Below, in pieces: positions 1 to 64,000 of a DNA stretch of 64,000 nt. The stretch is from Muricea muricata (taxonomy: Eukaryota; Cnidaria; Anthozoa; Malacalcyonacea; Plexauridae). The translations under genes were made by a program, and so were the position numbers. The notes under the pieces were generated by a model. It did no database searches. It worked only from the letters and a program-made list of their open reading frames with translations, and was not told the DNA's origin. The stretch is from NCBI GenBank assembly GCA_963855995.1, contig OY979716.1, forward strand, positions 86,359,560-86,423,559. The letters run 5' to 3'. How positions within the stretch are numbered: the first letter of the stretch is position 1; every line of letters begins with the position of its first letter.

Positions 1-9
1 GTTCAGTGA

Positions 10-512
10 CATAGTATGTTTCCCTCTTCTGATATATCTTCAAAAAAAATTCAAAAAGTTCAAAACTCTGCAGCAAGTTTCGTAGTTAACCGTTATGCTA
101 CTGAAGAAGATGCTCTTAAGCTAGGTTGGCTTCCTACTAAGGAAAGAACTGAACTTAATTTACTTCGAGCAACCCACCATGCGATGTATAATCCATCATG
201 GCCTGAATATTTGAAGGTGGAGAAACGTGAGCCTAAAAGATTGTTAAGATCAAATAAAGCACCACTACTAGTGGTACCAGTAATAAAAGGAACCTTTCAC
301 GACTCCATATCTTCACTATTTAATGAACACCCTGCCGAGACACGGTCATGCAGCAATTTACCATCCTGTATTTGTCAAGTCAAAGGTATTTTGAAGGAAA
401 GAGCAACAGAACGGATTCACTGTTCTTGACAAGCATCTTTAATTGTAAATAGTAACATTTAGGTGTATCATGTTTGCTATAATCTATATAGATTGACCCT
501 AGATTATTAAAT
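10..512 (+). mobile_element. 3' end of a non-LTR retrotransposon (LINE), reverse transcriptase C-terminal tail
   Basis: The frame is open from base 10 (a stop lies at 7-9) to 429. It encodes the C-terminal tail that follows the reverse transcriptase palm/thumb in jockey/CR1/L2-like LINEs: a KIQKVQNSAA motif, then LGWLPTKER, then a short basic end. In that group the residues lie after the catalytic domain and have no catalytic role of their own. The RT core is not in the window, so this is a 5'-truncated or broken copy. The stop is followed by an AT-rich 3' UTR (to about 512), part of which is repeated directly downstream. Family-level placement is confident; the exact clade is not. Confidence 0.75.
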
Positions 513-554
513 AGAACACTGTTCCTGACAAGCATTTTTAATTGTAAATAGTAA
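424..554 (+). repeat. Tandemly duplicated LINE 3' UTR, second copy interrupted
   Basis: The segment with TTGACAAGCATCTTTAATTG through TTATTAAATAG occurs at about 424-512. Its first part recurs at about 515-554 and its second part at 3601-3665. The LTR element at 555-3600 therefore sits inside the second copy of the duplicated UTR. The two copies differ by a few substitutions. This resembles the short 3' tandem repeats with which many LINEs end. Confidence 0.7.
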
Positions 555-726
555 TGTAGCGTGCTACGATATCGTAGTTAATATGTGTTATGTATATTGG
601 AATGTATAATTAATGTGTGTGTGATGTATATAAGCAGAGTATTTTGTAAAGAATAAAGTGTTATTGTTGTTGTTGTCGATAATCTGGTTAGCGAGTTGTG
701 GAAGAAAATTCAGTAAAAACGCGACA
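555..726 (+). repeat. 5' LTR
   Basis: A 172-bp repeat that starts TGTAGCGTGCTACG and ends in CA. It contains a TATATAAGC promoter-like box and an AATAAA polyadenylation signal followed by a GTT-rich stretch. It is nearly identical to the 173-bp repeat at 3428-3600. Confidence 0.9.
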
Positions 727-728
727 TT

Positions 729-744
729 TGGTAGCAGAGAGTGG
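729..744 (+). promoter_or_regulatory. Primer-binding site complementary to initiator tRNA-Met
   Basis: TGGTAGCAGAGAGTGG begins two bases after the 5' LTR. The first 11 bases are the complement of the 3' end of metazoan initiator tRNA-Met (which ends CTCTGCTACCA), the usual minus-strand primer of many Gypsy elements. The last bases diverge. Confidence 0.75.
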
Positions 745-778
745 TTTTCGAGCAAATAAACAGTGAGTTTATGTAAAC

Positions 779-2354
779 ATGGGTGAAAGAGGACAACAAT
801 CAGAGCTAAATTCGCCTGATTTAAAGAGGTACTCAGAATCTGACTATGGGGCTTGTGAAACTGACGGCGATGCAAGTCAGAATTCGACAGTAATTGAAAT
901 GTTAAATCAAATTAAAAGTTTGATGGGCGACAATCATCAAAGTTATCATGCTCAGATAAGACAAGTTGCAGACGAAAGTGGTGAAATGAAGCATAAACTT
1001 AGAGAAACAGAATTGCAGATAACAGACATTAATACATGCCTCGTTGAATTTGAAACTCGCCTCATAACAGTCGAAGATAACATGGTTGAACTTGGCGATG
1101 CTTTGACCGAGAAAGACTGCGTTGAATGAGAGTTTAAGTAGAAAGTTAGATAAACAAGCAGAAGAAATCCTGGATGAGTCTCGGGGGTATTTAACAGAGA
1201 ATTTCGCAAAGCTAGTGTCGGCGTGTGAATCTCTTGTAAAGCGAGTCAAATACACTGCAGCGGATTTACAAGTTTTAACAGAGGAAGCAAACAAAAGAAT
1301 CACAAGCGTGGAACGACTTGTGCAATCAACCCCGATGCCTCGAACCACGCGTGGGAGATTTAAGAGTTTTCCTAACAGAAAAGAATCGTCAGGCGACTTA
1401 AATTTCTCCAAGCGATGTTTACCTGAAATACCAAAGAATCCTGATGTAGTCATCTCGAAACCAGTGCAAGAACCTTCAAAATACGATGGTAAAAGTTCCT
1501 GGAAGGCTTTCTTGGTATAGTTTGAAATTGCTGCAAAATTAAACAAATGGAACGATGAGCAGAAGGCTTTGTTTCTAGCAACGTCCCTTCACAGAAATGC
1601 GACCCTGATCCTGAGCAATATCTCAGGAAATGAGCAAGGCGACTATGCAAAGCTTGTGGCAGCCCTAAGCAGTCGTTTTGGAATAACGCATCAGTCAGAT
1701 TTAGCAAGAGCAAAGCTAAAAACCCGAAAAAAGAGATGAGAGGAAAGCCTGCCTGAGTTAGCCGAGAACGTAGAAACCCTCAAGAGGAAAGCCTATCACG
1801 ATGCTTCGATGGAATTGCAAGATGTCCTAGCGAGGGACCATTTTATCGATGCCCTTGTATGTCCCTTAAGGATTCGCCAAGCACGACCACAATCCCTACA
1901 AGTGGCACTTGAGACAGCGTTGGAGCTGGAGTCATTTCAGTTAGCCACTGGGCATAGAACACGAATGCTACGTGGTGCATTTGGAAACGTCAAGCGGATA
2001 AATGAAGAGATTGTTCAGAACACTTCCCAACGAAATGAAAGAGGAGTGAATGCTGAGTTGAAGTTAGAGGAATTGAACGGTCTCATTACCCAGTTGTTGA
2101 AAGTAATGAAAGCTGAATCTCGCGGTCGTTCTTTAGGAAATCGTTATCGACTTTCACCAGAACGAGAACCACGCAAGTGTTGGACGTGCGGAGAGCAAGG
2201 TCATCTCGCAAAAGAGTGCAAAAATGAATTACCACGGAGGCCCAAGGTTAACAGTGACAGCAAGGATGGGCAGCCGCGAAGCGAGAAACGGTTGACCCAT
2301 TGGGGCGAGGATCGACCGGAAACACGAAAGTCCCATGAGGAGAAAAGGAAATAA
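779..2354 (+). pseudogene. gag remnant with CCHC zinc knuckle
   Basis: The first part reads in the frame of 779-1129. A frame change near 1120 then leads into a long second frame (1122-2354), broken by TAG at 1518-1520 and TGA at 1737-1739. The first ~230 residues are coiled-coil-like and charged. The middle matches the retrotransposon gag pattern (SWKAFLV / AAKLNKWNDEQKALFLATSL). Near 2177-2221 is a CWTCGEQGHLAKEC knuckle (C-x2-C-x4-H-x4-C), which binds genomic RNA in this family. At least three disabling lesions are visible, so no functional Gag is expected. Confidence 0.82.
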
Positions 2355-2400
2355 ACCTTTGTGGTGGAGTGCTTAAGGTGACAGATTCGTAGCAGCTCAT

Positions 2401-2970
2401 CCTGTGCAATTTGTGATCAATACAGGCACAGATGTGACTATTTTGAGTTATCGAATCTACGAAGAACTTCAACATGCAAAGGGAGTAAAACATTTCGCGG
2501 GTCCTGATGGTAGCTTAAAGGGTCTCGATAGTCAATGAATCGAAGTTCTTGGTACCACAACGTTGCAAATGTTGATAGGAGAAACCACGGTAAGACAGCA
2601 TGCGTGGGTGGCAAGAATTAAAGAAGACTGCATCTTAGAAGCGGACTTTTTAAGAAAACAAGATTGCGTGATTGATTACCCTCAGAACATTCTTCGCATT
2701 GGCAACAGCGATTTACCTATGCACCTTGATACTGATGACATTAAATGTTTCAGAGTAGTGCTAGAGAGAGCAGTAAAGATTCCCGGGAATACCGAAATGG
2801 TAATTTCAGCGAAATTGGAAACACCTCCTGGAGAAGTGCGATGTGGAACGGTTGGACCAACCGAGATAGCTAGGAGAACGAAAGGAATTATTGTCGGACG
2901 GACATTAGTAGATCTTACGCAGAGAAATATACCTGTGCAGGTGATTAATCTGTCCAGCAGCAGAACTTAG
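2401..2970 (+). pseudogene. Retroviral-type aspartic protease and linker remnant (pol)
   Basis: The frame starting at 2401 reads VQFVINTGTDVTILS, the active-site region of a retropepsin-like protease. The expected Asp of the D-T/S-G triad is Asn here, which should abolish catalysis. A TGA at 2536-2538 interrupts the frame. The remainder (to 2970) looks like the protease end plus the linker before RT (ILEADFLRKQDCVIDY). A TAG stop follows. Protease plus linker is the expected order in Gypsy pol. Confidence 0.72.
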
Positions 2971-3143
2971 TTGTCCAGAGGCACAGAAATTGCCGTGTGC
3001 GAGCTAGTAGCTTGTACTACACCATTAGCCGAGTCATCTAGCAAAGAACAAACCATAACGTCGAAAGCCCAGTCAGTTCCTGATCACTCCAAGATCTGTA
3101 CGAGAGGAGCACCAATTAACTTAATCGAGAACAACCTACTGGA

Positions 3144-3410
3144 GTGGCGTCTTTGCTGAAGGAGTACGGTGACATATTCTCAAAAGGACCCAATGGTATT
3201 GGTCGAGCTAAGGGAACGACGCATAAGATAAACATGGGGAACGCCCAACCCATTAAGCAAGCTTCGCGCTCAAATGATTGGGAAGGACCATACTTAGTGA
3301 CAAAACAAATAAATGAACTGTTATATAGAATTCAAAAGTCTCCACGTGCAAAATCTCGCATTGTTTATCGCAATAGATTGTGGCACTATTTGTCTAATCG
3401 GGACGTTTAG
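3144..3410 (+). pseudogene. Deleted pol: RT start fused to integrase C-terminus
   Basis: Residues 1-40 (LLKEYGDIFSKGPNGIGRAK, then THKINMGNAQPIKQ) are the segment just before the fingers of Gypsy reverse transcriptase. From about base 3272 the frame passes straight into WEGPYLVTKQINELLYRIQ and RIVYRNRLWHY, the C-terminal GPY/F-like module of integrase. An in-frame deletion has therefore removed the catalytic RT, RNase H and integrase core. The stop at 3408-3410 lies 4 bases before the polypurine tract. Confidence 0.8.
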
Positions 3411-3414
3411 ACTT

Positions 3415-3427
3415 AGAAGGAGGCAAA
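3415..3427 (+). promoter_or_regulatory. Polypurine tract
   Basis: AGAAGGAGGCAAA lies immediately 5' of the 3' LTR, where plus-strand DNA synthesis is primed in LTR elements. It is almost all purine. Confidence 0.7.
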
Positions 3428-3600
3428 TGTGGCGTGCTACGATATCGTAGTTAATATGCGTGTAATGTATATTGGAATGTATAATTAATGTGCGTGTGAT
3501 GTATATAAGCAGAGTATTTTGTAAAGAATAAAGTGTTATTGTTGTTGTTGTTGATAATCTGGTTAGCGAGTTGTGGAAGAAAATTCGGTCAAATGTGACA
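3428..3600 (+). repeat. 3' LTR
   Basis: A 173-bp copy of the 5' LTR starting TGTGGCGTGCTACG and ending GTGACA. It differs from the 5' LTR by scattered point changes, mostly near the end, so the insertion is old enough to have diverged. Confidence 0.9.
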
Positions 3601-3689
3601 GTGACATTTAGGTGTATCATGTTTTCTATAATCTATGTGCTTCGAATCTTATATTATTAAATAGTTAGGATCCAGATGTAAAGCTACTC

Positions 3690-5398
3690 TTATTATTATT
3701 ATTCTTTTGTACGCACGGCAGTCATATGCCGGACAGTCAATGCCAGCTGCCCACAACCAGTGGGCTGAGGTGGCATTGTTCACTCAAGTCTCAATTTCCA
3801 ATACTTTACGAAGAATTCTAGCTGTTCCCAAAAGTGTCGTTTTCTGCAATTTTTCTATCGCTATTTCAGTATTCAGTTGCTCTATTCTTTTTCCCAGTTC
3901 GGTTGTAATTGATCCAAGTGCGCCAACGATTATGGGGATAATGCCAATATTTTTCATGCGCCATAATCTTTTGATTTCTCTTTTCAACAAATCGTACCGT
4001 TGTAGTTTTTCCTCTTTCTCTGCAATTCTATTATCACCAGGGCATGCAACGTCTATAATCAGACATTTCTGTTGTGTAGTTTATCAACTAGAACGATGTC
4101 GGGCTTCCTGTGTTCGATCATTTTATCACATTGAATCATGAAGTCCCATAGTATCTTGGCCTTATCATTCTCCATCACCCGTATTGGTTTCTGCTCGTAT
4201 TAGTTCTTTGCTCTATCAATCCCGTACTTCCCACATAGTTCCCAATGTATGATTCTGGCAATGTTGTCATGCCTCCTTTTATATTCCCCTTGTGCTAATT
4301 TCTCACACTCACTGGTTATGTGCCATACTGTTTCACCTTTTTGTCCACACATCCTGCACTTGTCATCTTCCCGGGTGTGGTCGATTTATGTTTGATGTAA
4401 TTAGTCCTTGTTCTTGTGCTGCGCAAGTTAATGCTTCGTTTTCCGGTTTTAAATCACCCTTTTTCAACCACGCCCATTGTTTATCTTTATCAGTTTTTGA
4501 GTTAACGTCTCTACAGAACTGGCCATACATCTTTTTATTCTTCCATCGTTGCTCACCCGCATTTATCTTGTTTCTTTTGTACTCGGTTTTATCAACACTA
4601 CTGGCCGCGTCCACGATCTTACTATTTCTCACCTGTACTAACAGCGATTCTGTGCTGCGTTTAATATACCAACCTAGGTTATTTTCTTCAGAAATTACAC
4701 ATCCCTTGCAGCTGACCACCCCTCTGCCTCTCATTGCCCAGGGCAAATATAACCGGTCAACATCGCTTTTCGAATGAAAGGCACCATACATCGTAAGCAA
4801 CTTCCTCGTTTTCCTATCCATTCCTTGTAATTCATGCCTCCTCCAGGTCATAACACGGGCTCCATCTCTTAATAGTGCCACCGCCCAGGTATTTATAGCC
4901 TCCGATAATACTCGTTCATAAACTTGTCTTTCATACGCTCTTCCATGATTTCATTAAGTTCCAATATTCCCAAGTACTTGTAACCTTCATCATCAATAGT
5001 TTTCATCACCTCCCCTGTTGGTAGAACTATTCCATCCAGCTTCACAACCTTTCCCTGTTTCAGTATAATGACACCACACTTTGTAAGCCCAAATTCCATT
5101 CCAACATCCGTACTAAACGTATACACCGACTTACTAAAGACTCTATTTGTGCCTCATCTTTACCATGTAGTTTCAGGTCATCCATGTACAACAGATGGTT
5201 TATCTCTTCATGTCTTCCTTTGAATTGATACCCAGCTTTTGTTTGTCTTAACAGTAGTGTCAAGGCAATCATGCACAACATGAACAACAGAGGAGACAAA
5301 CTATCTCCCTGAAATATGCCTCTCTTGATGTTAACTTGCCCAAGACTTTGCCCATAAACAAAAAGTTCAGTTTTCCAATTTGCCATGCTGTTTTTTAA
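3690..5398 (-). mobile_element. 3' half of an RLE-type LINE (R2/R4/NeSL-like): RT motifs B-C, CCHC and endonuclease
   Basis: Read on the minus strand from 5386 downwards. The RT has motif B (IKRGIFQGDSLSPLLF), the catalytic YMDD box (HLLYMDDLKLHG) and a thumb/connection with GYKYLGILE. Near 4290-4365 is a CCHC finger (CRMCGQKGE...HITSEC). Near 4020-4150 is a restriction-like endonuclease pattern (RKPDIV ... DVACPGD ... QRYD). The C-terminus (PIIVGALGS, LLGTARILRKVLE) ends near 3784 and is followed by an ATT run at 3690-3705. RLE LINEs nick target DNA with this C-terminal nuclease and prime reverse transcription there. Frames shift near 5100, 4880, 4365 and 4070, so this is a pseudogene. The 5' half lies at 8397-9825. 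Confidence 0.85.
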
Positions 5399-5668
5399 GT
5401 GCTACTAAACCCAAAATGGGTTTTTGATGATTCGGATAGATCGTAAAAAGTTAGTTAATAAGTCCAAGATTAGTTTTTGCGTTAAACACTTAGTTTCGGA
5501 GATATAACGTGTCAAAGTCGGAAATTTTGGAAAAAAAGTTGCGCACGCTGGGGGAATGAATCCGTGAAACGCTTGTGTTTCAATTACTAGAGAAAAACAT
5601 TACAGTTCGACAAATTTTGCTGAGACAAACCGAGAAAATACTAACAAAAAGTCAAAAGTAAGAGAAAA

Positions 5669-6541
5669 ATGTCCAGCTTACAATCTGATTCAAGTGTCTA
5701 CAGCAATGCTTCATCTAATATGCCAAAGAAAGCAAAAAAAGCAGCTTTTAAGCTGATCGTGGAGCAACATGGACGACGACGATGACAATATTGACAAGGA
5801 AGCCTATTTTGATGAACCCGTGCCCGATGAAATTTGACTCGAAGAGTATCGTGGAAGGCGAGAAGAAGACAAGGAAAGACTGCAACAACTCCGTTTTGGC
5901 GAAAGCGAATCTGTTATGACATGGTAAGTTTACACTGATTTTACATAACATAAACTTTACACTTACCGTACACGAATGTGTTAATGTGTGTGTAGTAAAA
6001 TATCGCATCTGGATTTTAGGTGTAGCTGTGGAAATTGTAAAATAGATTTATTACAAAATGCTAAAGAATGTTATTGTTGCCGAGAAATTGATAACTGCAT
6101 CAAATTCATGGGAAACGTTTGCTCAGATTCAGGGGAACAAAATGGAAGCATCACTGAAATGCATTATATATTATCCTTGATTTCCTGCTATTTCTTATAA
6201 TTAATTGTGATTAGAACATGCAGCTGAGAATTTTAAAACTTGCGATGGTCATCGCTACAGCCAGTATGGTGAAAAGCAAAAGTAAGCAATATATTGACCC
6301 ACATAAATTTGGTTTAATTAACATTATATATCTATATTAAGTATAACATAAATATTTTTCATTTAGTTTTCTTGGAGTTGTTGCCTACAGGCAATTTACT
6401 CGTATGGTACATGGCCAGCTGAAAAACAAGATGATCCTTCTACCTGCTTGTACATACAATATTATTCAATCAACCTATGAGATCAAAGACAAATGGTTCA
6501 CTGGCTATGAAAAATTAGAAACAAGTGATGACAGGCAGTAA
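5669..6541 (+). pseudogene. P2X7 C-terminal (ballast)-like zinc domain gene, copy A
   Basis: Four exon-like blocks. The first (5669-5925, with a frame break near 5770 and a TGA near 5840) encodes an acidic N-terminus ending ESVMTW at a GTAAGT donor. The second (from 6020) encodes CSCGNCKIDLLQNAKECYCC plus REIDNC. The third (about 6214-6282) is short. The fourth (from 6367) encodes VVAYRQFTRMVHGQL and LLPACTYNIIQSTY, ending at TAA 6541. The W/C-x-C-G-x-C cluster, the CCREI and the AYRQFTRWxHG...LPAC pattern are those of the cytoplasmic C-terminal ballast domain of vertebrate P2X7 receptors, which binds zinc and guanine nucleotide there. No channel part is present. Disabling changes are confined to exon 1. 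Confidence 0.78.
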
Positions 6542-7804
6542 CTAAATATCAAATTGTGTAATGGGAGAAGTGCTTATTGACCTTTTTAGATCATGGACCA
6601 TGTAGTGTATAGGTATACATGATCAACATGCCAAACATACATATAAAAATATGCAACAAGGTCCCAAAACAGCATTTATATTGGCTCATCATTGGGGATT
6701 GAATGTTAGAAATTAAGCCCCCAACCCATTTACAGTATCTTACACGATGAACAATAAGTTCCCATAACAGTTTATATGTTTTATAAACATAACAATAAGT
6801 TCCCATAACAGTTGATATGTTTATAAACAATAGTTTAGATGTTTTCTGGAACAACTTTTTGCATTAAGCTCTATGTATGTTTGCATGGTGAACATGAAAT
6901 ATCAGCTTAGTTTTGTGCTGTTTACATAAAGCTAAACTGATAAATATTTGCATGCTTCAACATAAATACTATAGATTTAACTAGTATCTGCATTGTGTAT
7001 GTCATTTTTTTTTGCTAAATATCAGAACTATTTTTAAGAACTTTATATAACTAATTTCTGCTTTTTTCACACCTGACTGCTGTGCTGTTCATTAGATTCA
7101 AAACATTTTTGCCTAAGAGCATATTTGGTCATTCCAGAAAAGATACATATACCTGCACAGAGGAAATTTATGATACCCAGAGGAAGAGGCAGAAAAACTG
7201 TTTTGAGAGGTCTGGGGGAGGGAGGGGTGAAAATGTATAGATTGAGAAATGAATCTTAAACTGTTATAATTAACAATGCATGCTTAAATATTAAGAGGAA
7301 TATTTCTAGGTTTTGGTGGAGTGTTGAACTGTTTTTGGATGTCAGGGGGAAAGGAAGGATATTGTCCATTTTCTTTGTGGCAGTGGTATGGATCTTTTCT
7401 GCAATGACCAATTTGTACATATCTCTGCAAGTAAAAATTCAATATATTCTATTAGTATTGTCATTCCTTTTGGTTCCACGGGCAGATCAGTCACCATTGC
7501 TGCAGTTTCAGTTGCTGCACTAACATGCTGTTATGATGTGAAGGCTCCATCATCGGTAGGCGTCATCGCCTTTCACCAGTTGCTCATGACACTATAAACA
7601 GGACATGACACAGATATTAAATTTCATACAAAAGACAATAGCATAATTATAATTAAAAAAAACGTATATGCATTTTAGCATGTATATCAGGAACCCTGAA
7701 TGATATATAATATGCAAATGATACGCAGTAACTTTAATTTTTCGACTTTAGCTTTATAAACACAAATATATACACCGAGTTATTTAGTATGCTAAATCAG
7801 CTTA

Positions 7805-8135
7805 CTTCTCTTTGCTTCACGCATTTTGTGCGTTCACTTTGCTCTCTGTTTGTGTCCAACGTAGCAAAGACACAAGCTCCAAACTGTCTTTCTTAGGCCT
7901 TGGAATCTTGAACTTCTCAATAGTGACAGAACCACACTCAAAACAATCTTCAGGGAAGTGCTTTTGACCATGTTGGCATCTATTTATCTCTTTTGCGTCG
8001 GACGAAGTGCACATATTTCTTCCTTCGTTTAGCCCCTACAGACGAATTATTTTCCAAAAAGGTATCTCATATTTGAATATACCATTGTCTTTATCAGCAG
8101 TGTTTGAAAACCCATAAACGACACAACGTTTGGTT
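7805..8135 (-). pseudogene. THAP domain remnant (transposase N-terminus), copy A
   Basis: Reading downwards from about 8135 the minus strand encodes RCVVYGFSNTADKDNGI, the start of a THAP zinc-finger fold (C-x2-4-C, second Cys changed). After frame breaks come HFPEDCFECGSVTIEKFKIP and a basic tail ending at 7817. THAP domains bind the terminal repeats of their own transposon. The same HFxxDCFExGS block occurs in the better-preserved copy at the right edge of the window (63.85-64.0 kb). Its position beside the right TIR matches that copy. Confidence 0.68.
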
Positions 8136-8396
8136 ATTTCTCAAACGAAAATCCCACAACATTCGTGTCACTCAATACAAAAGTCTTGTTGTTTTCGAAA
8201 ATGTGTTCCATGGACCCACGCCTCTTGCTTAGGAATCAACAGCACGACTTTTTCTAAAAAACTGGCAAAATTTCCAACTTTGACCTGATATATCTCCGAA
8301 ACTAAGCGTTTAACGCAAAAACTAATCTTGAACTTATTAACTAACTTTTTACGATCTATCCGAATCAACAAAAACCCATTTTGGGTTTAGTAGCAC

Positions 8397-9836
8397 TAAA
8401 CTCTTCCATGTTCCTTGCGATTCCAAACATTGATATGCATTCAAGAATCCAAGAGTGCGGAACCATGTCAAATGCTTTACGATAATCGATCCATGCCATT
8501 CCTAAGTTAGTTTTTCTGACCTTACAATCTTTCAATACTGCCTTATCTATCAATAACTGATGTTTGGTTCCCCTACTCTTCCTCTTGCACCCTTATTGTT
8601 CCTCAGGGAAAATATTGTTTTTATCAAGAAACTCGTACATTTCATTGGCTAGTATTCCTGTAAGTAGTTTTCACATTAGTGGAAGACACAAGATAGGTCT
8701 ATAGTTGTCTACCGCACTGCCTTTTTCTGGATCTTTCAAGCACAAAACAGTTTTTCCATATGTCATCACCCCAGGGATTTCTCCTCCATCTCCAAGGAGG
8801 GAGTCCAATTGCTCTGCTATCCGTTCAGGACACTCAGTTTCTTTACCCACTAACCCTGCACACCATCTGGCCCAGCCGCTTTCCAATTTGCCATTTTTTT
8901 GCTTTGAGCACAAACTTTTTCCCTTGTTATTTGTACCTGTTCTTGCTGTGGGTATGATGTTGCTTCCTTAAGGTCTTTCAGCCAGTCGGCATCAAGGTTG
9001 TGCTTCTCTTCCTTGCCCCAGATTTCACTCCAAAAGTCTTGGCTTTCTTGCACATTAGGTATCAACTTTTCAGCCGCTGTATTGCCGTTTATTTCTTGGT
9101 AAAATCTTTTCTGGTCGCTTATGAATAGTCTGTTTTGTCTGTACTGCTTAACTCTTTGCTCATATCTTATGACTTTTGCTCTCTTTGCTTTTAACCGTTG
9201 CTTTAATTCTTCCATTACTACTTTTATACCTTTCCTTCTAATACTGTATTTCTCTTTCAGTCTAGTGTACTTGCTATCAGTTCGGAGTTTGCCTCTTTCT
9301 TTTCTCTGCAAAATTGAAATATCACTCTGGATTCTTCTTTTCCACCACAGTTCTTGTTTCTTACCTCTCTGGCGAGTGCCCACGTCATTTTGGCGGTTGA
9401 CTTTCATGCTTAGATTTTCTCCCACCACAATAGAGACTCCCTTAATCAGCTTGTTCGTTTCGGTGATGTTGCTAGTTTTAACATACTTTAACACCCTATT
9501 CACCTTCACTGTTTCTTGTTGTAATTTCCACCTATCTACTTTCTTAAAGTCGCACACATACCCATGTTTTTGATCTCTCATTACTCCCAATAATCTATTC
9601 AAATTTTTCTTTTCTTCGGTTGCTTCCTCATGTATAAGTACGGTATAGTGCTCGTTTTCTAAGTTGTTTTTTAAATCATCTGCAGTAGTTGTGATACATT
9701 CTTCAGCCGCTGGATCTTCAGTGTCATTATAATTTTCTGGGTTCTCTTCATCTTCAGTTTCATCCAGCTCATTTTTATCCTGTATATTTCTTCTAAATTC
9801 TTCCAGTTCCAAGTCAGTTAACCACCCATTATTATT

Positions 9837-9917
<81 letters not shown>

Positions 9918-9939
9918 TATTATTATTATTATTATTATC

Positions 9940-9977
<38 letters not shown>
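8397..9977 (-). mobile_element. 5' half of the RLE-type LINE: N-terminal region and RT motifs 0-A
   Basis: The minus-strand reading frame runs from the microsatellite at about 9830 down to 8850. It is acidic, then strongly basic (KRRIQSDISILQRKERGKL), and ends in the RT entry motif MANWKAAGPDGVQG. After a frame change, 8671-8913 carries GKTVLCLKDPEKG and NYRPILCLPL. After another, 8400-8553 carries the motif A block [17 protein letters not shown], whose first Asp is a catalytic metal ligand. The frame stops where the copy A transposon is inserted. The apparent N-terminal poly-Ile is only the AAT microsatellite, so the true 5' end is missing or lies at about 9825. Confidence 0.83.
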
Positions 9978-9997
<20 letters not shown>

Positions 9998-9998
9998 C
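9826..9998. repeat. (AAT)n/(ATT)n microsatellite with ATC variants
   Basis: About 170 bp of AAT changing to ATT, then alternating ATT/ATC near 9930-9985. It abuts the 5' end of the LINE. Poly-Ile, poly-Asn and poly-Tyr frames over it are artefacts. Confidence 0.95.
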
Positions 9999-10026
9999 AG
10001 TATGTTTTGCAATGTTTAAATGTTGA

Positions 10027-10212
10027 TGTATATGTCTTGCACATTTTCATGCAATGTTGACTAAGATAACCGTGTACATTAAAACCAGTGAAAAGCTGTT
10101 ATTCAATTGGTTTTAATATCATAATGCATTGCTTTTTAGCTGTTGCTAAAAAAATGTTTGCTTAAACACAGTTATCTCAAACATTGCCTGAAAATGTACA
10201 AGACATATACCA
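10027..10212. repeat. Short inverted-repeat element (MITE-like)
   Basis: TATATGTCTTGCACATTTTC near 10029 is mirrored by GAAAATGTACAAGACATATA near 10190-10209. The arms continue inwards through GCAATGTT/AACATTGC and GATAACCGTG/CACAGTTATC. The ~185-bp palindrome has no ORF and no clear target-site duplication. Confidence 0.65.
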
Positions 10213-12390
10213 AAATTTTAGTCGAGCAAATTATATACTGTAATTAACTGTAATAGCTTTTTTAGTTTTGAAGTGAAAGTCAATCTAGCTGGCAACTGTC
10301 GTTCTTTTTTTCTCACCGGTATAATTTATGTGCATTGGAAAATATTGTTCATATTAGTTCCTTATGCAAGCGAACAATGATCATTTATGAACAATGGTTG
10401 TTTGTTAAATTATGGAGTAACAAAACTGGGAAAATGGTGGAAATTTAAAAGCAAACAAGGAAAACCAACTTACTAAATATCAACAAGAATGATTTAGGAG
10501 TGAGAATAATGCGCCTAGTAACAGTGCAAAAAGGTACACTTCCTAGCAAAGAAATTGGAAATCGTAACACAAAATGGAAATCGTAAATGACCTCCTTGAG
10601 CTACTGTCATTGGCTCCACATTTTTACTCGAACCAGGTTACTGAGATCTAACTTTAGATTTATATAAAGAGCTCACTGTCTCAATAGGCTCCATGGCAAA
10701 CTCGTATCTTGAACTATTGCAAATTTTCACACATGCAGACGAGCCGCTCTGAGGAAAATCGCTCTTAACTTAACTGAAGTCTAAAGTATAGTGGTTTAAA
10801 AATGTAGAACAGTATATAGAACAGAAACAATCTATTTCTAAGTATATAAAAAAGATTTCAAATAAGCGGATGACGTGTGCAAAAGATAAATACACTCTCA
10901 AACCAGACCAAAGTGTGTATTGGAAAAAGCCAGGTCGTAAACATTGAACATTCCCTCTTGCTCCAAGGGCATATTTTCTTCAAATACCAGAGAAAGTCTG
11001 TTGATGCTGGTATTTGATGTGGGGTAGCTAGATCTAGACATCACAAATTCTATTTTAGGTGCTATGGCAAAACCAAGGACAGGCTCGTTTTCACTGCAGC
11101 AACCTGACAAGTCTTGGATTAGTTAATGGTGACACAGCTGATCGGCGCATGAGGTATAGCATGCAAGGTCTTTTTCTAAATAACTATATAAACAGTAAAA
11201 CTGTTGTTAATTGCATAGAAACATAACATGACTGACGTAAGTGTCGCCTTTCGTGCATCTTAAATTAGTTGTCATTTCTCTAAACGGAAACTATATTTTA
11301 AATGCAATATATACACAAATACTTCTTATTCTCAACCTTAAAATGATGCAAACCAAAAGCATTGAACCATTGTAAAAAAATGAAATAATTCTCACTATCA
11401 TTTGCAATCTTCGTACGCAAAAAATTTAAACGTATCACACACAAGCCAATCTACCAAGTATTAAAATCGTAACAGTACAGAATTTTCTGCACATATTGCG
11501 TATATGTACCTCTAACAGCTCTTTCTGCACTTCTAGGTCTTCTATATGGCTGAATTCTCTATTAGGAAGGCAATAGAACTTTGGAAACGTATTTAAACAT
11601 TTCTAAAACGAGGAAGACAACTGATTTAAGCCAAAAGCTACAATGCCTTCTTTGCAATAGTACTGCATTTATAAGTACCTCTTTAATTAGCTTGTCGTCG
11701 AGAATGTCAAACGACCTTCTTTACTTAAATGTGTTTTATGCCTTCGATGAAGGCATATCATCATACTAAACTTAGGAATATGATCATACTAAACTTATTA
11801 CGCCTTAGGGACTGCAAGTAAAATTAGGGCTAAACGTTTGGAACAGTGCTCGTGCATATGGGCTTATAACCAAAATTATCCTATAATCTATTTATGGACA
11901 TATAGCGTAACATACATAATTAGGAGCATATTCCCTGATATTTTACAAAAAAATGTTGGGCCTGAGCCTGCGATGTCAATGAAGTATCACATGTGTGATG
12001 CCCAAAAAAGTTTAAAAAAACAAACAAAAATGCCCCATGCATTCTCTCAAAGCATGGAAAAGAAGGCAAGCTGTGTATGGAACCCGTCTAAAAAGTGTTT
12101 ATTTACGATAAGAATTATCAAGTGTCTTTTAACTAGACTGTCTTTTCTACTTCGTACTACTTCCATAAAGTGGGGAGCATGGAATTTAAAAAGTTTAAAA
12201 ATGTCTGTATACAATATCCGGTCACGTATTTGGCAGACCTACCTCGTCTTTTCCACTTTATGCTCCAATAAAATGGAAAAACTGTAAGCGAAAAATTGTA
12301 TGCATGTTGTATAATAAAATCTTTTAATCTGCATGATGTGTTGGTTCGAACAAGTTTGAAGTTATTCATTTTGCAGTGATCAATACTTAC
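10213..12390. other. Region without a supported gene
   Basis: AT-rich sequence with no recognisable family. A minus-strand frame at 10898-11110 (ending NVYDLAFSNTHFGLV) lacks stops for 70 codons and could be an exon, but I see no homology and no clear donor. The rest shows only short ORFs. Confidence 0.4.
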
Positions 12391-12640
12391 TGATTGTCTA
12401 CTAAATAACCGCTTGTGCTCGTTAATTGCCAAGGTATTTGTGGTGGACGAAGTACAATACTTTGATTTCCTGCATTAGTGGAAATTGTTTGACTAGAAAC
12501 ATGCGTATTTGGGAGAGTTTGGCCAATTGATCGACTGCTCCCACTTCTCTCTTGTGACACACTCTGCGTAATTTGTCCATCCAGTACCCCAACCAAGCGT
12601 CTTAACATTCCCTCAACAGAGGCTGTACCCGTTGTATTAC
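12391..12640 (-). CDS. Possible host-gene exon, unknown product
   Basis: An open minus-strand stretch encodes a Ser/Thr/Gln-rich segment (MLRRLVGVLDGQITQSVSQE and on) and ends at a perfect GTAAGT donor (12385-12390). The composition suggests a disordered region of a larger protein. I do not recognise the family. Its upstream part is cut by the EnSpm element at 12693, so if it is real the transposon sits in or beside this gene. It could equally be part of an unrecognised transposon. Confidence 0.3.
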
Positions 12641-12706
12641 CACTTTACCAGATGGTTAATGGCACAGTTAATTTGGCAGTGCCATGTGGTTACCCTTACG
12701 AAAATT

Positions 12707-13060
12707 ACCTATAAGAATTCCTATAAGAAAAATACCTTAAAATCCTATAGGATCTTATTGGAAATTGGCCCACCACCCTATAGGATCATATAGGAATTTT
12801 AATAGGAATCCTATAGGAATTTCTAAAGGACTGTATAGGAATTCCTGTAGGATCCTATATGAATTCTTTTTGGAATTTTTGTTGGATCCTATATGAATTC
12901 CTATTGGAGGCTATATAAATTCCTATTGGAGCCTATATATATTCCTGTTGGAACCTATATAAATTCCAACACAAAATCTTATTCACCTTATAGATATTAC
13001 TTTGTAAACCTATACAAATACCAAACCTCATTGGAATTTTTATAGTTTCCTACAGGATAT
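12707..13060. repeat. Left subterminal CCTATAGGAATT-type repeat array
   Basis: More than ten imperfect copies of a palindromic 10-14-mer (CCTATAGGA, TTCCTATAGGAATT and variants) in both orientations. Such clusters bind transposase in plant EnSpm elements. The array is matched at the other end of the element. Confidence 0.8.
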
Positions 13061-13505
13061 ACTGAAAAGTTGTGCATAAGTATTCCTCAAAGATCCTTCA
13101 GCAAATCTCTTAAGGTCTCTGAGAAATCCTATAGAATATTTAAGACAGAACATGATGTACCAGTATTTGTTATTTTACACTTTATTCAACGTGGTTTTTA
13201 CAAATCTTATGTACAGAAGTTTGTTAAAAGAAAAAAGTGTGCTGGCAACAGTTCAATGCAGAGGAAAATTTTAATTACTCTTAAAATATTGTGGCACAAA
13301 GGCAATCTTTAATGTCAATTTCTGAGTGACAGCGAAGTCTAACATTGAGATACAACCTTATACCGAAGATTTCATCAACCCATAAATATTACCCAAACAA
13401 TAAAAAGTTTCTCCAAAGATGGATTGCCCTATTGCAACTAATTAAGAAGAAGTAAAAGTTACTCAGCTACTGTTCAGCAACATGACCAAGAAATATTACT
13501 CCTAA

Positions 13506-14268
13506 TCACTCCCTTTTCATTTTACTGCACCTTTCTGTGTTGTTTAATTTTGCCTTTATGTGAGACCTTACTTGCTTGTCATTTGGCAGCTTAAACTTCT
13601 TGGTAACTAAATCTAAATTGGAAAAAAAATCAGTAAGTCAATACATTTTCTTTAAAAGAAAGTCTGAAACCCACTTACATTAATTCGTTCACATTCTTAA
13701 CAAATTTACTTAGAGAAGTTTCTGAAAGATATAGTACTGTGTCTTTGGAAAGCTACACATACCACTTTACATGGTTTGTTGCAAAGGTACTTACCACATA
13801 AGGCACTAACTTTTGCCACATCTAAGGAAGGTTTGGGGTCTTTATCTTTATGTGCATTAGAGACTTTACCAGTAAGGGAATGTGTGGCCAACACTTCACG
13901 AGACCAAATAATATCCATAAGTGTGTAGGTATAAGACTTAGAATTTCCTTGCAAGTCCAAAAGCTGTTTCTGACTGGGTAAAATTTCAATGCCGGGAGCT
14001 ATTTTAACCTAAAGAAATGTTTATATAAAGGTATTAATTTATTTATTTGAAGCTCATTAGTATGGTAATTTGTGGCTGAAAAGAATTTAGCCAAAACCTA
14101 GAGTAGCCTTCGCTGAGGTGCCCCAGCAACTAATAAGTATATTTAATGAATAACAGTGACAAAAAAACAAGGGGCATCTGGTTTGACTCCTTGCCACATA
14201 CCATTTTACAGTCATCTACCATGGACTCTTTACTGTCTATGACCAAAGCATCACTGGAACTCAAACAA

Positions 14269-14338
<70 letters not shown>

Positions 14339-16611
14339 CTTTAGGGGTTGAAGGGACTGAGCTACGATGATACAGTGAGGCTGATTTTGGTGACTTAAGT
14401 TCCATCACTGCAGCTTGTAATTCTTTGACCATACTTGGAAGCTCTAAAAAAATAAAGAATATGGATGATTTCTTTACCATATGTTCACCAAATCAGTCAT
14501 GATATCTTGACCACCCATTACAGGCAAGCTTCTTTAGTACCAGTAAACATTTTTAGTGCAACAAACACAAACTGGCTTGTTGGAACATTTTACTAGAACA
14601 TAATTATCAGGCATATAGAAGTCAAAAGTTTTAAATCAAGCCTTCATCTGCAAGTAAATTAGTTTTCAGTAAACTACATTAAAAGCACCTGTTAGAAGGT
14701 ATAACCCTGAAAAGTATCGCACATCGACAAATTCATACGCTGTTAATTGCTATTTACAAACATTTAAGGTAATACAAATCAATACTGGCAATACATGACA
14801 ACTTACCTGATATATCACTAAATAATGAAGTCAACTGCTTCACTTGACCTTTAATTTGCTTGCATTCATCTTTTAACTCTTGCAATGTTTCTTCAATAGT
14901 GTTACTGGAATATTTCTATTCAGAAAAGGTAAACATTTTTTACACTTGATTGCTATGTTTCATGACTAACCACACTACCAGACAATCAAATCTACTTGCA
15001 GTTATTTTAGGATTTCAAATAATTTAATACAATGTCGACCAGAGTTAGCTACTAGTTAACCAAATCTATTGCTCAATGATATTTAACAAAAACATATAGT
15101 AGTAATTAAGGACTGGTTAATATAATCTACTAGTCAATAATAGAAACTTGAACAGCAATGTGAATGCCCCCAAATAAACTACTACACGGTAGTTAATTAA
15201 ATATATTGATCAGTTAAAGCAACTTAAAATACATGACAATAGACACTTAAGTAAGTTGCCAGATTGGTCAGCATATCCAACTTTAACTACAATATGCACA
15301 AGTTAACTACCCGCACAGTGGCACTTGAAAATCAACTGTACCTGATAGAGATAACAGCTTGATCTACACAAGAATTTAAGTATTTTCACCGCAAAAATGC
15401 AAAACTTTACTAGAATACACAAGAATATACCTCATCAATTACAGATTTCACATTGTCTTCTTCATCACTGCTGAAATCATTATTCTAAAGGATACCAAAA
15501 ATTATTGAAATAACTTTTAGCAAATCATTTAAAGACCTAACTTAATTAGCTTTATTTTTGGTGAATTCTTACCCTTTTCTGCTTGTATTTTTGCATCATG
15601 GCATCAACTAGTTTTTTTGTACTACCAGATGTTGCTTTCTCAATTTTTCTTTTTTTCTGAGGATGCTGTAATATGTGTTAAATTAAATTTATATATATTA
15701 AATTAAATTTATATATATTAAATTAAATTAAATTTATATATATTAAATTTGATGATAAATATTGTTTGGCAACTGTGGACATGTTAATAATTAAAATATT
15801 ATATTTAAACTACATTTTTGCAGAATTCTACCAAATATTGACTCAAAATTAGTTATAATTAAAAGAATGTTACCTTTTTTAAAGGAGATGTAACCTCACA
15901 TTCAGAATTTGAAGTCCTTCCTTCTTCATCAGAAATGAATTTATTGTTTTTCAGAGGAACTCTATGCCCTCTTCCTCGACATGGAGTTGTTGTCTCTCCA
16001 GTTTTGATATACCTCTCAAGACATGCCTTTATGGTCTTAAGATCATCTATTAAAAATCAAGTAAGATCATGTTGCACACCCGTCACTCCTTGCTCAAGGC
16101 TTATACAACAGCCACACAAACGTTAACGCTGAGTGGGAATTCAATCCATCAAATATTTTTGCAATCCGAAAAGCTTTTGCGATTTTTTTTCATTCTATAC
16201 GCCAAAAAAATTCTCAAAAGCGATCTTAAACTATCATTTGTTATTACTTGTAGTTTAAAAACTAAAACAAGTGATCGTTGGTTGGCTGTAAATTGTAGTA
16301 AAACATATTACTCACGGCACGTTCAAATCTCATGTATCTCCTAAATAGATTTTATGCAGCTTAAAACAAATACCTCCAAACTTAACGATTATTGCAGAGT
16401 ATCTTTCATATTCAACTGCCTCAATATCTACATCAAGATTACGCTGCATCTTCTTTGCGGCCTTTGTGAAATCCTTAGGCCACTTGACTATAATTTCTCG
16501 GCTGAAAAACCAGGCATCATTGTCAAAATTATCTGGATCTTCGCCTTGAATCCATGACGTCGGACCAAACTCGCAAGAAGAGACATCGAATTCAAAAATT
16601 GCCCACTTCAT
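13506..16611 (-). CDS. BEN-domain-like protein encoded by the EnSpm element
   Basis: A spliced minus-strand gene with about nine exons: 16374-16611, 15874-16046, 15573-15665, 15431-15484, 14807-14915, 14202-14443, an exon ending at 14008, a short exon near 13679-13708, and one ending at TGA 13506-13508. The first exon starts MKWAIFEFDVSS. The middle is acidic/basic linker and coiled coil (IEETLQELKDECKQIKGQVK). The last part (GIEILPSQKQLLDLQ, IIWSREVLATHSLTGKVSN, PSLDVAKVSAL, then KLPNDKQVRSHIKAKL) has the order of a BEN DNA-binding domain. A GAT microsatellite in exon 6 encodes poly-Ser. Start and most splice sites are clear. The exon 7/8 junction is uncertain: only one donor/acceptor choice keeps frame. 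A DNA-binding or transposition-accessory role is inferred. Confidence 0.65.
14271..14338. repeat. (GAT)n/(ATC)n microsatellite inside a coding exon
   Basis: About 22 perfect GAT units. Read on the minus strand within exon 6 of the BEN-like gene they encode a poly-Ser run. A plus-strand poly-Asp reading is a shadow. Confidence 0.92.
15668..15750. repeat. Tandem repeat of TTAAATTAAATTTATATATA units
   Basis: Three to four imperfect copies of a unit of about 23 bp lie in the intron between the second and third exons of the BEN-like gene. Confidence 0.85.
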
Positions 16612-17163
16612 ATTAGCAATATTAATTCAAAAATACTTATGAGAACACAACCAAATACGACACACTTTCTCACAACAATCAGTAGCGTTTGCAAATTCGA
16701 AATGGCGAAAAATGCGCCTGAGTCACTGGCCTGAATCGGCAAATCCGAATGCTGCATTTGGATCACGTGACGTATCACATGTAGGCCAGTACTTAGTGTT
16801 GTATTGATTACAAGTAATAATAAAATTGCTTTCTTTAGGGGACGTTCATTTAAAATTGCGAAGATTGTTTAAAACCTCTCTCAAGTCAATGAAACTGTTC
16901 CTTTATGAAAACCTACAGCACTATTTCTTGTTCTTTCAGTTTCCGACAAGCTTACCATCTATTGCCAAAAGTTTTTATAACCGGTTTTATTTCTAAGACT
17001 CTTAAAGTGGAAACACCAAAATAACAAGCTGGTCGAATATATTGCAGGCTCCATGTCATGTCCATCTTTTTACTATCACAGTATCAAAGTCCTCGGCTGA
17101 TGGTGTATTTTATATTAGAAAAACTCTTAAATTCTGACATCTTGTCGCTTTAAATTTCCATTA
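16612..17163. promoter_or_regulatory. Divergent intergenic region of the EnSpm element, putative bidirectional promoter
   Basis: 552 bp separate the start codons of the BEN-like gene (-) and the transposase (+). No strict TATA box is obvious at the right distance for either gene, and I see no operator-like repeat. The head-to-head arrangement alone suggests shared control. Confidence 0.45.
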
Positions 17164-20100
17164 ATGACTTCGAGGGGGCCGTATAAAAGGTATGCAGTTG
17201 ATTCTAGTGTGGATTTGCCAAGAAGGACAAATTACCGCCGAAGAAAGAAGTTATGTGTGCAAATCAATCAGGACATGGAGGGAGAAGCTGCCACGGTACT
17301 GACCAGTTCATAAAAATAACATAAATTTCGCACAAAATACGAAGGCCTGTATATAGTTATATAGTGTTTGTGTGCTGTTGGTGCTTGCACAACCGTAACA
17401 AAATCATCCTCGACTATATATGAAAATCCATGTACTCTAAAATCTCAAATCACATAATAAATTGATGGTATATATTATACAAACAATGAATGTTTATGAG
17501 TACAATGGTAAGGATATTTTCATTCAGTGAAGGATGGAATGTTTCAATCAACTTGGCTTTTGATTGGAACAATCCATGTTTCACCGAATGAAAATATTCT
17601 TACCATTGCACTAATGAAAACATTCATTTCATATTTGTTTTATGTGACACCAAAACGGAAGTTACTTTTTTTACATGACACAGCTAGCCATTTTGTTTTC
17701 TTAGTTTACTAAATAAAATTCCATCGCTCACATTGTGGCGGTACATTCATGGATTCGCCATTTAATATGCGCGGAATGCATGCAATGATAGCAGTTTGAG
17801 TGATTGGAAATAATGAAATCCACCATGTAATGGAAAGAACTATTTGCACGGTTCCATTGCACGATCCTGAAAATGGAAATTTCTATTTTACATCACGTGA
17901 TCGTAAATAGCCAATTAAATCACGATAATTTAACAAGGGGTTTATAAACCTATTTATATTACAGTATATGAAATATATTCAATAGGTTGAAAACCAAACA
18001 GATGGTGTTAATAATACAGACACTGAATTTGTGGATATGCCTGCATACTGTGATGCAAATGAAAGAATTAAGGTATTTCTACTACTTTTATACAAATCTA
18101 TTTCACAAAAGATGTGATCCCTTAAATAACATGGTTGTAATACTTCCTTAACTCGTACTCATGTGTTTGATACGATTGAACACAATTAATTTTTAATAAC
18201 TGATTTATATGATTGATGTTATGGTTAATTTAGAATGCAGACAGGTTCATCGATGATGTAGATTACATGAATACAGATTCAGAACCTGAAGAAGAAAATA
18301 CAGAGTCGGAAAAATCTAGTGATGAGGTAATGCTTTGCCTCATAATTATTTGAGTTTTTCAAGATTAGATGACATAAAGTTTAATTATCACAACTTTTCT
18401 TGTGTTGTATGACCAAGTACTTCTGATAGAAAAGCTTTCAGTACTTGTTTTTGTAATATATTGCATTATGCAATTAGAGGACTTCATTTGATTTTTAGGT
18501 ATTAGATCTCAGAGATGCTGATGAATTTATTTTTCCTGGTGCATATGTGACTCGTGCTCAAATTATACTTTTATTGGTTGCATTTCTTTTGAAACACAAC
18601 TTGACGGATGCAGCTTTGGTAGACTTGCTTGGAATTTTAAATGTGGTGTTGCCTAATGTATTTCCTCCAAGCAAGTATAAGTTCTACAAGTGTCTTCAAG
18701 TAGAAGACTGCCAGGCAAGTAATAATGTATAGTAATAGTTGAATTGGGCAAGTAATGGTTCATGGCAGATGTTAAAAATATCTGATATCTAATAATATGA
18801 ATATTTTGATTGAACATAGTGCCATTTGTTAACAAAATTGTTGCATAGGTAATCTGTTTTCAATCTCACAATCATACCGGACAATGCTGTTGTAATGAGA
18901 AGTACAGCTTATTGCATGTTTAAATCCTTCAGGACTTTGTTGGCAACAAATGAATCTTTACATTTCACAAGCTCATGCAGGTATTCTTCAGTGATTTTGT
19001 TCTATCCAATTTAAGGAATTACATGTAACACAGTATAAGCTACAGTATACTTCTTGTAACACCAGCATCACACATGCATGGATGTGTCAACAGAACAGTT
19101 TCATTGAGCAGTCATCAATTTTGTTGATAAGATTAAGTGGCAAAAATGGCAAAATATTAATATTATTGAATATATATGACTGTATTAATATTATAGAAGG
19201 GTATGGAAAGTTTGTCAGTTATTTTCCTGCATCTCAGTGTAAATGAGAAAGTTTTACCCTGAGAGATAAGAATGATCTTTTTTCCAAATACTCTGAGATG
19301 CAGGTATATGTGAAACATAGCAACTGGTAATAAGCAGGATATTTTTAAAGTCAAATATCCTATTTGAGGTATCTCAAAGTCAAATATCATGCCTCCAAGA
19401 AAAACCACAGGTATAACGTTTCCATGGCATGATATTCACTAAAAAATACAATGGACATGTGGTCCAAAAGCTGCCTGTTGATTGGACAGTCCAAAAATGA
19501 GGTATCACAATATATCAAAAGTATTTTTCATCATTTAGACATAAAAACACATAAACGTTTGACATAAAAACTTCTTACTTCTCAAACTACATTCTCCTCA
19601 GAGAAGAATGATGTATGGATATTTCTATTATGATAATTGCTGTTAGAATTTTAACACTGTACTGTAATCATTTTGTTCTTTATTTAAACCCCAGTATCAT
19701 GCATTATACTAAATGGGCAAAACTGTTTTAATGTATAATATGAAAGTTTAAAATTTTAGGTGCATTTCTACTGTGCGTTATGTTTGGCATACATGGGAAC
19801 TAGCAAGGAAAAAAGAAATTGTGAAGAGTGTAATGTGCCATTTGATTATGATGCTAGCATCAAGGAAGGTAGCTTTTTCCTCCATATCCCCTTGGAAAAC
19901 CAACTCAAACAACTGCTTTCTGATCCAGAATTCTACAAACTCCTTACTGATCGAAATTTGGAAGTTCTTGCTCAATCAAACGAAATATCTGATATAACAA
20001 CTGGTGAGCTTTATCAAGACCTCATAAAGTCACATGGTTTGTCCAAGAATGATATTTCCCTTACCTGGAATGCAGATGGTATTCCAGTATTCAAATCATC

Positions 20101-21805
20101 ACAGTATTCCATTTGGCCTGTGCAGTGCCTGATCAATGAGCTCCCCCCGCACCTTCGATCAAGCAACATTTTGCTTACAGGACTATGGTTTGGTAAAACT
20201 AAACCGAAAATGAACACATTCTTGGAAGCATTTGTCAATGAATGCAAGTACTTAGAAGTAAAAGGATTTTGCTTTGGTAATGAATCTATCAAGCGTAGAG
20301 TATTTGCCCTCATTTGTTCCAGTGATAGTCCTGCACGAGCTATGTTAAGAAACTGCAAGCAGTTTAATGGAAAACATGGATGTGACTGGTGTGAGCATGA
20401 AGGTGTCACAGTTGTCAAAAACGGAGGTCCACCCACCAGATATTACCCACAGCGGGGTTCTCCACCTTTACGAACATCAGAAAACCAGGCAAAATATGCC
20501 ATTAGAGCTGAACAGCTGAAAGAAGCAGTCAAGGGTGTAAAAGGACCATCAATAGTTGATCTCCTCCCAACCTTTGACATGGTGAATGGCTTTACTCCTG
20601 AATATATGCATTCAGTGTGTCAAGGAGTAATGCGTCGCCTTTTCGATCTTTGGTTTGATGCTGCTAACCACAATGAAGATTTTTACCTCGGTAAAAAAGC
20701 AGTAGAGGTTGACAACCGGCTGACTTCAATTAGTCCTCCTTCTGAAATAACGAGAGCACCCAGATCAATCAAAGAAAGAAAGTTTTGGAAAGCGTCTGAA
20801 TGGCGAGCATTTATGCTCCACGGTCTGGTTGTCTTGAAAGGCTTATTACCCAGGGTATATCTTCAACACTTCTTTTTGTTTGTGTATGGTGTGTACAATC
20901 TCCTTGGCGACAAAATTACCAATGGCATGCTTAAAAATTCAAAGACATGCTTGGTTAAATTTGTTTTTGATATGGAGAGATTATATGGCTTGACGTCTTG
21001 CACTTTTAATGTACATCAACTGACACATTTGGCAGATGGTGTGAAAAAATGTGGACCCTTATGGGCGACATCTGCATTTGCATTTGAAGCAAATAACCAC
21101 ATGCTGTTGAAGATGTTCAGTGGGACACAATATGTACCACAACAGATTTGTGATTCATTCATTTTATCACAGAAGGTATCTGCTATTGAGAGAAATTGTT
21201 TCAAGGACGATACAAATCCTCAAGTGAAGCATTTGTTCAAAAAACTCGCTAATAGAAATCTGCCAATTAAAAAACAGCATTTTCTCACAAACAATGTGTA
21301 TGGGCTGGGAAATGGTAAGCCTGTATTTCTGACAGCACGTCAAACAATCTCGGTTGCATCAATGATCGACAAAGATATTTTGAATCGTTCAGCCATCGTT
21401 TACGACCGTTTTATAATCAATCACGTCCTGTATACTTCCCAGACCTACAACAGGTCACGCCGACACTGCGACTTCTTCGTTCGTGTTTCTGAAGCTTCGG
21501 TCAAGTATGGTAAAATTGTTGGCTTATACTCCATAAAACCTGATTGCCAGTGCACCAACACTGATATGCAATCATGCCAATGTCAAGTTCATCATATAGT
21601 GATTGTAAAGGAACTTGTGGGCACTGCTGGTTCACTCTTTTCCAACAATGAGTGTGGAGCGTCATCGCACTTTCTTTGTGAATACACAGAAACTGAGCAA
21701 ACAGTAGCTATCAAACCTGAACAGCTACATATAAAGTGCATTGCTTTAAAAGGCAGGAATGGAAACTTTGTATGTGAAATGCCTTGTCGGTTTCATGGAG
21801 ATTAA
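17164..21805 (+). CDS. TNP2-type transposase (EnSpm/CACTA-like), five exons
   Basis: Exons 17164-17295, 17986-18072, 18234-18326, 18499-18714 and 19760-21805. All introns fall between codons, giving an 857-residue product. Intron 4 uses a GC donor (CAG|GCAAGT). The N-terminus is basic (TSRGPYKRY, RRTNYRRRKK), followed by acidic exons. Exon 4 and the start of exon 5 hold a Cys-rich segment (CLQVEDCQ / FYCALCLAY / CEECNVPF). The long exon has the transposase_21/TNP2 pattern: WNADGIPVFKSS, LTGLWFGKTKP, a GKHGCDWCEHEG finger, and HQLTHLADGVKKCGPLWATS. A C-terminal Cys-rich stretch (CQCTNTDMQSCQCQ) follows. No stop or frameshift is visible, so it could be functional. It would bind the subterminal repeats and cut the ends. 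Confidence 0.85.
17484..17632. repeat. Inverted-repeat MITE in transposase intron 1
   Basis: ATGAATGTTTATGAGTACAA at 17486 is mirrored by a matching arm ending in ACATTCAT near 17626. The arms continue through GGATATTTTCATTCAGTGAA and its complement. The element is non-coding, about 145 bp, and nested in the 690-bp intron. Confidence 0.7.
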
Positions 21806-22289
21806 TTGATAAGGAGCATGAGACAATTATACAGGTATATGAATCGAGAAGAAAACAAAGTCTAACGAACATTCTGCAAGAACAACGAATAGAGACCATA
21901 CCACGAGTCTATTCTTGAAATTCTTTAATTTTCCTTTTCATAAAGAAGTTAATTTAGAATAAAAAAAATTTCGTCCATAAAATTACAATGCTAGCATCTG
22001 ACGTTTGTGACAACAAATAGCGTCTTTAATCTCTAATCAGGAATTTTAAAAGGTATACTGTAATGCAACTGATATTTCGATTAATGCAGTATAGGCAATC
22101 CCATGAGTATATTTATGTCATAATAATGTCTTTAAAAAACACTATATACCGAGTTAGATATTTAGTTTCTAAGAAAATTTGTAAGTATATAGTTGAAAGT
22201 ATTTTGGGTACAACCCCGTATTGACTCATTTTTTCTTTCTTTTGTGAAATAAAAGTGAGTTAAATGGGATTTTTTAGGAATCGTAATTA

Positions 22290-22550
22290 ATGGAAATTCT
22301 TAAAAAATCCTATTAGAGTTTCCATTAGAATTCCTATTAGAATTCCTATTAGAATCGTTCCACAAATTGTATATGTTATTAGATCCTGCAAAACAGTTTC
22401 CATCCTATAGGAATCAAATAGACGTTCCTTTTCAAAATCCTAAAGGAATTTCCTATTCAGTTTTTTTCCTATAGGAAAATTGAATTCCTATAGGATTTCC
22501 TATTAGAGAAACAAATTCCTATAGGATTTCCAATTGGATCCAATACGTAA
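22290..22550. repeat. Right subterminal CCTATAGGAATT-type repeat array
   Basis: Repeated TTCCTATTAGAATT, CCTATAGGAAT and related short palindromes mirror those inside the left end. Confidence 0.78.
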
Positions 22551-22562
22551 TTTTCGTAAGGG

Positions 22563-23834
22563 TAAATGTGAAGGGGAAAACGTATCTAGGCAAGGTACAC
22601 CAGCCTCGTACACATGTGCTTTTAAATTAGGCGAAATAATGTTAGTCCAGTTTATATACACAGACCAGTTAAAGATTGAGCAAATGCGCAAGAGTGCGTT
22701 ACTGGAGGCTTGACCCCTCATTTCTCTTGTTTTAACTGCACTCTATATGACAATGTATTATGATATTTTAGCCAGGTCAAATACCAACTTGCATTGACGA
22801 AGCGTTAAATGCCGTTTGCAATATTCACAGTCATGTTTATGAACTAAAATCATTTAACCAAGTTGTTTCGTGTCCAAAGGCCAGGTTGTTTATCATTAAA
22901 ATCTTATTTATTATATAAATAATAGTGGATCAGAATAACAGACTACCAGAATATGTGATTACATGAAAATTGTCATTATAGCCATAAAAAATAACTGCCA
23001 TTATTCAGATTAAGCTAACCACATAATTAAGGAAAAGCTTGAAAAAATGATGTGATAAATAATCATATAGACGTTTAAAGCTTAAACAGGCTAAGTATTA
23101 AGTATAAATTTATAAATATAAACGAAAACGTACCCCATACTTACCACACACGGTGACCACGAGATGTTTGCAGTATCAGTGCTTCCATTTTTAAAAACAC
23201 AAATTTCTGTTTAAATTATGTTGGACATTTCCTTGAAATTCCCTTTTTGGAAGGCATGAAGGCTCTTTTCCACTCTCGCACGAGTCACATCGCAAGCTCC
23301 CAGCGAGTGTTTTCATACAGTCACATCCAGTTTATTTTAATTAGATGCAACCACTCAGGCATGTTTGACCATTTTAAATATCTATTCCCATGTCCAAATT
23401 ATTGAAAAACAAGACCAAGACTGAGTAACATTGTGATTATTGACGTAAGGGGAACAACTCGTTTTACAAGTGATTAAAATTTTGGGGCTCAATTTGACAC
23501 ACACTTTCAGGTCAGTTGTGGAGCTGCAATGTTTGAAAAGGCAAACATGGAAAAAAATGCCGACATTGGGCAAATTGCAGTCAAAACTCAGTGGTTATAT
23601 TGAACACAACATCATAACAGTTGAAATATTTTATTGCATGATCTGTCCAACTTGCAGCTTGCAACTCACAGCTCGCAGCTAGCAACTTCACAGCTAGCAG
23701 ATTAAGTAAACTCTTTTTAATTAGCTTCTAATAGGATCTGCAAACCTTCACTGTATCAAATTGATCTTTGAAGTAATTACTCTTTACATGTCGAACTTTG
23801 GATGTAATTTGATTCCGTAAAGGTCGATACTCAC
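22563..23834. other. Unassigned sequence between the EnSpm element and LINE fragments
   Basis: No recognisable gene. A minus-strand frame ends near 22721. Near 23650-23700 are repeated short CAGCTAGCAACT/CAGCTTGCAACT motifs. Confidence 0.4.
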
Positions 23835-25100
23835 TCACACACACAAAATTTCTTTTTCTTGCACATAAAAGGGTTTTGTAACGTCGATCCACAGCAGTGA
23901 GTGTTTTCGGATTTTAATTTCTCTGAAAGGCACATGTATATCACAAACTTCATTGAATATTTTGGACCATGCCCAGTAGCAATCGTCAACATCATCAAAT
24001 ATCGAGCAGACGACTGACCAGGGAGCATTCTGAATATCTTTGTAATAATTATCCTTATTAAATTCTTTATAGGTTCTTGCTCTAACTATTTTTGGAAGTG
24101 GTCTTTTAATTTTTACACTGATCAATGCATAAAAAAGCATATGGTCAGATATATCCATATCAAGAGTTTTTGTGCATTTGATGTCTCTTGGGTTGCTTGT
24201 AATTACTTGATCGATTAAGGTCGATGTTTCAGCAGTTACTCTTGTAGGTTGATGATTAACCACAGAGTAGTCAAACTGTTAAAAAACGTCATGAAGTTTT
24301 CTACCCACATTTGACGAAACCATCCCAGTGTTCGTTGTAAAGTCTGAATTTAGATCGCCAACTATCATAACATATCTATATTTTAACCAAACTCTTTTCA
24401 ACATCAAATCAAAGTGCTGAAAGATTGTAGAGTCAGATGGTGGTCTGTAAACTATACCAAGTGCAAGTTGTCAAATTAAGCATGATCTTAAACCAAATTC
24501 CTCCTATATCACTTGATTCAAGTGATTTGAGGCGAGAGAAACAAATATGATGGCCCACATAACTAAACAACCTCCTCCAATAGAACCAGTGTTTCTATCC
24601 TTACGTACAATCTTGTATTGGTTTATTTCTAGTTGCTTGTGTCGATATATTTCTGTCAAGATACGTCTCTGTTATTGCTAATATGTCAAACAAGCATAAT
24701 TCCAATAGAAGTTTTACTTCGTCGATTTTGTTACGTCGAATACGAATATTAATTTTTGCTATTTGAGGTTGTTAGAGTCACCACTAATAGATCCAGCAAA
24801 CTCTTCAAGGTAATCTTGACCGGGATTCACTTCAATATCCCCGCTAATGATGATTCTCATGAAGCTAAAGCTTGCAACAGAGCTAAAGTAACACATGATC
24901 CGAGTCGATAAATACTTTCTTCGGCACGGATAAACATAAGCTTTTAAACTGACATTTCGATGTAAATCCCACTGATAAGCCAATGAAGCCGAGGTTTGAA
25001 CTGCCTTGTTGAGTACAGCTACATAAGAGGTATAAGATATGTGTAATGGGCCAAGCATTCGATTTCTCAGATCAACATACTTACAATAAAGTCCAAGCAA
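23835..25100 (-). mobile_element. 5' part of a CR1/L2-like LINE: 2A-like leader and apurinic endonuclease
   Basis: Read on the minus strand. The leader at 24759-25100 ends MRIIISGDIEVNPGQ, like the 2A-type motif that precedes the endonuclease in many animal APE-type LINEs, with the final Pro changed to Gln. Broken frames between about 24263 and 24758 keep the endonuclease motif TETYLDRN and GSIGGG. The segment 23835-24263 carries the C-terminal endonuclease signature TLIDQVITSN ... DISDH, where the Ser-Asp-His set belongs to the active site. It stops at 23835 inside the linker before RT. Several frame breaks mark it as dead. Confidence 0.72.
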
Positions 25101-25640
25101 AGAACAATTTATTTGGTTGATGTAGATTAATTTGTAGTACAGGTTTGCATGACATTGGCATATCTTACAATCAGTTGCTTACATATTATTACGTGTGTGC
25201 ACACCCTTCAGGAAACTACACCCAGATTAACATTATCTGCACAACCGCAAATATTCAAAACACGGATGCCACATATGTTAACCCATTGAGCAAGCAATGT
25301 GCCCAAATCATAAAAAACAGGTACGCTATGCGTACATGTATCTGCGCAATGCGCGTTATCCTTAGTTTTTGAAGAATTATAATGCTGGATATTATGCCAA
25401 CCCATCTGCCTAGATTCTATGTAATCTTGATATAAAAGTGAAAATGTCTATTGTATAAGGCGTACAAGGGTGCCGAATATATACACAAGCCATAAGGTCT
25501 AAATTCTAGAAACTGTGGTGAAACTTTGAATATTTTGCACAAGTAATAATTTGACAAACTTGGTGAAACTTGAAACATTGGGGAAACAAAACATACAACT
25601 TAAAGCAAATATATGTGTCTTAAGAAGTTAAATGAAATCA
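25101..25640. other. Spacer between two opposed LINE fragments
   Basis: No gene is visible. Near 25319-25350 there is GGTACGCTATGCGTACATGT, a short motif that recurs in variant form near 38321 and 56155. Confidence 0.4.
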
Positions 25641-26052
25641 TTCAAATAAAATTACCGACTGGTTGAATGCCAATAAACTGTCTATAAATGGAGGGAAAAC
25701 CAAATTTATACTTTTTAGATCAAAAAATAATAAAACCAATGTTGACATACAAATTTCAATAAATAATGAAGTGATAAAACGGGTCAAAAATATTGCATTT
25801 CTAGGAATTGTTATTGATAAAAACTTAACATGGTTTGATCATTTGGATTTGATTATAAAAAAAATTATCAAATGTGCAGCAATTATTTCCAGAATTTGCC
25901 ATTTCACAAACCTAAATTCCTTGAAGTTAATATATTATGCATTGGTCTATTTGTATTTAACTTTTGGAAATCTAATCTGGGGTAACACATACAAATTACA
26001 TATTAAAAAGTTAGTTAATATTAAAAAAAATTGTCTGATTAATGACTTTTAA
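25640..26052 (+). mobile_element. 3' RT fragment of a CR1/L2-like LINE
   Basis: An open plus-strand frame encodes the region after RT motif C: LNGGKTKFILF-like, then FLGIVIDKNLTWFDHL (the GxxLD..LtW motif), then the start of the thumb with YYALVYLYLTFGNLIWG. The tail continues in broken frames to about 26400. It points the opposite way to the endonuclease fragment just upstream. The two could be one inverted copy or two insertions. Confidence 0.75.
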
Positions 26053-26526
26053 ATCTTATCGTGATCATTCTGAGCCAATTTTAATGGACTGAAAATACTA
26101 AATTTATTCAAAATAAATGATTACTTAACAAAACATGTTCATGTTCCGATAAGTCCATCTGAAAAATTTACCAGAATTTTTCACGAACTACTTTATCACC
26201 AATAAGAAAATTCATAATCATAATACAAGGTACTTGTCATCGCTGCACAAAAACTGTTTTAGAACTAATTATTCAAAACATAGTCTAGCAAATAAAGGGA
26301 TAGAAGTGTGAACAGTCCTCCCACGCAATATAATGAATCCAACTCCTTCAAAGCAATGGTCAAAAATCATTTCTTACAACTAAATTCAATTCAATGATAC
26401 ATTCCTATAAAAAAAGATAAATATATAAAAAGAAAACAACTTAGAAACATGCATTGCCATACAGTCATATCTTATATTTATTTACCTATTTATTTACCAT
26501 GCTTTGCCAATTTTACATAATAAACA

Positions 26527-27065
26527 CAGACCTGCCAACTCTCACAGATTTCCCATGTGACTCACAAATTTGAACGTCATCTCACCGTCTCACGGAAAAA
26601 CTGTCAAATCTCACAAATCTACAGTTTTGTAATTTTGGGTGCGAATGTTAACAATTTTCTGACTTTATACTGTTGTGAAACCCATCAATGACTAAAAAAT
26701 TTAAAATAATATTGGCTTTGGCTCGCCATTGTGAATTGTTTTTTATTCATGATAATTTATGCTGACTATTACTGTATCGCAGGTGCGGAGCAGATAATTT
26801 ACTGTCAAAATTGCCGAAGCAGAAAGTGAAAACGTTAAGTAAATATAGCCTGTATTAGATCGTACGTGAACCACAAAAGTAACTAACTGATAACCTTCAG
26901 TCAAACTTGAAAAATATTTCATGTTTATTTCGGGGTTTTTTTTAAACTATTATAAATTCTGTTATCCACAGTTAGTCCATTTATTTTTGTCAGTACATGC
27001 ATCATCTCCAGAATTCTGGGGGCGATCTCCAGAAATTTTCTCTGGTTGGTTGGTTGGCAGGTCTG
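26527..27065. mobile_element. Non-autonomous TIR element, CAGACCT family, 6-bp TSD (copy 1)
   Basis: The ends are CAGACCTGCCAACT at 26527 and its complement AGTTGG-type TTGGCAGGTCTG at 27065. TAAACA occurs immediately on each side (26521-26526 and 27066-27071), an exact 6-bp duplication. The interior is non-coding. A related element with the same ends and the same TSD length lies at 56323-56787. Confidence 0.8.
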
Positions 27066-27356
27066 TAAACACAAATAACAGATACAACAATACACACAAG
27101 AATATACCTTACATACAGTATCAGACAAGGCAGGGTATATGCTACAGCCTAAGCCAGTTACAGCAGCCCTTCAATTAGCACCCCTTGTATCTTATCCACT
27201 ATAATATTTCTACTGTTTTTTTTCTCCTATAAGCACCTGCACTGACACTATGTATTGTATATGTAAAACAGCTTCAAAATTATAGCCTAGGGGTCTAAAA
27301 CAAAAGCCATATGTAAATAGTAAATAGTTTATAAATAATTTATTTCTTTAAAAAAA

Positions 27357-29166
27357 CATTGGCAACGAAAATTTTTATTGGCTATTTTAAAAGTGTTACG
27401 ATAACTTATAATGGATATGATAACAATTCCCTATCAAAATCCTCTATTCATGAGTTATGTGCGTTTCAAATTTTAAATTGGGCACCATTTTGAATCAATT
27501 TCTCAAAAAATTATCTGTGAGCTAAATTGGCAGATGTGACGACATAGGATGGGTTTTCTGAATGACAACAATATATTTTAGTAGAGTGTATATTGCGGTT
27601 TGAAGCATTTACTAAAGGAGTTGTAGTTTTTGATGAGAGTAATGGACAGAATTCATGAGAACCAAGTAGGAGAGATATTACCCTATCAATTTGAGCCGGA
27701 GTCGTTGAGTGATGCTAGCGACGACAAGTGATGCTAGCGACGACAATGATACTGGTCAGAGTGATGTTACAACCTCATCTGAAAAGAAGTCGACCACGAG
27801 TTTGAAAGAGCAAATTCTTGGCACCTTTTAGATCTTAGTTGGTGAAAATGCGGTCATTGCTCATTATCCGCTAAGGCTGTTGAATGTTTTTGTTGCCACG
27901 GGAAGGCGCTGGAATACGAGTACATAGTGCAAACCGCGCGTTACAAATTACATGCAGTATTTGTCACCTACATTCATACATTGTATATTAAGCTAATTTT
28001 CATGAATATGTACAGAATGTGTATATAAGTATTCCCGCAATACAACATTTCACTTGTATAATACATGCTATTGCAACACTGGTCCGATTTTCCTATGCGC
28101 CAGGCGGCAGCGCAAGGTATATAGTATCTGGGAGCAGGTTTTCGAATGGGAGGGTTGACAATGAGATTATTGTCAAACGCTATGTTTGCGAATATATTTA
28201 AAATTTGATTAAAGCTGACCCTCATTAACTCGTATCATTTCAAACTTACACCGATTTTTTTAAGGAATGGTTGTCAGTAACGAAAAGAAGCTTATATTCA
28301 AGCGCTTTTGTACTGAAAATTTCGATTGAATACATGAAATAGAAGCTTATTTACAACCACTTTAATATTGTTGGAAATTTCCGTACGAACACGCTATTGA
28401 CACTATTCCCACGCTATTCTCAGCAAATTGAGTGCGTATAATTGTGAAATGTAGTTCTCCAAGAAAAGCTTTTTAAAGAGATTCTGCTGGTACAATTGCC
28501 AAGAGCCAAATTGTGGAAAAAGCGGAGATATTTTTAATGAAATTTAACTGTTTACAATGTATGTTTATTCAGACAATGAAATTTACCAATATTTTACGCG
28601 ATATCACATTTCATATAGTCTAAACGGTCGCACATCGGCTGCATTGCACTCTATAAAAAAGCCAAAAAGACATTTTGATGAAGCTTTAAATGCTGATTCG
28701 AATGGTTGTATTTGTTTTCTTTTGCGTTGCATGAAACCTGAGCTATGCCACGGCAAAGTCATCGTTCTTTGAAGAGTCTAATGACAGGAAAGAGTTTTAA
28801 CAGATGAAATACGCACGTTTATTGCAAATATTTTTAAAAATTTGGCCGCAAGACAATGAGGTAGAGCTGTTGTACAATTATCCAATTCGATGTTCCCGTT
28901 ATTTTCCATTTCAACAAAATATTCATGCCACAAGTTGTGAAGTCAATAATAATCAATATTGTCTGATTTCCTGAACCCATCTTATGTCGTCACAAATGTA
29001 TGCAAGCATAAATTAGCATACGTGCATTTTTTCAAAATGGCGAACGACTGTTTAACATTTTCACAATTATTTGCAAGATCTAAACGCGACAAACGCACAA
29101 AAACTAAAAATTAACTATTCCGTCGGTAAGTTTAATGGATATAAGAAATAAAAATTTTGGCTACCA
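27357..29166. mobile_element. Decayed P2X7-ballast-type transposon (copy C)
   Basis: CATTGGCAACGAAAATTTTT at 27357 is mirrored by a closely similar arm ending CTACCAATG near 29169. A second inverted block, GTGACGACATAGGATGGGTT near 27536, matches AACCCATCTTATGTCGTCAC near 28975. TTAA sits just outside both ends, compatible with a TTAA duplication but weak in AT-rich DNA. The interior keeps only part of the ballast-like gene and no transposase. Confidence 0.55.
27640..27960 (+). pseudogene. P2X7 ballast-like gene fragment, copy C
   Basis: An acidic N-terminus (EPESLSDASDD, frame break, DDNDTGQSDVTTSSE) is followed near 27845 by KCGHCSLSAKAVECFCCHGKAL. That is the first Cys cluster of the ballast-like domain (compare CGNC...CYCCREI in copy A). 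Stops and frame changes are present. The second half of the domain is not found. A 70-codon frame at 28557-28772 is unassigned. Confidence 0.6.
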
Positions 29167-29453
29167 ATGTCCTTTAATTTGTAATCTCATCATTATGGGC
29201 AAAATAAAATTTAAAAAAAAAGAATATTAAACTAGTAATTCAAAAGATGAGTATAATTAAAATTACATTTTTTTACACATAATATCACAGATATAAATCT
29301 AGTTTTTCCATGATGATAATATTTGATAACAGTACCTGTGCCAATATTACTGAACAAGCGAGCATAAAATTCCAAAAACACAAGTTATATATGTAAAGTA
29401 ACAAATGTTTATTGAGATATGTTATGTGTCGCCTGCCTGTAGGACGATAGCAG

Positions 29454-30994
29454 ATGATGTTCTTTAAACTCACAGTTCTGACAGTTCCGTTAACAATGAA
29501 TCGACGAGCGATAATCAAGCTCCATCCTTTTCCTGGCGAGAAAACTGACCCAGACACCAGACAGGAATGGACACGACTTGTGAACCGAAGAGATCCAAAC
29601 AATGACAAGAAAGTATGGCAACCAAATAAGAATTCACGGGTTTGTAGCAGTCATTTTGTTGACGTGAAACTGACTGAAGCCAATCCCTACCCAACACTAT
29701 ATCTTATACAGCAGAATGTCAATGCTCGAATCCCAAAAAGTAGAATGCGTCCAGCTGAACGAAACCCGTGTCAAAATATAAATAAAGCTAGAAAATCAAG
29801 GCTGGCGGATGGCCATGTCAGTGCAGAGCCAGAGAATGAAACTGAACAAATAACTAATTGTGACACAAGCCCAAAAGATTTACCTGATGTACCTAATGAA
29901 CTGGGTGTTGAAGGTAATTCTGGTGAAAAGGAACATTTTCCACTAAACTGCAAGGGCTGTGGCTTCAAGACTAAACAGCTTTTGCACATGGGAAATTGCT
30001 TGTAGAGAAGAAACAAAGCAACTGGATAGCTTAAGAAGAAAATTTTGGCTCAGGGAAAGAACTCTTTTGGCCATCAAAAGTTAGTTACTGATAAAAAAGT
30101 TAAGTTCTACACTGGTATTCCCACCAGGAAGGCATTTGATACTTTATACCAGTTATCGCTACCAAGGGTTAGGGAACTTAAGCGTTGGCATGGACCATCA
30201 AAAGTATCATCTCCACTAAAGCACTTATCAACAACCCCTCCAAAAAAGGCTGGGGACACCGTGGTAAGGACGAGTTCTTATTAACTTTGATAAAATTGAG
30301 ACTTGGTATTCTAAATGAGGACCTTGGAGATCGATTCAACATTTCCGCGACAACTGTCTTAAAACATTAACTACATGGTTTTCATTCCTCTCTGCAAATT
30401 TGGTCCCGCCTTGTTGTTTAATCCTTTAAAAAAGGCAGTCCAGTTAATATTGCCAAAGTCATTTAAAAGTATAGTTTATCACAATGTAAGGTACATTATT
30501 GACTGCACGGAGATTTTTATTGAAAATCCAAAGGATCTTCAACTACAAGCCCTCACATGGTCAGACTATAAGCAGTGCCAAACTGTAAAAATTTTGGTTT
30601 CCATTCTTCCCACTGGATTTTGTTTCAAAATGCTTGGGTGAAAGAATGTCAGACAATCATTTAACAAAAAATTGTGGCTTAGACATAGTTGAACCATACG
30701 AGTGTCATGGCTGATAGAGAGTTTCAAATACGCGAGGATTTGTTATTACGAAGAGCAAATTTACATATACCTCTTGGAAGGTGTGGAACAGATCAAATGT
30801 CAAAACACGATGTGAAGAATACACAAGAAATTGTTAACCGTAGAATATATGTCAAAATGGCAATAAGAAGATTAAAATCATTCAGAATTTTAAAGTGTGA
30901 ATTACCTGTAACTCTTTTAAGCCAGATTGACGATATAGTTTGTATTTGTGCAGCACTATGCAATTTATATCCACAACTGGTAAGAAAAGAATAA
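29454..30994 (+). pseudogene. THAP / DDE_Tnp_4-type transposase (ISL2EU-like), broken
   Basis: The first block (29454-30005) has the C-terminal two-thirds of a THAP finger: LHPFPGEKT, W near the middle, SRVCSSHFVDVKL and a trailing P. The initial Cys pair is missing and may lie in an unseen exon. After a spacer, 30045-30370 carries a helix-turn-helix (TLIKLRLGILNEDLGDRFNI, then SATTVLKH) typical of HTH_Tnp_4. The segments 30375-30641 and 30689-30994 carry DDE_Tnp_4 parts (YIIDCTEIFIENP with the first catalytic Asp, then a later ADREFQI). Three frame breaks separate them. It is a different family from the GDGRxDSPG transposases elsewhere in the window. Confidence 0.72.
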
Positions 30995-31568
30995 TTTCTA
31001 GTTAAGTTGATAATTAATCATAGAGAGATTTTCTTGGGGTGCAAGGAGTGGGCAAGAATTGCTTGCACCCAACCAAGAATATTTTGCACCCACCAAAAAA
31101 GTTTGCAAAACCAGTTAAACCCCTGAAAATGCAACCCCATGAGTGTTGTCCCCACCTTCAAGATTATTGGGAACACCCCTAAAAGTTTCTGCACCCCCCT
31201 CAAAACAAAATGTGAAAATCTGTCTCTATATAATTTACTTGAATTTTTCTAAGAACCTAGATCAACCAACCAAACCAGGCAACCAAGGGAGTGAACTAAA
31301 CAAAAAAATTAAATCATAGCAATAGTAATGACTAATCTACTGTATTTGCTGTAACCGTTTATATACATGTCCTGTTACAAGTTCTTCTGACAAAAAAATA
31401 GATCCAAAAAAAGTCAAGTTTTCACAAAGTTCTAACCAGTATGCCTCATTAAAGCGACAGTGTCACTCGCTGCGCATCCTGTTCTGCTCATAACAATGAG
31501 TGTTCGGATTCATTCGGAATATATTGGAAGTGTTTGGGTTCGTGTCTTAAAGCCAACAGTGGAAAGCC
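30995..31568. other. Unassigned; probable left end of the next transposon
   Basis: Around 31030-31205 is a stretch repeating TTGCACCC-like motifs. Around 31440-31560 is the leader of the copy E ballast gene. I could not align a terminal repeat here with the presumed right end near 41.6 kb. Confidence 0.35.
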
Positions 31569-32617
31569 ATGGAAGCATCAACGAGTGTGGTAAGTATGAT
31601 TAAAAATGTGCATATATTTACATTCATATCAATATTGGGCAGGCTGGACGACGAGCATATTTTGTACAGGTCACAAGTTGCAGCTGCAGGAGTTCGTGTG
31701 CGACAAAAAGAAAAAAAATACTAAGCAGGGATGCCCATGTAAAGTAAAGAACATGATGTGCTTAGACAACCGCGAATGTGGTACTCAAAAGTGCCTAGTA
31801 AAAATAGGGTTTGTTCCAAATAGTAAATACAGTAGCAAATATACTAATTATGGATCTTTCATGAGTTTTTTTTACTAACATACGATTGCACTTTATACAG
31901 GAGAATGTACGAGAACACGAAGCACATCAAGCAAAACGGGGAAATTCGAAAGAGCTTTATTGCCGAAGGATGTTATTAGGGTCAGGTCAGATAGTCTATG
32001 TGTATTGCTTTGTAATTGTAAATAACATCTAATATTTTATCAACTCCACAGGCATTTATTTGTACACTTGATGAGATGATGGCGAAAAAGCTGGCAATAA
32101 GAGGGCTAAGGAAAAGAATAGGAAGCATGGAATACATCCACAGCCTTCTTATTACAGAAGATGATCTTGATCAAGATATACGTTTTTTAGCTGCTGGAAC
32201 TTCTGAAGAAGTACATGAGCAACAACAAGATGAAGGAAGTCAGTCTAATCAGCGACAAGGTGCTTCATTATCTACACAAAGTGAAGTTTTTCTAGAATGG
32301 TGTGTATGTTCTTATTGTCGACCGATGCCCCAAGACATTGAAAACAAACGCTGCAAACTAAAAAAATGCATAACCTTATCACCACGATCCCCGATGTGCT
32401 TGAATTGTATGTACGTAATACAAGTGATATAAGGAATGACAGAAAAGATACTAGTTCTAGGGCTTTTCACAAAGCTGCATATAGGCAATTTATTTTGTGT
32501 CGACATGGATATCTGGGAAAAGGAAACCGTTGAGTTTGTCCATCATGTGTTGTGTTAAAAATAAGGCAGCGCTATCCATCTGTCACTAGAGTTTATATGG
32601 GTTACAGGGAACGATAA
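31569..32617 (+). pseudogene. Cys-rich CXC-like plus P2X7-ballast-like protein, copy E
   Basis: Exon 1 (31569-31589, MEASTSV) ends at GTAAGT. Exon 2 (from about 31643) encodes a Cys-rich CXC-like segment (TSCSCRSSCATKR, then after a slip in an A run GCPCKVKNMMCLDNRECGT). Exon 3 begins at 31901 (ENVREHEAHQAKRGN). Exon 4 begins at 32053, with a helical linker and then EWCVCSYCRPMPQDIENKRC, the first ballast Cys cluster. After a frame change near 32408 come AFHKAAYRQFILCRHGYLG and CPSCVVLKIRQRYPS, ending at TAA 32615. A TGA lies near 32532. It is longer than copies A and F because of the CXC-like part. Zinc binding is inferred from the Cys pattern. Confidence 0.68.
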
Positions 32618-32987
32618 ATGACAATTAGAATTAAAACTGCAAGTATAAATATAGGTCTGTTTTATTATTACAGAGAACAACTAATACTTATAAAATATGC
32701 AAGTGCACATGTAAATATATGATTGTCTCATTAAAATCTACGTTCTCATTGTGGTATGTCCTTTGTTACTGGTGCTGGTGTATGTGCAATGGTGGGTGCA
32801 ATGTTTCCTGGGTCACTAACGTTTAGGGGTACTGTGCGAGTTACACTCTCAAGATCATTTAATCTTAGGTTGATGATTTTGGCATAATTTCAGAATACCT
32901 GGCCGTCAAAGTATAGTAAATTTTATGTGTGGCTACGTGGCTACATGGCTACTCAGCTACAGGAATGATATTAAATACATATATGTT

Positions 32988-33123
32988 ATTTACCGGATAG
33001 GAGGTCCATACTGGAAAAATATTTTGTCGAGGTCTCAAAAATGGCCCGAGGCCAAAGGCCGAGGGACGTCTTTGAGACCGAGACAAAATATTTTTCAGTA
33101 CGGACCGACCTAAACGGTAAATG
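32988..33123. repeat. Palindromic MITE
   Basis: A near-perfect ~136-bp hairpin. The arms run ATTTACCGGATAGGAGGTCC and GGAAAAATATTTTGTC, with the inner GGCCCGAGGCCAAAGGCC. The mirrored arm ends CGGTAAAT. It has no coding capacity. Confidence 0.85.
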
Positions 33124-34278
33124 ACGTTTTTATTTTTTTCTGCATGATGCATGATTAAACCCTTACGAAAATCCAGTGTTGTGAACATGCTTTGAGATCA
33201 GCTAGTTTGTTACTTTACTTCAATATTTATTCAAGCAAGCATGGCTGACAAACAGCTAAAACGAAGACTATACTTTCTGTGCTACTGATGTTTTTATACT
33301 CAATACGGCAATGAAAAAGGTGAGTTAATACGATTTTTTATTTTATCGTTCGTTTTACGAAACAAACAGGGTTGAAATAATAAAATTTTAAGTCCAGGAA
33401 TCAACTTTAAACTGCAGGTTAGTTGTCAAAGTGTTACTAAACAGCATTATTTTTGGGTTTTTGTATGTTTCACTGTTTATTTCAATGAGTGCTTTTTACT
33501 TTTGGATGAGTACCGTGTATAATATGTACACCGGCTTTTACATGTACGGCTTTGCTCGACTTTGTTTGTAAAATTTTGTTATAGATTCTGCCGTTTTTTT
33601 TGTTGTTTCAAGTAAACTTTAATCTTCAAAAGACATCTGCTGAAGTCAATTCAGTCTATTTCCTATTTTTAATTTTGTTAGATTGTTTTTTGGCTTTTAG
33701 ACACTTTTATTCAAATTCAACAATCAACTCCACTCCTTGGTCTGTTTTAAAATAATAACTCTTTTGGCCCGCGGGCCAAGATATCGTAAAAAGCCGCCCG
33801 CTCGTGCAGCCAATCAAATTGCAGGAAATCACAATATAACTCTAGTCGTGCACAAATAAAAAAATAAACTCTGTTTATTTTGGCATAACTTTAGAATACC
33901 GGCAGGTGAGAAGACGCTGTGTAGCTACTGGCTACGTGGCTACAGTATAAGTACCATGCATAATGTAGCTACATAAACTAATATTGATTTTTTTTTGTTG
34001 TGTGATACCAACTGGTGTCACAGTGTTATGGGTACCCACGTGCTTTGTGTATCCCCATACTCATATAACTAGCAAATATGTCACAGTTGACTTAGACGCA
34101 CTGTTTTGCTATATTAAACTTTATAGCAAAAGGTATTATATTTAAGACTATTCTCACTCACTAGGACTGTATCTACTTCACCAAATTTAGCTAAAGCGCG
34201 AGCCCGAACGGCGAGTAATGATTGTCGCGCTACGCACTCCCTCTTGGTAGTCAGGTACTAAGGTAGACATAGATATTG

Positions 34279-34452
34279 CACGTAGCCATGTAGCCACGCA
34301 GCCTCATAGCCACGAAGCCATGTATCCACGAAGCCATGTAGCCACGTAGTCATGTAGCCAGTAGCCATGTAGCGGCGTAGTCATGTAGCCACGTAGCATG
34401 TGGTCGGAAAAGACACAGATAGAAGAAAAGTAGCCATGTAGCCATATCTCAT
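34279..34452. repeat. GTAGCCACGTAGCCAT minisatellite
   Basis: About twenty degenerate 8-9 bp units of the TAGCCACG/TAGCCATG type. Reverse-complement units (GGCTACGTGGCTACATGG) stand at 32931-32960 and 33920-33945. Confidence 0.85.
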
Positions 34453-36159
34453 GATCCAAAGAAAGCGCGAACATTTGGCCGGGTATTCTGAAATTACTCC
34501 ATGATTTTAGCCATTAAAACAGCAATGTAGCCACATCATTTGTCAACCTTGACATGTTTTATGTCCCATTGCCTGGCCCTTCGATTGTATCGTCTTGTGT
34601 CAATTTCAACCCCACCTTTGCTTGTGGCATTTGGAAGATTTAAGTGGTAATTCCAATCAATTACTCCCAATTGCTTCCTAGCTTTATAGACTCTATAACT
34701 AATGGAAACATTTATACATTGCAAACTTATTTCACAATATAGTAGGTTATGATACAGTTTAAAGATTTTTTTTCCTACCTGAAGGGCACCCTTTTTGGTG
34801 CATACACCAGGCTCAGGCTATTGGCACATTCTATTTCTTCAGTGTGTCTGTTAAGTCAATAGAGTTGCTCATGTTAGATGTATTTACAATGTTCATGTTA
34901 TGATTTGACTTCACCATTTTGCTGTACTTATACTATTTTTTTAGAAAAAGTTCTTACCTGAATCTTGTATAATATTTGAAACTGTCTAATAGTTCAGGAT
35001 TCAAGATAACTTTTTGTAGCTCAACAAAATCCTTGTCGCGCCAATGAAACCAAGGAAGATTTTTGTCATGATCTCCTTGTTCATGGTGGCATTTACCAGC
35101 AAGACAATCATGGTTATTGCATAAATGATGCAGTAATCCTATCCACATGTCCTTTAAATTTGAAAAAACATGTTTAGTTGTGCTTTTCATTTGCCAGCAA
35201 AATTAAAAAAATCAGTATCAAGAATATTAGAAACTTTCATTAGTTTCAATGCTTCAGCATCAAATATTGATTCATCTTTGTGGCATTCACTTGCACAATA
35301 CCAAAAGTGATGAACTATGTGGCTTGACCAATCTTTTATTTTCGCCATTGCTTTAGGTTTACCAAGCTAAAACAAAATAGAATATTTATGGCAGACAGGA
35401 CTGAATACTGGCAAAGTAGTTAATTGTACCAGAAAGTGGAATATTGGCTTATCATACCTTGTCAAGGCACTTCTTTATAGACTTTGCCTTGTGCCCAATG
35501 TCAAGACTGTGTTTCACCTTCTTGAAGTCAGGTTCAGAAATGATAATTATTAAGTTAAGGATGATGTTAAAGTTCATTCTGTATTCTTTGAGCTGCACAG
35601 ATTTTGCACTGATGGTCAAAAATAATGCAGTGTCTGAATACAAGTGAAAGAATAAGCAGGATGCAATGTGCCTCAATGGGTTAATGATTTGTTTTTTTAC
35701 CCAATAATTTCTTTACAGACGACGAGGCATCTGTGAATCACTCAACCACATTTAAGTCTTCTTCAACTTTAGTCAGGGATTTCTTCAATCCTACCTCCAT
35801 GTTCACAGAAACCAGACCAACATGGCGCTTATCCACAATTTGAACATGTAGAATGTATTTACAGCTAACTTCCATTATGAAGTAGCATAAATTCTTTGCA
35901 CTAAAGCCAGGAGAATCCCACTGTCCATCACCACTAAAAATGATATCCTGGCCTTGAAATTCATTCATCAATTCGCCTCTCATCCATTCCCCACCACTCA
36001 TTAACTGCTGGCGGAAGGTACAATTTCTGCATCCTGAAGTAAGAGGATTTGGATATGAAGGCCAAATTAATGCTTTCAGCCAAGCGCTTTACTTTCCCTG
36101 AATTATTTCCGGATAGTAACACAGCTGCACCAATTTGGAGGTTATTCACATACACTGTG

Positions 36160-37701
36160 ACTCACGATATTACTTGTATGAGATATTTAGAGCATTGCTA
36201 TTCATTAATACTTACGAACATCAAAACAAAGTTGTGAGAAGATCTTTACCATGTTGATATTTGATGTTAGTCACATAACTGAATATGGCGTTGTTCCATA
36301 TTTCAGGTGGACCACGCTATTAGTTTTAAAAATATGATAACACGACAGGACATCGTTTTTAACTTAATTGGCAGTGGAAACGACATTCTTTAACCACAAA
36401 CAGCATAGGTAACAACAAGAGAATGTTTTAGCTAGAAAATAAATGAACTTGGTGTCATAGTTGAAGGATTTTTCAAAGATTACGTGGAACGGTGCAAAAG
36501 AGGGATTCTGGACTTCTAAAATGGATAAGAATGCGAGGTATTAGGCGTTTGAAGGAGAACTGTTCGTAAATTATCATGATCAACGTCTATCAACATTTTG
36601 AGAAAGTTTGCTTTGCCATATATCTTCAAAACTAGCAATGATGGATTTCTGGTAAGCAATAATAATTCTAAAAGTATCTCCACTGCTGTCGTGGAATAAA
36701 CGTTTGGCACTGGATTGAGACAAAAATATGCTTGAGAGCACAAGTCGAGACCGACAAGACAGACAAGTCGAGATCAACATGACAATTCCCTAATGCTGGA
36801 AAAGGAACTTCTGATGAAAGGTTTTAGGTACCTGCCAAAGAAGTGGTAGAACGATCATTTAGATCCGTATTATTAGCAACCAACATGTCTTCATATGTGC
36901 CCAAATGTGCAAAAGAGATCTCTGATCCCTATTTCCGCTGTTACCAGCAGAACTCGTTTACGTTAGAACTTTTTTGTTGACTCCTTAGCCTCGCTGGTCA
37001 CATATCATTGAATATCAATAATCTAACCCATGCATGCATTTTCCAAGCTTTATCATGCTGATTTCGTCTGCCCGTCAAAAGGACAAACTTCTGTTGTGCT
37101 CTCAAGCATATTTTTGCCTCAATCAAGTGCCAAACGTTTATTCCACGACAGCAGTGGAGGTACTTTTAGAATTATTATTGCTTACCAGGAATCCATCATT
37201 GCTAGTTTTGAAGGTATATGGCAAAGCAAACTTTCTCAAAATGTTGATAGACGTTGATCATGATAATTTAAGAACAGTGCTCCTTCAAACGCCTAATACC
37301 TCCCACTCTTATCCATTTTAGAAGTCCAGAATCCATCTTTTCCACCGTTCCACGTAATCTTCGAAAAATCCTTGAACTATGACACTAAGTTCGTTTATTT
37401 TATAGCTAAAACATTCTCTTGTTGTTACCTATGCTGTTTTTGGTTAAAGAATGTCGTTTCCACTTCCAATTAAGTTAAAAACGACGTCTTATCGTGTTAT
37501 CATATTTTTAAAACTAATAGCGTGGTCCACCTGGAATATAGAACAGCGCCATATTTTCTCAGTCATGTGACTAGCATCAAATATCAACATGGCAAAGATC
37601 TCCTCACAACTTTGTTTTGATGTTCGTAAGTTTTAATGAATGGCAATGCTCATTTGGAATACGTACGGCATAAATATCTCATACAAGTAATATCGTGAGT
37701 C
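36160..37701. mobile_element. Foldback element (long imperfect palindrome) inside a transposase exon
   Basis: Arms of about 620 bp (36160-36785 and 37045-37701) are reverse complements over nearly their whole length, starting ACTCACGATATTACTTGTAT. A ~260-bp unique spacer separates them. The element interrupts the transposase frame between EVNLLYS and YVNNLQIG, where CACTGT occurs on both flanks (36153-36158 and 37703-37708), a partial duplication. The arms contain matching frames in both orientations but no recognisable protein. Confidence 0.8.
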
Positions 37702-37945
37702 GCACTGTATAGCAGATTTACTTCATGTGAAGAACAGAACCTGAACATGTGTCCAGATTGACAGGAAATGTTTGCAACCAAAGTTGTCCCAACAAGGTGA
37801 TGTGTCACATTTGGGGTGTTAGCACAACCTGGAGTTTGGCAATGCCTTGCAAGTACACCAAGTGGCAAATCCAGGAAACAAATAAACTGTTTTTCAGTGG
37901 CCATCATGAACTCTTCAGGAATGGTGTACTTCTCATCTCCTCTGC

Positions 37946-38245
37946 TTAACTTATGGTGTGGCCCAAATTCAAAGCTGCTGCTTTGTTCTCAGAAGCATCA
38001 CACAATTCATCTTCAGAATCAGTTCCATCATATAATGCTCCTTCAGAATCTAAATCGTCAAAAGCATCATAATATAAATCGTCAAAAGCATCATAATATA
38101 AATCGTCAAAAGCATCATAATATAAATCGTCAAAAGCATCATAATATACCAAATCACCATCACCATCACCATCACCATCACCATCACCATCACCATCACC
38201 ATCATCATCATCATCATCATCATCATCACTCCTGTCAAGAAATAA
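37946..38245 (-). repeat. Acidic-linker exon built from a minisatellite and an ATC microsatellite
   Basis: Four copies of a 24-bp unit (38050-38150, TCGTCAAAAGCATCATAATA core) encode on the minus strand the octapeptide YYDAFDDL. The adjacent (ATC)n/(ACC ATC)n at 38152-38230 encodes Asp and Gly-Asp runs. A TTCTTGACAG acceptor precedes it at about 38236. The whole is an acidic segment between the transposase N-terminus and its FICFLDL block. A 1-nt slip after GGCCACACC is needed to rejoin the next block. Confidence 0.65.
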
Positions 38246-38274
38246 ATTTTTTCATGTTCTGTTTTCATGACTGA

Positions 38275-38945
38275 AATACTGTATGTAGTTTCACATTAAT
38301 GACACAACAATATTAAAAAATAGGTACGCGTAGCGTACATGTAGGTAGCCTCAACGAAGTATTAAGCCAAGGCACTCCAAATTATAATTGTACATTGCTA
38401 AGCATTGTGACCATGCTAAACATGCTGCATGATCGCTATTTTGCAGGTTATGCAAACTAACTGCAATGCTATGTTTGATGTATGCAAAAGGACTTCTTTT
38501 TGAAATAGGTGCATGCTAGTCTAGATTCGGTACAAAAAACCTCCACATAAGGTATAAGGAATTAAAGCTTTTGTTGTAGTTAAGCTATGCCACAATGCAT
38601 TAATGCACTCTCCTGACAAAAGGTGCGCCAGTAAATATATACGTTGGACACAGTAAACGAACAGTTACATGAGCATATTTAAATACACCAATTAGATCAT
38701 ATAAAGTACACTATGTAGAGAACGTATGTACAACATCGTAGCTAATATCAATTTTACGAGTGTGATTTACACATATACACTATTTTTTACAAGAGAGAGA
38801 ATATAGAAAAATGAAACAAAATGGAAGAAGTAAACACAAAGACATAAACGACATGTTGGACAATACAATACAAACAATTTAACACACAAGAAAGGAGCAA
38901 GGTTCCAGGATAGCGGCAAACATGAACAGATTTGAAGGATAGAAG
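38275..38945. other. Unassigned inserted DNA in the copy I transposase
   Basis: AT-rich. It contains AGGTACGCGTAGCGTACATG at 38321, a short motif also seen in variants near 25319 and 56155. No gene seen. Confidence 0.4.
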
Positions 38946-39909
38946 GATAAATTAATCAGCTACTATAGTTTGATATGAGTAAACCATTTGTCTCTTATGT
39001 TGTTCAATAAAAGCCTTCGTAAATTTGTCATCCTTTCGTATATGGAATAACTTGGCTTTACGAAACATACAATCACAGTATGAACGCACGGCTTGTTTGG
39101 GTGGCTCATTCTTGAATTGTTTAGCACAAAGTTGCTTCGTCTTTGACAAGTATCGGTAAGCATGATGTAGATAGCTTTCCAAACGATACGATAAATCTGG
39201 TATGAATGAATTTGTTTGATTGACAATATCTGTATCACCATCAATTGGTTAGATACAATGGTACAAGATCATTAATCCCAAAGTGATGGAAGGTTGTTTG
39301 CAAAGTTTATTGACAATTATCACATTTGTCCGTCTCAGAATCAGTTATTATTGAATCCCATCATACTTCATTTAAACCATGCTTAAGTGTCACATGTGGA
39401 GGACTATTTTCACTCATATGTGGTGCCCCTGAAAAGGAATTACCATATTGCAAATTAAAAGCATGGTTGTCTATGTTTACAAACTCTGGGACATTGGTTA
39501 ATAATAAATAACTCTTATTTATACTTTGGCTGATAATACCATACAAACTGTTGCCACATATTAAAATTGAGTTTAGCATCAATCCATCTCAAATATTTAC
39601 TGATTTAATTTCCTTGCACACAATTGCATACAATGACACACACTGTTTACTAGCATTTATACCAAACATTTATTCATTACCTTGATTAAAATCAACATGG
39701 ACAGTATAAGTGGGATCAACTATACCATTTATAGTTCTAGGTCCTGGAGTTTCCTCAACATCATTCAAAAGTCTAATAATAATGGCACATAAACAGCATG
39801 ATAACATACCATTTGTACATACCAATGGCATATTTCTCCGTTGCCTTTTTCCTTCTTTAATTGGCTTTTGAGATAAGGAAAATAAAATGTATTTAAGTAT
39901 ATAAAACAT
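38946..39909 (-). pseudogene. 2A-like motif followed by a UL36/C76-like cysteine-peptidase fragment of a mobile element
   Basis: On the minus strand 39670-39909 encodes a short hydrophobic leader, then RLLNDVEETPGPRTINGIV and DPTYTVHVDFNQGNE. After a stop, the same frame continues with FGINASKQCVSLYAIV, then GNSLYGIISQSINKSYLL and LTNVPEFVNIDNHAFNLQY, ending near 39358. DVEETPGP resembles the 2A ribosome-skipping motif (normally NPGP). The K-Q-C-V-S-L block and GNSLY resemble the catalytic-Cys half of the herpesvirus-tegument-type deubiquitinase fold known from several eukaryotic transposons. The Asp-His half is not seen. A further open stretch (38946-39182) has no assigned family. Stops make it non-functional. 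Confidence 0.55.
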
Positions 39910-40318
39910 TAATAATATTTAATTCCAAAGTTTACCTTTAAGGTAATGTAGTCTATTACGACAATGTATAAAATTGTGGTGTGATCCAATCCTTGAGCAA
40001 TATACTTCTATGCTTACACCCATATTTGTTTGGAATTTAGTGTAAATCAGTCTGTTTATAATAATCAGTTTCAGTGGTACAATTGTCTATAATCTCATCA
40101 GTTATGTATGCCCAGCAAGTAGGCAGGCAGTTTTGTTTTGATTCCAGCAATGCTGGGTAATATTTGAATATACTGCACAATGGCTAGGTCTAATACTTTG
40201 ATATACCTGCAAAATGGCTAGGTCAGTTTGAATACCTGCACAATAGCAAGGTCTAATATTGGTACATGGCATTTCACATGAATGAGTGCCTGATCTAAGA
40301 CCAGCGCGAGCAACAATG

Positions 40319-40390
40319 GCTCCTTTCTATTTGACTCTTGTGAGATACGTGAACACAACACGTATAGTGCCGGAGAAAAAGTCAGTGCAG
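40319..40390 (+). CDS. Possible first exon, unknown gene
   Basis: ATG at 40319 opens MAPFYLTLVRYVNTTRI and VPEKKSVQ, and meets a perfect CAG|GTAAGT donor after 40390. No downstream exon could be matched. It may belong to another transposon inserted in copy I. Confidence 0.3.
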
Positions 40391-40410
40391 GTAAGTTTGC
40401 CTCGTGCAAT

Positions 40411-40455
40411 CATAGACAATCCAGAAGACAGAAGATGTCTTCTGGATTGTCTATG
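40411..40455. repeat. Perfect 20-bp hairpin
   Basis: CATAGACAATCCAGAAGACA, then the 5-nt loop GAAGA, then the exact reverse complement. It lies 20 bp downstream of a splice donor consensus. Confidence 0.9.
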
Positions 40456-41689
40456 GTGCAATATACAGTATATAAACATTTGTAGGCTCTTGAAATCAAT
40501 GAACTGTGATCAAAATGTTTGATCACAGCAGACAAAGAGCGATGAAATACAACAAAAGTATTGTTTCGAATACAAAATACCACCTACCTTTAGTTTAAAT
40601 ATGAAAATTCCTCTCAAAAAATCTCCTCGACGCTCACTTGTTGTGAACATGAAATTATGTCGATCAATTTTCAGCAATGTCACTCCGGGTGCGTTACGAC
40701 AATTTTCCGAAAGCCATAACGAACCCCAGATCGGAAACTGTTTGCTAAATCGACGCTCACCGAAGATGTGGACATACATTTATTTCTTACCACACTTTTC
40801 AGCTATAACATAGTGGTTAGCTGCGCATGCGGGGCTACCCACAAAAACTTTACTCACCACAACTCGAGTTCATCACAATTTTCTTCATCATTTAGCATTT
40901 CAATTGCTGAGGCAGTGTTGTCATGTAATCTACTACAAAGCTTTCCTATAGACTAGTAAAATCTTTTGGTATTTGACAAATATAAAAAGCATGGCACAAT
41001 GAGGACATTGTTACAAGTTAATGAGTTAATGGAAGATAATGCCATCAAACAGTTGTACCATACAAACTTACACAACTTGATTATGCCACTGGTATGATAA
41101 AAACATAATATTTACCCAATGCTCTCAACTGAAACAGTTTCTTTGGAATCATTCTCTATTTCATCATCTGAGAACATTGACACATTTGCTCTGTTTATGA
41201 TGTAATCTTGGGCATCTTGCTCACCAACAAAACTATAACACATAAAGAATCGGTAACTTAATTATAAACAGTTGATAAAAAAGAATACTAACTTTAAGAT
41301 TAATAATTGGGACAAATATCAAGTATATAGTAAAACATAATGACTGCACTTGCCTCAAGTGAAAGGCATCAAAAACAGCATAATCTATGTCCATCTGGGG
41401 ACTATCATCATCCCGGACATGTTCAGGTGCTTCGCCTTGGTATATAGATGACTCGACAGGAACGAGGTCAGGGGCATCCTCACGAGCTACTTTTGAGGGT
41501 GTCGATGTTCTTATTCCTAAGTGCATCAAATTTTATCAATACAAACACTAAAAATAATTTGTCAAAGTCAAAATTTATTTTGCTTTGCACTGCGTCAGTT
41601 TGATAAGAGTACATGAATTTTTACAGAGAGTTTAGAGTAAAGATCATCGTATTTATAAGTATATGATATTAAAGTGCATATACATAATC

Positions 41690-42290
41690 ACCACTTTTTC
41701 CCAAAAAATTCGCCTTGACGAGACGATTCGAATGATATATACCATTCTTCGAATGGATTAAATACTTCCAGAGATATTTTGCTTCAAACATGCCAAAAAA
41801 TGAGTTTTTTGAAATCATGACCGGGAGAAAAGAGGCTGGGAACGAATAGGCTTTGTGATGTCATAGGGGGAACAGAAGTAAATTGACACATATTGTTTTA
41901 CTATAATTTTCGCTTGCATTTCGAAGAAAGCTATCAAAATTTCCAACTTAATTTTGTTTTGCAAGAGAATGTCGACTTCAGAATTATCTGCAGATGAATC
42001 CCAATCATCAGGAAGCTCTGAAATTACATTGTCAGATTTTGAACAAGAGATAGAAGAGTTTGAAATGCTTTCGGATGGGTCTGTGAGTTGTGGCCAAAGC
42101 TTGCTTGATGAAAGCGAAAAAGCAAGCTGCTTATGTGCGCCTGTACCGTACGATGATGAACCATTGTCACACGCTGAATGGGTAGAAAAATATAAGGAAA
42201 AGAAGGAAAAAAGCAAGGTGATTGAAAGTCAAGCACTTCAGGGTCGATTAGAGGGCAGAGGTCCCATCAGTGACTGGTGAGTTGACGGAG
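41690..42290 (+). pseudogene. Left end and first exon of a P2X7-ballast-type transposon (copy H)
   Basis: The ATG at 41969 opens MSTSELSADESQSSGSSEIT and an acidic stretch, then YDDEPLSHAEWVEKYKEKKE. It ends GPISDW at a GTGAGT donor (42280). The exon has the same layout as the 59.3-kb copy (MSDSDLSDTFDG ... CSDEPLADESWVEEYERR ... DSW|donor), so the next exon should start with the C-x-C-G-x-C cluster. That exon is absent before the MULE at 42872. The 280 bp upstream (about 41690-41968) has the spacing and TTC(C)GAGATAT-type block seen in the TIR of copy A. Confidence 0.65.
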
Positions 42291-42299
42291 TTCATATTT

Positions 42300-42871
42300 C
42301 CATTGTAAACAAATATACCCACGTTTTTGACCCCTCATGTTTTTGAATTGTTTGAAGATTGAAATGCAAATATCATTCTTTTTGTATCTCCGAATGCAGA
42401 TATATTGTTATCGTGCGCGTGCTGTTAGCTGTTACTGTTAGCTTGTAGCCAATCACCGAATGCGTAAATTAGAAATAGCCAATAGTCGAGAATATAACAT
42501 TAAAATGACGTATTACTTAATGATCATTCAGACCATAATATGTTTAACTGGAGTGATTTTCCAAATTCTAAAATGGCGTGTGCCAAGACTGTTAAAGAGT
42601 GAAGAGTTAAGCCAAACTGGACAAGGACTGCTAAGGTTTATTGAACTGAAGGCTTTTCGTAGCGTGACTAGATGTTCTATTTCTATTGTAAATATGTCTA
42701 AGCAAGATGATGGTTCGACAACTGGGGAAATATTGCATCGGTTGTATTACCATCTGTAAATTACAACAGTCAACAAACCGATTTGACAGAAGCAGTGACA
42801 TTGATACAATGATAATAAAGGTACAATAACAACATGGACTACATGTATGTAATTTTTAGGAGTCCAGTTAA
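42300..42871. other. Unassigned sequence before the MULE
   Basis: No recognisable coding region; the frame at 42460-42759 has no family resemblance. The last ten bases (42862-42871, GTCCAGTTAA) are the left target-site duplication of the MULE. Confidence 0.5.
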
Positions 42872-43178
42872 GGGTAAGGATAAAACGCGGATACGGATGC
42901 GGAACGGAGCGGATTGACGGAACGGATATGAGGATAAAACGCGGAGCGGATATGAGGATAAAACGCGGAGCGGATATGAGCATAAAACGCGGAGCGGATA
43001 TGGGGATAAAACGCGGAGCGGATATGAGGATAAAACGCGGATGGGTTGCTTTTTTGTTTAAATCTTTTTCGAAAACATGTTATGGTACTTGATAAAACAG
43101 AATTCGCTGCCATGTTTCAGTTGATTTAAATGGGTTGGGGAATTATGTAGACCTGCTATCTCTATTTTTTCAGATTAT
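42872..43178 (+). repeat. Left TIR of the MULE with internal tandem array
   Basis: 307 bp. From about 42925 to 43031 it holds five copies of a 24-bp unit (core GGATAAAACGCGGAGCGG). The inner part (ATGGGTTGCTTTTTTG, then AAATCTTTTTCGAAAACATG) is shared with the right TIR down to TAGACCTGCTATCT and AGATTATT. Confidence 0.92.
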
Positions 43179-43380
43179 TGTGTATATTGAGAGTATTGAC
43201 TCTAAACCTTTTACTAGTCCCGTATTCACCCTGTGTTAGAAGTAGTCTACCGAAATGCGACAATTACCCTACACTGACCGTTAAGGTTTACCAAATATTT
43301 CTTTGTGCCGCTACATTTTATATTACCTTTGTCAAAATCTTTATTATCTGTTTTCAGTTAGACAGTTACGGCAGAACACC

Positions 43381-43564
43381 CAGGGCCGTCGCTGAAACGT
43401 TAATTGGGGGGGGGGTGTGCATATTCATGTCTTCATATTCTGCCCGACGAGTTTCTTTTCAAATGATATTCAAATTTCTCAATTTGAAAAGAAATCTGTC
43501 AGGCAAAACATGAATATATGAATAGGCGCCCCCTCCCCCAATTAACGTTCTAGCGACGGCCCTG
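43381..43564. mobile_element. hAT-like MITE with poly-G/poly-C arms, 8-bp TSD
   Basis: The ends are CAGGGCCGTCGCT and AGCGACGGCCCTG. Each is followed inwards by AACGTTAATTGGGGGG or its complement. AGAACACC is repeated exactly on both sides (43373-43380, 43565-43572). It is non-coding, 184 bp, and nested in the MULE. Confidence 0.88.
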
Positions 43565-43954
43565 AGAACACCCGTGTTTGGGCATTTAATGAAAAGTGTC
43601 CAATGAAATATTTGAAACATTAAAATATTAAAAAATCGTTCGTTTGTTTGATTACTCTAGCTATTGTTCAAATTGTTCAATAAAATAACAATATTGGCAC
43701 AGAGTAGTACTCTGTGATATTGGTGTTTAGTATTCTATAATTACAGTACATTATAAAACATTTACTAACACAACGGCATTGGTCAGAGTGTCTCAAAGAA
43801 AACTTAACGCCCATGAATTAACTAATTATTATAAAAAAATAATTGTTAGACGAACTTAACGTATTTATGAATTTAAAATGTACACTAATTAATATGTATG
43901 GTGGGGAACACCCTGTAATTTACGTTTAACATGAAAACGCTACGGTAAAATGCT

Positions 43955-44118
43955 CAGTAGCGTAGCCAGCCCGACGAATTAGTCCCGCTATGCAAATATT
44001 TTCCTGTTCATTGACTGTGAAAACAATTAATGTCTAAAGAAATAAATAATGATAATAATTTGAAAATAACTTGAAATTTGCATAGCGGGACTAAACTGTC
44101 GGGCTGGCTACGCCACTG
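43955..44118. mobile_element. hAT-like MITE with 8-bp TSD
   Basis: CAGTAGCGTAGCCAGCCCGA and TCGGGCTGGCTACGCCACTG form the ends. They continue inwards through TAGTCCCGCTATGCAAAT and its complement. The flanks AAAATGCT and AAAATGAT are a one-mismatch 8-bp duplication. Confidence 0.88.
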
Positions 44119-44126
44119 AAAATGAT

Positions 44127-44345
44127 TGTTCATGGTAAAAGCAAAAATACCAATCTGAAAAACAAAACATATCGTGATAACTATACGTAACTACTGTATA
44201 CTTAATAAATTACGAGCAATAAAGAAACCTATACAGTGTTAATATTTTATACACTGCATGTGCACTATCAAATGTACTTTTTAACATATCTGCAGGCAAT
44301 ACTAAACAGGGGTTAGTTGGCATTAGCTACCAATTTTCGGACAAA
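44127..44345. other. 3' flank of the MULE gene
   Basis: AT-rich sequence downstream of the gene's stop codon (the gene is on the minus strand). No other gene is visible between the MITEs and the stop. Confidence 0.5.
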
Positions 44346-47300
44346 CTAAAATCGTACGCCAAACTCACGTAGATATTGTAGGTGAACTGGCATCAAGTAT
44401 GGTGTTAAGCTCGGCGGAATCTGCACCATTGCTGGAGCGAAGTATGGTTGCTTTCTCTTTATGCAACTGGCTTCCACGTGAAAATAAACATTACCAGTTC
44501 TTGACATGAGCTCTCCGTTGGGTGTTGCACGAAACTGACGATTCATTTGCGTTATAATGGTCATGTCGAACGGAGGGTTTGCAATTTTACCATCAGGCTT
44601 TAATGTCTGAGAACATCCAAAACAAACGCGAACTAAGTGCGGGCATTGTGCCAGAAGACCAAGAACGAACATGCTATTAGGTTGCAACGGCGGAGGGCTT
44701 GTGAAAGCAGGTGGGCGTAATAGATGCTGGGCGTGAGGTCCAGGCATGGAAAATATTTCTGGCGTAGAGCCGGTTGTTGAGGTTATCGGCGGCTGTGTGC
44801 AGGTACTGGTAGCTGTAAAGACTGCCCTATCAATCGTAGTCGAGACAGGTGCCTGGCTTCTCGTTCTTCCACCTTTTCGCCTCGCAGTTGAATTCTTAGC
44901 ACCCTTTCTTCCAATGCCTGCAACACTGTCGAATGTTACTAGTGAGGTAACATTCATACTTTTGGGCCCCTTTTCACGTAGCCATTTTAAATATCTGGCA
45001 GTAGTACCAGATTTTTCCGCGACAGCAATAGCATGAGCGCAGATATTAGAGGCTCTCCAGCCTGGACAATCTTCACATTTTATCTTTCCGTTTTTCGACA
45101 ACGTGACAAAATGCGGTTTGTCAGACGTCCGGCTTTCGACAACGAATGCTGTATTATCTTGACAACCGGGTGCTTGCTGAACGGATCCTTCCTTGCCAAG
45201 AAGAGCCCTTGCCTTGTCACCAATGCCTTTCAACATCGCTCTTGGAATTGATGCTATGCCAGAAGCCAGCTGGTCGAGGTCGACAGACAGACTTATCTGG
45301 TCTTGTGGACTGCTAAGATGTGTGCCATTGTTGGTCGTATTTGAAACCACATCATCAGAATCTGACATCTTCGCAGCATGAAATTTTTTTAACGCTGATT
45401 CCTTTTGATTTATGTTCATTTTGAACCAAGATTCTGATGAAACCTGGAAAGATGAAAAATTTGATGCCAAACAATAGGGACCATGATTAAGGATAGAGGA
45501 GTCGATATCTTCTTTTTGTTGGAGGAGGAAAGTGCTTAGATTTTCGCAAAATTTCGTCATCTCGCTCTCTTTAAAATTCACCGCACGCTTGATCATTGCG
45601 TTAGCTGACTCCGGAATGTTGTTGTAATACGCGGTGGGAGGATCACCCAGACCTGCATGTCGGCGTACGTCTTTTAACATTGACTTAGCTATCATTGCTG
45701 CCTAAAAGATCACAAAAATTTAAATGGTTGACAATATGTGTGGAAACCTAATATAATTGTATATTCTTGAGCTGCCTTCCTAAATATATTTTCGAATTTA
45801 TACGATGATTTCAAAAGTATATTTGAAAAATCATTTTCCAATGGTTGTTTTTACCGCAAAAAGTGAATTACGAAAAAAATCAATGCCAACCTTTTCTTGA
45901 ATGTAATCATAAAAAGCAGGCTTAGCCCCGCTTGGTAAGTACTGTTTTTCTTTGTCATTCCACACTTTCTTCACTGCTGATAATCTGGATTCAAAATCAG
46001 ACAAGTCATCAGCATCAACAAGACCTGAAAGAGAAATTCCGCAATCATCGAAATATATTCTGGTAAATCATGTATAATTTAATTGGTTATCTTGTCATTG
46101 CATGTTGTACACAAGATTTACTACGTTTTTACATAAGCTCGCAATCATTTGTAACTATTAACGTTGGCAAGTTCTGCAGAAAAACAGGTTGAGCTTTTTC
46201 TTTATACGCTGTGATAAATTCCCTTCAAGGCTATGGCAGTCTCGTTAATACACATTTTCGCTGTCTATTCATTTTAAAAAAACTCGCAAAAAGATTTGCT
46301 CCTCAACTATGGGCTATGCGCAGTATAAAAACAAATTACAAAATTACGCATTTTTATATATATATATATATATTTATTTCAAATTAATAAATAAGGTATT
46401 TAGTAAGTCAAGAGTGTACAGGGTAGTGGTGATTTTTAGCTTAAAAACAAGCGTTAAGCTGAGACTTTCCAGAACAATACACTTTTCCGGCCGTTACGCG
46501 AGCTGAAGGATCACTAGCTCCGTATTAACGGGGAGAGATTGGCCCCATTAGTCCCGCTTCCACATAGGTGTGACGTAGCTACCGGAAAGGTCTATTTGGT
46601 TACAGGCAGATAATTGTACCGCATAATGACTGTTTCTTTTTTATGGTGACTTACCTTTCTCCCAAGCATCTTCCACACGACGTCCAAATACATCATAAAG
46701 AAACTCCTTTTGTACCTGTTCCGGGACGTTTGATGCTTTAAGTTTATCCTTACAGTTGTCGCGAAAGTGATTGAAACATCTTAAATGAAGCGCTTGGGGA
46801 AAGCTGAAATTCATCGCTCTATACAACTCTTCTTCGCCGTCAGTCCCATATGCCAAAACTCCTCTTACATCCTTATTCAGACTTACCAATTTGCTGAAGA
46901 ATTGATTGTAAGCATCAAATGACTTTGTTTGGCTAAGAAGAATTGGGCCGACTAGAGTAGGATGGCCACCGGTTTCTCTGTTTACCACTTTCAGATGTCT
47001 GAATGAGGTAACTGTAACATTAAACCTGCCAAGGTTGAATGTCGGGTCAGCTCCAAACACAGAAAATGCAGAAGGCTCTGTGCAGAAGGTGGCTAGATCT
47101 TGCAGCTGCCAATCATAAGCCAAAATACATCGCAGCTCTGGAGCACCTGTAACCTCGCGAATGAACGGTTCGACATTTCTTTCCATTTGTTAGCGTTTAC
47201 ACTGCTCCAAGAGAATGATTAGGGAGTCGGTCTGACTGAAGGATCTCTTGTCAGTGTAATCTCGCCTTCGATATTTGGCTTGCGCACGGTTTCGTGGCAG

Positions 47301-50300
47301 ATCGCTTATTGACGATGCGCCCATAATTCCTCCCACATCCCTTTGTACCTCATGGTAAGCAGCTTTTGGCGTTTTATCGGTGGACTCAGTTCGTAACATG
47401 TTGACAGTGCTTTCTTTCGTCCTCACGTAACTGGATGAATGCGACCGCTTACAGTTACCATGTTGAGATGGCGTAACGTCATGCTCGATGCCATCGAAAA
47501 GATACTGAATGGTGATCAACTTGGGGTGCTCTAAACAGATTTACAGTAAACGAGAAAAGTAGATTTAATCCGTCGATCTGGTCATTCTTTTGTATGGTTC
47601 TAATCGTAGATGGTGCTCTAGTTAGACTCTTAATGTAGCTTTCACCCCTGTATGTCAAAACTTTGCAGTTTCAGTTAACATTTTGACTTTAACCTTTTTT
47701 AATTAGTTGTATATGAATCGTGCTATTATCTTACCTAGCAAGATCGAAACGATTTTTCGTAAGTCGGGAGATGATTTATTTTTATAATAAGTCCTCTTTA
47801 TGACGTAATGATTTATTCCATCTGCCAAAACGTCATTTTTATCTATTTGAAATACTGCATCATTCTCCATACCCATGCAAAAGTACTGAACACCATTGTT
47901 TTTCCATACACCCATGTCATCTGATTTCCAGTCGTTGCAAGATTTCAGCGAGTCAACGTCTACCATAAAACATACATTGTGCGAAATGTTACTGGGCACT
48001 GCTGAGCAAGTAGTTCCATTATTTCTTGGTATGAGCAGCTCTTCCAGTATTTCTAATGGGCTTATTACGTTCTTCCTCCAAGAAAACACTGGCAAGTTTT
48101 CTCTTCCCTTATATAGCTCTCCAACTTGACTGCAAAATAGAATGTATACAATATGCATTATGTGACAAATCAGTTTAAATGCCTTGCAAAGCCTCTTAAA
48201 AGTATGTTGAAATTAGTAGCTAACGCAACACATAAATATTAGTGTTTTGCAATTAATTTAGCATTTAATACTAACTGTTTCTTTTTTGAGGTATGTGACT
48301 GCCCGTTTTCAATAAAGTCTATACCATCTTCACTTTCTGAACTTAAATTTATTGCAATCGTCTTCCTGAAAGATAATTTTTGTCATGACACTTTATGCAT
48401 GAGTCAAATCCAAGCGTGCCCATCCCCCCCCCCGGGCCAACCCCCGGGCTTTTGACAAATTTTTAAAATACGTGGTTAATCTCCGGGGGCGGGGGTAAAA
48501 TACATGTGAAGATGCCCCGCAGTGGGGCAAAAAGTTTTCGCAAATTCCCCTCCCCGCGGACACCTGAAATCTGAAACCCTAAATCCAAATTGTTTTTGAA
48601 ATAGGTGTAATAATTCTGTTTATTTTATGCTTCGTAAAATCATATATACGACTGTTGAATTAAATATATATATAATTTATACGAAGCATAAAATAAACAG
48701 AATTTATATTACGCATATTTCAAAAACAATTTGGATTTAGGGTTTGCACACAGTCTAGCGCGTTATTATAATATTCAAGATAATATCCAATACAGTCTAA
48801 TTACCAGTACCACAAACAATAAATAGGGACATTATTTGGAACCTTCTTTTATATCATAACATATTGGCATATATTTTGATATTGTGTGAAACTGGTTTGA
48901 TTATGTTGTTTTGTACTATTATTGGTTCTAAAATAATAGAATCATCATTTCAAATGCCCCACCCCCGGGCAAAGGTTCACACGCAAATACCCCTCCCCTG
49001 GGACGTACTAGGCATGCAAATGCCCCGGGGTGGCTCGGGGAGAATGGGCATCCTTGGATTTGACTCATGCATCACTGTATATTTTGGAAAATGTAACTAT
49101 CAATGTAATACATCAACCAGAAACCAGACATTAAGAATTCTAGTAAGTATGAGTTACACATACTTAGCGGAGGATCTATTCAAGTTTAAAGAACCAGGGC
49201 CTTGGAAATCGTCTCCAGATGAAGAATCCACAGTTACCTAAACAGGAACAAAATATTCGCAGTTAACAGTCAACATTTTGTCAAACTAATGGTTATCAAC
49301 GACATTTATTTAATAATGTACATGCATAGTTGATTTTTTGTAGGTACGGTAAATGATCTTCGCGGCCTTTGCTATAAATAATAAAGTTCATTTAAAAGGG
49401 GCGCCTAAAAGCAGCGGCACTTATAAAAAATGCGTACTAGACTTGCTTACCTTAATTAATTCAGTGAAATATTACATAAAATGAATAACACAAATTGTTA
49501 TTTATGATCGATCGCCGTGAACAATGTTGTTCATGTGTTCCGATGTTACCCATTCTGGAGCGCCGTTTACTAATAAATTCATAAATAGTCTCGTGCTGGT
49601 TCGCAGCTCATATACATTAAATTTGTATTCTGCAGAGATGCAGTGCTTATCCGGCTGCGGCGCATTCTTGTACGATTAGCGGCAGGGCGCTTATCGGCGC
49701 TTGGTCGATCATTTACTAGAAGCAGAAATTATATTGCCATACATACTATCTCTGTATTAGTTATTGTAGCTGAACATTCCGTGATCTCTGTCACTGTTCG
49801 AAGAGGAGTATCACTTTCGCTTTGGCAGTCAATTTCAATATCAGCCGTCATGTTGTATAAGGAACTACAAAAAAATTGATACAGCCTATTTTGACAATGT
49901 TAACAAGATTGTGATGAGATGTTAGCTAAACAGGTCAACTAAGCTTTAGATGTCAACATGCGTGACCTTGTAAATAACATCATCCGCTATACGAGTTCTG
50001 TAAACTCCTTGCTTACCTTCCAACAGGTTGATGGCCTTCAGTCAGCTCATGAAATTCTTCAGCTTCATCGGGCTCGTTAGCATCCACATGAGTCTAAAAA
50101 ATCAAGAATTTTCCAGATCGAACAATTGTAATCACTCATAAAAATGCGAAAAGTCCGACTGATCGAATCGCTCTGCGTTGTCTAGGTCTTTAATACGCAC
50201 CTGAACAGTTGTCTGACCGAAAATGGCGAAATCTCCTAAGCTTCCAGGCATTCTTTGGGGCAATGTTGTCTTGTCGTCTTCTGGTTGGGTTTTTCCTAAG

Positions 50301-53049
50301 TAAGTGGATAAAATCATGCAGCAAATAAATGAAAAGAAACAAAATGAAAATTTGAGTAAAGTATTTGATGTACTGCTTAAACTAGGGATCCAAGGATAGT
50401 GCAAAGTTTCACAAGTCAGACAAGTGTGATGACTGTCAGTACTCAGTAATATAGCCGATACCTTTGAAAAAACATTTAAAAACTTTCTGCTCTGCAAATA
50501 GAAAATGTATTTTTAAAAATTTCAAAACCTTTCAAGTCGAGTCTTTTGAATATGCGAACATACAATTTCATCGCAAAGTATGACATCGAAACCGTTTAAG
50601 CATCATTACCTTTCAATCTTTATTAGACTCTAAATAAACTTTTAAAGTTTTCAAAATTTTCTCCTTTGGCTTGCGCACGTTCACAAGCACAGCAATGCTG
50701 ATGAACAAGACTGATCAATTCATATTAAGCTCGGTTTAATTTGATGTTTTTCAAGGGAAAAATCCCTTTTTATGCATAGTAAACGAATAAGTAATTGTGT
50801 AGACTAAAATATCTCGTAATGCCGGTTAAAATGGTGTTTTTAGTCAGAAATATCACTCATGTTTGCGACCCACTCCTAGAGACCGACATTTTATAAAGGC
50901 TATAAGCGGCGCTACGTGTGGTATTATACACGTGCTTCGCTGAATGATTGAGATTCCGGGGGTGTTTGGCAACACTGTTATGTACATATGCAATACAACT
51001 ATAAGAACGATTACTCTCATTAGATGTGATAGTGCTTATTCTAGTCATTTTGATTAAAACCTTGTAGAGATAATATTCAAGCAACTGCTCAAAATTTTTA
51101 CCACCCCCCGGAGTTTACACTATGACTGACTGACTCACTGCCTGCCTGACTGACTGATGTAAATTTTCGCCACTCATCACAATACTGCAAAGTTTCTTTG
51201 AAACTTTGCACTAAAAATTAAGATATGTTTTCAATAAATGAATTGACAATAAAAATTACAATGAAAAATTCATTGTTTGATTCTGTTTCAATTTACCTTG
51301 TCGTGGTGTCAGCCATATAATACTCTGGCTTTGATTCTGCTTAACTCCTGCCATTTTTAGTCGTTGCAACAGCCATTGTACGAGTGACTTGCACGATCTG
51401 TAGCTCACGTCTGGAGTCACTAACAGAATGCCGTTACCATTCCCTCCAAGCTCGCCACCAACTGGATGAGTGTCAACGAGAAAAAATGCATCCTCACACA
51501 CACCTATGCTAATGATATATGGACTGCAGGTATAGATTCCCATGTGTAAGTGTCCTTGCAATGTTCTTGACATCAACGTTTCCATTATTTCCTCTCTTCC
51601 AGCGGACGAAAATACTTTGTTCATGGAAACACATCCTTCGGACAGATCATAGTCTGTATAGAGCAAGTTATTGGTTGACAAAATAGAATGCGCTTCTTCA
51701 ACATCGTATAATTGGCCAACATCACGGTGATCATTTACTTGCCTAGGAAGATGAGTGACTACACTCTCGACAGTTTCACGCACGTTTTCCCATTGCATTC
51801 GTTCACGAAGGTCACCATTTTGCAACAATCGATCGCAAACTCCAACAGAAAGAAACGCACAGGAATTACTTGCGTCGTTTATTAGAAGTGAAACGGGTTG
51901 GTCGTTCAATGAAGGCATGCCATCCTGCAAAACTGCAGCTAGTTGAGCATCACACTCCTCCAGAGCAGTACTTTGACTGATTGACAAAGGAAAACGACGA
52001 AAAAAGTTGTCCAAACTCTTGTCAATAAAGGAAAGTAATTCTGCTGTTGAAGGTCTTGCCGTAGCATCAAATTTGGCACACTGGTTGAACATATCTTCAA
52101 TTTGCCACCACGAAGTAATCCATAGCAGCTCATATTTCGGACTGTGTTGAGGCAGTTGACGTTTTTTCAGAAGATCTTTCAGTGCAGCGTTGGTATCTGA
52201 AATCCCAAATTTCTCTAATTCAACTCGATAAGGACTACCAATATCAGAATTTACCATATTATGCATAACAAGTCCTAAGGACCACACATCAGCTCGTTTT
52301 AGATCGTCTTGGCTTGCTGAAACCAGTTGATTTAATTGCATTTCTGGAGCCATGTACGCTGGGGTACCACAGCCAATTGCAGTTGTCTGGGATGCCATGA
52401 TAGACTTGGTTTGAATGTCAGCACTACGACTAAGCCCGAAGTCAGTTAGCCGACACACAATTGGGCACTCCCCAAAAGCCTTTTCCAAGGCGGCTTGATC
52501 ATTACGAGATATAATGTTTAAATGTTGATTACAAACCAAGATATTGCTAGGTTTTAAATCTCGATGAGCGATGTTATGATTGTGCAAATAATTCAGCCCG
52601 GAAAGAATATCTTTAGCACATACTGGTAATAAATCAGCAAACGATGTAAAATTGAACTCCTCGTCCACAAACTGTAGGAAGTCACCAAGAGAACTCACGC
52701 TTTTCTCATCATCTCCGAACAAGCCAAAATCAAAACTTGAAAATTCCATCATTATTGAGTGCGGCTCGCTGCAAAACCCCAGGAATTTGCTAATGTTAGG
52801 GTGGTCTTTGACGCTATTTAGGATCTTAGCCTCTTTTACAAAGCGTGTCTGGGAATCGATAGAAACACTTTTAAGTTTCTTAATGACGACATTTTTCGAA
52901 GTATTTGCATGTTTGGCAAGGTGAACAGAACCAAAGCTTCCAGACCCAAGCTTTTTCGTTTTTACTATACTTGCCCACTCGAATTTCGGCAGTTCAACAT
53001 CATTCTTTTGTTTCCGCACAAGTTTTGGAAGCTTAAAGCTTCTCTCCAT
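44346..53049 (-). CDS. Kinase / C76-like peptidase / MULE transposase / SWIM fusion gene, 10 exons, one in-frame stop
   Basis: Exons (minus): 51298-53049, 50201-50295, 50017-50093, 49747-49864, 49164-49237, 48276-48365, 47735-48129, 46655-47530, 45891-46024 and 44346-45701. All nine introns are GT-AG, every junction keeps frame, and the total is 4968 nt (1655 codons plus stop). Kinase: LGSGSFGSV 34-42, Lys 57, Glu 73, HRDLKPSN 162-169, DFG 203-205, APE 234-236, so all catalytic residues are present. Peptidase-like: NSCAFL (Cys 397), then FFLVDTHPVGGELGGNGNG (Asp 526, His 528). Exons 2-6 encode acidic linker. The MULE core is in exon 8 (FGADPTFNLGRFNV, YGTDGEEEL), and exon 10 carries the SWIM finger CEDCPGWRASNICAH. 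TAA at 47190-47192 interrupts exon 8, with ATG six bases on (47184-47186). The kinase/peptidase part may be made alone. The role in transposition is unknown. Confidence 0.82.
46655..47186 (-). CDS. MULE DDE transposase core (part of the fusion gene, after the in-frame stop)
   Basis: From ATG 47184-47186 the frame MERNVEPFIREVTGAPEL leads into the catalytic domain: SAFSVFGADPTFNLGRFNVT holds the first DDE Asp, LLSQTKSFDAYNQFFSKLV follows, and GVLAYGTDGEEELYRAM holds the second Asp. The HLRCFNHFRDN block is typical of MULE (PF10551-type) transposases. The third acidic residue should lie in exon 9-10. The exon ends at GTAAGT (46654). Being intact after the stop, it could be translated separately if an internal promoter or reinitiation is used. 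Confidence 0.82.
48397..49072. mobile_element. Inverted-repeat element with nested palindrome in an intron of the MULE gene
   Basis: The outer arms GCATGAGTCAAATCCAAG (48397) and CTTGGATTTGACTCATGC-type (ending 49070) are followed by C-rich/G-rich stretches. The 8-mers CACTTTAT (48389-48396) and CACTGTAT (49073-49080) are a candidate duplication. Inside, 48571-48747 is a second long palindrome (AAACCCTAAATCCAAATTG ... with arms TTTATTTTATGCTTCGTA). It lies in the intron between exons 5 and 6. Confidence 0.75.
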
Positions 53050-54748
53050 TTTCAACTAGCGCTCACAATGACAAATAGCTAGTCACGGTACTCCATTTGC
53101 TGTACACCTCAATGGCCGTAAAAACAAGCTGTTGCGTCAAAATTTTGATCATATATCGTATCATTCAAATGCTAATGCAGAGGCAACACCTCTGCTCGAG
53201 GTGTCACCTTCAGGCTCTAATTATCATATTTTACTGTAATTGGATTATTGGGCCCCCGTTGGTTTTGACGCAAAGTATATGGATTTCAAGCCATATGCTG
53301 ATTAGCGTTCATGGCACCTTCATCATTGAAAAGCTGCCACAAAGCAGAAAACCGGTTAGCTTTTGCATGCCGTTATATTATATCGCATGTGTTTTTGACA
53401 CGAGTAAGCAGATGGCTGCTCTAAACTTAACTTTCCCGATTTTCAAAATAATTACAGCTAAAGTTTATTTTCGCTAACAATTAACAACTTGCCATGCGAT
53501 CAAGTTACTTATCGATTATTAAGCTTTTGCGAGGGCATTTTTGAACCCATGCTTAGTACGATATTTTATTGCTCCATGTGTTATAAAGTAAATATCAGAA
53601 GGTCTATTGATGGGAAGTAAATTCGCATATTGGCGAAAATTTCGGGTGTGAAAAAAAATCGCAAGTTAAAAATCACTAACAGCTGCAGGCTGTAGGCTAT
53701 TATTAACTTTGAGAACACGCGTAAAATGCTAGGCGTTTAAGTATAGTAATTAGATTAGGAGCAATTTGCTAAACATAACGTGTTTATCTCACTTTCGGAA
53801 AAAAACAAAAACAAAACAAGAATTTGTACAAAACTTGGTAGCCCTGTTGTTACAAATGTTACTAAACGCTTTCACCCCACTTCATGCATGTGTTGACATA
53901 GGAGCAAGCATCAAACTATAAACACATGTTTGTGGGAATCATGAAACATCAGATATCTTGCTCCACTTTCTCTTACTAAACTTTGTATTTAACGTGTAAC
54001 GAGCCTAGCTAACACTACACACAACGTGGTCTAGTTCCAGCTTGCTTTATTTCCTTTTACATTATCTCTATCCCTGGGGTGTTGCTCTTCCTTTCATTAG
54101 TTGTGGAGGTATATTTGATGTCTCACGGATGCAGCTGCATCCGGTACAATTACAGTGAAACCCTTCTTATTGGCCGCCTCGACAATATGGTCATTTTTTT
54201 GTCCAGTTGAAACACAATGCATTTTATTGACTGCATTGATAAAAGTCATCTAAAACTTGTAGGCTTCAGTTAAGTGCGTAAAGCAAAAGAAAAAATCAAA
54301 GGTTTTTGGTAACCAAATCCTGATATTGTTTCGTTAGTATTACTTAAAGCTTTTTACGACTTTATCTAGTAATAGTAATTGGTATTATGGTATGGTGTTG
54401 TTGTTGTGCTTTTGAAATATTTTTTAACATGGCTTTTACGTCATAATTGAAACTTTATATTATCCTGTTAATAAGGCCACATTATTTCAGCTCGTTGGTG
54501 ACCGTAATAAACGGGTTCCACTATACTTTACCTATTCACTCGTTGGTTTTAGTCCATTATCATACGTCCGATACATACGATTATACATTTGTGTATTTTA
54601 TACCAACAATTAAGTTTATTTATATACTCTCAATATTTCCATAATTTATGCATTATTTTAAAATAATTTATGCATTATTTTAATTTGTATCATCTTTGGA
54701 AACTGCACATCTAATTTGTAAAGAAATGTTTTCACTTTTTAAAGACAG
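53050..54748. promoter_or_regulatory. 5' region of the MULE gene, presumed promoter
   Basis: About 1.7 kb between the kinase start codon (minus strand) and the right TIR. No gene is visible. An open plus-strand frame at 53097-53477 shows no family. Being the only non-repetitive upstream DNA in the element, it or the TIR should hold the promoter, but no motif is decisive. Confidence 0.4.
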
Positions 54749-54749
54749 A

Positions 54750-55040
54750 ATAATCTAAATATAGATAGCAGGTCTACATAATCCCCCAACCCATTTAAAT
54801 CAGATAAAACATGGCAGCGAATTCTGTTTTATCAAGTACCATAACATGTTTTCGAAAAAGATTTAAGCTTTAATTCGCACAAAAAAGCAACCCATCCGTG
54901 TTTTATCCTCATATCCGCTCCGCGTTTTATCCTCATATCCGCTCCGCGTTTTATTCTCATATCCGCTCCGCGTTTTATCCTCATATCCGTTCCGTCAATC
55001 CGCTCCGTTCCGCATCCGTATCCGCGTTTTATCCTTACCC
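54750..55040 (-). repeat. Right TIR of the MULE
   Basis: 291 bp, the reverse complement of 42872-43178, with four instead of five 24-bp units and a 12-bp insertion beside the TTAAATCTTTTTCG-type block. Confidence 0.92.
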
Positions 55041-55050
55041 GTCCAGTTAA

Positions 55051-56322
55051 CTTGTTTAAAACGGTTTTGAGTATACTGTATGTTTTGATGGATGGGCTTG
55101 TTGTTTTCATTATGTGCATTATGTTTCCCTAGTGCTTGCAGTGTACACTTGCATTATCTAGTATTTGTCTGTGATTGCACTTATTTGGTACACACTTTAT
55201 TCTTGTGTACAATTTCTTGAACTTCATGTGCTTTTGAATAGTCAAATTTGAGAATTTTTCCTCCGATTTATTTTTAAATGTATATATCATGAATAGAAAC
55301 CGTGTACCAGCACTTAGTATCACTCATGCTCAAAGTCTATTAATGCTTAGATCTGAAATCTGAATAATAGGCCGACACTTTTCCTTGGGTAGTATTCTCA
55401 GCTTAAGTCACCTTATTTGTTAAATCTGAATCACCAGCATTTCAATTAAAACAAAAAATATTCATATGAGACAAAGCTAATTTTGCATGAGTGATTGATG
55501 TAAAATTGGTCACCAGTAAATCATAAATTTTGGTTGCACAGGGTTTATAAAAAAAGTACACCCTTTGAAGTAGCTGCAAATTTGATTAACTGCAATCTGT
55601 TGCATTAATTTGACAGTTCAGAATGGCTCGATTCGAAGGTCACTTAACAGATTTAATTCATTCTAATTTTGAATACACCTTGATTATCTTTAACAATGTA
55701 ATGAATTACAAATTCACATTTTTGTACAGCCTGTTTTGTTTGCTGAAGTTATTCTAATTTTTGCTGATGTGTATACAATCATGCGTTTCTACGTATATAT
55801 TAATTCGACTGATTTAAAAAGCATTCCAAACTACTTTTTTATACATCCTGTAGTAAACCATATTTGTAAAACTAAAGTTATTTGATTTATGCATTGTATA
55901 CTCGACATGCATTTTTATATCGATTTTTAAAAATAACAGTTAATATCCATTAATATCCATTCAAATTTGGTTCCAATAAAATATTTCAAGTATTTACTTC
56001 TGAAATGATACTGTTATCAAAATTTTATGTTAATCATTTCATGTTTTTATTAAAAAGTTTATATTATACAGTAATCATTTCAAACACATTGGACTATTTA
56101 TTTCAATATTTATTGCAATCATTCTACTACATATTTATGCTGTGCGCAGCTACCTGCACGCGTAGCGTACCTTTTTCGCAGATACATGTGTTTATCACAA
56201 AATCCGAAATCAATTTGCAAGCGAGAAAAATTTCACTGGCTTTGAAGAGAACTCCTCAGACTTGGACTGACAATTTGACATTTATTGTAACGTAATAAAT
56301 TTTTACATCAAAATCCCTATTT
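55051..56322. other. Unassigned AT-rich sequence
   Basis: No gene is recognisable. If copies H and G are one split transposon, the missing ballast exons would be expected here, but no C-x-C-G-x-C cluster is found. ACGCGTAGCGTACCT near 56158 is the third instance of a short dispersed motif. Confidence 0.45.
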
Positions 56323-56787
56323 CAGACCTTCCAACTCTCACGCATTTTGCGTGAGACACATGCTTTTGAACTATTTCTCATGCTCACACGCATTGACTCT
56401 ATTTTCTCACACAAAAGCGAAATAAGTATAAGTATATAATCTACCTATTTTTTGTTTTAACACGTCTCTTGGCAAGTCAATATTTGTATTTAGCTGAATC
56501 ATATATAGAGGTATATAGAAAGAAAAACAACGATTCTTAACTGAAAATATAGAACACATAATTGCATGCATACCGATGTAAAAAATTTTAGCTTTGATAA
56601 CGATATTTTTCCGAAATTTTGTAACTTCAAAATATGTTAATCTTCCACGAAAACGCAGTAAATAACATTTCAGCTTTAGAGAAATTCGGGGGGAGGGCAT
56701 GCCTCTAACATGCTGGGGAGGGGACATGCCTCATGACAGCTAAAGTAGAATCTCACTCATTTTCAGTTCACAAAGTTGGAAGGTCTG
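56323..56787. mobile_element. Non-autonomous TIR element, CAGACCT family, 6-bp TSD (copy 2)
   Basis: CAGACCTTCCAACTCTCAC at 56323 and GTTGGAAGGTCTG ending 56787. CTATTT is exactly repeated at 56317-56322 and 56788-56793. 465 bp, non-coding. The right TSD contains the stop codon (complement CTA, 56788-56790) of the neighbouring transposase, so it landed at the very end of that gene. Confidence 0.85.
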
Positions 56788-59071
56788 CTATTTTCTTTTG
56801 TTGCGTGGACAATTGACAACATTTTTGTGGCCCTTCATAGGCTGATTGCATTCCTCGCAGTGTGGTTTAGCCCTTGAACTTGTGGTTACTGGTTGAACTT
56901 CTGGCAGAGACACTATGAAATAGAAATCAATTATCATTTTTCTATTTCCTTGTAAGACAACAGATTATGACATGGTTTAGAGGGAAGGACAAGTTCAATT
57001 ATTTTAATTAAAACCTAACCTGCTGTGGGTGGGTACATCTTTAACCACCATTGCTTTTCTTTCGCTTCATCTTTTGGCTGTTTTACCAGCATTGTGTTCA
57101 TGGGTTCTGGGTTCATTTCTTTTTTGAGCAATTCTTCTGATTTATCGTTTCTACCAACATGTCCCATACATAACCTTTAAAAGTAAAAAATATGATTTTG
57201 TAATTTCAACATTAAAAATGATTGATTGCCATGTATAGTTGTTTTGCATTTTTTCCCTATCAGTGAGGGCTATCAAGAAATTTATTACCCATATGAGCAA
57301 GCAAGTAACCAGTATTCTATACGTACTAAAATTTGCCTTCACTTTGATGTCCCGCACCGTAGCTTCCCCATTCTTGAACTTTGGGTATGTCACAGCAATT
57401 TGTTCAGTTCCATCCTGTTTTTTTTGTTTTCACGGTGGAGGTTACAGTTGAAATGTATGATTGCTATGACGTGCCTGTTACAGAGGATAAATCTGGATAT
57501 TAGTACAAAGCACCATTTTAAGGTACAGGTACTATGTACAGTAGAACTGGCCATATTTAGAGCAGGTTTAAAAAGAACATGGTTACATTTTATACCTCAC
57601 CTGATAAACATTCAAGGGTATGAGAAAGCAATCATCTTCGGTGCAAAGTGATTTAGCACAGAGTGAAAGCCCTCGATACAGCTTGTTTGGTTAAGTGGAG
57701 ATGCCTGTTTTATCCCTTGCATCAACCTTTTGTTTGTTAATACTTTTTTCACCTTTTTATATGCAACAGATCCTAGGGTTAAAATAAATCTATAGTTAAC
57801 ATACAGACAAACAACATGACTACCTAGACAGAAACTTTTCCCATGTATACATTGAGGGTAACCAACCTGTAACTATTAATCCAGATATTTTCAAATGAGG
57901 AGTACGATTGTCGGGTGTACAAATAACAACATTGTATGCACTGGAGGGGGAAGGGGTGCATTTAAGCATTGCTGTGGAAAGCTGTCTGAAAACTGGAGTA
58001 CATTGCACTACAGTGCACAATATTATTAATGGTACCGGTACATACTGTCCGTGACTTGCACTGATGACTTTGGCGAATTTAATATTTAGCTTACTTTTAT
58101 CCAGCCACTGTCTTGTTTCAATTTCCTCATCATGGGCACATTTACTAAAGAGAGGGTTATTCAGATTTTCATGTTTATCCAAAACATGACCAAGAAAGGA
58201 TAGAAATTTGGCCAAAATCACATTTCTGTCACCAGATGATGTTGATGTGGCACTCCATGACAAGTGATTCTCACATGCACGTATCAAAAGGTTGACATCT
58301 TCACAATTGCTCTCTTTTCCTATCTTTGTGAACACTTTTCGAATTTCTAAAATAACATAAATTTGTTGCATGGTATTTTTGAAATCAACCAGCAAGGATG
58401 GTACCCCATTTGTTTTTGCCTAGTATACAGATTTGATAATTGTTAGTTTCTCAGACAAAATTTTCTAATGTTAGTATTTTTACTCTAACACATATTAATA
58501 TTAGTATGAACCCTAGTTGGTTATACTTAATAGTTTATCATTAGCTTACAAATTACTGAAAATTAAACCTTGAAACTTGGGTAATTAACATTCAGTTTAT
58601 AATCCAATCCACAGTTGACAACAAGCAATATTGAACTTTTATTTTCTTACTTTTTCTTAAGTGCCATAGATCAAAGTAGTGCTTGACCTCCTTGATGTTT
58701 TCTCTCATGTGCTTTGAAGTAGAGTTGTGTCGATCTGTTATCAGAGAATCTAACAATATTTCTTCCTTTTCTACATGATCCATACATCTTTGAAATGCTA
58801 GGTACTCCATACCCTGACTGCTGCCAGCTTCATTTCTCTATTGTTTCAAGAAAATTTTTGTTGAATATATGTGAAAATATGCTTGCATGGCTTCTTTATT
58901 ATCTTTAATGTAATACAATACCTGAACAAGAGAGAAATGAAAAATATTTGCTGACATGCAATTGAATAGTGTATAGGCACAGTACTTTGCACTGCGCCCC
59001 ATGCTGTCGTGCCTTCCATCACCTGCCACGACTTTCTTTCCACTCACATCTGTAAAGTGCCTATATGACCT
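56788..59071 (-). pseudogene. DDE transposase (GDGRHDSMG type), copy G, 5' end lost
   Basis: Minus-strand exons from right to left: 58838-59071 (KKVVAGDGRHDSMGRSAKYC, first catalytic Asp), 58592-58810 (SLITDRHNSTSKHMRENIKE, VKHYFDLWHLRK, second Asp and the WH signature), 57820-58370 (ENHLSWSATSTSSGDRNVI, KCAHDEEIETRQWLD), about 57560-57710, 57330-57395, 57000-57175, and a terminal exon to 56788 whose Cys pair C-E-E-C and PMKGHKN form a small C-terminal finger. The N-terminal THAP exons are missing because copy F begins at 59072. Frame is kept in most blocks, so decay is mild. Confidence 0.75.
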
Positions 59072-59307
59072 GTGCGATCTTTACGGATTTGGAAAGAGCA
59101 CAAAAAGTTGATTAATAAGTTCAACCTTTTTTGATTTAGTTGAATAGTTTTTGAGATAAGGGGTGCCAAACATAGCTTTTTCAAAAAAAATCCGTGGTGC
59201 TCGGGGGACTGGGACTCAGGTACGCGTTTTGTGTCAAGCACTATAAAACTAATTGCATATTATACGTGACGGTCAATAAAAATCTTTAATAATTGGGGGA
59301 AAACTCT

Positions 59308-60442
59308 ATGTCTGACTCGGATTTATCTGACACTTTTGATGGGAGCTCTGTTGGTTGTGCTGAATACGATATTGAAGACGAATGTAGCGAAACGGCGTCG
59401 AAAAATGACTACGAACACGACGCTTCGCATGCGAGAGAAGACTTACAAGATGACATGCCATGCAGCGATGAGCCACTTGCTGATGAATCCTGGGTTGAAG
59501 AATATGAAAGAAGGTAAGAGCAATGTGACAGGGAAATAAACGAATTAAGTTTGCGACTAAATGGACAAAACCAGGTTGACTCTTGGTAAGGAAATTATAA
59601 TCCTGAATCCATAGTTTATACACAATACTGTTCACGTGTCATTCTCACATTAAGACAATCAGACAATACAATGCAAATGAATGTAAACAGTGACTTTTTC
59701 AGGTGTAAATGTGGTTCGTGCAGCACAGAGAAATTAGTTGAAGCAAAAGAGACTCGCTGTTGTACCGAAATTGCAAATTGTGTTGATGCTTTGGTTCGTG
59801 CAGGCAGTGAACATACTTGTGTCACAAACCATCAGGTATTTGATGCGATTTGTCCAAATAGATGGACGCTAGAATTCACATCTGACAGATTTAAAATGCG
59901 CAGTGGACAGAGATATCGACAAGTAGAATCAAAGGACAGGTTAGTTTATGTATCAGCCATGTTTCCTGATTTCAGCAGTCAGTTTTATAGGTGAAAAGCA
60001 ACGACAGCATAAACACTAAAAGAAAGTTTAAGTATGCTGATTTGTTGTCATTTGTGTCCAAAATATAAATATTCCATGTGCATACAGTGAGGTAACCAGA
60101 GCGTTAATTGGGGGGGGGGGTGTTAGTATGTATATTCATATATTCACATTCTTGACAAATTTCGTTTGAAATCAACTCTACTTACATTAATATACCCCCC
60201 CCCCAAATTAACACTCTATTTAGGTCTGTGTGCTTTTGGCTATCAACACATTGATAGATTATATTTCTTTTTGCAGATTTCTTCGTGTTGTCGCTTACTG
60301 GCAATTTATCAGGTTTATTCATGGTTACCTAAAAGAGAAGCGAATAGCATTACCAGCTTGTGCCTATCATGCCATTCGCACAACGTTCAAAGAAGAGAAT
60401 GATAACTTTCAAGGCTATGAAGATCTGGAGGAGGAAGACTAA
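59308..60442 (+). CDS. P2X7 C-terminal (ballast)-like zinc protein, copy F
   Basis: Exon 1 (59308-59585) is acidic (SDSDLSDTFDG ... MPCSDEPLADESWVEEYERR) and ends NQVDSW. Exon 2 (59703-59939) encodes CKCGSCSTEKLVEAKETRCC and TEIANCVDA, then CPNRWTLEFTSDRF. Exon 3 (60277-60442) encodes RFLRVVAYWQFIRFIHGYL and IALPACAYHAIRTTF, ending QGYEDLEEED. Splice phases match (W split TG|G, R split AG|A). These are the two halves of the P2X7 ballast domain, without any channel. One TAA (59515-59517) interrupts exon 1. An alternative donor GTAAGA at 59514 could remove it but would break the conserved W-C junction. A MITE sits in intron 2. Function in the transposon is unknown; zinc binding is inferred. Confidence 0.78.
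60096..60218. repeat. Degenerate poly-G/poly-C MITE in ballast-gene intron 2
   Basis: GCGTTAATTGGGGGGGGGG at 60101 faces CCCCCCCCCAAATTAACACTCT. The design and interior (ATTCATATATTC) match the MITE at 43381-43564, but the ends are eroded. Confidence 0.7.
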
Positions 60443-60480
60443 CAAAATTATGACACACACTGCATGATAGCACTCTTTAT

Positions 60481-63400
60481 TTATTTATGTTTTTTTGGAC
60501 CATCTGTCACATTCTTATAGCCTTTCATGGGCCTTTTGCATGCTGTACATGTTGGCTTGCTTTGTGTTGGCTTTGCAGGATTGCTTGATGTCACTGCAAC
60601 TGGAACTGTGAATTAAAGTACTTTGAATTAGCAGAAATTTTTGCAGAAACTTGTAGACTGATAATAAATGAATGGGCATATTTGGCATCTTTATGGATTT
60701 AGTCAGATAAACTTTTAATGAATGGTCAATTCAAAGCTAAAAATGACCAAGACGTGCGTGAATATTAACCTACCTGGATTTGTTGGTGGAACGTCAACAA
60801 TTGTCATTCTCTCCCTTGCGTTTCTTTTTAATAGCTTCAACATGGGACTCCTTTTCAACCATTGTGTTCATTGGATCTGGTGTCTCTGTTTTAATTTCCT
60901 CAATTGCCTTGTCCATTTTTTTATTGATCATTGCATCAAGCAGTGTGCTGTATATTTCGTTAACATAATCTTAAAGTAAATTTATTACAAAATAATTTAA
61001 TTAAAAATGACTGACAGGCATGTTTATTGCTTGCATTTAGGGGCAGACTGCAACCTGAGTGAAACTATCCACAAAAAGCTATAAATATTAACTTAGCAAT
61101 AATTATTAACTTCATAACTACAATGCATATAATATATTATACACACCAAAGTTTTGCTGCACTTTAACATTTCTTATTACTGCCTCTCCATTTTTGAACT
61201 TGGGGTAAACTACAGTTGCTCAACACCATTCTTCATTCTGTTTTCCCATCTCAAGTTGTTATTGAAATGAATCACAGCGAGTTGCATGTCTAAAATATTT
61301 CATTGCAATTGCTCAAAACATAAAAATAATATAATTGCAGTGTTTTAATACTATATCAAAAAGTGTCATACCTGACAAGCATCCCTGGGTAGCTATACCC
61401 AATCATTTTAGAGGAAAACTGGTTCAAGACAGAATGAAACCCCTCAAGGCAGCTTGTCTGACCAATTGGTGATGCCTGCTTTATGCCATTCATCAAATTT
61501 TTCTTTGTCAATGCACCAACCATTTTCTCATATGGGATGGAATCTGAAACAATTTGGTGGCAATACTGTTTTGTCAAATGTTTTATCTATTGTTAGAGTT
61601 TCCTATAGGCAAACAAATTATTTGGTTAATTTTTCGTTCTCAGTGGATTATCTTTTTGAAGGAAGTTAGCATGGGTTGAGGATCTATTAGGAATAATAAC
61701 CAAGATACCTTCATCAAGCCACTTGCGTGGATGAATGTTATCATCATGGGCACACTTGTTGAATAATAGATCCTTAAGGTTTTTGTGCTTATTAACAACA
61801 TGGCTAAAGAAGGATGTAAATTTAGCCCAAATAACATCACCATTTCCACTTTGGGTTGATGTGACACTCCAGAATAAATGTTTTGTGCATGGCTTAGTCC
61901 ATTCATTTATTGCCTTATTGCCACTAGCTTTTGCTATCTTTGTTAGAACTTTGGTGACCTCTAAAAGGGAAAATATATAAAAATCTAGCTATTTTGCACA
62001 CATTTTTACAAAGCAAAAGTTAAAGACTTAAAGAATTACGTTTCTTCAAATGCCAAAGATCAAAGTAATGCTTGATGTGGGCTAGTTTTTCTCGCATATG
62101 CTTGGCAATAGCAGAATGTCGATCTGATAAAAAAGTATTCACCAGTAGTGCATGACCCAAAATATACTCCATCACAGTACTACTTCCCACTTCATTTCTG
62201 TAAAATAGTAAAATACATAGTACAATAAATGGTAAATGGAACTTCAATGTCCTTTATTAAGAAATTAACTGCAAGGTTTGGGGAATTCATTTCAAATAAT
62301 TAGCATTCCTTGTCATCACAAAAGTTGACTACCTATTTTCTACTATACACTGTTTTTTCTAACATACCTGCACAAGTGCAAAGTGGAAGATACAAGGCAT
62401 GGTACAACAAAATACTATGTAAGCACAGAAGTTTGCATTGTGGTCCATGCTGTCGTGCCTTTCATCTCCAGCTATGACGAGATCACCATGTTTCTTCACT
62501 TTTTCAATTAGCCCTTGCTGATATTTTTTCCAGTGAATAAAGATTCCAGGAATTAGCTTTTCCTGAAAATATAAAAATGTAAGTGTTATTTAACAATTCA
62601 TGCAATTTATTGTTGAATGATCATTACCAAACCTACACGTTGATATGCGAAGTATGTTGACAGTGCAATACATTTCAGTCCCATATGCTGGAAGACCCGA
62701 AGAACCTTTGTAGCTGACGTTCCAGCAACAAGTATTCCAAAAGAAAGCAGGAAATTGCCAGCTGGAATCTTTGAAGAATCCTACAATTGACAAGAATTTG
62801 AATTTTTATAAAGTTAATCACACAAATAATCATACTAGTTATATATACAGTGCAGTACATGCAGTATACATGTAGGTACATACACATGTAGGCAGGGGAG
62901 CAAGGGATCAGTTGCCCACCAGAAATATTTCAACTTTCAATCATAAATGACCTCAGTAATAGGTAGTGCAGGGACAGAGGAGAGGAAATTATAATTTGTA
63001 ATAATCAGAATTGAGACTCACTTTTGATACTGTGCATTTGCTTCATCCTCTGTTTCAGCCTCAGTTGACTCTTCTAACTCTTCTAGACCCTCTTCTTGAT
63101 AAATATTATCTGATGTAAGCATGTCAGTCTCAGAGGTAGGCATCTCTTCATCGATTTCAACTACTGGGTGACTTGTTGGTTCAAAGGAAGAACTGTCTTC
63201 TGTAATGTCTTGTGAACCTACTGGATATTGAATTGTTTAGCAATAGATATGGACAGGTATTGCTACATGTAAAAAAATGAAACTTACCCGTGTTACTTTT
63301 AAGTTTTTTTCTACAAATTTCCAATTTACGTTTTGCGTCAAGCCAGCTCATTGTAAGTTTGATATTTCTCTTCAACAGAGTTTCACAGGACTCGCAATTG

Positions 63401-64000
63401 TTCCATTGAATCATGCCAGACTCTTCACCAACCTATAAATTAAAATAAAAACAACTCTTGTTACTTGGCCATGGATTGCCCTCAGTGCAAGTCAGACATC
63501 TGGTACATTATTATTTCAAGGCCAAGACTGCAACACAAACTACAAAGAACTCACTTCTTCAAAAGGCTGCGATTCCGGTATGCTGGTTGAAGGTCGTTCT
63601 CCCATTACACGTGATACCTAAAAATAGAAGGTTTCTCAATGCTTTATCCATACAAATATCTCCATAAGGTCCATACACACACTTCTTGCTGAGAAAAATA
63701 ATACATTAAGCATATAATTATGAATGTTTCGAATAATTATGAACGTTCGTGCGAAACACAATATCATAAACACACAATTATAGTATAATTGTTATCTCTG
63801 CTCCGTGTGGCATGTGCAGGCTGCTTTCACTTGTCTCAGATGTCACTTTGGACAGCAGAGAAGGCACAACAGAAATTCCTATTTCATCTCTCTTCAGTTT
63901 GGGTGTCTTGTATTTTTCAACCGTATCAGAGCCATATTCAAAACAATCCTTCCTAAAGTGGTCAGAACAAACAAATGAACCAGGGGATGGCTCCCATCGA
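60481..64000 (-). CDS. THAP-DDE transposase (Kolobok-like), copy F, 5' part beyond the window
   Basis: Minus-strand exons from right to left: 63800-64000 (THAP C-terminal half: RWEPSPGSFVCSDHFRKDCF, EYGSDTVEKYKTPK), 63290-63430 (WNNCESCETLLKRNIKLTMS), about 63000-63180 (acidic), 62570-62790 (IPAGNFLLSFGILVAGTSAT), 62360-62560 (GDLVIAGDERHDSMDHNANF, DDE Asp 1), 62030-62200 (LSDRHSAIAKHMREKLAHI, KHYFDLWHLKK), 61650-61960 (LFWSVTSTQSGNGDVIWAKF, KCAHDDNIHPRKWLD), 61380-61550 (IGQTSCLEGFHSVLNQFSSK), 61130-61290, 60730-60975, and about 60490-60610 ending CTACKRPMKGYKNV. The stop is at 60481-60483, 38 bp from the stop of the convergent ballast gene. GDGR is GDER here. One or two stops appear near 61230 and 60785, so activity is doubtful. 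Superfamily is inferred from THAP plus this DDE core. Confidence 0.72.

Follow-up and report, generated by a model that had tools for sequence, protein, structure and literature searches.

Animal MULEs such as Phantom, Ghost, Spectre and Muta carry a MULE transposase, terminal inverted repeats (TIRs), target site duplications of 8-11 bp and zinc motifs, and the Ghost clade has cnidarian members (PMC6446971). The word "kinase" does not occur in the main text of this canonical account of animal MULEs, and its Table 1 lists the cnidarian element MuDR-6_HM with 'Ovarian Tumour Gene'. Pack-MULEs, which hold host gene fragments between MULE ends, have lost the transposase (PMC6446971). The plant Kaonashi and KIU Vandal MULEs, non-TIR elements that have no kinase, acquired an Ulp1 protease domain long ago and conserve it by clade; it is encoded in one of three separate genes, and the review PMC13317346 describes its function as unknown. 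A further line of work concerns viral-tegument-like deubiquitinases (VTDs), which are defined by a catalytic Cys and an invariable Asp-x-His and whose tested members act on ubiquitin chains. Non-viral VTD homologues are mostly found in Helitrons, i.e., rolling-circle elements, cnidarian VTDs fused to transposon-associated domains are mentioned, and the idea that VTD deubiquitinases spread through transposons is already in print (PMC9741609). "MULE", "Mutator" and "kinase" have no occurrence in the main text of that source. A literature search that covered main texts, largely outside subscription journals, returned no paper on a MULE with a kinase.

Here, we describe a 12,169-bp unit within a 64,000-nucleotide stretch of Muricea muricata DNA (the window). 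We read it as a structurally complete MULE from a lineage whose transposase gene begins with a kinase and a VTD-like, deubiquitinase-like domain, and put the probability of this reading at roughly 85%. The unit shares with the animal MULEs named above the transposase, TIRs and duplication size, and it has a candidate zinc motif. As far as the table entry of MuDR-6_HM allows comparison, both are cnidarian MULEs with an added domain of a deubiquitinase class (OTU in MuDR-6_HM), and MuDR-6_HM has no kinase listed. Like the Kaonashi and KIU elements, it appears to reflect an old, clade-conserved gain of a protease domain, and like Pack-MULEs it places MULE ends around host-gene-like sequence; unlike the latter, it keeps its transposase, and its kinase is old and shared. 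In contrast to the Helitron and cnidarian VTDs, the VTD-like domain is part of a TIR element, where it has a kinase on one side and a MULE transposase on the other.

The unit, its ends and its insertion site

The unit is set in a dispersed repeat and bounded by long TIRs with a 10-bp duplication at each end (Table 1). A preliminary description of this locus had proposed inverted ends between identical decamers, and both proved real: GTCCAGTTAA stands at either end, and the TIRs are 97% complementary over 146 nt in their outer arms (42872-43017 and 54895-55040) and 95% over 110 nt in their inner arms (43058-43167 and 54757-54866). They differ in length because a 24-bp unit is repeated about 5.2 times at the left end and about 4.2 times at the right; these tandem units are likely to be transposase binding sites. 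A third copy of GTCCAGTTAA in the window, at 30438, has flanks unrelated to those of the element and was rejected as a chance match (0.14 copies are expected by composition over both strands of the whole window).

When the genome was searched with the joined flanks and one decamer, with 40 of 114 candidate places scored, the sequence was found uninterrupted elsewhere, at best with 99% identity over all 240 bases (L059). The single decamer was read directly at L060, which aligns without gaps and with 5 mismatches in 240 positions, while L059 is called from its 99% match. Since the joined flanks occur uninterrupted elsewhere, the whole unit is a true insertion. These empty sites, which belong to further copies of the dispersed target repeat within the same genome, bear out the limits originally proposed for the mobile unit.

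Table 1. Coordinates of the element, its predicted exons and its surroundings in the window.
Feature	Position	Strand	Remark
Dispersed target repeat, left part	42379..42871	.	extent judged against L059 and L060
Target site duplication, left copy GTCCAGTTAA	42862..42871	.	single copy at empty site L060
Left TIR, ~307 bp, starts GGGTAAGGATAAAAC	42872..43178	+	recurs in genome
24-bp tandem array within left TIR	42918..43041	+	5.2 copies
Nested short inverted-repeat element, 8-bp duplication AGAACACC	43381..43564	.	outside the original MULE
Exon 10 (predicted)	44346..45701	-	transposase remainder, SWIM-like zinc motif, conserved C-terminal domain
Exon 9 (predicted)	45891..46024	-	P0064 930-978 matches here
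Exon 8 (predicted), MULE catalytic core	46655..47530	-	in-frame stop at 47190-47192
Exon 7 (predicted), N-terminal region of transposase	47735..48129	-	P0064 517-638 matches, 44%
Exon 6 (predicted), motif INLSSES	48276..48365	-	cf. ITLSSES in Paramuricea P0064 linker
Exon 5 (predicted), SUMO-interaction-like motif VTVDSSS	49164..49237	-	
Exon 4 (predicted), acidic linker	49747..49864	-	GT-AG and frame only
Exon 3 (predicted), acidic linker	50017..50093	-	GT-AG and frame only
Exon 2 (predicted), linker	50201..50295	-	GT-AG and frame only
Exon 1 (predicted), kinase then VTD-like domain	51297..53049	-	phase-1 splice donor at end
Right TIR	54750..55040	-	inverted copy of left end
24-bp tandem array within right TIR	54895..54994	-	4.2 copies
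Target site duplication, right copy GTCCAGTTAA	55041..55050	.	directly adjoins right end
Dispersed target repeat, right part	55051..56189	.	comparison with empty sites

Other copies with the same ends

A genome search with the TIRs yielded at least 44 matches (40 of 233 candidates scored). Among 15 two-ended pairs that were fetched, seven are flanked by exact duplications of 9-10 bp and five by duplications with one mismatch, i.e., 12 of the 15 have a 9-10 bp duplication with at most one mismatch; two further pairs show two mismatches in 9, and one (L012) has no duplication. The additional copies anticipated in the preliminary description were recovered, with duplications of 9-10 bp that lie within the 9-11 bp it had named. 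Because the window element covers 11 of the 15 pairs over 70-100% of their length, these are its deletion derivatives, with 13-30% of the length uncovered in six of them. The remaining four pairs, covered over just 26-36%, comprise three near-identical 5.2-kb copies, among them L011 with a Tc5/CENP-B-type transposase ORF, and a 7-kb copy containing a LINE ORF. These foreign transposons look like nested insertions; the interiors are not the unrelated unique DNA that would have spoken against a mobile unit.

The nested short inverted-repeat element of the window copy is absent from the derivatives L009 and L018. A sister element in the genome, 99.2-99.4% identical and with the same genes aboard, represents a second full element. 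Both this element and L021 moved together with the kinase exon, each with its own duplication. L036 and L037 are identical along their entire fetched length and are therefore uninformative on the limits of the element.

A predicted gene joining kinase and transposase

Ten GT-AG exons on the minus strand join in frame to encode a kinase, a VTD-like domain, an acidic linker and a MULE transposase, and splicing of all ten into one predicted product of about 1,655 codons is strongly supported by the sequence. The linker exons 2-6 were placed by splice signals and frame and chosen for openness; their short motifs resemble the pattern of SUMO-interaction motifs. A candidate frameshift near 47500 was discarded, as an intron with an AG acceptor preserves the frame.

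Exon 8 matches the MULE family PF10551 with an E-value of 1.2e-4 and 22.8 bits, under the curated cut-off of 27.6. The Paramuricea (gorgonian) protein P0064 scores similarly (23.1 bits) and is 68% identical to exon 8 over 178 aa; the Transposase_mut match of the window transposase is 0.012. Exon 10 gives a SWIM (PF04434) match below the cut-off of 19.6 (E 0.045, 13.7 bits), and its region is matched by 52 proteins at E ≤ 0.001. The DDE residues of transposases, like the HRD and DFG residues of kinases, have catalytic roles, and those of the window transposase were judged by eye. The sub-cut-off PF10551 match and the similarity to P0064 uphold the earlier assignment of a MULE transposase gene to the interval, and the 10-bp duplication with its empty site and the recurring TIRs of about 300 bp likewise conform to a MULE; with the transposase present, the unit is not a Pack-MULE. 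The element had been termed complete, which holds for its structure but not for the transposase frame: one in-frame stop interrupts the predicted exon 8, where an autonomous MULE has an uninterrupted frame, and further movement would therefore need the protein of another copy.

The kinase domain corresponds to residues 30-339 of the predicted protein P0001. In the best-scoring loci, the residues of active kinases are kept (catalytic Lys in 27 of 27, HRD Asp in 27 of 27, DFG Asp in 26 of 27), consistent with a putative catalytic activity. At 1e-20, the PDB yielded no match to P0001; at 1e-9, a slightly longer kinase ORF gave 181, with kinases of many groups among the 60 listed.

On the best reading, the kinase constitutes exon 1 of the transposase gene. 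The strongest rival, which we nevertheless consider improbable, holds that kinase-VTD and transposase are two independent genes of the transposon, co-inherited as same-strand neighbours. The kinase ORF does continue past the donor and ends at a stop of its own after 13 codons, and L021 retains just part of the kinase exon; yet in 17 of 17 loci there is a phase-1 donor behind the conserved end of this exon, the frame is unbroken across the joins of the ten exons, and order and strand are constant in all linked pairs found. In addition, P0064 is colinear over residues 233-1655 at 40%, and the Exaiptasia (sea anemone) protein P0065 has the same domain order, so that the same two blocks are joined in two anthozoan subclasses, although both proteins are automatic gene models, which can fuse neighbouring genes.

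The VTD-like domain

The VTD-like domain spans approximately residues 350-582 of P0001 and contains a putative catalytic Cys397 and Asp526-x-His528, in agreement with the VTD rule; across loci, Cys397 is kept in 20 of 20, Asp526 in 18 of 19 and His528 in 19 of 19. Sequence searches of the PDB found no relative, a single match at E 0.72 being rejected as chance, and Pfam gave no convincing family; one of 11 members of the domain had one weak tegument match (E 0.005). In the structure model, which is of low overall quality (mean pLDDT 57.5; 262 of 597 residues below 50, mainly in the kinase half), the domain has a papain-like VTD fold of the deubiquitinase type. The comparison took in the top-ranked Foldseek chains, of which those past the first seven are kinases on the low-confidence part.

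This fold match raised our estimate of the helper role outlined below and lowered that of a self-cleaving protease, which would sever the fused protein between its kinase and transposase parts and let them act separately. Its position between the two and the kept Cys397, Asp526 and His528 would suit such a protease, but with the modelled deubiquitinase-type fold, the action of tested VTDs on ubiquitin chains (PMC9741609) and no cleavage site identified, self-cleavage appears quite unlikely.

Linkage across loci and species

A transposase lies downstream of the kinase on the same strand at 22 of 65 kinase loci and upstream or on the opposite strand at none (random mean 0.3); at 40 of the 65, a downstream transposase was not found. 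Conversely, among transposase loci with a span above 900 bp, 30 of 46 show no kinase or C-terminal-domain match within 20 kb upstream. The kinases of the 22 linked loci are 35-100% identical to the window copy and keep the same order. Kinase and transposase identities to the window copy correlate across these loci (rho 0.51, p 0.015), but not across the 19 left without the three closest (rho 0.24, p 0.32). In six distant kinase pairs, synonymous sites are saturated (pS 0.75-0.86 versus pN 0.21-0.35); several pairs of recent copies have dN/dS of 0.5-0.9, indicating weak constraint.

As the order recurs in the gorgonian and sea anemone gene models, the kinase appears to be part of the transposon rather than a host gene. 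This supports the preliminary description, which had left open whether the kinase is cargo or belongs to the transposon's own gene; we favour the latter. Recent capture of a host kinase as Pack-MULE-type cargo, with no function for the element, would fit the host gene fragments carried by MULEs (PMC6446971) and the 30 longer transposase loci at which the kinase module was not found. It is nonetheless very unlikely in view of the 35-100% identities in one order, the order shared with the two other anthozoans, the kept catalytic residues and the saturated synonymous sites. That the enclosed genes have no connection with the TIR-like repeats, with MULEs or repeats merely lying beside host kinase genes, might explain the 40 kinase loci without a detected transposase, but has a negligible probability given the empty sites, which indicate insertion of the whole unit, and the joint movement of the kinase exon with the sister element and L021.

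Proposed role and annotation

Under the favoured reading of a single kinase-VTD-transposase gene, the transposase half would bind the 24-bp TIR repeats and perform cut-and-paste. The VTD-like domain would most likely remove ubiquitin, sparing the transposase or needed host factors from degradation or ubiquitin-dependent silencing, and the kinase would set the activity of the transposase complex. We give a helper role of this kind for the two domains, as modelled, an even chance. More tentative, and in our estimate somewhat improbable, is a fuller version in which, in an old anthozoan lineage, kinase, VTD and SUMO-binding linker motifs would jointly license the transposase and protect either it or the target chromatin from ubiquitin/SUMO-dependent silencing. 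Because the kinase-MULE order is shared by gene models of two subclasses and the catalytic residues are kept, the sequences suggest that the element may profit from phosphorylating something. Through its VTD-like domain, the element also ties in with the published idea of a spread of VTDs by way of transposons (PMC9741609). A transposase with its own post-translational control would, if true, be undescribed in the literature within the scope given above, and opens a testable question, namely whether a transposon controls itself or its host via its own kinase and deubiquitinase.

Public databases list kinase-MULE loci under the names of host genes, which calls for caution in annotation: P0064 is named 'Mitogen-activated kinase kinase kinase A', P0065 'High affinity nerve growth factor receptor, partial' and P0057 'Tyrosine- kinase SPK-1, partial'. 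Counts of anthozoan host kinases may therefore be inflated.

A predicted kinase–transposase gene

The kinase ORF of the window element encodes a kinase domain (8e-41) plus a second, VTD-like domain of about 200 residues, whose named homologues come from the gorgonian Paramuricea clavata. Ten predicted exons carry this frame unchanged through nine GT-AG introns and 1,655 codons, including one stop, into a transposase half that combines a MULE core and a conserved C-terminal domain with a SWIM-like motif. A phase-1 GT donor follows the conserved kinase-exon end in 17/17 loci. Elsewhere in the same stretches, 53% of codons pass a loose donor test and 7.9% a stricter one; all 17 ends pass the latter, with its letters picked post hoc on ends already inspected and the loci forming about nine groups of near copies.

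With X in place of the stop, the predicted product matched at least 118 proteins out of the top 7,997 candidates. Two of them, P0064 from P. clavata (residues 233-1655, 40%; 68% identity over 178 residues in the MULE core) and P0065 from Exaiptasia diaphana (residues 25-578 at 34.6%, 647-1309 at 24.8%), are fused relatives; none of the remaining 116 spans more than 20% of the query, and their listings show kinase domains. A third gene model, P0057 from Paramuricea, joins a shortened kinase to a transposase. With P0057, P0064 and the named homologues of the second domain all from P. clavata, an octocoral host is probable. Paramuricea belongs to Octocorallia and Exaiptasia to Hexacorallia, and all three proteins are automatic gene models, not transcripts. 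On the predicted gene structure, the kinase is part of the transposase gene.

Genome-wide linkage

Searches of the genome (453 Mb, 74 contigs) gave at least 76 kinase matches (73 of 413 candidates scored; 65 loci) and at least 135 matches to the transposase C-terminus (94 of 778 scored; 88 loci). Among the matches listed, a same-strand transposase lies no more than 20 kb downstream at 22 of 65 kinase loci, including the window copy and its sister, a second full element, with one transposase common to two of the 22; within the same distance, none lies upstream or on the opposite strand. Random placement yielded a mean of 0.30 and a maximum of 3 linked loci in 2,000 trials, versus the 22 observed. 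For the C-terminal domain of the kinase exon (72/72 candidates scored, 58 matches, 43 loci), 23 loci have a listed transposase downstream and none upstream or on the opposite strand, and at 28 a kinase match is listed no more than 3 kb away. Compared by eye, the matches of a P0064 search (at least 50; 32 of 1,036 candidates scored) link another three kinase loci to transposases lying 4.4-5.1 kb downstream. Three transposase relatives so spaced (see table) have open frames of 1,014-1,188 aa and apparently fewer introns than the window gene.

Against a simple picture of linkage, 61 of all 88 transposase loci, and 30 of the 46 exceeding 900 bp, have no kinase or C-terminal-domain match upstream among those listed. 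These may represent kinase-free lineages, decayed copies, or loci whose partners are too diverged or fall below the listed matches.

Conservation and constraint

Thirty of the best-scoring kinase loci were retrieved and three duplicates removed. In the remaining 27, Lys57, His162, Asp164 and Asn169 are kept in 27/27 and Glu73 and Asp203 in 26/27; at position 35, taken as the glycine-loop residue, only 17/27 have G, with gaps among the others. Loci covering the second domain retain Asn395 and Cys397 (20/20 each), Asp526 (18/19) and His528 (19/19). In six distant pairs synonymous sites are saturated (pS 0.75-0.86), with pN of 0.21-0.35. Together with the ratios tabulated here, this pattern is typical of a transposon gene, with long-term constraint and decay of single copies.

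dN/dS by simple count between copies of the kinase exon (L numbers, kinase loci)
Pair	Kinase	C-terminal part
L041/L042	0.14	0.05
window/sister	0.27	0
L035/L036	0.26	undefined
L040/L046	0.61	0.14
L044/L051	0.53	0.60
window/L038	0.57	0.61
sister/L038	0.52	0.55
L043/L048	0.54	
L054/L056	0.81	
L031/L047	0.89	undefined
L036/L037	identical sequences	

Ends, target site and related copies

Both TIRs and both flanking decamers were confirmed where the preliminary description had placed them; the TIRs are unequal in length because a 24-bp tandem unit is present in 5.2 versus 4.2 copies. The left flank is a dispersed repeat (40 of 115 candidate places scored), and the two flanks joined via a single decamer occur uninterrupted elsewhere in the genome (40 of 114 candidates scored; best match among these 99% identity, 240/240 bases). 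At one such site, L060, the join is ungapped, with five mismatches and an intact decamer. The empty site, for which a check in other individuals had been proposed, exists here as paralogous copies of the target repeat; the 12,169-bp unit therefore inserted, generating the 10-bp duplication.

Further copies with the same ends and duplications, also proposed as a check, were recovered: the left TIR has at least 44 genome matches (40 of 233 candidates scored). Of 20 stretches fetched, 15 contain both ends of one copy, L022 and L023 jointly contain the sister, and L019, L026 and L028, with a single usable end each, were left out of the duplication count. Duplications of 9-10 bp are exact in 7/15 (L011, L013, L014, L021, L024, L025, L027), carry one mismatch in 5/15 (L009, L010, L016, L017, L018) and two mismatches in nine in 2/15 (L015, L020); L012 has none at its ends. 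The window element covers 98-100% of L009, L018, L020, L021 and L025, 86-87% of L012-L015, 70-73% of L016 and L017, and 26-36% of L010, L011, L024 and L027; 11 of the 15 are therefore internal-deletion derivatives, some with added sequence. L021 (3.4 kb, exact 10-bp duplication) retains the first 342 kinase residues at 99%.

The least-covered four contain other transposons. L011, L024 and L027 are a 5.2-kb MULE with the window element's ends, 98.8-99.7% alike, L011 having a Tc5/CENP-B-type transposase ORF inside; since each has its own 9-10 bp duplication, the MULE ends apparently amplified the nested transposon. The 7-kb L010 encloses an ORF of LINE type that encodes an endonuclease domain and a reverse transcriptase domain.

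The 18.3-kb sister matches at 99.2-99.4% over 8,287 and 3,851 bp, has about 6 kb extra between the kinase exon and the remainder, and has ATTAAATTAT as its duplication (read by eye); a break near residue 307 disrupts its kinase frame. The window element had been called complete, which holds for its structure; a single in-frame stop interrupts exon 8 of the transposase, making this copy probably non-autonomous.

Comparison with known systems and proposed working

In its TIRs, its transposase and its duplication the element matches MULEs. Transposons with domains of deubiquitinase class or with protease domains are already known: VTD and OTU domains in Helitrons (PMC9741609), an OTU listing for MuDR-6_HM, a cnidarian MULE (PMC6446971) and an Ulp1 domain in plant KIU/Vandal MULEs (PMC13317346). 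The VTD part has been glimpsed in print, since PMC9741609 also mentions fusions of cnidarian VTDs with transposon-associated domains. The literature searched yielded neither a kinase ahead of such domains nor their joining to a MULE transposase in a TIR element with duplications.

The transposase half would bind the tandem 24-bp TIR units, then cut and paste the element. For Helitron VTDs, PMC9741609 suggests shielding of transposition proteins from proteasomal degradation; the VTD-like domain may protect likewise, while the kinase would set the activity of the complex, a helper role to which we give even odds. SUMO-interaction-like motifs in the linker (VTVDSSS and INLSSES in the window, ITLSSES in P0064, ITIDDSP in P0057) are only a lead, because the loose pattern also matches outside it (LEILDSD in the P0065 kinase).

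Other elements

Coordinates of features in the window and elsewhere in the genome (G000)
Feature	Position	Remarks
Window	C1:86359560-86423559	
Kinase ORF	51256-53055	
Ten predicted exons	53049 to 44346	minus strand
Nested inverted-repeat element	43381-43564	184 bp; ends CAGGGCCGTC; 8-bp duplication AGAACACC
Inverted-repeat stretch in MULE	43954-44119	probably nested element
Inverted-repeat stretch in MULE	48395-49072	probably nested element; inner palindrome 48574-48745
ORF, 681 aa	19760-21805	Transposase_21 (tnp2), E 1.2e-8
ORF, 183 aa	29454-30005	THAP, E 2.1e-8
Large near-palindrome	36190-37651	arms 462 and 93 nt, 94-95%; ends GAGCATTGC
Sister element	C1:83311640-83329906	
Transposase relatives	C1:36171736, C1:68989151, C11:8792527	

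The derivatives L009 and L018 lack the nested 184-bp element. Kinase copies L035, L036 and L037 are free of stops (630-aa frame). About 0.9 kb upstream of them lies a minisatellite of GGGGAAC type, as read in the upstream DNA of L035 and L036; it may be the TIR of a further kinase-MULE family.
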